Positions 1-33,081 of a stretch of 33,081 nucleotides of DNA are shown one piece after another (the stretch's first letter is position 1; every line of letters begins with the position of its first letter). Source of the DNA: Promethearchaeota archaeon (GTDB lineage: Archaea; Asgardarchaeota; Lokiarchaeia; Sigyniarchaeales; SOKP01); assembly GCA_016839915.1 (NCBI GenBank), contig JAEOTH010000022.1, positions 1 through 33,081 of the forward strand, written 5' to 3'. Under the pieces are notes generated by a model, which saw only the letters and a program-made list of their open reading frames with translations, ran no database searches and was not told where the DNA came from. A program made the position numbers and the translations under genes.

Positions 1-1349
1 CCAAATCTCAATAATTCGTCAATATTATAATTAAAAGCTATTGGAATTTCTCTTTCTATAAATTCACCTGCGATATTTTGCAATAACAGACTTTTAATCT
101 CTTCTGGGTTGCTAGTTTGTCCTAATACCCAACCAAGTTTTACGTATGCTACTTCTGGTAACAAATTTCTTCCAGGGATGATACCCATATTTAACAATTC
201 TCTTCCAGTTGAATATACATTCATGCCAACAAATCCATGCAGAGTTTGCGTAGTCATAATAATAGTCAGATCTTCTTGAATGGCTCTTTCTATAGAATCA
301 TAAATAGTAGTGGATACGTGTCCTAATCCAGTTCCCGCAATTACAATTCCTCTATATCCATTATCAATGTAAAAATTAATAAGCTCATTATCTGTCCCGG
401 GGTAGGAATATATTAACCCAATTTTTTTTTCAAAATTTGTTAATGCTGTAGTTTCTAATTTTGATTTTTTATTATAGTTCTTAGTAAACATTTTGATTTT
501 TCTATTTTGAATCATTCCTAGTGGGATATTATTTATAGTTCTAAAGGTATTTCTAATCGAAGAATGCATCTTTCTCACTAACGTTCCTCTATGTATTAAT
601 CCATAATCATGAGAAGGCGATCCTAGCATAGCAACTACTACTTCAGCGATATCTGAACTTGCTACAACTGCTCCATTAATTAAATTTAAAGCAGCATCTG
701 AAGAGGGTCTATCGGAACTTCTTTGGCTCCCGACTAAAACTACTGGGATTGAAAGATCTTTTATCATGAAAGAAAGAGCAGCACTAGTATATGACATTGT
801 ATCTGTTCCATGACCAATCATAATACCATCAATTCCTGAATTTGCTGACTCTGTAACTTTTTCAGCTAATTTTTGCCAATATTCTGGCTTCATATTTTCT
901 GATAGGATTTCAAAAACAATTTCACAGTCAAGATTACATATTTCAGCCAATTCTGGGACTGCACTGTATAATTCTCCGGGTGTGAATGAAGGAATTACAG
1001 CTCCCGTGGTATAATCTAATCTTGATGCAATTGTACCACCGGTGCCAAATAATTTCAAATTTGGAAGGTTTTTATTTATTGGAAATTCTTTCTCTGGAAT
1101 TTTATAAGATGCTTCTCTTTTTCCAATCTTTGTGATTTTTTGTATTTCAGAAACCTTTATTCCCACATTATAATTATTTTCTAATTTAATATTTATGAAA
1201 TTCGGAGAAGAATATTCATTTCTGGGCAGAATAATCCCTTTATAATTAGTCTTTTCTGTTTTTATTTGAACAATATCCCAAATTTCAAGATTATTCTTTT
1301 CTAACAGTTTTTTACCTTCTTCTCTATATCCTCTTAATTTTTCGTCCAT
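1..1349 (-). CDS. gatD: Glu-tRNA(Gln) amidotransferase subunit D (3' end cut by window edge)
   Basis: GatD is the asparaginase-like subunit of the archaeal GatDE complex. It releases ammonia from glutamine (or asparagine) so that GatE can convert Glu-tRNA(Gln) to Gln-tRNA(Gln). The translation runs MDEKLRGYREEGKKL, then a small beta-rich N-terminal domain, then the asparaginase core with the threonine motif GTGGTIAS near residue 102 and the second motif GHGTDTMSYT. About 449 codons are present, so only the last few residues and the stop lie beyond the left edge. The start ATG directly abuts the gatE stop codon (TAA-ATG, no spacer). An AAAGGAG site lies within the gatE tail about 9 nt upstream, so translation is probably coupled in a gatE-gatD operon. 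Identification is secure from motifs and neighbour. Confidence 0.95.
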   Translation of the reverse strand, partial: MDEKLRGYREEGKKLLEKNNLEIWDIVQIKTEKTNYKGIILPRNEYSSPNFINIKLENNYNVGIKVSEIQKITKIGKREASYKIPEKEFPINKNLPNLKLFGTGGTIASRLDYTTGAVIPSFTPGELYSAVPELAEICNLDCEIVFEILSENMKPEYWQKLAEKVTESANSGIDGIMIGHGTDTMSYTSAALSFMIKDLSIPVVLVGSQRSSDRPSSDAALNLINGAVVASSDIAEVVVAMLGSPSHDYGLIHRGTLVRKMHSSIRNTFRTINNIPLGMIQNRKIKMFTKNYNKKSKLETTALTNFEKKIGLIYSYPGTDNELINFYIDNGYRGIVIAGTGLGHVSTTIYDSIERAIQEDLTIIMTTQTLHGFVGMNVYSTGRELLNMGIIPGRNLLPEVAYVKLGWVLGQTSNPEEIKSLLLQNIAGEFIEREIPIAFNYNIDELLRF

Positions 1350-3275
1350 TTATTTCAACTCCTTTATTTTTTCTTTTATAACATTTTCTAATTCCTTAGA
1401 AACAATAGCACCATCAATTTTTCCGCGAACTTTTTTCATAACTTCTCCCATCAAAGGTCCTTTTGCTCTCATATCTTTTTCTTTTATCAGATTAGAGTTA
1501 CTCTCGAGGTTAACAATCTCGACTATTATTTGTTTAAGATCTTTTTCAGAAATACTCTCAATTTTTAGTTTCTTTTTAATTTGATCAATAGAATATTCAG
1601 GAGCCTCAGCTTTAAGTTTCATTAATTCTTCAATTGCCTCCTTACTAATTTCTTTTTTCTTTAAAAGGTTAAAAATTTCAAGAAAATCATTGTCAGTTAG
1701 ATTTTCAACATTTTTCCCATCCCTTCTAAGGGCAGTTGTAGTTTCTAATAGAGTCGTGAAGATTAATGAGGGATTATCAGGATATAATTCTATTAAATTT
1801 TCGAATAACTTGAGTTTACCAGTAAAAATTAGGTCTTTTATCAGTCTTTCTTCAGCTTTATATTTTTTAGAATACTTTTTTATAGTTTCCCATGGATATT
1901 CTGGGAGTATTTTTCTAATCTCATTAATTTCTTCTTCGAAATTAAAAATGGCTTCTGAATCCGTGTCAGGATATAATCTAGCACCTCCATGAAGTTCTCT
2001 CAAAAATTCCGTATTTCCATTTTCTAGAGCTTTTCTAGTCTCGGGAGGTACTCCATTAAAAGCAAATTTTACACGTTTGATAAGAACATCCATTGCTTTG
2101 TTCACTTCTTTCTTGGATCCTAAAACTAATACAAAACAATCAGGTTCTTTAGATGTTAATTTCTCTTTGATTTTTTTAATGTCCTCATTTGAAAAATCGT
2201 ATTTATTTAAATCTTCATCTGAATGAATTATACCTCTTAAACCAGAAATTAATTTTACTTTATCGCTAACTTCAGTTCCAAATCTATAATCTTCCATTAG
2301 TTCTTTTCCAAAAATACCGTTAAATCCCATAAAATTGATCCCGAATATTTTTTTTCCCGATTGAATACCCTTTAGAATAAACTTGGATTTTGTTTTAGTT
2401 AAAGATTCAGTTAAATCTATAGGATGATTTGGAATTTCATTTTCATTTAATTTTCTATTTTCAAGTTCTTCCTTAATTTCAAGAAGCTTTAACTGCCGTG
2501 AAATTTCATGATTGATCAAAATTGGAATCCATCCCAATTTCTGAACTCCTTTTATTTCAATTCTAGTTCCAGCTTCAATACTTACATTAACATCTTGTCT
2601 GATTGATCCAAGAACTTTTTTTACATTTGTTGACCATAATAATAATCCTATCCTTTCTGCACACTCTCGACATTCATCTGGTGAATTTATATCAGGTTTA
2701 GTTGTAACCTCAACTAATGGAATTCCTAATCGATCTAAACGAAAAAAATTCGTTTTATTTTCAGTTTTAATTTTTCTCGCAGCTTCTTCCTCCAAACTAA
2801 GGATATCTATTCGAATTTTTTTACCACTTCCTAAAGTTATGTAGCCATCCGTGCCTAAAATCATTGTCCTCTGAAATCCACTTGGAACGCTTCCATCTAA
2901 ATAATTTTTACGACATACATGCATTTCTTCAATTATATTGGCATTTAAAAGCATAGCAATTTGTAGCGCTACATTTCTTGCTTCTTTATTACAAGAAAAG
3001 GGAGGTGTATCATCAAGTTCATAGGTACATACAACATCATTATACCCTTCATATGTAATTCCCATTCCTTTTTCGTATTCTGTAAGCATTGCTTTATCAT
3101 AAGTGCCTAGCTCCCCTAAAACTGGACGCATAGAACGCTGTATAGTAAAATCTGGCTCACGAGTTCCCTGTAATTGTGTTGGACATCTACAAAACAATTT
3201 TTTTTCGGTATCTAGTTGTTGATGAATTTCCAAACCACACTTAAGACCTAATTTTTCATAATTAAATTCTTCCAT
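1350..3275 (-). CDS. gatE: Glu-tRNA(Gln) amidotransferase subunit E
   Basis: GatE is the tRNA-binding, GatB-like subunit of the archaeal amidotransferase that makes Gln-tRNA(Gln) by transamidation. The N-terminus carries the family signature GLKCGLEIHQQLDT, followed by the zinc-associated stretch LFCRCP and the catalytic-core run DDTPPFS. The C-terminal part is helical, with a YqeY-like tail ending in MRAKGPLMGEVMKKVRGKIDGAIV, as in GatB/E proteins. The insertion after about residue 270 corresponds to the AspRS-like domain that distinguishes GatE from GatB. The 641-residue length is normal for the family. It is the first gene of the gatE-gatD pair. The 244 nt upstream (3276-3519) are AT-rich and contain possible TATA-like elements around 3345-3360. 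Confidence 0.96.
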   Translation of the reverse strand: MEEFNYEKLGLKCGLEIHQQLDTEKKLFCRCPTQLQGTREPDFTIQRSMRPVLGELGTYDKAMLTEYEKGMGITYEGYNDVVCTYELDDTPPFSCNKEARNVALQIAMLLNANIIEEMHVCRKNYLDGSVPSGFQRTMILGTDGYITLGSGKKIRIDILSLEEEAARKIKTENKTNFFRLDRLGIPLVEVTTKPDINSPDECRECAERIGLLLWSTNVKKVLGSIRQDVNVSIEAGTRIEIKGVQKLGWIPILINHEISRQLKLLEIKEELENRKLNENEIPNHPIDLTESLTKTKSKFILKGIQSGKKIFGINFMGFNGIFGKELMEDYRFGTEVSDKVKLISGLRGIIHSDEDLNKYDFSNEDIKKIKEKLTSKEPDCFVLVLGSKKEVNKAMDVLIKRVKFAFNGVPPETRKALENGNTEFLRELHGGARLYPDTDSEAIFNFEEEINEIRKILPEYPWETIKKYSKKYKAEERLIKDLIFTGKLKLFENLIELYPDNPSLIFTTLLETTTALRRDGKNVENLTDNDFLEIFNLLKKKEISKEAIEELMKLKAEAPEYSIDQIKKKLKIESISEKDLKQIIVEIVNLESNSNLIKEKDMRAKGPLMGEVMKKVRGKIDGAIVSKELENVIKEKIKELK

Positions 3276-3519
3276 AATCGATCTTAACTTTTTTTAAATC
3301 TTATAGTTATTTTCAAAAAAGATTTGAGATATTTTAATCTAGGTTATTTTATATAGTTAACAGCAAGTCCTAATTCGCAGTTCATTTTATATATTTAAGT
3401 TAATCCCCAAATAACTAGTTGTTTATTGTTGTATCTTAAATAAATTCAAATATTTTCATTTAAATCTTTAACCATTATCAATTTAAAACGATTTAAATAT
3501 GTTAAAGGTTAGAGTTAAC

Positions 3520-4593
3520 CTATTTTAAATAATATATACTGTTATTTTGAGAAACTTCTGAATGCTGTGAAAGATAATCTATTAAAAATTGTTTTTGTTT
3601 ATTATAATCTTCGAGAGATTGCTCTATTCGGAAGGAAAGATCTTTTACATTCTCAATTCTAATCCAATGGAGTTTATTAAAGAATTGTAATATTTTTTGA
3701 AGAAAGGCGTCTTGTGTACTAAATTTTCGTAAGTCCTTCTCGATTGTTTTAATCCATTTATTAAAAGCAGCTTTGGTTTTAAAACATATTAACAATTCTT
3801 TATCTTCAGCTAAATTCATCCATAAATACTTATCTTTCTCATCAAGCATTCTAACATAATTTATAATATAATCTACATTTGCTTTTAATAGTTTTAATCT
3901 TTCTTTCTTAACTAATTCCTTTTTAAACAATAGATCTGTTTCAATTAGGTCTAATCTACAGTAAAAATCTACCGGAGAATAGATAAAATCAGTTAACCTT
4001 ACTCCTAACATTCCAAATATTGCAGCAAAGTATTTACAGTTTTCATAGTGAAGATTTCTTTGTTTTCCAATAAATTCTAAAACACCCCGAGTAGGCTGTT
4101 TATTTTTACCAGGAAAAATTTCCAACCTCATGTCTGTAGAGACATTACTAGTTCCATATCGACTTTTTATCCTGTCAAATAATAGGCTCAAATCATCAAA
4201 ATTACCAGGTTTATACTGCTTTCTCATCCAATTTGTATAACGTAGTATAAAACGAGTAGTAAATTCAAAAGAAAATGGTGTATAACGATTAGATTCTGAT
4301 ACCATTTCGTAGAGAGGTATTGTTGCCTTAAAAGTGAAAGGTTCAAGCAAATCTTTAATTTCCTTGTCCTCTACTCTTTCAAAATCATCTAGTGTTTTTC
4401 CTTTCTCAAATAATTTCAGTATTTCTTCCAACACATGATTATAAAAAGTCGATACACTTTTAAATCTCTCATCATTCGGATTTTTTCTGTGATTTACATT
4501 TACATATCTTTTTACCCAATCTTTAAGAGCTGGTGATATTGAAATAGTTTGTTGGGCTGTTTTCTTATTTGAGAGATATTTCTTTTTGGTCAT
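3520..4593 (-). CDS. Ribbon-helix-helix N-terminal protein, paralogue 1, unknown C-terminal domain
   Basis: I do not recognise the full-length family. Residues about 12-60 fit a ribbon-helix-helix DNA-binding domain: a short strand QQTISISPALK, a helix KDWVKRYVNVN, and a second helix after KSVSTFYNHVLEEILKLF, ending in EKGKTLDDF. The remaining ~290 residues are mixed alpha/beta, with a recognisable block (NLHYENCKYFAAIFGMLGVRL, written here with its Cys in NCKY) followed by a cysteine in FYCRLDL. The protein is a close full-length paralogue of the next gene upstream (4980-6059): same length, same block order and the same KGKTLDDF and ENCKY motifs. No Shine-Dalgarno site is obvious. The AT-rich stretch at 4600-4640 could hold its own TATA element. 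A DNA-binding regulator with an effector or oligomerisation domain is the likeliest role, by inference from the N-terminus. Confidence 0.75.
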   Translation of the reverse strand: MTKKKYLSNKKTAQQTISISPALKDWVKRYVNVNHRKNPNDERFKSVSTFYNHVLEEILKLFEKGKTLDDFERVEDKEIKDLLEPFTFKATIPLYEMVSESNRYTPFSFEFTTRFILRYTNWMRKQYKPGNFDDLSLLFDRIKSRYGTSNVSTDMRLEIFPGKNKQPTRGVLEFIGKQRNLHYENCKYFAAIFGMLGVRLTDFIYSPVDFYCRLDLIETDLLFKKELVKKERLKLLKANVDYIINYVRMLDEKDKYLWMNLAEDKELLICFKTKAAFNKWIKTIEKDLRKFSTQDAFLQKILQFFNKLHWIRIENVKDLSFRIEQSLEDYNKQKQFLIDYLSQHSEVSQNNSIYYLK

Positions 4594-4979
4594 AATACGT
4601 TAAAGTTTATCTAATTTTTAAATTTATATTAGTTGAAAAATTCAATTATGTGAACTTCTTTGATGAGTAAATTAAGATTTGTGATTATTTTAATTTATCC
4701 AAGGTACATTTCTTCCTAATTCTTTATTTATATCCTTCTTCTAACTTTCTTATTTTTTCAATAATCTAGATTGATGATCTTAACTTATGATTTTCATTAG
4801 TAGCACTTATATATTAAAAAAAAGAGGTATATTTGGGCAAATATTAGCGATAAAAATCAAGGGGTTGACAGGAAACACTTACCATAAAGGTAAAAAAGGG
4901 GAATATTAGGGAATTTATGGGGGACGAGATCTTCCCTTTTTTTTATTTATATCTAGGAGATTCTTGAACTCAACTATAC
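4594..4979. other. AT-rich intergenic region between the two RHH paralogues
   Basis: This 386-nt stretch holds no convincing gene. It contains the terminator-like inverted repeat at 4890-4945, several G runs on the plus strand between 4860 and 4923, and AT-rich sequence near 4600-4640 that could be the promoter of the downstream paralogue. I looked for C/D-box RNA motifs. There are TGATGA-like words near 4660 and 4773, but no properly spaced D box. Confidence 0.5.
4890..4945 (-). terminator. Inverted repeat with T-run downstream of RHH paralogue 2
   Basis: On the minus strand an arm of A's plus GGGAA (4932-4944) is complementary to a TTCCCC arm followed by six T's (4892-4903). It lies about 35-90 nt beyond the stop of the 4980-6059 gene, so it could terminate that transcript. 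The stem is imperfect and the arms are also T/A-rich on the other strand. Confidence 0.4.
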
Positions 4980-6059
4980 TTAATGTTTTTTTAAGTAGGA
5001 TTTGCCATTCATTTGTGAGATTTTTGATATTCTTGAAAGAACCTCAAATAAATATTCTCTCTCATGTGAAAATCTAGTTTCTAATAGTTTAACTTGAAAA
5101 CTAAGGTCTTTTTCACTTTCAATTTCAATCCAGTGTAATTTTTCAAAGAGCCTTAAGAGGTTAAGATGAAGATCCTCTAGATCACCAAATTTTTTAATTT
5201 CATTTTCTATTAAGTTTACCCAATCTTTTTTGGTTTCCTCATTGTTAAACGTTAGAATAACTTGTTTATCGTCTGCCATTTTCATCCATAGATAATAATT
5301 TTTATCTTCTATCATTCTATTATAATTGATAAAATAAGAAATGTTGTGGACCATTAACTTCACTCTTTCTTGTTTTACCAGATCTTTTCTAAAAAATAAA
5401 TCTGTAGCTTTTAAATCAAACCTACAGTAATTATCTTTATCTGAATATACAAAATTAGTTATCCGAACACCTAACAATCCCAAAAGTGCGGCGTTATATT
5501 TACAATTTTCAAAAGTTAAATTTTTAAATAATCCAGTAAATTCAAAAACTCCAGTTAAATCTTTTGGACTTTTTCCAGTAAAAAGGTCCAAATTAAATTC
5601 TTTAGTAAGATTATTTGATAGTATATAGTTTCTGACCCTACTGAATATAGTTTTAATGCTGGTAATATCATAAGGATCCATTCGAGCTAAATAGAGTCTT
5701 CTTAAAGTCATATAAAAAAAGGGATTTTTTTCAAAAAAAGGATGTGTATAACGATTTGTTCTTATCGCAGTTTCATAATAAGGAATTAAAGCGTTAAACG
5801 AAATTTTGTCAAAGATACTCTTAATTTCCCCATCTACATAAGCCTTAAAGTCATCAAGTGTTTTACCCTTTTCAAAACATTCCATTGATTTCTCCATAAC
5901 ATAATTATAAAATGCTGAAATACTTTTATATCTCTTGTCATTCGGGTTTTTTTCATTAAATTCACTTACGTATCTCTCGATTTTATCTTTGAGATCCGGA
6001 GAAATTGAAATTGTTTGTTGGGTTATTTTCTTTTTTGATAGAGGTCTTTCAGAAGTCAT
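4980..6059 (-). CDS. Ribbon-helix-helix N-terminal protein, paralogue 2, unknown C-terminal domain
   Basis: This is a paralogue of the 3520-4593 gene, 359 residues long. The ribbon-helix-helix segment is clearest here: TQQTISISPDLKDKIERYV, then YKSISAFYNYVMEKSMECF and EKGKTLDDF. It shares the block around FENCKYNAALLGLLGVRITNF and the later YCRFDLKATDLFFRKDLVKQER region with its neighbour. The tandem arrangement and matched architecture point to local duplication followed by strong divergence. The gene has its own 3' terminator-like repeat and a 178-nt upstream spacer, so the two paralogues are probably transcribed separately. The C-terminal domain could bind a ligand or mediate dimerisation, but nothing in the sequence identifies it. 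Confidence 0.75.
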   Translation of the reverse strand: MTSERPLSKKKITQQTISISPDLKDKIERYVSEFNEKNPNDKRYKSISAFYNYVMEKSMECFEKGKTLDDFKAYVDGEIKSIFDKISFNALIPYYETAIRTNRYTHPFFEKNPFFYMTLRRLYLARMDPYDITSIKTIFSRVRNYILSNNLTKEFNLDLFTGKSPKDLTGVFEFTGLFKNLTFENCKYNAALLGLLGVRITNFVYSDKDNYCRFDLKATDLFFRKDLVKQERVKLMVHNISYFINYNRMIEDKNYYLWMKMADDKQVILTFNNEETKKDWVNLIENEIKKFGDLEDLHLNLLRLFEKLHWIEIESEKDLSFQVKLLETRFSHEREYLFEVLSRISKISQMNGKSYLKKH

Positions 6060-6237
6060 TTTAATCTTTTTTTAAATAATTTTTGACATTTATATAGTAA
6101 GATTTAGTATATTTAACATTATTAAAAAAATAATTTTTCAACAATAAGTTGAATTTATTGATTTGTTTTTTTATTCTGAAAGTAAAATTTTGTGTAGATC
6201 CTATTATAAAAGATGTATAGATGGTATAGATGGTTTA

Positions 6238-7893
6238 TTATGGTAAAAATTTTGAAACATAAACTCCATCTAATTTATATCCTAAATTTTTAAAGAAATC
6301 TCTTGCTCCGAATCCGCTTATAACAGCTAATTTCTTTGCATCAAACTCCTCCAAAGAGATCTTCTCAGCATTTTCCATAAATAACTTTCCATATCCTCGA
6401 TGTTGAATTTGAGTAAAAGAATTAGGTTTAGAATCTTTTGGGACGAGTTCCCCAACTATTTTTATTTCTCTTACGATCATTGTTTTTCCATCGTTCAGTT
6501 CAGGTCTATGGGCAAATTCAGAAGGTTTTCTTAAACGTAAATACCCAATTAAATAATTCTCCTTTTTATTTTCATAAGATAAGAATATTTCTTTACCGTG
6601 AGAAGCATTATAGTCTAAACGATATAACTTTATATCGTCGAATGATTTTTCATTAACAAATTCTTTTCTTTTAGTGATACCGTATTCTTTGCATCGTATA
6701 CATTTACATGTTTCATTTATTTCCTTTAATCTTTCTTGAACTATTTGTCTTAAATTACTACTTTTACATCCCGCTTCGATCAAGTTAGCAGGGATGTCTC
6801 TCATAATTCTTTGGATTCGTACATATGGTGGAAGGTTCATTTTGACGGTTGCTACTAAATTTATTAATTCATTATCTGAATAAGGAGTATATTTTCCTTT
6901 CTTCCACCAATTATATAGTTCAGTCCCGTTAATTACAAGTGTAGGATATATTTTTAGCATATCTGGGCGGTATTCAGCATTTGAAAATAAAGAATCAAAC
7001 ATTTCAATATCACGTTCGAGATTTGAACCAGGTAAATTAGGCATCATATGAGCATTGATTTTTAATCCAGCATCCTTAGCAATTCTTATTGCTTCTTTAC
7101 TATCAAAAGTAGAATGTCCCCTTTTTACCAACTTATAAATTTCGTCATATAAAGTTTGTATGCCAATTTCAACACGAGTTGTACCAAAATATAACATTTG
7201 ATCTACATCTTTTTCCTTACAATAGTCTGGTCTTGTCTCGATGGTAATTCCAATAACACGTCTTTTAGAGCTCTCAGCGAGTTTTTTAGCTTCTTCCAAA
7301 TTGTCTACTCGCTGTTCGATGATACCTTCTAATGCTCCCTTTATGAATTCTTTTTGATATGTTGGATCAGTTGATAAAAATGTACCTCCCATAACTATTA
7401 ATTCAATTTTATCAACTATATGTCCTATAGCTTCTAAATCATTAATTCTGCTTTGAACTTGTAAGTAAGGATCGTAATTATTATGAATTGATCTCATTGC
7501 TGCTGGTTCTTGTCCGGTATAAGACTGAGCTGCTTTTTCTTCAGGCTGAGAATCCTGTCCTGGACAGTAAATACATGTGCCTGGGCACGGAAGAGGTTTA
7601 GTCATAATCGCAATAACAGATACACCTGAGATTGTCCTTGTAGTCCTTCTTTTTAGGATTTGAGAAATTATTTTTTTTTCATCAGGAGTGGCATACTCTA
7701 AAACTGTAGCATTTTTAATGACTCTCGGAAGATTATATTTTTTGCCAATTTTTCCTTTAATATTTGTAATTTTATGGCGTGATAGTTGAGGATTTTTAAT
7801 AATAAAATTAATTATTTCTCTTGATACCTTTTTTAATTTCTCAGAGTCATCAAGATCTTCAATCATATACGTATTGTTGTTTTTCTTCAACAA
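6238..7893 (-). CDS. elp3: Elp3-type tRNA U34 carboxymethyl transferase (radical SAM plus GNAT)
   Basis: Archaeal Elp3 modifies the wobble uridine of tRNA to 5-carboxymethyl-uridine using acetyl-CoA and S-adenosylmethionine. After a lysine-rich, tRNA-binding N-terminus comes the radical-SAM cluster motif CPGTCIYC (Cys 103, 107, 110), followed by the family runs GQDSQPEEKAAQSYTGQEPA and ELIVMGGTF. A CKCIRCKE zinc-type cysteine cluster lies near residues 395-402. The C-terminus is a GNAT acetyltransferase domain (for example IQHRGYGKLFMENAEKIS). The 551-residue length is normal. The given start is a TTG, and a methionine at residue 10 is an alternative. The gene is divergent from the SWIM-TIR gene, with only 59 nt between them. 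Confidence 0.96.
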   Translation of the reverse strand: MLKKNNNTYMIEDLDDSEKLKKVSREIINFIIKNPQLSRHKITNIKGKIGKKYNLPRVIKNATVLEYATPDEKKIISQILKRRTTRTISGVSVIAIMTKPLPCPGTCIYCPGQDSQPEEKAAQSYTGQEPAAMRSIHNNYDPYLQVQSRINDLEAIGHIVDKIELIVMGGTFLSTDPTYQKEFIKGALEGIIEQRVDNLEEAKKLAESSKRRVIGITIETRPDYCKEKDVDQMLYFGTTRVEIGIQTLYDEIYKLVKRGHSTFDSKEAIRIAKDAGLKINAHMMPNLPGSNLERDIEMFDSLFSNAEYRPDMLKIYPTLVINGTELYNWWKKGKYTPYSDNELINLVATVKMNLPPYVRIQRIMRDIPANLIEAGCKSSNLRQIVQERLKEINETCKCIRCKEYGITKRKEFVNEKSFDDIKLYRLDYNASHGKEIFLSYENKKENYLIGYLRLRKPSEFAHRPELNDGKTMIVREIKIVGELVPKDSKPNSFTQIQHRGYGKLFMENAEKISLEEFDAKKLAVISGFGARDFFKNLGYKLDGVYVSKFLP

Positions 7894-7952
7894 AAAATTT
7901 TACCTTTATAATCAATAGGAGAATTTTTTATAGAAAATGAATTTGATATAAC

Positions 7953-9359
7953 ATGGGAAAAAAGAAATCTAACCAAAAAGGTTTAGAGACATTTACATTT
8001 AAGACATTTCTAAAATCATTAACGATACCGAGAATAAAAGAAATAATAAATAGATTTAATCAGAGTGTTAAAAGTAAAGAGAAGAAATTAAAAGGATATT
8101 CAGCTTTCAAAAAGGATGAATTGGTGGATTTTATTGACTCATCCTTAAGTGATATTGAAAAAGGTAAGTTATATCAAGATTTTGAAAGAGATTTTGCCGA
8201 AAGTTTGTTGTTAAATGGGCTTTCATTAATTAGTGGAGAACATAAGGTTGAGAGAATTCAAAGTGCTGTCATCATAGCAGGTGAAAATGGTTATAATGTT
8301 TGGTTTTCAAGTAAATATGGATCTCAAAAAGCTTCTCTACAGGTCATTAACAATTCCATTGAAAGAGGTTGTAGTTGTGTTATTGGAAAGAATGATGGTT
8401 TATGTTTACACCAAATGGCAATATATCTCATGTTAATTGGAAAAAAAATCATTTCTTCAGATGCTTTACCTTTTAAAGTTGAAAAGGACTTTTTTGCTTC
8501 AATCCAAAAAAGATTGGATTTACTTGCTACTCAGAGTTTATTTAAAGAGGATCCTGCTATAATGTTAGAAGGTGACTATAAAATATATATTAATGATGAG
8601 CTAGTAACATTGGATTGGGGAGGTGATTATGCAGGTAAATCGACAAAGGATATCTCTAATGAAGATATTAATGTTGAAACTTGGGTTACAAATAAGGTGG
8701 TAGATTTAATTCTAAAAAATATAAAAGTACGAGCAGTAACAGGACAACCAACAAAAATTTTATTAGATAATTATAATATAGTTTCTAAAATAATGAAAAA
8801 TCCTGATCATGTTAAAAGAATTTTGAAAAAATTTTCAGTTCTTAATGACCAAAATCTACCTAAAAATGAAATGGTATTAGAAATTTATCTAAAAAGTAAT
8901 TTAAAGCAATCAACGGCAGAATTATCTGCAGAACCACCATTTTCAGCATATATGGGAGATAAACCATTTATTTTTGTAAGTTATACTCATAAGGATAAAG
9001 CAGAGGTATATCCAATCCTTCAAAAATTATATCTTAAAGGATTTAGAATCTGGTATGATGAAGGGATTCCCTTGAGTACTGATTGGTGTAATACAATAGC
9101 AGAAAAATTGATGCAATGTAGTTTATTTCTTTCATTTATATCCCCTTATGTAACAGAGTCAGATAATACTCAAGATGAGATTCATCTAGCCATAAATGAA
9201 AAGAAACCATATTTAGCAATATATTTAAAAGAAACAGAACTTAATCCTGGATTAAAAATGCGAATTCGAAGAGTGCAAGGAATATTAAAACATGAAATGG
9301 AAGAAGAACAATTTTATAATAAGTTAGTTGATGATCTGGGCAATATCCTCAAATTATAA
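7953..9359 (+). CDS. SWIM zinc finger - TIR domain protein
   Basis: This is a 468-residue protein with three readable parts. Residues about 20-65 (LTIPRIKEIINRF then KGYSAFKKDELVDFI) resemble a SAP or Rho-N-like helical nucleic-acid-binding unit. Residues 140-153 carry C-x-C-x8-C-x-H (Cys140, Cys142, Cys151, His153), a SWIM zinc-finger pattern. Residues 336-468 are a TIR domain: KPFIFVSYTHKDKAEVYPIL, then GFRIWYDEGIPLSTDWCNTI, with Glu409 in TQDEIHLAI at the position of the catalytic glutamate of NAD-cleaving TIRs. Known TIR enzymes in prokaryotes often serve in defence by NAD depletion or signal-nucleotide synthesis. A nucleic-acid-sensing N-terminus coupled to TIR is inferred here. It ends 1 nt before the convergent pyrK gene. 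Confidence 0.88.
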   Translation: MGKKKSNQKGLETFTFKTFLKSLTIPRIKEIINRFNQSVKSKEKKLKGYSAFKKDELVDFIDSSLSDIEKGKLYQDFERDFAESLLLNGLSLISGEHKVERIQSAVIIAGENGYNVWFSSKYGSQKASLQVINNSIERGCSCVIGKNDGLCLHQMAIYLMLIGKKIISSDALPFKVEKDFFASIQKRLDLLATQSLFKEDPAIMLEGDYKIYINDELVTLDWGGDYAGKSTKDISNEDINVETWVTNKVVDLILKNIKVRAVTGQPTKILLDNYNIVSKIMKNPDHVKRILKKFSVLNDQNLPKNEMVLEIYLKSNLKQSTAELSAEPPFSAYMGDKPFIFVSYTHKDKAEVYPILQKLYLKGFRIWYDEGIPLSTDWCNTIAEKLMQCSLFLSFISPYVTESDNTQDEIHLAINEKKPYLAIYLKETELNPGLKMRIRRVQGILKHEMEEEQFYNKLVDDLGNILKL

Positions 9360-9360
9360 T

Positions 9361-10212
9361 TTAAATATTAATTTTTTTTCCAGTGAAATCTCTTTGGTAT
9401 TTTCCAAAATCTTCCACTTTTTTCAAAGTATTTAAATCAAAAATGGGGCCATCTTTACAAACAAGTAATCCTAATGGATCTAAAGCGCATAATCCACATA
9501 ATCCACAACCACACCTCATAATTCTTTCAAGACTTGCATAAAACTCAATGTTATATTCTTGGCAAAGTTGAAATAATTTAAACAGCATAAGTTCTGGACC
9601 ACATGAATAAATAATAAGATTTTGCAGTTCATTCTCCGAAAATTCTTTTATTATTCTTCTAAAGATGTCAGATGCAACTCCCTTTATTCCATAACTTCCA
9701 TCATCAGTGCAGTAATGAATTTGGGAACGATTAGCTGTAGATTCTTTAAAATACTCTATATACATTAAATCTGTATTAATTTTAGCTCCTTCAATAATAA
9801 TATGCTTTATACTCCTCTTAGTGAGTTCAGTTGAAAGGAATTTTAGCGGAGCCATACCAATTCCACCACCTATTATGAAGATTTCTTTTGATTTTTCAGC
9901 TGAAACTTTAAAATAATTACCTAATGGGCCTCTTATCCCGATATAATCACCTATTTTTAAGTTATACATAGCATTAGTACATTCTCCAACCTTTTTTACT
10001 GTAACCGCCCAATTGCCATTATCATCACAATCAGATATGGACATCGGAATCTCATCAATACCAGGTACCCAAACCATAACAAATTGTCCTGGCTTTGGAT
10101 TAACATAAGACTCGATATGGTCATCTTTCATATTAAAAACAAAAGTTTTAACTCCTTCACATTCATCAATAATTTTATGAACTTTTATTGTTTTTATTGT
10201 ATTTTCAGTCAA
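9361..10212 (-). CDS. pyrK: Dihydroorotate dehydrogenase electron transfer subunit
   Basis: PyrK carries FAD and a [2Fe-2S] cluster and passes electrons between PyrD and NAD in class 1B dihydroorotate dehydrogenase (pyrimidine synthesis). The N-terminal FAD-binding barrel (PGQFVMVWVPGIDEIPMS) is followed by the nucleotide-binding stretch IFIIGGGIGMAPLKFL. Near the C-terminus come four clustered cysteines in CGCGLCGLCALDPLG ... VCKDGPIF. The start is TTG at 10210-10212. It is set by a near-perfect AGGAGGTG Shine-Dalgarno site about 7 nt upstream, lying within the end of pyrD. The two genes overlap by 8 nt and are surely co-translated. At 283 residues it is slightly longer than typical. Confidence 0.95.
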   Translation of the reverse strand: MTENTIKTIKVHKIIDECEGVKTFVFNMKDDHIESYVNPKPGQFVMVWVPGIDEIPMSISDCDDNGNWAVTVKKVGECTNAMYNLKIGDYIGIRGPLGNYFKVSAEKSKEIFIIGGGIGMAPLKFLSTELTKRSIKHIIIEGAKINTDLMYIEYFKESTANRSQIHYCTDDGSYGIKGVASDIFRRIIKEFSENELQNLIIYSCGPELMLFKLFQLCQEYNIEFYASLERIMRCGCGLCGLCALDPLGLLVCKDGPIFDLNTLKKVEDFGKYQRDFTGKKINI

Positions 10213-11131
10213 AATCAGGCACCTCCTGAGTCTTAACCTGATGAGTTAATCCTTTTATATCAGTAATAGAAGTATAACTATTATCCTTAAGATATTGGGT
10301 TATTCCATTGATAATTTCAGTGATAATTGCAGTTCCTTTATATAAAGCTGTCCCAATTTGTACAGCTGAAGCTCCCGCTAAGAAGAACTCTATTACATCC
10401 TGCCATGAATCTATTCCTCCACATCCAATTATTGGAATTTTTAAAATTTTAAACAATTCATATACTTTTTTCACAGCTATAGGATGTATTGCCTTTCCAG
10501 AAAGTCCACCGCTTCCATGAGATAAGATTGGATTTTTAGTATTTACATCAATCTTCAACGCTGATAAAGTATTTATTGCAACTACTCCATCAGCACCACC
10601 TCTTTCTGCAGCAAAGGCAATTTCGGCTATACATGTTACATTAGGATTTAATTTTACAAAAAGCGGGAGAGTGAGCTTTTCTTTCAAGAATTTTACAATT
10701 TCATATGTTAAATCTTTATCAATCCCTATAGAAGCTACTTCAGCATGTGGACAGGAGATATTCATTTCTATTGCATCAGCCCCTGCCTTTTCAGCTTTAA
10801 TTGCTACATCGAGATAAACTTCTTTAGTATCACCAAAAACGCTTACTATTAATGGAATGTTATGTTTTTTAATTTCTTTTATTTCTGAGATAAATTCATC
10901 GATCCCAGGATTTGCGAGACCAACACTATTCATAAATGTTCCAGGGTATATCTCTATTATAGATGGATTTTTATATCCTTTTCTTGGTTTTGGTCCAATA
11001 GATTTTGTAGTGACAGCACCCGCTCCAGCATCGATTACTCTTTTCATTGAAGAAAAAGAAACACCTAAAATACCTGAAGCTAATATGATAGGAGATTTTA
11101 ATTTTAAACCCGAAAGATTTACTTCTAGCAT
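10205..11131 (-). CDS. pyrD: Dihydroorotate dehydrogenase, class 1B catalytic subunit
   Basis: PyrD oxidises dihydroorotate to orotate with FMN as cofactor, the fourth step of de novo pyrimidine synthesis. Visible family motifs are SPIILASGILG at the N-terminus, TTKSIGPKPRKGYKNPS, the catalytic-loop region AIEMNISCPHAEV (the cysteine base of class 1 enzymes), FVKLNPNVTCI, and the phosphate-binding end PIIGCGGIDSWQDVIEFFLAGASAVQIGTAL. The 308-residue length is normal. It overlaps pyrK, its electron-transfer partner, which makes it class 1B. The promoter must lie in the 78 nt shared with the divergent nop5 gene. Confidence 0.96.
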   Translation of the reverse strand: MLEVNLSGLKLKSPIILASGILGVSFSSMKRVIDAGAGAVTTKSIGPKPRKGYKNPSIIEIYPGTFMNSVGLANPGIDEFISEIKEIKKHNIPLIVSVFGDTKEVYLDVAIKAEKAGADAIEMNISCPHAEVASIGIDKDLTYEIVKFLKEKLTLPLFVKLNPNVTCIAEIAFAAERGGADGVVAINTLSALKIDVNTKNPILSHGSGGLSGKAIHPIAVKKVYELFKILKIPIIGCGGIDSWQDVIEFFLAGASAVQIGTALYKGTAIITEIINGITQYLKDNSYTSITDIKGLTHQVKTQEVPDFD

Positions 11132-11149
11132 TTTTTAAAAGACAATAAT

Positions 11150-11175
11150 GATTATAGTTTTATAATAATTATTAA
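11150..11175. promoter_or_regulatory. AT-rich divergent promoter region, pyrD / nop5
   Basis: The 78 nt between pyrD and nop5 must hold both promoters. A TATA-like run (TTTTATAATAATTATT, about 11157-11173) lies roughly 40 nt ahead of the nop5 ATG, and its reverse complement could serve pyrD. No further operator is apparent. Confidence 0.4.
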
Positions 11176-11209
11176 TGAAGGAAAAATAAGAAAAAATTAC
11201 CCAATCAAT

Positions 11210-12418
11210 ATGAAGTCTTACATCGCAGATACTCTAATTGGAATTTTTGCTTTTGATGAGTCTGGGAACATCTTAAATTTCATTGATTTTAACGATGACA
11301 ATGAAAAAATAATTGAATTTTATAATACAATGGATAGTGGCATTATTCAAAAAGTATTTGAAAGTTTTCTATTAGATTTGGAAAATTCTGGTTTTAGTGA
11401 ATTCATTTTTGATAATTCAAAATTAGAATCACTAACTTCAGAAAAATTAGGATATAAAACCTTCTATAAAAATAACTCGTTAGAACTCAAAGCTTTTCGT
11501 TTAAATCTAGAACATCATTTAAAAAAAATGGGGATAAATAAAACAAGTGAAGAGATCCTTGCTCAATATAAAGAAATAAGTGATAAATTGACAAGAAGAA
11601 AAGTAAGTCAAGCAAGTGGACATTTCGATAATTTTATAACTCAAATCATTACGGTTCTAGATGTAATTAAAAAATCAATAAGTCTATTTTCAAGTCATCT
11701 TAGAGAATGGTATGGATTACACTTTCCTGAACTAACTGATAAAATTATTGAAGATAATATTATCTTAGCGAATTTAATTACAACTTTGGGGTCTAGGGAA
11801 AATTTTACATTTGAAAATATTAAAAAGAAGGTTGATTTAAAAGAAAGGAGAATTAAAACTTTGGAACAATACGCTTTAGGGTCAATGGGTGCAAATTTTG
11901 ATCTCTCTATGATACAAAATTATGCAGATCAAATTATTTCCTTAGATAATTATCGCATACAATTGGAGAAACACCTAGAAGGAATGATAGAAAAAATTGC
12001 TCCAAATATTAATGTTCTAATAGGCTCCTTAATTGGAGCAAAATTGATAGCTAAAGCAGGGAGTTTGCAAAAATTAGCTTATATGCCTGCATCTAGAATT
12101 CAGTTATTAGGAGCAGAAAAAGCTTTATATCGATTTCTCAAAACAGGTGAAAAAAGACCTAAACATGGCCTAATATTTCAATGGAATCAAATTAGATCTG
12201 CTACCCCATGGACTAGAGGTAAGATTGCGAGAGTTGTAGCAGGGAAAATTGGGGTTGCTGCTAAAGTAGATTATTTTAATGGAGAATTCATAGGTGATAG
12301 CTTAAAACTCGAAATAGAGGAGAAACTTAGAGAAATTGAAGAAAAATATCCAAATCCTCCAAAAGAAATGCAATCTGCAAAAGGTATGAAAAGAAAATCG
12401 AAAAAAAAAAGAAAATAA
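11210..12418 (+). CDS. nop5: Nop5 (Nop56/58) C/D box sRNP core protein
   Basis: Archaeal Nop5 bridges L7Ae-bound C/D box guide RNA to fibrillarin and positions the 2'-O-methyltransferase on rRNA and tRNA targets. The N-terminal fibrillarin-binding domain is followed by a helical coiled-coil region. The Nop domain lies around residues 265-365, with GSLIGAKLIAKAGSLQKLA, LLGAEKALYRFL and HGLIFQWNQIRSATPW. The protein ends in a lysine/arginine-rich tail (KRKSKKKRK), common in this family. The 402-residue length is normal. It is followed 17 nt later by fibrillarin on the same strand, the usual archaeal pairing. Confidence 0.97.
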   Translation: MKSYIADTLIGIFAFDESGNILNFIDFNDDNEKIIEFYNTMDSGIIQKVFESFLLDLENSGFSEFIFDNSKLESLTSEKLGYKTFYKNNSLELKAFRLNLEHHLKKMGINKTSEEILAQYKEISDKLTRRKVSQASGHFDNFITQIITVLDVIKKSISLFSSHLREWYGLHFPELTDKIIEDNIILANLITTLGSRENFTFENIKKKVDLKERRIKTLEQYALGSMGANFDLSMIQNYADQIISLDNYRIQLEKHLEGMIEKIAPNINVLIGSLIGAKLIAKAGSLQKLAYMPASRIQLLGAEKALYRFLKTGEKRPKHGLIFQWNQIRSATPWTRGKIARVVAGKIGVAAKVDYFNGEFIGDSLKLEIEEKLREIEEKYPNPPKEMQSAKGMKRKSKKKRK

Positions 12419-12435
12419 GATAAATTTATTGAATA

Positions 12436-13131
12436 ATGTCTAAAACTGAAATTAGAAATCATCCTAAATTTTACAATGTGTTTATTTCTGGCTCTCAAGA
12501 AAGATTAAAGCTTTATACAAAAAACTTAGATTTGGGGAAAAGAATCTATGGAGAGAGATTATTTACTTATAAGGGAACAGAGTTTCGAGAATGGGATCCT
12601 TTTCGAAGTAAATTAGCAGCTTTAATTTTAGAAAATCCTATAACTAATTTTTTGTCAGAAAATATAAAATGTTTGTATTTAGGAGCTTCTTCAGGCACTA
12701 CTATTTCTCACCTTTCTGATGTTATAAATACCGGAATCATTTATGGTGTCGAATTCGCTGAAAGAAGTATGAGACAATTAATCCAGAATATCTCAAATAG
12801 GAAAAATATTATTCCAATATTAGGGGATGCGCGTTTTCCAGATAATTATGCTAAATATATTTTTACTCATGTTGATTTAATTTATCAAGATGTTGCACAG
12901 CCTCAGCAAGCTGAAATCGCATTAAAAAATTGTAATTATTATTTAAAAGATGATGGTATTTTGATTCTTGTAATTAAATCTCAATCAATTGATAGTATTC
13001 AAAAATCCGAAATTACTTATGCTCAAGAGAAAAGGGTACTTGAGAAGGCAGGATATAAAATCCTAGAAAGTATAAACATTCATAAACATGCTTCTAATCA
13101 TATAATACTATTAGCTAAAAAAAATCAGTAA
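12436..13131 (+). CDS. flpA: Fibrillarin, rRNA/tRNA 2'-O-methyltransferase
   Basis: Fibrillarin is the S-adenosylmethionine-dependent methyltransferase of the C/D box sRNP, acting with Nop5 encoded just upstream. Typical motifs are EFREWDPFRSKLAALIL, the SAM-binding loop CLYLGASSGTTISHLSD, IYGVEFAERSMRQL, DLIYQDVAQPQQAEI and the late strand LILVIKSQSID. At 231 residues it is full length. Its last 17 nt overlap the 3' end of the convergent RNase HII gene, and a T-run immediately after the stop may end its transcript. Confidence 0.97.
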   Translation: MSKTEIRNHPKFYNVFISGSQERLKLYTKNLDLGKRIYGERLFTYKGTEFREWDPFRSKLAALILENPITNFLSENIKCLYLGASSGTTISHLSDVINTGIIYGVEFAERSMRQLIQNISNRKNIIPILGDARFPDNYAKYIFTHVDLIYQDVAQPQQAEIALKNCNYYLKDDGILILVIKSQSIDSIQKSEITYAQEKRVLEKAGYKILESINIHKHASNHIILLAKKNQ

Positions 13132-13804
13132 TTTTTTTATTAGACAACTCCTCATCTATTATTTTCTTAGTTGTTTCCCATGATAATCGTGCGATTTTGG
13201 GAGCCTTTTTATTAATTTTTATATAATTTCTGAGGAATTCAATTGTTTTAACGTCAGAAGGGTATCCTGAGCCAAAATTTCCATAATTTTTATGGAGTTC
13301 CTCGATTAAATCATCTCTTTTAACTTTTGCTACTATTGAACCCGCTGATACTATTGGATATAAATCATCAGCTTTGTGCTTAGAAACTAATTTTTTAGGT
13401 GTATAATTCAATAACTTTTGAATTGATTTTCCATATCGTTGTTCATTTACATCTGCAGCGTCTATAAAGATAATGTCAGGTTTTAAATCGTTGATAATTT
13501 CTGCCATTTTTATTTCTTCAAGTCGATTCATCGTAATTTTTTTCATTTCTCTCTCATCAATCTCTTGAGGGCTAATTATTTTAGTATTTAGAGAATAGCA
13601 ATTTTTTTTCAAAAGATCAGCTAATTCACTCCTTCTTTTCGGAGTCAGTTTTTTTGAGTCTTTAACTCCTATTTCAGACAAAAAATTCAATCTTGATTTT
13701 ATGAAACATATACCACATAAAACCATTGGGCCTAAGACGGAGCCTTTTAACATATAATTCGAAATGAATTAAATTCTACCAGCCTCGTCAATCCCACATA
13801 TCAG
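13115..13804 (-). CDS. rnhB: Ribonuclease HII, interrupted by a 30-nt putative BHB intron
   Basis: RNase HII cuts RNA in RNA/DNA hybrids. A simple ORF from ATG 13753 gives only MLKGSVLGPMVLCG and lacks the catalytic DEAGRG motif. That motif is present just upstream in the same frame: codons 13775-13801 read I-C-G-I-D-E-A-G-R. Between AGA and GGC lie 30 nt with an in-frame TAA. Removing 13746-13775 gives the canonical CGIDEAGRGSVLGPMV. The rest of the enzyme is intact: GVKDSKKLTPKRR, FIDAADVN, KHKADDLYPIVSAGSIVAKVKRD and YGNFGSGYPSD. The spliced product would be about 219 residues, normal for the family. The start is uncertain: no ATG/GTG/TTG precedes the motif in frame, and CTG 13804 or ATA 13801 are the candidates. 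The HTH regulator gene ends 13 nt upstream. Confidence 0.85.
13132..13140 (+). terminator. T-run after fibrillarin
   Basis: Seven T's follow the fibrillarin stop codon directly. Archaeal RNA polymerase terminates readily at such U-tracts, so this could end the nop5-flpA transcript inside the tail of the convergent rnhB. Confidence 0.4.
13746..13775 (-). other. Putative archaeal mRNA intron (bulge-helix-bulge) in rnhB
   Basis: On the minus strand the insertion forms an inner hairpin: positions 13766-13774 pair with 13752-13760, 8 of 9 pairs, around a 5-nt loop. Next comes a 4-pair central helix (exon UGGU 13778-13781 with intron GUUA 13748-13751, mostly G-U wobbles). It is flanked by a 3-nt bulge AGA (13775-13777) and a 4-nt bulge AAAG (13744-13747). 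An outer exon-exon helix follows (GACG-A-GGC with GCT-C-CGTC, 13782-13789 with 13736-13743, one mismatch). Cleavage after the second nucleotide of each bulge joins AG to A and restores an AGA codon and the DEAGRG motif. The topology matches the tRNA-splicing endonuclease substrate. The central helix is weak, so confidence is below that of the elf1 case. Confidence 0.7.
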
Positions 13805-13817
13805 ATCTATTTCATTC

Positions 13818-14819
13818 TCATGATTCTTGAATGAGTTCGATGAATTCTTCTTCATCATCAACTTTTTCTAGATTTCTAATTTTGACAATAGGAATATTTG
13901 TTTTTTTAAACGTCTCATGAATTTTAATATCATTATCTATAATGAAGAGTGAGGTCTTGTGAAATAAATCTGTGAAATTTTTTAAACATTGAACAGTCAT
14001 TTGATTAATCTTACTCTGTTCTTCAGATATCCCTGAAAAGAGAGGATAAAAACCATTTAATATTATTTTATCTGAGTGTGAATATAAAGATAATTTGAAG
14101 GGAAAAGATCCTTTTTTATACCAATATGAAGAAAGTCCAATATCTTTTATTATATCCTGAACATGAGATTCAAACTCAGTTAATTCTTTTTCTTCTGAGA
14201 TATCCTTTTCTTCTATATTGCTCTTAATCCCCCATCCAAAAACATCAATTTTTTTAAAGATATCGTTATTTCCTAAGATTTCTGATATTTTATTACCGAT
14301 TTTCTCAGAAGGCCGCATCGATTCATTTTCATATGAACATATAGTTCTTTTAGTCACTCCTAAGAATTCTGATAATTCATTTCGAGTAATTGATTGCTTT
14401 TCTCTTACTGATTTCAATAAAGAACCATTTAAAAATACTACTCCACCACCTCTTCTTGCTAAGATATGAGGGTATTGTTCATTAAGAATATTCTCAAATG
14501 TATCAAGTGTTATAAAGGGCAAGCCTTCTCTTATATAAATTGTGTTGTCTTCCAATTTTTGATATCGATTCCTAATTCCAATTAATAAAGGTTTTGATTT
14601 GAGTATTAAGGATAATGATTTAATATCATGAACAATGTCTTGGTTTAAATTATCAATATTAGGAAAAATTTTAACACTAAATAACAAATCATCTTTTTTA
14701 GCTAAAAGATCAAAACAGAATTTGCATTTATTAATCGCAAAATTTCCAAGAACAAATGTTTCATAATTAAACTTTCTTAATAAAGCATCAATTCTTTGAA
14801 GTATCTTATCAATTGTCAA
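13818..14819 (-). CDS. Archaeal HTH-type transcriptional regulator
   Basis: This 333-residue protein resembles the conserved archaeal family of putative HTH-type regulators with a long N-terminal domain. Residues 1-120 are alpha/beta and include FDLLAKKDDLLFSVKI, faintly like a nuclease-fold core without obvious catalytic proof. Residues about 128-185 form an XRE-like helix-turn-helix (LKSVREKQSITRNELSEFLG, VTKRTICSYENESMRPSEK). The C-terminal third is a second alpha/beta domain. The start is TTG at 14817-14819 (TTG ACA ATT). Its stop lies just ahead of the rnhB reading frame, so the two may be co-transcribed. The regulated targets cannot be told from the sequence. Confidence 0.8.
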   Translation of the reverse strand: MTIDKILQRIDALLRKFNYETFVLGNFAINKCKFCFDLLAKKDDLLFSVKIFPNIDNLNQDIVHDIKSLSLILKSKPLLIGIRNRYQKLEDNTIYIREGLPFITLDTFENILNEQYPHILARRGGGVVFLNGSLLKSVREKQSITRNELSEFLGVTKRTICSYENESMRPSEKIGNKISEILGNNDIFKKIDVFGWGIKSNIEEKDISEEKELTEFESHVQDIIKDIGLSSYWYKKGSFPFKLSLYSHSDKIILNGFYPLFSGISEEQSKINQMTVQCLKNFTDLFHKTSLFIIDNDIKIHETFKKTNIPIVKIRNLEKVDDEEEFIELIQES

Positions 14820-14921
14820 ATCTAATCTTTAAAAAACGATATTGTATAAAAAAATTATTCTTTTTTGTATTAAGTAATATCAATTTACAGATATATAGCT
14901 TTTACAATGGAAATTTAATAA

Positions 14922-15506
14922 TTATTGGTAATTATCATTTTTTTCATTAGATAATTTAAGAAAATCAGAATCCGTAATTATTCCAATATAAATATTGTTC
15001 TTTTTTACCAAAACAGCAGAATACTTCAAGAGTAAATCAGATATATCTTTTACATTCCATTTTCTATCAATTTCAGGAAATGGTAATTCTTTTATAAGAG
15101 ATACATCCATATTAATAAGTTCTGGATTATCCATAATCGATTTCTGTATTTTTTTTGATGATATACTCCCTAAATTTTGATTATTTTCTATTATTGGTAA
15201 TTGCGAAATTTCATGATCATTCATCAAATCAACTGCTTCTCTTATAGTAGACCCAGATTTTATTGATTGGATTTTTCGAGTCATTATATCTTCTGCATGT
15301 TTTTTAGATTTTTCTCGTATCTTACGTTCATTCTCTAGATGTTCATATATTCTTTTAAATTTAGAATATGGAGGATCTATTGATCTATTTTCGATTCTAG
15401 AAATGGTGGATTGTGGAATATTTAAGGCATCTCCCAATTCTTTTTGACTAATATTTAATTTTTTGCGTAAACGCTTAATATCATCCAAAGATGGTAAGAT
15501 TTCCAT
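14922..15506 (-). CDS. XRE-type HTH plus paired CBS domain regulator
   Basis: Residues 9-60 are a clear XRE helix-turn-helix (RLRKKLNISQKELGDALNIP, QSTISRIENRSIDPP). Residues about 68-190 are two CBS motifs (EDIMTRKIQSIKSGSTIREAVDLM ... ISQLPII, then VKDISDLLLKYSAVLVKK ... GIITDSDFL). CBS pairs are adenosyl-ligand sensors (AMP, ATP, S-adenosylmethionine), and some archaeal ones bind SAM or methylthioadenosine. The gene is divergent from S-adenosylmethionine synthetase across 190 nt containing inverted repeats, so SAM-responsive control of that gene is a reasonable inference. A TATA-like TTATAATAT (15536-15544, minus strand) sits about 30-38 nt ahead of its ATG. Confidence 0.88.
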   Translation of the reverse strand: MEILPSLDDIKRLRKKLNISQKELGDALNIPQSTISRIENRSIDPPYSKFKRIYEHLENERKIREKSKKHAEDIMTRKIQSIKSGSTIREAVDLMNDHEISQLPIIENNQNLGSISSKKIQKSIMDNPELINMDVSLIKELPFPEIDRKWNVKDISDLLLKYSAVLVKKNNIYIGIITDSDFLKLSNEKNDNYQ

Positions 15507-15520
15507 AGGTTAAAATCATT

Positions 15521-15546
15521 TTTTATGCTTCTTATGCATATTATAA
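15521..15546. repeat. Inverted repeat overlapping the XRE-CBS promoter
   Basis: CTTAT (15531-15535) and ATAAG (15543-15547) are perfect inverted arms 7 nt apart, and ATGC-containing words repeat nearby. The element overlaps the TATA-like sequence of the regulator gene and could be an autoregulatory operator. Confidence 0.35.
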
Positions 15547-15589
15547 GTAAAAAATATTTATAAAGGTTATTAATTTTAGTTATCTAGAT

Positions 15590-15610
15590 AAAATGCAAGT
15601 ACAGCATTTT
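15590..15610. repeat. Perfect 7-bp inverted repeat upstream of SAM synthetase
   Basis: AAAATGC (15590-15596) is inverted as GCATTTT (15604-15610) with a 7-nt spacer, about 57 nt upstream of the SAM synthetase TATA box. The size and position suit a dimeric regulator site, perhaps for the adjacent XRE-CBS protein. Confidence 0.4.
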
Positions 15611-15666
15611 TGATTTAAAAAGGAATTTAACTGATAAATAATTTAAAAACATATTTAAAAGAACTA

Positions 15667-15676
15667 TTTATATAAT
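15667..15676 (+). promoter_or_regulatory. TATA box of S-adenosylmethionine synthetase
   Basis: The decamer TTTATATAAT begins 30 nt ahead of ATG 15697, the spacing expected for a leaderless archaeal transcript. The identical decamer lies 27 nt ahead of elf1 in this window (32881-32890), which supports both promoter calls. Confidence 0.65.
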
Positions 15677-15696
15677 TGAGAAGTTGGTTAAATGAA

Positions 15697-16941
15697 ATGT
15701 TGAAAATTACTCGTGCTACCTTTTTACCAATTGAGAAAAGTGAATTCCCAGAACTCTGTGAAAGGAAAGGACTTGGTCACCCTGACACTGTTTGCGATGC
15801 TGTTGCTGATGCTTGCTCTAGAGCCTTATGTGTTTATTATCTTGAGAATTTTGGTCGTGTATACCACCATAACGTTGATAAAGCTGCTCTCGTTGGAGGT
15901 ACGGCAAGACCAGAATTTGGTGGTGGTCAAATTATCCAACCACAATACTTTTTAATAGTTGGACGAGCTATAAATCAAATTCTTACAGAATGCGGCGATG
16001 GGACAAGTAAACTTGAATATATTCCTATTCCAATAATTTGTATTGATACACAGCGAAAAGTTCTTTCAAGCATTTTTAGAAACCTCGATTTAAATAGAGA
16101 TATCCAGTTTGATTATGCGGTTCGACCAGGATCAATAGATTTGACAGGAGTATTTGATGAATCTCATCACACTGAAGAAGTCCCACTTGCTAATGATACT
16201 AGTTTTGGAGTAGGATATGCTCCTTATTCGGATGTTGAAAAAATAGCTTTGGAAGCTGAGAGATTAATTAATTCGGATAAGTTTAAGGACAAGTGTAAGG
16301 CTTCAGGTGAAGATGTTAAGGTAATGGTTGAGAGGATTGGAAATGAAGTGGGAATTACTGTCGCAGCAGCAATGGTAAGTAAATATATCAACGACGCAAG
16401 TGAATATGTAAGCTATATAAATCAAATTAAAGATGCAGTTTTAGATTTAGCTGCAGATATAATCCCAGAACGCGATGTATCATGCCAAGTAAATGTAGCA
16501 GATAATATCGAAAAGAATATTATGTATTTAACCATTACTGGCACATCTGCTGAAGCTGGTGATGATGGAGAGGTAGGACGCGGCAATAGATCCAATGGTC
16601 TCATAACTCCTTGTAGACCAATGAGTTTAGAAGCTGTATGCGGGAAAAATCCCATCAATCACGTAGGAAAATTGTACAATGTTCTTGGAACAGAGATGGC
16701 GAGAGAAATTGTAAAGAGAGGGCAAGGAGATATTCTTGAAGCACATGTTAAATTGTTATCACAGATTGGGAGGCCTATAACTGACCCCTGGGTAAATTCA
16801 ATTGAACTGATCCCGGCAGAAAATGTAAATTTTGATTCAATAAAGAAAATTACAGAAGAAGTTTCTTCTGAAAAGCTTAGTAAGGAAAATTTTATAGATT
16901 TAAGAAAGAGACTCATCGCAGGGAAGGTTCAAGTATATTAG
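15697..16941 (+). CDS. mat: S-adenosylmethionine synthetase, archaeal type
   Basis: Archaeal methionine adenosyltransferase makes S-adenosylmethionine from methionine and ATP and is unrelated in sequence to bacterial MetK outside key motifs. Motifs seen are ELCERKGLGHPDTVCDAVADA near the N-terminus, HHNVDKAALVGG, the glycine-rich GTSAEAGDDGEVGRGNRSNGL, the following ITPCRPMSLEA, and GKNPINHVGKLYNVLG. I chose ATG 15697 over the upstream TTG 15676. The TATA box at 15667 predicts transcription starting near 15695, and the family begins close to this position. The product is 414 residues, normal length. It sits opposite an XRE-CBS regulator and is followed by a T-rich terminator. Confidence 0.96.
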   Translation: MLKITRATFLPIEKSEFPELCERKGLGHPDTVCDAVADACSRALCVYYLENFGRVYHHNVDKAALVGGTARPEFGGGQIIQPQYFLIVGRAINQILTECGDGTSKLEYIPIPIICIDTQRKVLSSIFRNLDLNRDIQFDYAVRPGSIDLTGVFDESHHTEEVPLANDTSFGVGYAPYSDVEKIALEAERLINSDKFKDKCKASGEDVKVMVERIGNEVGITVAAAMVSKYINDASEYVSYINQIKDAVLDLAADIIPERDVSCQVNVADNIEKNIMYLTITGTSAEAGDDGEVGRGNRSNGLITPCRPMSLEAVCGKNPINHVGKLYNVLGTEMAREIVKRGQGDILEAHVKLLSQIGRPITDPWVNSIELIPAENVNFDSIKKITEEVSSEKLSKENFIDLRKRLIAGKVQVY

Positions 16942-16959
16942 TAATTAATTGTTGATACA

Positions 16960-16990
16960 CAAATTTTTATTTTTTTCTCTTTTTTTAATT
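16960..16990 (+). terminator. T-rich tract after S-adenosylmethionine synthetase
   Basis: Several consecutive T runs (up to seven) start about 20 nt after the stop codon, fitting U-tract termination in archaea. Confidence 0.45.
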
Positions 16991-17061
16991 ATTAGATTTT
17001 GTTTTATTTTAATTGCATATTTTAAATCTATTCTATAAAGTTTATATCAAAGTGAAACCAA

Positions 17062-17328
17062 GTGGGCTTAGATAAGTGGCTAAAACCAGATGACTTATCA
17101 AAAAAGTCAAAGAAAAAAAAGGAGTTATCTGAACAAGCAAAAAAAAGTAAAAGGGAGCACATACAAGATAAAAACGTTGAGAAACAACCAACTATATTAT
17201 CAAAATATATTCTTGTGTGTGCAAATGCCAGATGCAAATATCAAAAGACAATTATGAAAAAGAATCTCAGTGATGATGATAGAACCTGTCCAAGATGCAA
17301 TAAAAGTATGAAGATTAAAGGAACATAA
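17062..17328 (+). CDS. Small lysine-rich zinc-ribbon protein
   Basis: This 88-residue protein starts at GTG (GTG GGC TTA GAT AAG TGG) and begins GLDKWLKPDDLSKKSKKKKE. A very basic first half is followed by a four-cysteine zinc ribbon (C-x4-C in LVCANARC, then C-x2-C in TCPRC) near the C-terminus. The basic tail plus ribbon suggests binding to RNA or the ribosome, but no specific function can be assigned. TATA-like sequence lies at about 17035-17045. Its last 14 nt overlap the end of the convergent 17315-17581 gene. Confidence 0.75.
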   Translation: MGLDKWLKPDDLSKKSKKKKELSEQAKKSKREHIQDKNVEKQPTILSKYILVCANARCKYQKTIMKKNLSDDDRTCPRCNKSMKIKGT

Positions 17329-17581
17329 CTTTATTTTTTGAGTCTACAGATTTTGCAATATTTAATCCTTTTGAGGGAATGTTATTTAAATCAAAAACAG
17401 ACTCACAATTCGGACAGGTATTAGGTTTTTTAGAATATTTTAGAGCAAAATAAATAAGAAAGCCTAATCCTAGTGTTAAAATGACAGTGAAGCATAATAT
17501 CTCGTGGTAACGATGATCGAAGTTTTTTCGGCGTAGTTCAACCACTTTTTCGCAAGTTGGACAATAAGTTATATGCACCAT
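17315..17581 (-). CDS. Small membrane protein with split zinc ribbon
   Basis: This 88-residue protein has a CPTC pair at residues 8-11, a single hydrophobic membrane segment (ILCFTVILTLGLGFLIYFAL, about 29-48), and a second pair, CPNC, at about 56-59. The cysteine pairs flanking the membrane segment could form one zinc site if both lie on the same side, or act separately. Function is unknown. It is likely transcribed apart from the genes further right on the same strand, which end 46 nt before its ATG. Confidence 0.6.
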   Translation of the reverse strand: MVHITYCPTCEKVVELRRKNFDHRYHEILCFTVILTLGLGFLIYFALKYSKKPNTCPNCESVFDLNNIPSKGLNIAKSVDSKNKVMFL

Positions 17582-17627
17582 TGTTCATCTTCCTTTTAAT
17601 AATTAGATCTAATACTATGAACTATAA

Positions 17628-18371
17628 TTATTTTTTGGTTAATATAAAATTATCATTAACACCGTTCCTTTTTTTTGCTGGTCTCCCAAAATGTATGCAA
17701 TTCTTCTTGAGTCGTTGGTTTAATTTCGTATAACTTCCCATTCCTAAAATAGCTCCTTCTTCTACGATAGTTCCTGGAGCAATTATACTATATGCGCCGA
17801 TTGTACACCCTTCTCGTAATATGACTCTTTTTACTAGCAACTCATCTCCTAAAACCATTGAACTCATTATTATTGATCCTTCTCCGAGAAGTGTGTTTTT
17901 GCCTATTTCTATAAAATCAGAATCAATAAAACTGTCTAATACGCTAGTATTATTGGAGATTTTTATACCAAATGATTTTAAGGCAAGAATTTTTGCCCAT
18001 GGTAGGGGAAAATAGTTAAAGATTTTTATAACAAACCTTTTTAGACATCTTCTCATAATAAAAAATTTATAATTCTTATCTCGAAGATTTCTCTGAAAAA
18101 TACCCTCCTTTGGTTTTTTAAATAAGTTGAAAAGTATTAAAGTTAATTTAGCAAATAGGAGAAGAAAGAGAATAAAAATTACATAATATATAACCAGTGA
18201 AATTGGTAAAAAACAAATAATTATTATTGGATTAATCCATATTGAAAAAAGTTTAAAGAAAAACAGAAAAATAAGACTTGTAGGAAAAAAGGATAACCAA
18301 ATTAAAATGGGATAAAGCCAAAATAAAATATTTTCTTTTACTTCATTATTAGTAATTATCATATAATTCAT
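17628..18371 (-). CDS. Membrane protein with left-handed beta-helix (hexapeptide) domain
   Basis: The first ~85 residues hold two hydrophobic segments (IWLSFFPTSLIFLFFFKLF and IIICFLPISLVIYYVIFILF), followed by the linker LFNLFKKPKEGIF. The rest is a hexapeptide-repeat beta-helix: VLDSFIDSDFIEIGKNTLLG, IIMSSMVLG, REGCTIGAYSIIAPGTIVEEGAILGMGSYT. The same module, including the F-x-PKEGIF linker, appears twice in the preceding gene. Similar domains occur in acyltransferases and at the ends of some non-ribosomal peptide synthetases. No catalytic histidine can be named with confidence. It overlaps the upstream gene by ATGA (18368-18371), so the two are co-translated. Confidence 0.75.
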   Translation of the reverse strand: MNYMIITNNEVKENILFWLYPILIWLSFFPTSLIFLFFFKLFSIWINPIIIICFLPISLVIYYVIFILFLLLFAKLTLILFNLFKKPKEGIFQRNLRDKNYKFFIMRRCLKRFVIKIFNYFPLPWAKILALKSFGIKISNNTSVLDSFIDSDFIEIGKNTLLGEGSIIMSSMVLGDELLVKRVILREGCTIGAYSIIAPGTIVEEGAILGMGSYTKLNQRLKKNCIHFGRPAKKRNGVNDNFILTKK

Positions 18372-19957
18372 CTCTTATTGTGAAGATCATGCATATTTAA
18401 ATTAAAAACTAGAATTAGTTCTTTATCTGTAATTTTTGTCAATGGAGTATTATAATAAATCGAATTTGATGGTAGTTTTTCACATTTTCCTGTTATTGAT
18501 AATGGCAATAATGTAACGTTTTGTTCAATTTCAGTACCTGGAGCAATGCAACAATTATCTTGAATGACTACATTATCCTTTACAGAAATCTTTTTTACTG
18601 TTAAATTTTTGTCCCATAACTGATTTGTGATTAAAATTCTCCCTAGGTATACATTATTTCCGACTTCTAAATGCTCTTTGGCTAAAAAAGAATTCTCAAT
18701 AACTGTATTTCTGCCAATTTGGCAATTTCCCACAAAATTGAATGCGAATTTTATTAACCATGGAAAGGGGCTTTTTTGTATTTTCCATTTAATATATCTC
18801 AGTAAAAAAGAGCGTCTGAAGTAATAATTAAAGTCTTTATTTTTTATCTCCCAATCAAAAATTCCTTCTCTAGTAGGATTAATATGTTTGATAATTTTAT
18901 ACAAAAGTCTACCAGTGAAGATTACAAGAATTAAGTTTATTATGTAAACTATGATGAAAATTATAGGTGTAAGAATAAAAATCACGAGAGGAAGAGGATT
19001 TGTAAAAATATACAAAATGTTAGGACTTTGCAGAAAAAATGGAAAAACTAATTCTGCTCCAAAAAATATTATTCCTAGAATAGGAATTGAATTAGAAACA
19101 AAGTATATAATAGCAAATATTAATAGATCAGAGTTTAGATTCCTTACAAATTTTTTATTCTGCTTAGGTTTTTGTTTTAAAGCAATAGTTTTTACTTTTT
19201 CATTACTTTTTTTAAAATTCTTGGTTTGTTCCCGTCTTAATCTCTCAATTGAATCATTTGAATTTATTTCTTGGATATCAAAAGGCTCAATTGGAAAACC
19301 AAAGAAACCAGAGTTAGGGTTTAATGTTTGGTTTAATTTAGTGGCAGACATGGCCGCTATAATATCATTTTTACCTATTTGAGTCCCAGGTGCAATGACA
19401 CAATTAGAACCAATTATTACATTATCTCCAATATTGACCTTTTTAATAATTAGAAAGTTTTTAAAAATCATACTAGCCTTTATCGCGCTTCCTTTACCTA
19501 TTGAAACATTTTTTCCATATTTGATAAACTCTGAATCGTTCCCAAACCATTTTATATTAATTTTATCTACAAAAGGTAGAGGAATAAATTTAGAAATCCA
19601 AATTGGCCATTTTTTAAGTACTGCTCTTAAACTCCAAAAATAATAATCCCGATCTTGTTTAATTCTCTTGAAAACCCCTTCCTTGGGTTTATGGATGAAA
19701 TTGATTAGGATCAACAACAATTTTGTTATTAAAACTGAGAATACTACTAAAATTAAATATCCAAAATAAATTTGAAATGGTATTAAGTAAATTAGTAAAG
19801 AGATATTGTGTTCTATTAGTTTCCAAAATAGATAAAACTCTAGAAGTAATGGTAGTATTGAGGCCCAAATGGTGGTCAAAAAAAAAATAATAAAAACTTT
19901 TGATGCTAATGTGTTAGTGGTAAATGGACCATCTTGAATTGAAACAGGCGTAGACAA
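18368..19957 (-). CDS. Duplicated membrane / hexapeptide beta-helix protein
   Basis: A 529-residue protein made of two copies of the module seen singly in the next gene. Each copy has a pair of hydrophobic segments, a conserved linker (HKPKEGVF near residue 90; NPTREGIF near 360), a short basic stretch, and then hexapeptide repeats (NVSIGKGSAIKASMIF, GDNVIIGSNCVIAPGTQIG; later GNCQIGRNTVIENSFLA, KDNVVIQDNCCIAPGTEIE). A charged linker of about 40 residues joins the copies. The start is TTG at 19955-19957. Together the two overlapping genes give three modules, enough for one trimer-like assembly, since beta-helix acyltransferases act as trimers; that is inference. The substrate is unknown, with cell-surface or lipid modification plausible. 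Confidence 0.75.
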   Translation of the reverse strand: MSTPVSIQDGPFTTNTLASKVFIIFFLTTIWASILPLLLEFYLFWKLIEHNISLLIYLIPFQIYFGYLILVVFSVLITKLLLILINFIHKPKEGVFKRIKQDRDYYFWSLRAVLKKWPIWISKFIPLPFVDKINIKWFGNDSEFIKYGKNVSIGKGSAIKASMIFKNFLIIKKVNIGDNVIIGSNCVIAPGTQIGKNDIIAAMSATKLNQTLNPNSGFFGFPIEPFDIQEINSNDSIERLRREQTKNFKKSNEKVKTIALKQKPKQNKKFVRNLNSDLLIFAIIYFVSNSIPILGIIFFGAELVFPFFLQSPNILYIFTNPLPLVIFILTPIIFIIVYIINLILVIFTGRLLYKIIKHINPTREGIFDWEIKNKDFNYYFRRSFLLRYIKWKIQKSPFPWLIKFAFNFVGNCQIGRNTVIENSFLAKEHLEVGNNVYLGRILITNQLWDKNLTVKKISVKDNVVIQDNCCIAPGTEIEQNVTLLPLSITGKCEKLPSNSIYYNTPLTKITDKELILVFNLNMHDLHNKR

Positions 19958-20095
19958 TAATCCATCAAATTGAAAATCATGTTAAATTGTAAGATATTAT
20001 ATTTTTAAACAATTAAATTTTGTGTTATTATGTAAGTGTAAATTAATAGGTTACAATAGTCTATCAATGAAAGATTAAATTAAATTATAAGAAGG

Positions 20096-20251
20096 TTAAT
20101 TAAAACCTATAAAGTTCTTTTTATCTTCAGGTTTTTTTTTTTTCTTTTCACCAGTTGTTAAAATATCCCATGTACTACTAACACCCATCTCTTTTAATTT
20201 CTCACGCTCTTCATCTATGGATTTCTCATTATCATTTTCATCTTCACTCAT
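20096..20251 (-). CDS. Small acidic/lysine-rich protein (51 aa)
   Basis: A short reading frame translates as MSEDENDNEKSIDEEREKLK, then EMGVSSTWDILTTGE, a run of five lysines, and PEDKKNFIGFN. The acidic start, central hydrophobic TWDIL and lysine run are protein-like, and the ATG is placed sensibly in an otherwise empty 485-nt gap. I do not recognise the family. The surrounding intergenic sequence (19958-20095 and 20252-20442) shows nothing else beyond AT-rich promoter-like DNA. Confidence 0.55.
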   Translation of the reverse strand: MSEDENDNEKSIDEEREKLKEMGVSSTWDILTTGEKKKKKPEDKKNFIGFN

Positions 20252-20442
20252 ACCATACACCTATAAAATCAATTCTTTTAATAAATTAGTATACTTCAGA
20301 TTAATATATTTAACTAAAGTCTTAAGAGAATAATTTAAAAGTCTTAAAAAAAAATGATTTATTCTCAATAAAATTTTAAGTCTTTAATTTTATAATTTAT
20401 TAAAAAATATTCTTTTGAAAAAATAACTATAAGGTAGTAATT

Positions 20443-21432
20443 ATGGCAAATTGTGCTCATTGTGGAGATGAGATAATTGGAGAACCTTTTCATTGTAATG
20501 ATTGTGGATATAATTATTGTATAACACATAGAGAGCCTGTAAACCACGATTGCAATATTGTACGAGAGAGCTTAAGTTTACAACAACCCCCAATAACAAC
20601 CCAAACTTATAGTCAGATGCCACAACCAACACTTACCTCTCAAGAACATGTATATCAACAACCAGTTACTCCTGGAGTAGTACGAGGGACTACGGATGGT
20701 ACTTATACCTGGTATCGTCAAGAAAGTCAGGTACCGGTGGATGCTTTTAATCCCGATTCGGGGATTAAATTCAAAGGCATCTTATTACCTCATAAATCAG
20801 AATTATTTCATTTTATTTTGGGAGTTTCTCTGATTTTTATTATTGGTCTAATGACTTTTTATCCAGGTTTAATTAATACCGGATATGAATGGGCAATTTT
20901 CATGTTAGCAGGTTTTTATGCTACAGCGTTTCTATTTCATGAATTAGGGCATAGACAAGTAGCAGTACATTTTAACCTACAAACAAAATTCCGATTGTTA
21001 ACTTTTGGGATGATACTAACAGTTTTTGGTGTTGTTATTAATATATATATGTTAATCTCGGGAGGAAGTAGTTTTCCTTCATTAGCACTCCCCGGAGCTG
21101 TTGTAGTTTTGGGTTTAAGTAAAATAGATAGAACTACCGGATTATGTAAAGCAGCTGGACCTACAATTAACCTAGTTTATGGTGGAATCCTTTTCATAAT
21201 CTCATTTATAATTCCAATGTATCCACTTAATATGTTAATAGGTTTAGCTGCGAATTTGAATTTCATGCTAGGTACCTTTAATATGATTCCCATTGGAATC
21301 TTAGATGGTCAAAATATTTGGAAATGGAATAAAAAAGTATATATCGCGCTGTGTGGTTCATTATTAGTGCTTTTAATAGTATCTTATATGCTTATCTACG
21401 CGCCAATTGGTACAAACCCATATTTCCCATAA
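20443..21432 (+). CDS. AN1 zinc finger - site-2 protease (M50 family) membrane protein
   Basis: The N-terminus is an AN1-type zinc finger with Cys4, Cys7, Cys18, Cys21, Cys26, His29, His35 and Cys37. A proline/glutamine-rich linker follows (about 45-95). The membrane domain has five or six hydrophobic segments with the metalloprotease motif HELGH at 166-170 and a downstream NMIPIGILDGQNIW carrying the third zinc ligand (Asp). This is the S2P/M50 intramembrane protease layout, which in other organisms cleaves membrane-anchored regulators. The AN1 finger, a module linked to ubiquitin or shuttle functions in eukaryotes, presumably recruits partners on the cytosolic side. The 329-residue length fits the small archaeal S2Ps. 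The next gene has the same finger with a different membrane domain. Confidence 0.9.
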   Translation: MANCAHCGDEIIGEPFHCNDCGYNYCITHREPVNHDCNIVRESLSLQQPPITTQTYSQMPQPTLTSQEHVYQQPVTPGVVRGTTDGTYTWYRQESQVPVDAFNPDSGIKFKGILLPHKSELFHFILGVSLIFIIGLMTFYPGLINTGYEWAIFMLAGFYATAFLFHELGHRQVAVHFNLQTKFRLLTFGMILTVFGVVINIYMLISGGSSFPSLALPGAVVVLGLSKIDRTTGLCKAAGPTINLVYGGILFIISFIIPMYPLNMLIGLAANLNFMLGTFNMIPIGILDGQNIWKWNKKVYIALCGSLLVLLIVSYMLIYAPIGTNPYFP

Positions 21433-21604
21433 TTTTATAATCCTAATCATTTCTTTTTAGTTCTTTAATTTTTATATATTGAAATCTTTATGATTAGAAG
21501 AAAAATAAATTAAAATATAAAAAATTATGAAGGATGAAAATTTTACCTTATTAAACTTTTTATTAAATTAAAAAACAATAGATTCGATGTTAAAGTGATT
21601 TAAA

Positions 21605-22543
21605 GTGGCTTTCTGCGAATTTTGTGGCGAACAAATTAGTTATTTGCCCTTTAATTGTAAATACTGTGGAGGAACTTATTGTAAAAAACACCGATTACCT
21701 GAAAATCATGAATGTTCGCTTGAGCTAAAACATGTGCCTGCAGTTTCTACTACTCTGAAAGAACCCAAAAATGGATACCAAGATATACCGATGAAAAGAA
21801 CAATTTCTAGGGTTTCTTTGGAAAAGGAACCTAAGTCATTGAGAAAATATTTAAAAAGACAGGATAAGGAAAGAGAAAGAACTGTTAGGGGATACCAAAG
21901 ATCGTACGAGAGAAAATCCCAATATCAGGGAACTAAAATATTATTTATGGCAATCATAATATTTTCAATAGTTGCTTTAATTTTTGATTATTACTATATC
22001 CCTGAATATTTCTATTTAAGTCTACATGGATTAGTGTATAAATTCACATACTATACTTTCTTAACTAGTCTTTTTGTGAGTTCTGGTGATATTATAAGTC
22101 TGTTTTTCTTATTTATTATTTTATTCGTTCTGTATTTCATGGCAAGAAATATTGAAATGAGCCTAGGGATAAGATTTTTAATTAAATTATATCTAATTTG
22201 TACATTATTTACAGCAATTTTCTATGTCTTATTGAGAATTTCTTTGATAGCTATATATCCTCTAAACAATATTCTTCCCGTAGGATTAGCATGGGGAGGA
22301 ATACTAGGATTATTATCTTATTCACTCTTTCCAATTATGAATAGGAAAATAACTACACTCATGTATTTTCTGCCAATTAGAATGTCTGGAAGATCTCTCT
22401 TGGTGATAATTGTCCTATTCAGATTAATTCCAGTACTCTTTTTTGTTTGGTATGCGCCTTATTATATAGTATTTTACTTACCTGAATTGGGGGGAGTATT
22501 AGGAGCATATGTAGTATATAAATATCAATTTCTTAGAAAATAA
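21605..22543 (+). CDS. AN1 zinc finger - rhomboid-like membrane protein lacking catalytic residues
   Basis: Residues 4-37 repeat the AN1 cysteine/histidine spacing of the preceding protein (CEFC, CKYC, CKKH, HEC). A basic, charged linker (about 45-110) leads into about six membrane segments. Their order is rhomboid-like, and the segment GLAWGGILGLLSY aligns with the rhomboid G-x-S-G-x-x-x-G-L-L helix, but with no serine at the active position. The last helix, LPELGGVLGAYVVYKY, aligns with the HLGG-x-x-x-G helix with Glu in place of His. I therefore read it as a rhomboid pseudoprotease. The start is GTG at 21605. Whether it partners the neighbouring S2P protein is untested. Confidence 0.7.
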   Translation: MAFCEFCGEQISYLPFNCKYCGGTYCKKHRLPENHECSLELKHVPAVSTTLKEPKNGYQDIPMKRTISRVSLEKEPKSLRKYLKRQDKERERTVRGYQRSYERKSQYQGTKILFMAIIIFSIVALIFDYYYIPEYFYLSLHGLVYKFTYYTFLTSLFVSSGDIISLFFLFIILFVLYFMARNIEMSLGIRFLIKLYLICTLFTAIFYVLLRISLIAIYPLNNILPVGLAWGGILGLLSYSLFPIMNRKITTLMYFLPIRMSGRSLLVIIVLFRLIPVLFFVWYAPYYIVFYLPELGGVLGAYVVYKYQFLRK

Positions 22544-22643
22544 ACTTGGATGGATTTATCTTATACAAACCCATAAAAAATATCAAGGAATACGTCTTTA
22601 TTTTCTTATCCTATTAAATTCAAAATAGTATCGAATTTTTAAA

Positions 22644-23300
22644 ATGTCTGAAAAAAAAACATCTAGAATCATTGAATTAAATGAAGATTTAATTGAAAAC
22701 AATGATAAATTAGCAGAGGAAAATAAACAAATACTACTAGAGAAAAATGTGAGAGCTTTTGATTTTGTTGGAGCAATAGGTGCAGGTAAAACGGCGATCA
22801 TTGAGAGTATTGTAAAAAAAATTTCACGCGAAAATAATATTCTTGTAATCAACGGTGATGTAGCAACAAGAATAGATGCTAATAGAATTGAAAAACATGG
22901 TGTTCGATCAATTCAAATTAATACTGGTCGTGAATGTGCATTAAATTCATATCATATTTCCCAAGTTCTAAAAAACAATGATTTAAATGAAGTTAACCTT
23001 CTATTTATAGAAAATGTAGGAAATCTGATTTGTCCTTCTGATTTTATATTAGGTGTGGAAAAACGGATTGTAATTGTATCAATAACAGAAGGTCCATGGG
23101 TGGTTCGGAAACATCCAATGTTATTCAAATTTTCTGACATCGCTGTTATCAATAAGATTGATTTAGAAGATGTTATAGACGTGGACATTAAAGAAATGGT
23201 AAGTGATGCAAGAGAGATTAATCCAAATCTAAAAATTTTTGTCACAAGTGCTACAACTGGAGAAAATATCTCCAAACTTATAAATTGTATTCTAGATTAG
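22644..23300 (+). CDS. hypB: HypB-like nickel-handling GTPase
   Basis: This SIMIBI-class GTPase resembles HypB, which helps insert nickel into [NiFe] hydrogenases. The P-loop is GAIGAGKT (43-50), followed by VINGDVATRIDANRI and QINTGRECALNSYHI. Cys130 is in NLICPSDF, and NKID lies at 170-173. HypB proteins normally bind metal through a Cys-His pair in the GKECHLDA-type segment plus a second cysteine. Here Cys98 and Cys130 remain but the His is Ala99, with His104 a possible substitute. No hydrogenase genes lie nearby. At 218 residues the length is normal and there is no histidine-rich tail. Confidence 0.85.
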   Translation: MSEKKTSRIIELNEDLIENNDKLAEENKQILLEKNVRAFDFVGAIGAGKTAIIESIVKKISRENNILVINGDVATRIDANRIEKHGVRSIQINTGRECALNSYHISQVLKNNDLNEVNLLFIENVGNLICPSDFILGVEKRIVIVSITEGPWVVRKHPMLFKFSDIAVINKIDLEDVIDVDIKEMVSDAREINPNLKIFVTSATTGENISKLINCILD

Positions 23301-23342
23301 TTAAATTAAGAATAAAAGTAAATATGAAGGTTATTAAGTATT

Positions 23343-23771
23343 ATGTCTATAAGGCAATATAATACAGAGTTAGGTATGTTAATTGATAAGATAGTTAAAG
23401 TTTATCTTAATAAAGATAAATTCTTTGTTGGACAATTAAAGGGAGTTTCTGAGGATTCAAATTTAATTCTTGTGAATGCTAAGAATGAAAAAAACATATC
23501 ATTTCCAAAACTGTTTGTTAGGAATACATTCTATAATTTTGTTAGTTTAGAAGATGAACCTTTTCCTATGAAAGCATTAGCAGATAGAATTGCCTCTATT
23601 TTTTCGAAAGGACATGTTAACTATATAGAAGATCAAAACATTATTTCAATATTAAATGGTAAAATTATTGTAGATGAAGATGAAGTGAGAGGAACTGGTC
23701 CCTCAGCAGATAGGGTAAAAAAGATCTTCGATCAATTCAAAATGGATATAGAAAACCCAACAGAAGAATAA
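23343..23771 (+). CDS. Sm-like archaeal protein with C-terminal domain (SmAP3-like)
   Basis: The first ~75 residues follow the Sm fold: Sm1 in IDKIVKVYLNKDKFFVGQLKGVSEDSNLIL (written here as two overlapping motifs, GQLKGVSEDSNLIL the core) and an Sm2-like strand around PKLFVRNTFYNFVSL. A further ~65 residues form a second alpha/beta domain ending in VRGTGPSADRVKKIFDQF. Archaeal SmAP3 proteins have exactly this Sm plus C-terminal layout and form rings. The RNA-binding Asn-Asp signature of SmAP1 is weak, so RNA binding may differ. It lies 42 nt after hypB and is followed by a ten-T terminator. Confidence 0.75.
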   Translation: MSIRQYNTELGMLIDKIVKVYLNKDKFFVGQLKGVSEDSNLILVNAKNEKNISFPKLFVRNTFYNFVSLEDEPFPMKALADRIASIFSKGHVNYIEDQNIISILNGKIIVDEDEVRGTGPSADRVKKIFDQFKMDIENPTEE

Positions 23772-23783
23772 ATTTTTTTTTTA
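23772..23783 (+). terminator. T-run terminator after the Sm-like gene
   Basis: About ten consecutive T's directly after the stop codon, between two convergent genes, fit archaeal U-tract termination. Confidence 0.5.
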
Positions 23784-23795
23784 ATTTTAATGATT

Positions 23796-24299
23796 TCACT
23801 CTTTTTCAAATACATTGAGCAAATTTTGAAGTTGTAAATCCTGAATGATATTTTTCATAGTCGCTTTCCCCTGTGGAGTGACTTTAATTATTCCAAATTC
23901 ATCAAACACTCTTAAATAATCGTTTTCAATTAAAAACTGGACATCATTTTCCCATAATTCACTAAACATGTCTTTTAAATCCTCAATTTTAATATTTTCA
24001 TCAATTTCTTTGCTTAGGGCAATTATAAGGGCTAAAATTCCGTATTGGGATGGTGTAATATTATCATCTTTGCCATCAGAAGTTAGTATATAATATTGTT
24101 GGTCTAGAAATTTAGTTTTAATAAGCTCAAAACCAACATTTGTTAAATTTAAATATACTTCACTCATAATTTCTTCAAAACTAAAATCCTCACTTAAGTT
24201 TCTAAGATCTTCTTCTCGGATAATTTTTTGAGGATTTGTTAAAATGAGTCTTGTGACATTTTTCACTATTTTATTTATTTTATTATCTTCAATTGTCAA
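23796..24299 (-). CDS. ScpB/KITE-like tandem winged-helix protein
   Basis: This is the last gene of the eight-gene block, 167 residues. The layout matches ScpB: a first winged helix (about 5-75, ending GFELIKTKFLDQQYYILT, compared with GIELIEYADTYMLST in ScpB). A second winged helix opens with ITPSQYGILALIIALSKEI (cf. LSQASLEVLAIVSYKQPIT) and closes with FLIENDYLRVFDEFGIIKVT. ScpB and its relatives (KITE proteins) bind the kleisin of SMC complexes as dimers. The start is TTG 24297-24299. A GGAGAGTGAT Shine-Dalgarno site overlaps the stop of the SMC-like gene, so the two are translated together. Similarity is by pattern, not strong identity; a MarR-like regulator is the alternative. Confidence 0.65.
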   Translation of the reverse strand: MTIEDNKINKIVKNVTRLILTNPQKIIREEDLRNLSEDFSFEEIMSEVYLNLTNVGFELIKTKFLDQQYYILTSDGKDDNITPSQYGILALIIALSKEIDENIKIEDLKDMFSELWENDVQFLIENDYLRVFDEFGIIKVTPQGKATMKNIIQDLQLQNLLNVFEKE

Positions 24300-24311
24300 A
24301 AAATCACTCTC

Positions 24312-25916
24312 CTATAATGTTATGACCTTTAAATTTTTGATTTCTTTTTTAAGTTCAAAATTTGAAATTATAAATATTAGATTAAAGTCTGATAGAATAT
24401 CTTCCATTTCAAAAATTGGTAATATTTTTCTTATTACTCTAAACATAGAACCTGCTTTATTATAACTACTCAAGATTGATGCATTTGAGAAAACAATATT
24501 TTCTATTTTGCTATGGAGTAAAATTGATATATAAAAAACAATAATAAAGAAGATTTTTTCAGGAGTACTTAAATCCTCGAATTTCACTTTTTCCGTATTC
24601 TTTCGAGTAAATTCTATATTAATTAGAAAACGATTATTATCATCGCTTAATATTATCCTGATTTGAGATACTATATTAATTTCGGATAAAAATTTATTTA
24701 TTAAAAATTCGATATTAGCAAGAGAATTCTCTAATTCTTTAAACTGCTCAAAAGAATTGGTAATTTCTTTTTCGTTAAAATCTATTGTAATATCTGAATT
24801 TTTATTCTCCACAATTTTGTTAAACTCTGTTAGTTTATTAATAATAGAAGATAAATCGTCAGGATTTTGATGATCATAGTAAATTTCGGGAATTCTGATC
24901 TTTTTTAATTCAGATTCTATTATTTCAATATTATTTTCAATTTCTTTTACAGATCTTAGGGATTTTAAATCAATTAAATCATCATCCTTAATTTCTGTCC
25001 TTTTATTCTCTTTAATTTCATTTTTAAGGTCTATTTGTAGATCTTTTATTCTTTTTTCATCATTTTTTATTATTTCTAAAATTGATTGATAATCGCTCTC
25101 AAAGTTTTTGAATAGTGGAATTAATTCTTTCAGTTTTATTTGAGTTTGGCTTTTTATTGATGCTATACTGGAGATTTCAGATTGAATTTCTTTTGCTTTC
25201 TTTTGAAGGCTTTTAATTTTTTCAGCATTCGATAGACTGTTATCAAATTGTATGATATTCATTTTTGTACCAATCTTAGATTCTTGCGTATCTCCTTCCA
25301 TTTCTCGAGTGATTCGATTGATTTGACTAAAACAATTTTTTTTCTGATTAGTTAAATGTTGAATGTTTGAATTGTAATCATTCAATGTTTTTTTAATTTG
25401 ATCAATTTGATTTTTCCGTTGAAAATAATCTTCTTCAAAAAGATTTAACTTTTTTTTGTTTAGAGCTAAAGATACATTCAATTTATTGATTAAATCATTA
25501 ATCGCAGTAACATCACTTGATTTTTTATATTGGCTAGAAAATTCTAATTCTTTTAGAAGAGATCCTTTTTCTTTTAACAGTTCGTTATATCTAAGAATAA
25601 GATTTAAATTTTCTACAATATCATTATATTGAGAAGAGATACTTATATTATTCACGACTATCTTGCGATATGTATTCAAGTATTCAATGAGTCTATTAAC
25701 TTTGAGTAAATCATGAAAAACTTTAGTTTCTTCTTTTAATACATTAAAGTATTTATCTATAGTAATATTTTTTAAATCCTGAGTAATTTCTAAAAAAGAT
25801 TTATTTTTATATTTAGTTAATAAATTCTTTTTTATTTTTCCATTAATAAGAGTAAATCTGTCTTTAATTACAACTTCTTTCGGACCAATGGATACCTTAA
25901 AGTTATTTTTTTGAAT
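24312..25916 (-). CDS. SMC/Rad50-shaped coiled-coil protein with degenerate ATPase head, probable AUU start
   Basis: Codons from ATT 25914-25916 to the stop give 534 residues. The N-terminus resembles an SMC head strand leading into a ruined P-loop: FKVSIGPKEVVIKDRFTLI, then NGKIKKNLL where G-x4-GK-S/T should be. Long heptad-rich arms occupy about 100-430. Residues 449 onward read LSTPEKIFFIIVFYISILL, then NIVFSN and IFIIS. These sit where the ABC signature, Walker B and H-loop strands of SMC heads lie, but all catalytic residues are gone. The first usual start, TTG 25679, would remove the N-terminal lobe. The frame is open from the preceding gene's stop, with AAAGGT 7 nt before the ATT. It is neighboured by a ScpB-like gene. 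Confidence 0.65.
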   Translation of the reverse strand: MQKNNFKVSIGPKEVVIKDRFTLINGKIKKNLLTKYKNKSFLEITQDLKNITIDKYFNVLKEETKVFHDLLKVNRLIEYLNTYRKIVVNNISISSQYNDIVENLNLILRYNELLKEKGSLLKELEFSSQYKKSSDVTAINDLINKLNVSLALNKKKLNLFEEDYFQRKNQIDQIKKTLNDYNSNIQHLTNQKKNCFSQINRITREMEGDTQESKIGTKMNIIQFDNSLSNAEKIKSLQKKAKEIQSEISSIASIKSQTQIKLKELIPLFKNFESDYQSILEIIKNDEKRIKDLQIDLKNEIKENKRTEIKDDDLIDLKSLRSVKEIENNIEIIESELKKIRIPEIYYDHQNPDDLSSIINKLTEFNKIVENKNSDITIDFNEKEITNSFEQFKELENSLANIEFLINKFLSEINIVSQIRIILSDDNNRFLINIEFTRKNTEKVKFEDLSTPEKIFFIIVFYISILLHSKIENIVFSNASILSSYNKAGSMFRVIRKILPIFEMEDILSDFNLIFIISNFELKKEIKNLKVITL

Positions 25917-25928
25917 ATTAAATACCTT

Positions 25929-26972
25929 TTATTGTGAATTTTCAAAATGGTCTCTGTATTGCTTATATTCTTTTTCCTTTCTCTTCTTCCTTTCTCTAAT
26001 TAAATCAAGCGGATCCTGATCTTCATCCTTTTGAATCATATATTTTTCATTAAAGCTTTTATCTAATGAAGACTTAAATTTTTTAATTTTTTCAGAAACT
26101 TCATCACTAATTTCAATTGAATTTATTTCAGAAGATTTTTTGGAAACATCAGTTAATTTTTCTCTACTTTTCTTTCGTCTCAACCTTTTAAATTCTCTAT
26201 CTGAGAGTTTCAAATATTCTTCATACGTTTTCTTTTGTTCTTCTTGCTTCTTTATTAATTTTTCTAGTTCTTCTTTCTCTTTTACCTTTCTTATAATTTC
26301 TTTTTTAGTATCTAGCTCTTTTTTTGTTAATTGATTCTCAATAATCTGTAAATACTCATTGAATTCTACATTAGGATTGTCTTTAAAAAACTTTTTATAT
26401 TCATTAATTAAATTTGGATCAATATCCCTAGGAATTCTACTCAATTCGTTCTTAAGTCTTATTTCTAGGAATTCTTGGTAATAAATTCTAACTCTATTTA
26501 TTGATTTTGAAAAAAGAGTGTTATATTTTAAAGAATCCAGAAGTTCTAACCATTGAGGTATTTCAAGTGATGGAAAAAATGATACAAAATCAATTATTTT
26601 ACTAGTTTTTTTCTCTTCAATTAGAAATAATCCTATTTTTTTAGTTAGATCTTCATCAACTTTTATTCTTTTTATATTATTTTTAAAATTCTCTTTATAT
26701 TTTTGAATTAAGTTGTCCTGAAAAACTAAGAATTTACTAAGATTAGTTCTTGAAATTTTATTCAATTTATCATTTAAAGTATTCAACAAATTTTTTATAA
26801 CTTCTATTTGAGTAAGAAAATTCTCATCAAGAGATTCTTTTTCAATTTTTTGGAAGTTCTTTGTAACCTTTTGAGCAGTGTTATTCAAATGATTTAATTC
26901 TACTTGAAGATCTTCAATTGGGTTTGTTAACTCTTTAATTTTTTCCAGATTAAATATTTGACTAGTGCTCAT
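25929..26972 (-). CDS. Coiled-coil protein of unknown function
   Basis: This 347-residue protein is rich in Lys/Glu, with coiled-coil propensity at about 15-60 (PIEDLQVELNHLNNTAQKVT) and 225-275 (KKEIIRKVKEKEELEKLIKK). A globular stretch around 110-190 contains IDFVSFFPSLEIPQWLELLD. The C-terminus is very charged (RERKKRKEKEYKQYRDHFEN). It could fill a kleisin or linker role next to the SMC-like and ScpB-like proteins, but no kleisin signature is visible. It is in the same reading frame as the following SMC-like gene, separated by one TAA stop. ATG AGC ACT is the only clear start, with no good Shine-Dalgarno site. Confidence 0.65.
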   Translation of the reverse strand: MSTSQIFNLEKIKELTNPIEDLQVELNHLNNTAQKVTKNFQKIEKESLDENFLTQIEVIKNLLNTLNDKLNKISRTNLSKFLVFQDNLIQKYKENFKNNIKRIKVDEDLTKKIGLFLIEEKKTSKIIDFVSFFPSLEIPQWLELLDSLKYNTLFSKSINRVRIYYQEFLEIRLKNELSRIPRDIDPNLINEYKKFFKDNPNVEFNEYLQIIENQLTKKELDTKKEIIRKVKEKEELEKLIKKQEEQKKTYEEYLKLSDREFKRLRRKKSREKLTDVSKKSSEINSIEISDEVSEKIKKFKSSLDKSFNEKYMIQKDEDQDPLDLIRERKKRKEKEYKQYRDHFENSQ

Positions 26973-27001
26973 TATGAGTGGTAAAATTTTTTTTATAATA
27001 T

Positions 27002-28114
27002 TTATATTTCAGGAGGCCCAGATGGCAATTTTCTGTTATTTTTTGTATAGGTTTTTGACCGGTTTGGGATTTGTTTTGAAGCACTTAAAATGTCTTGTCT
27101 TTCAACGTGAATAGCAGTACCACCTACTAATTTTAAAGAATTATAAAAATTGTCATAAGTTAATAATCCTGTGTTGATTGACTTCAATAAAGCAACTCTC
27201 GTGCCTCTTTCAATATCTGATCCAGAATAACCAATTGTTAATTCTAAAAGCCCAGTAGATTTACTTTTTTTTCTATACTCTTGCCAAAAAAGACCATTTT
27301 CAAATTCAGAAACAAACCGTCCTAACTTAGCTTGTAACTCTTTTGATACTTTTTGAACTTCTTTATATTCAATGGCTAAATTTGAATTAATCGAGTCATC
27401 CACACCGATTTTAGCGTTTTTTACTTTACTGATAAAGGATTCAATGATCTTTTTCCTTAAATGAAAATCAGGAAAATCAAATTTGAAGTGAAATGTAAAA
27501 CGACGCCATATTGCTGAATCCAATTGATGCTGATGATTTGTAGCTCCGAAAATAGCAAGAGGAACCCCTTCATAATTAATTCTATCAATTACTTGAAGAA
27601 AAGAAATAACGGCTCGTTTTATTTCTCCTACTTCATGAATATTGGATCTTTCAGAGCCAATAGCATCAATTTCATCAAAAAATAGAACAAAGGCACCTCT
27701 ATCTTTAGAAATTTCAGCAGCTAGTTCAACGACACCACGTATATTTTTAATGGTATCTCCCAACAGAGGTGAAACAAGTCTATCAGATTCTACAACACAT
27801 ATTGGGATATTAAACTTCTTAGCAAATCCTCTTGTTAAGGAAGTTTTTCCTGTCCCCGGAGGACCATAAAGAAGAACTGTTAGATTAGGGGCTAATTTTG
27901 TATTTTTTAAATTTTCAGTAAATTCATTATATTTTTTTAAAGCCTTAAAAAAATCATCCAAAATTTCTTTTTTAATTTCATTTCCTAAAATATCATCAAT
28001 AGACTCTTTAATATCTGAAGGAAAATAGATCGCTCCATATTTTCCAATGCGTTCTTTGATGATATCGTCAGTATATATTAATTTATCCTCCTTTTCATCG
28101 TTAGATTTAGGCAT
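27002..28114 (-). CDS. AAA+ ATPase, classic AAA clade
   Basis: Motifs, in residues counted from the upstream TTG 28123: Walker A GPPGTGKT (87-94), Walker B VLFFDEIDAIG with Asp150 and Glu151, sensor-1 Asn196 in GATNH, arginine fingers in AIWRRF (Arg207, Arg208), and sensor-2-like GYSGSDIERGTRVA. This is the classic AAA group (spastin, Vps4 and FtsH relatives), whose rings thread or remodel proteins. The N-terminal ~75 residues are short and helical and the C-terminus is basic, with no protease or MIT domain. I prefer ATG 28112-28114 to the TTG three codons earlier. It is the only intact ATPase in the block and may supply energy to the complex. Confidence 0.92.
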   Translation of the reverse strand: MPKSNDEKEDKLIYTDDIIKERIGKYGAIYFPSDIKESIDDILGNEIKKEILDDFFKALKKYNEFTENLKNTKLAPNLTVLLYGPPGTGKTSLTRGFAKKFNIPICVVESDRLVSPLLGDTIKNIRGVVELAAEISKDRGAFVLFFDEIDAIGSERSNIHEVGEIKRAVISFLQVIDRINYEGVPLAIFGATNHQHQLDSAIWRRFTFHFKFDFPDFHLRKKIIESFISKVKNAKIGVDDSINSNLAIEYKEVQKVSKELQAKLGRFVSEFENGLFWQEYRKKSKSTGLLELTIGYSGSDIERGTRVALLKSINTGLLTYDNFYNSLKLVGGTAIHVERQDILSASKQIPNRSKTYTKNNRKLPSGPPEI

Positions 28115-28141
28115 ATTTTTCAACTCTACTTTTTAAAATTT

Positions 28142-29449
28142 TTATGTATTTTTACTTTTGTTTTGAAATTTCTCGCAATAAAGCGCGATTTCATTAATAA
28201 ATTCTTTAAGATTATCAATTTGAGATCCTATAAAATTGAAAATTTCCTTTCGATATTGAATTGAATCTCTAATTTTCATCTTGTCTAATCCCAAATAATT
28301 TGGAAAGCATATTAATTTCATTAAATATGGAAGTACTTTTTCATTTGTTTGCAGATCTTCAAATATTGTATAAAATATATTTTCATCGGATAATTTCCAT
28401 TTTAAAATACCCATATATATAAGAAATGCAAAATTCATAGAAATCCAATTTACTAATTCTTTTGATAAAAAGCCCCGTCTCTGGGAAACAAAAGCTAGAT
28501 AATATAAAACTAGTGTTTCATTACTAAATTGGGGATACAACCGTATAGTTCCATCTGATTGTTTATTATCTCTTAAAAAATTATGTTCTAATAAAATATC
28601 CACAAATTCTTCTTGAGGTGCTAGAAAGATCTCATCAATTAGACGTAAACCTATACGTTCAGCAATTTTTTCTACTGCTTCTTCTTCTGCATTCGCAATC
28701 GAGTCAATGTAGGGTAAGAAAACATCATTTTTTAAAATCATTGGAATTTCATAATTCTCTCTTTCTGGGAATTCCCCAAAATTTGGATCCAAATTATAGA
28801 GTGAAGTAATTGTGTTTATTATCTGATACACTTTTGGAGACATACAAGGAACTTCAAAGTAATCTGGATTTTCTAAGTTTTCTCTATAATAGGTATGGGG
28901 TTGTAACAAATGTCTTTGACATTCATAGAAATCCGTGGAATGATGAAGTAATTTATTATATATGATCCTAAAAGTACTTCCTCTTGGAAACAGTTTATCT
29001 TCAATAAATTTAACTAATTGATGTAAATACGTATTTTCTAAATTTGTTTCATCAGGATTAGTGATATGACGTAATAAATTCAATGAAGCAACGGATTCAT
29101 GAAGAAATTCTACAATATAATCTTTAATATCTATAATAGGGATACTTTCTCGGTATTTAACAATAAAATTTTTTATTATTTCATAAATATTAGATCTATA
29201 CATCGCAGAAAATTCTGATAGAGCTCTAACTTTCCGAATATTTCTTTTTTCTTCTTCTTGACGTATTTTATCTAAGATTTCTGTATCCAGTAATAAATCT
29301 GCGTCTAAATTAATTATTATTCTTCTTGTTTCCCTAAGAATTGGACGCATATGACTTAAAAATGTTAAATATCTGGGCAGGATATCTGTCCATTTCTCTC
29401 TTTTTCTCCCAGGTTTTACTGTTCTAGCAGATTTTTTCTTATAACTCAT
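28142..29449 (-). CDS. Conserved hypothetical, helical protein of the AAA/SMC-like block
   Basis: A 435-residue, largely helical protein that I do not recognise. It opens with a basic stretch (MSYKKKSARTVKPGRKREKW) and has scattered Tyr/Phe-rich helices (LVLYYLAFVSQRRGFLSKEL). There is no signal peptide, metal motif or ATPase motif. The start ATG follows GAGGGAT about 4 nt upstream. It is 18 nt upstream of the AAA+ gene and so co-transcribed with it. An adaptor or scaffold role is guessed from context only. Confidence 0.6.
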   Translation of the reverse strand: MSYKKKSARTVKPGRKREKWTDILPRYLTFLSHMRPILRETRRIIINLDADLLLDTEILDKIRQEEEKRNIRKVRALSEFSAMYRSNIYEIIKNFIVKYRESIPIIDIKDYIVEFLHESVASLNLLRHITNPDETNLENTYLHQLVKFIEDKLFPRGSTFRIIYNKLLHHSTDFYECQRHLLQPHTYYRENLENPDYFEVPCMSPKVYQIINTITSLYNLDPNFGEFPERENYEIPMILKNDVFLPYIDSIANAEEEAVEKIAERIGLRLIDEIFLAPQEEFVDILLEHNFLRDNKQSDGTIRLYPQFSNETLVLYYLAFVSQRRGFLSKELVNWISMNFAFLIYMGILKWKLSDENIFYTIFEDLQTNEKVLPYLMKLICFPNYLGLDKMKIRDSIQYRKEIFNFIGSQIDNLKEFINEIALYCEKFQNKSKNT

Positions 29450-29472
29450 TATAATCCCTCTAAAGTACTATT

Positions 29473-30612
29473 TTATTCTTCACCATACCCTACCAATATT
29501 TCAGTAAAGATGTTAGAAATCTCAATGAATATAGGTACTTCAACTCGGCATAAATTCCCTAATATCCATTTGTTAACATCCTTAAGAAGGAATCTTATTT
29601 GATTATGAATTTTTTTGTTAATTTCTGAATTAATTATTTTAGATAACCACAGCCCCCCTCCTATTCTATAAGCCACAATTTTGATAAGCGGTTCGAACAA
29701 AGGTTCTAAAATTTGTTTCGTCATCCAAGATTTTGGAATAACACTCATATTTTTTTCATTAAAATTTGGATTATTTAAAATGGGATTTGTTTCATCTACA
29801 CTTAATTTTGGCATAAAGCTAAGTAATAAAACTAGAGCGAATATCGCTGAAACCCCATTAATAGTATAAGAACCACCAATTTTTTCTATATTATCTCTAT
29901 TAATGGCAATATTTGCTAAAAACATGCAAATAAAGACGTTTCTGTCAAACTCTTTTGACACATAGGTATATCCTAGTTCTTCATCAACAACTAAATATTT
30001 TTCCTCAAGAATCTTGATGATTTCATCTTGAAACGTATAGAAGGTATATGTTTTTTCTTCACTCCTTCTTATATCTTTTTCAATTACTAGTTCTTTAGAA
30101 ATTAATCCAAAAAGCTTTGCAAGCTCTTCAAGTTGGTTTTTCACATAATGACGTGGTTTATTTGGATCTCCAAACATGGAAAAAAATTGATGATCTACGA
30201 TATGGAAGTCATTTCGCTTACTAAATGCTTCAACCATTCTGTCTATTATCGGCCCTTGAGTTCCAGATGCAACAGCTTTCGCTTTAGAAGTTACAAATCC
30301 ATTTAACAATTCATTAATGATAAAATCTTGCTCGTGAGTGCGGGATTTCAAAATTTTCTTAAAAGCCTCGGGAAAACTTTTTGTGTTTGGAAAAAAGGCA
30401 TTTTGTATTTTATCATTGATCGATTTTAATAATATATCTCCATTATTTTTCGGAAAATGAAGTTTCATATTGTTTAGTCTTTGTATTAGAGCTTCTTTGG
30501 CCCCTGGTATGTTTTCTACATCTCTTTTCTGTAGTTCTTCTATTGCATTTTCGAGACCTCCTTGAAATTCATTTAATAATCCATTCCAGGTCATATCTTG
30601 AACTTCTGTCAT
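29473..30612 (-). CDS. Hypothetical protein of the AAA/SMC-like block with one hydrophobic helix
   Basis: An unrecognised protein of 379 residues from ATG 30610-30612, with GTG 30621 as the alternative. The first ~130 residues are helical. A winged-helix-like patch (ELVIEKDIRRSEEKTYTF then IIKILEEKYLVVDEELGYTY) lies around 175-220. A hydrophobic stretch, VSAIFALVLLLSFMPKL (about 254-270), could be buried or membrane-associated. No catalytic motif was found. It is 23 nt from the next gene in the block. Confidence 0.6.
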   Translation of the reverse strand: MTEVQDMTWNGLLNEFQGGLENAIEELQKRDVENIPGAKEALIQRLNNMKLHFPKNNGDILLKSINDKIQNAFFPNTKSFPEAFKKILKSRTHEQDFIINELLNGFVTSKAKAVASGTQGPIIDRMVEAFSKRNDFHIVDHQFFSMFGDPNKPRHYVKNQLEELAKLFGLISKELVIEKDIRRSEEKTYTFYTFQDEIIKILEEKYLVVDEELGYTYVSKEFDRNVFICMFLANIAINRDNIEKIGGSYTINGVSAIFALVLLLSFMPKLSVDETNPILNNPNFNEKNMSVIPKSWMTKQILEPLFEPLIKIVAYRIGGGLWLSKIINSEINKKIHNQIRFLLKDVNKWILGNLCRVEVPIFIEISNIFTEILVGYGEE

Positions 30613-30637
30613 ATTTTTCACGTTTAGTCTAATTCTT

Positions 30638-31606
30638 TTAACTAACCTTAGTCCATTTTAATTCAGTTGATATATTTTTTAAAGCATTGATTAGAGGTTT
30701 AACTAGCTTTTTGTCATAAATATTGGGAGAGGAAATCCCTTTCTGGGCTTTCCAACCCATTTGAACACTATTTCCCATTTCTCTTTGTCCATATTTTAAA
30801 ATATTACTCAAATCTCGAGCCCAGCTATAGAACCTTAACCATTTTTTATTGGGATTATCTTTTGAATAAATTACAACCACTGCTTTCCACTCACCCATCA
30901 ACCATTTAAGAGTTATACCACTCACAGGTAAATAAAAATTTATCGGAAAATTCGCATGAAAACTCAGATCTAGATCTTTTGGGAGGATATTGAATATAGG
31001 TTGGTTATAACCCTCTAATACAACTATCTCCCCACAATGTTGGCATTCATAATGGGATTTCATTTTATCCATTTTTTTTTGACATTTAGGACAAGTTCTA
31101 TTTTCTATAATCCTATATTTTATAATCTCCAACTTTTTTTCTTTTTCTAAGTCTTCTTTTGTTTTTTGTTTACTTCTTCCGAATTTTCCACTCCATGTCC
31201 ATATATCATCAAAAGATTCATCTACTTTTTCTAAAGCTACAATAAGATTATTTAAAACATAATTATCATAGATCTTAAACATCCCTGCATGCTGATAATT
31301 TTTCCACCAAGATAACCTTACGTATTTCTCTTCTTTTAAATAAGCACTTCGGCAAATTAATGCTGCGAATAACCGATTATCAGTTTTATTTATTGTGATG
31401 CCTTTTTCGCAAATTTCATATTGTTTATTCAAACTCGCATTTTTGTGAAAATATTCACCATCTTGAAAAACTCCTTCTTCAATTTGCTTTTTTTCTTTTG
31501 CTTCAGCTTCTTTATCTCTTTGTTTGATTATTTTTTTACATTGAGGACATTGAAAAATGCCTGCTACTAAGGATTCCATCTCAAGATCACATGCAGGACA
31601 TTTCAT
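30638..31606 (-). CDS. Double zinc-ribbon protein of the AAA/SMC-like block
   Basis: A 322-residue protein with two zinc ribbons: Cys3, Cys6, Cys20, Cys23 at the N-terminus and Cys172, Cys175, Cys188, Cys191 in the middle. Between and after them are Trp/Tyr-rich domains (SWWKNYQHAGMFKIYDNYVL; GITLKWLMGEWKAVVVIYS). The start lies 2 nt after the preceding stop, with a GTGATGAT-like Shine-Dalgarno site inside that gene. Paired ribbons often bind nucleic acid or protein partners. I do not recognise the family. Confidence 0.7.
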   Translation of the reverse strand: MKCPACDLEMESLVAGIFQCPQCKKIIKQRDKEAEAKEKKQIEEGVFQDGEYFHKNASLNKQYEICEKGITINKTDNRLFAALICRSAYLKEEKYVRLSWWKNYQHAGMFKIYDNYVLNNLIVALEKVDESFDDIWTWSGKFGRSKQKTKEDLEKEKKLEIIKYRIIENRTCPKCQKKMDKMKSHYECQHCGEIVVLEGYNQPIFNILPKDLDLSFHANFPINFYLPVSGITLKWLMGEWKAVVVIYSKDNPNKKWLRFYSWARDLSNILKYGQREMGNSVQMGWKAQKGISSPNIYDKKLVKPLINALKNISTELKWTKVS

Positions 31607-31608
31607 TT

Positions 31609-32709
31609 CTAATCATCACTACTCATTAATATTAGTCTTTCATAATCCAAATTTAATAATTTTAATTCTTTCTCTGAAATCTCACTAATTTGTTCATTCA
31701 CTTTAACTAATTCTTTTCTTAATTCAATTAATGAGTTTTGAATATTGTTTACAATCCCCCCCTCGTTATATGAGATTTTTTCAATAAAATCTAAATAACT
31801 ATATTTTTTTTCCTTGCCAGAATAATTATTTTTCAAATCTTTCAATTTTGAATCAATTTCTTCGAGATAGTTCCGATTTTTTAAAAATGATAATAATTGA
31901 GATTTCCACTTTTTAAAAATGTCATCATTTTCATTTATTTTATCAAAATTAAACTTATCTGACAGTTCCACTTTCTCATCTTTAAGATATTGTATTATAT
32001 CTTTATTTTCTTCTATTGCCTTATTAATTTTTTTTATAAGTAGTTTAGTATTCAATGCAGGATCCAAAATTTTAATAAAATTATTAATTTTAGCTTGAAT
32101 TTCTTTAAACCTTTGATAAAAACCTTCAATTGTCACTTCAATTTTAATTGTCTGATAAATATTCCCGTATTGATCTAATATATAATAAAAATCATCTGGT
32201 AATGTATAATCATGTTCACCAATGGCAATAATTAAAGAGTGAATTACATTACTTTTCTCACATCGCACCCCTAATAGCCTAGTGAGAGCTAAATTGAAAT
32301 TTCTTCTAGATATAAATTTAAATTTCTTATTTATAATTAAAAATAGAATATCATCGGGGATAGAAATTGTATCATTTTCAACAGTTATAGTTTCTTCTCC
32401 TAATTTTATAATGAAATCATCATCTTTCTGTTTAAACTCTCTAATACTGCGAATATTTTTAACTAAACCTAAATCTATATAAATATCAATAAATTCTTCA
32501 TCCCAAAAATTTACAACGTTGCTCTTATAAATTTCATCTAGCATTAATACTCTCTCATAGGATTCAATAAGACTATTGTTAGATAAATCTTTAAATAAAT
32601 CATTTCTGATAATATATAAGAAAAGAATTATATATTTCATATCCAAATTATCAAGAGTGTTCTCGATCAAGTTTTTATCATGTTCCAAAGTTAAATTTAT
32701 ATGTTCCAT
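31609..32709 (-). CDS. Hypothetical coiled-coil protein, first gene of the AAA/SMC-like block
   Basis: A protein of about 366 residues from ATG 32707-32709; TTG 32715 is the alternative start. The N-terminal ~190 residues are globular and alpha/beta. The remainder is dominated by coiled-coil helices (IQNSLIELRKELVKVNEQIS, EISEKELKLLNLDYERLI). I do not recognise it. As the first gene it sets the block's promoter within 32716-32880, an AT-rich stretch shared with the divergent elf1 gene. An SMC-block subunit is inferred from context. Confidence 0.6.
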   Translation of the reverse strand: MEHINLTLEHDKNLIENTLDNLDMKYIILFLYIIRNDLFKDLSNNSLIESYERVLMLDEIYKSNVVNFWDEEFIDIYIDLGLVKNIRSIREFKQKDDDFIIKLGEETITVENDTISIPDDILFLIINKKFKFISRRNFNLALTRLLGVRCEKSNVIHSLIIAIGEHDYTLPDDFYYILDQYGNIYQTIKIEVTIEGFYQRFKEIQAKINNFIKILDPALNTKLLIKKINKAIEENKDIIQYLKDEKVELSDKFNFDKINENDDIFKKWKSQLLSFLKNRNYLEEIDSKLKDLKNNYSGKEKKYSYLDFIEKISYNEGGIVNNIQNSLIELRKELVKVNEQISEISEKELKLLNLDYERLILMSSDD

Positions 32710-32880
32710 GCCCAAAATCCACTCATTTTTTTTAATTTGCTAAAACTATTCAGTGAAAAAGAGTAATTGAAGGAATTAACCATTCCTAAAAAATTTTACT
32801 AAAATCTATTAACACTTTTAACATAAAAGCAAAAATATTTTAGCGTCTCTTTTCTTTATTCTAAATGAATATTGATTAAA

Positions 32881-32890
32881 TTTATATAAT
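32881..32890 (+). promoter_or_regulatory. TATA box of elf1
   Basis: TTTATATAAT lies 27 nt ahead of the elf1 ATG and is identical to the SAM synthetase box. An AGGAGAG site at 32895-32901 also precedes the ATG, so the transcript may be leaderless or use that site from an upstream start. Confidence 0.6.
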
Positions 32891-32907
32891 ATTTAGGAGA
32901 GATACCT

Positions 32908-33081
32908 ATGGGAAGAAGAAAACGTAAACAAGTTGCTCCAAAACGGGTTAAAAGAGTACCTAAAATTTTCACCTGCCCAGAATGAGTAGATCGAATTCCG
33001 GTCTTTCCTTGAATGCGGTGAAAAAAGCGTAAAGGTGACAGATCTTAAAAAGAAAGGTGCATTTGCCACTGTCAAATGCGG
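32908..33081 (+). CDS. elf1: Transcription elongation factor Elf1-like zinc-ribbon protein, split by a 31-nt putative BHB intron (3' end cut)
   Basis: Elf1 is a small zinc-ribbon elongation factor with a basic N-terminus. The frame opens MGRRKRKQVAPKRVKRVPK, IFTCPE, then hits TGA. From 33014, in another frame, the coding continues C-G-E-K-S-V-K-V-T-D-L-K-K-K-G-A-F-A-T-V-K-C-G to the window edge. Removing 32983-33013 (31 nt) joins GAA to TGC and rebuilds the CPECG half-site exactly, followed by the second CG half-site. Without splicing there are three stop codons within about 45 nt. The gene is divergent from the AAA/SMC-like block and has a strong TATA box. A sequencing or assembly error would not be expected to produce a folded, splice-competent insertion. 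Confidence 0.85.
32983..33013 (+). other. Putative archaeal mRNA intron (bulge-helix-bulge) in elf1
   Basis: The fold reads as follows. Outer exon helix: 32966-32976 with 33015-33024 (UUUUCACC with GGUGAAAA plus GC with GC; one bulged U at 32974). Central helix: CCAG (32977-32980) with CUUG (33008-33011), three of four pairs. Bulges: AAU (32981-32983) and AAU (33012-33014), 3 nt each. Inner hairpin: 32984-32993 with 32999-33007, nine pairs, a bulged U and a 5-nt loop. Cutting after the second nucleotide of each bulge removes exactly 31 nt and restores the frame. The topology (5' strand of the central helix in exon 1, 3' strand in the intron) is that of tRNA intron substrates. Confidence 0.8.

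Follow-up and report, generated by a model that had tools for sequence, protein, structure and literature searches.

The end of the 33,081-nt stretch analyzed here (the window; contig C49 of a 3.65 Mb genome in 221 contigs) raises the question of how a gene for the elongation factor Elf1 can be read when its frame closes after 25 codons. The start of elf1 occupies the final 174 bp of the window, with an ATG at 32908; the unspliced frame runs for 25 codons (...FTCPE) into a TGA at 32983, and Elf1 reading continues as CGEKSVKV past a 31-nt insert. As the initial annotation had proposed, the CPxCG zinc half-site is thus split after CPE by 31 nt carrying the in-frame TGA. Exon 1 (25 codons, MGRRKRKQVAPKRVKRVPKIFTCPE; 32908–32982, forward strand, as are all features below) was assigned from the sequence and tblastn comparison with relatives, and the first part of exon 2 (TGC GGT GAA..., 33014–33081) from the overlap of contigs C49 and C196 and tblastn on locus L001. 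The window's end truncates the gene, the remainder of which lies on C196 (stop after position 560), whose positions 1–127 are an exact copy of window positions 32955–33081. Upon removal of the 31 nt, the joined contigs give an open elf1 frame of 192 aa containing the seamless CPECGEKSVKV foreseen in the annotation, and this spliced-frame Elf1 matches Pfam Elf1 with an E-value of 4.5e-18. An intact second elf1, named beforehand as an argument against an intron, was not found in this genome (∼94% complete), in which every elf1 match traces to one gene.

On the basis of sequence comparisons, we consider it highly probable that the 31 nt (TGAGTAG...CTTGAA, 32983–33013; phase 0, in-frame TGA first), inserted at a site common to 28 distinct genes, represent an archaeal bulge-helix-bulge (BHB)-type intron in the protein-coding gene of Elf1. 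This reading is supported by the site, the frame, the structure, its covariation, purifying selection on exon 2 and the enzyme genes present. Since inserts occur at the same spot in many relatives, with changes that preserve the structure, the insert is very probably spliced out of the elf1 mRNA.

The pairing between the flanking exons, previously described as extending over ten base pairs, was found to consist of eight plus two base pairs separated by one unpaired T. The 5′ half of this exon stem (32966–32976) pairs with the 3′ half (33015–33024): in the long part, TTTTCACC (32966–32973) faces GGTGAAAA (33017–33024), and in the short part, following the unpaired T32974, GC at 32975–32976 faces GC at 33015–33016. 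Two 3-nt bulges, both AAT (32981–32983 and 33012–33014), enclose a 4-position central helix formed by the exon strand CCAG (32977–32980) and the intron strand CTTG (33008–33011), and the nine-pair hairpin that had been noted within the insertion lies inside 32984–33007 with an AATTC loop. The bulges and the 4-position helix are likewise present as annotated, the helix being paired at three of its four positions owing to one C•U mismatch. A strict canonical BHB has all four central positions paired, and the window site is therefore classed as a relaxed BHB only. The sequence 32963–33028 folds at −18.8 kcal/mol (z = −3.39), an energy reached by none of 200 shuffled sequences. The minimum-energy fold of the window sequence alone lacks the central helix in BHB register, and this register accordingly derives from the comparison with relatives.

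The rule that a BHB is cut between the second and third bulge nucleotides, as given in PMC2738675, predicts cuts after 32982 and after 33013, in agreement with the junction 32982/33014 of the initial annotation and with the restored frame. Applied to all 28 insert-bearing genes, this rule yields an unbroken frame in every case. The codon preceding the junction (codon x of CPxC) is GAA, GAT, AAT, AAC or CAA, and the residue kept after cutting (E, D, N or Q) is always one used at this position by intron-less family members; L052 keeps N, where its nearest intron-less sister L031 differs in having S. Registers shifted by 1–2 nt, worked out by hand from the codons, would instead place H in L041 and L044 and K in L045. 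In the unspliced frame, a stop lies within the insert in 27 of the 28 genes, and the remaining one (L047, 28 nt) shifts frame.

Comparison with elf1 of relatives, a check suggested at the outset, revealed genes with and without the insert at one exact site. A protein search of 147 genomes, all or nearly all of them MAGs, returned Elf1 matches in 114. By handle count, the window's family comprises 65 of the 147 genomes, with an Elf1 match in 57 and none in eight. The insert site could be read in an orthologue from 50 of these 57, giving 28 genes with and 23 without the insert; the 28 are distinct and come from 28 genomes. In all of them, the insert lies between codon x of CPxC and the following TGC or TGT, and its length is 31 nt in 13 genes, 30 nt in eight, 32 nt in six and 28 nt in one. 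That 28 distinct genes share this site exceeds what chance would produce. Two further family genomes have an Elf1 match to the C-terminal part only, at a contig start, and in the five genomes of genus g7 a diverged Elf1 is encoded by a single open frame that lacks an insert at this position. The g7 frames (L053–L057) are uninterrupted over 253–261 codons and match the Elf1 zinc ribbon twice. We did not count L119 (the window site again), L071 (a paralogue), 15 loci outside the motif pattern (L054–L063, L066, L069, L109–L111) or loci whose match began away from residue 1.

Outside the window's family, no insert was present in the ten elf1 stretches read (L058–L065, L068, L069), the match spans of the other non-family elf1 genes, judged by span alone, show no extra 30 nt over the zinc ribbon, and model R1 detected no elf1 insert in 23 genomes of other families. 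The 43 relatives' loci that carry a name belong to Lokiarchaeota or Lokiarchaeia, the former name being placed under Promethearchaeota by NCBI. One MAG, G003, holds both an intron-bearing and an intron-less elf1 (L032 on C92 and L008 on C169), reflecting either two elf1 copies or a mixed bin (9% contamination). In G004 and G009, single-contig genomes of one genus (90% and 81% complete), no elf1 match was obtained at E 0.001, and the gene is either missing or unreadable there.

The layout of two 3-nt bulges and a 4-position helix between exon and intron stems fits all 28 genes, with the central helix fully paired in seven introns and paired at three of four positions in 21 (the window and 20 of 27 relatives). 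In the alignment used for covariation analysis (28 sequences, 27 distinct rows, 23 pairs), 90.8% of cells are paired in the BHB structure compared to 80.8% in shuffled alignments; both sides changed in 10 of 23 pairs (6.5 in shuffles) and in 59 cells (19.1 in shuffles). Control structures slid along the alignment were 44–51% paired, with at most 15 two-sided cells. The two-sided changes fall in eight of the nine hairpin pairs and two of the four central-helix pairs. None affects the ten exon pairs, which are coding on both sides: two are invariant, five vary on one side and three include unpaired cells. With no structure supplied, RNAalifold recovered the exon stem and the intron hairpin from the aligned relatives, with two-sided changes in 7 of 16 pairs; the central helix was not among its predicted pairs.

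When 13 introns from other genera were used to build a model, the window site was its sole match in 33 kb (E 8e-8), a score to which similarity of the coding exons contributes. In the own genome, model R1 matched elf1 at its insert on C49 and C196 as well as one further position (18.6 bits, E 6), and in the other genomes scanned it gave three weak non-elf1 matches (22.0–24.6 bits), one of them in G021. The 18.6-bit match and two of the three weak matches were rejected as introns of other genes, as they lie inside intact frames. R1 scoring covered 150 of the 3970 first-look candidates of the own genome and 81 candidates in each of the other genomes scanned, so that other genes may still harbor such introns.

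The sequence downstream of the insert, exon 2, is under purifying selection. For exon 2, the median dN/dS among intron-bearing genes is 0.074 (124 pairs, range 0.024–0.66), compared to 0.09 among intron-less genes (34 pairs) and a median of 0.078 in the mixed class (129 pairs, range 0.036–0.837), using pairs of equal length with pS < 0.7 and at least eight synonymous differences; the window's elf1 gives 0.052–0.092 against 11 others. L034, which has an early stop, was excluded from pairwise divergence and dN/dS. Pairing of the exon stem is more complete in genes that carry the intron (p = 2e-5, without correction for kinship), and, likewise uncorrected, the stem-forming codons ACC for Thr (17 of 28 intron-bearing versus 3 of 23 intron-less genes) and TTC for Phe (23 of 28 versus 9 of 23) follow the same trend. 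A kinship-aware comparison of exon pairing and intron presence was not significant, with ∼3 to 4 of eight independent pairs agreeing, none disagreeing, and p between 0.06 and 0.5.

The own genome encodes two proteins with a splicing-endonuclease domain, on contigs C157 and C81. The first is nearest to the solved chains 3p1z and 3ajv and keeps their aligned His, which we take to be the catalytic-triad residue; the second is nearest to 1a79 and carries Ser in place of that chain's His. Judged from these sequences, one catalytic and one structural subunit gene would constitute a two-subunit enzyme as in Crenarchaea. In 2006, Yoshinari reportedly linked a two-subunit endonuclease to cbf5 splicing, and PMC2738675 ties this enzyme type to it. 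The own enzyme, we infer, accepts an imperfect central helix. RtcB is present as well, with archease within the same 4.3-kb locus. Of 64 genomes searched, with or without the intron, 53 yielded at least two endonuclease-domain genes. The 64 include 16 intron-bearing genomes, of which 14 yielded both genes; one each was detected in G011 and G017, and in G017 (94% complete) the second type alone was matched. As the endonuclease genes occur regardless of intron state, the enzyme fails to explain why the intron is restricted to one family.

The same genome gave 23 tRNA matches, of which 11 span 100–112 nt and thus exceed the length of a mature tRNA; ARAGORN predicted no intron-bearing tRNA among these 11. 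A BHB scan of nine of them, leaving out two at contig edges, produced a single convincing case, L169, in a scan that also yields chance-like placements; here, a BHB encloses 31 nt at 37/38, ranking second to a 33-nt register shifted by one base.

We propose the following course of events, in which the cutting, the ligation and the translation of the spliced message are all inferred. In the pre-mRNA, the coding flanks of the first zinc-ribbon half-site (TTTTCACC...GGTGAAAA) would pair and expose the two 3-nt bulges. The encoded endonuclease of catalytic and structural subunits would then cut past the second nucleotide of each bulge, and RtcB, probably with archease, would join the exons to give ...FTCPE-CGEKSVKV... 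and an Elf1 of 192 aa.

Three other explanations have to be weighed against this model. Translational bypassing, known from T4 gene 60, would have the ribosome take off at the GAA before the TGA, skip the hairpin and land on a second GAA. The window does offer matching GAA codons, a stop after the first and a hairpin in the gap; take-off and landing codons match in only 10 of the 28 genes, however, and differ in 18 (AAT/GAT, CAA/GAT, GAA/AAA and others). Moreover, all 28 genes preserve the bulges, the stems and the frame, and bypassing needs no exon stem, making this mechanism extremely unlikely. Hardly any weight can be given either to a broken gene or an assembly artefact, in which the insert is a mutation or an error and Elf1 is lost or truncated. 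Although the contig ends inside elf1 and belongs to a MAG whose contamination amounts to 6.89%, the insert occurs at the same site in 27 other genomes and purifying selection persists on exon 2. The agreement between C49 and C196 covers just their shared 127-mer, and these two contigs therefore do not count as independent.

It is also very unlikely that the insert is a regulatory hairpin that stays unspliced, or a short palindromic element of the DNA, with translation yielding only a 25-aa leader or with splicing as a minor by-product. The compactness of the hairpin and its high turnover on the tree would fit such an element, but one and the same pair of codons flanks all 28 inserts, each of which can be excised scarlessly. 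Covariation also extends to central-helix pairs beyond the hairpin, and such an element would cost the genome the sole elf1 detected in it. The BHB-type intron accounts for the shared site, the frame and the two-sided pair changes in relatives, and these comparisons thus uphold the initial view of a genuine protein-coding intron. Separately, a scan of viral contigs for carriage of elf1 by viruses gave 14 pattern matches, with no relatives among them, and this candidate was rejected.

Several known systems resemble the elf1 case. In PMC2738675, a BHB intron of the cbf5 pre-mRNA is described for Desulfurococcales and Sulfolobales. Similar to elf1, it resides in a conserved coding gene, often forms an unconventional BHB cut between bulge nucleotides 2 and 3 and shows lineage-specific losses. 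Its splicing is linked to a hetero-oligomeric endonuclease, and the two subunit genes of the own genome may encode an enzyme of this type. In contrast, elf1 is another gene in another phylum, and at least eight state changes fall within one family, compared to at least two losses inferred for cbf5 in that paper. In the own genome, a single open frame of 342 aa contains the TruB_N part of the cbf5-type gene; TruB_N matches were obtained in 55 of 58 genomes and, among the matches listed, the only internal stop in the TruB_N domain searched was one TGA in G085. For Haloferax HVO_1309, PMC7714728 reports a 46-nt BHB intron in the 5′ UTR, demonstrated through sequencing of circular RNA and cleavage in vitro. 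Both introns are short and reside in an mRNA, cut by the splicing endonuclease in HVO_1309 and presumably so in elf1; in contrast, the HVO_1309 intron occupies an untranslated region and its cleavage is experimental, whereas the elf1 intron interrupts a coding frame and is derived from sequence. Archaeal tRNA introns with a BHB at 37/38 share the size class, the two 3-nt bulges and the 4-position helix, but the elf1 host is an mRNA and its central helix has one mismatch. Group I and II introns likewise interrupt genes; an intron of either kind was rejected here, as the insert has only 31 nt and no ribozyme core, and no Rfam match, group I/II or other, was obtained in 32000–33081 up to E 1.

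Asgard archaea are held to be nearest to eukaryotes, and a BHB intron in an Asgard protein gene was not found in the open-licence literature, preprints being outside this scope. According to a 2020 paper, cbf5 is the sole further archaeal mRNA for which a BHB intron had been reported besides its own 5′-UTR case (PMC7714728), and a 2026 survey of elongation factors places Elf1 in most Asgard archaea (PMC13289920). The elf1 gene would be a second archaeal coding gene with a BHB intron, in an Asgard transcription factor common to eukaryotes, and would widen the range of mRNA splicing by tRNA machinery. In the annotation of these genomes, gene finders blind to introns of this kind would cut elf1 short or split it.

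On a tree of 51 elf1 genes, from which the junction codons had been excluded, 11 changes of intron state are needed, at least eight of them forced by supported branches. A single gain requires 16 losses (best tree, midpoint root), and gains alone would number 19. Unlike intron states are found in sister genes that are 4–7% apart (L006/L019, L004/L020, L031/L052, L033 versus L046–L051, L002/L011), and intron gain or loss should be directly testable in such near-identical sisters. In L006/L019, the 30 nt preceding the junction differ at −16, −13, −10, −4 and −1, silently in every case, and the 83 nt downstream show no difference; the upstream differences of L004/L020 (−19, −16, −13, −10 and −4) are likewise silent. 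Of these positions, −10, −13 and −16 form part of the exon stem. Three of the five sister contrasts show an excess of change near the junction (5/23, 5/30 and 10/37 differences within 39 nt; hypergeometric p = 0.015, 0.044 and 5e-5, with windows picked after inspection), and the other two show none. This excess may reflect co-conversion of the exon flanks or, equally, selection on pairing.

Introns resemble each other mostly within genera, which favors common descent with many losses. The intron of L016, however, is nearest to that of L020, yet the gene groups beside the window's clade (support 87/81), a mismatch that hints at exchange. The intron was therefore either present early in this Lokiarchaeal family or gained repeatedly, with fast turnover. 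Identical 32-nt introns, loop included, were observed in L046 and L048–L051 from five genomes with exons 3–7% apart, and this conservation seems to exceed what splicing alone would require. Rather doubtfully, we suggest that the elf1 intron may be mobile in living Lokiarchaeal populations, spread or erased by short gene conversions or by reverse-copied spliced message, and that, where it is present, Elf1 supply may be set by a race of the tRNA splicing endonuclease against the first ribosome, which would stop at codon 26. If so, the tRNA machinery would run a splicing switch on an elongation factor common to eukaryotes.

Some further observations concern individual loci. Contigs C49 and C196 both end in the shared 127-bp stretch inside elf1, and no third contig end in the assembly carries this 127-mer; this arrangement suggests a fork in the assembly graph, perhaps caused by strain variation near the intron. 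In L034 (G052, contig C109), the frame of an intron-less elf1 is closed by a stop at codon 121, and a C-terminal piece of elf1 lies apart from it on C100, pointing to either a broken gene or a sequencing error. Finally, in L071 (G015, contig C2:700–2500), a pair of diverged elf1 paralogues is arranged in tandem (identities of 43% and 37%). Both have a BHB-like insert of their own at this zinc-ribbon position (R1 scores of 56.6 and 66.5 bits), and both are otherwise long open frames with a second zinc ribbon at the end.
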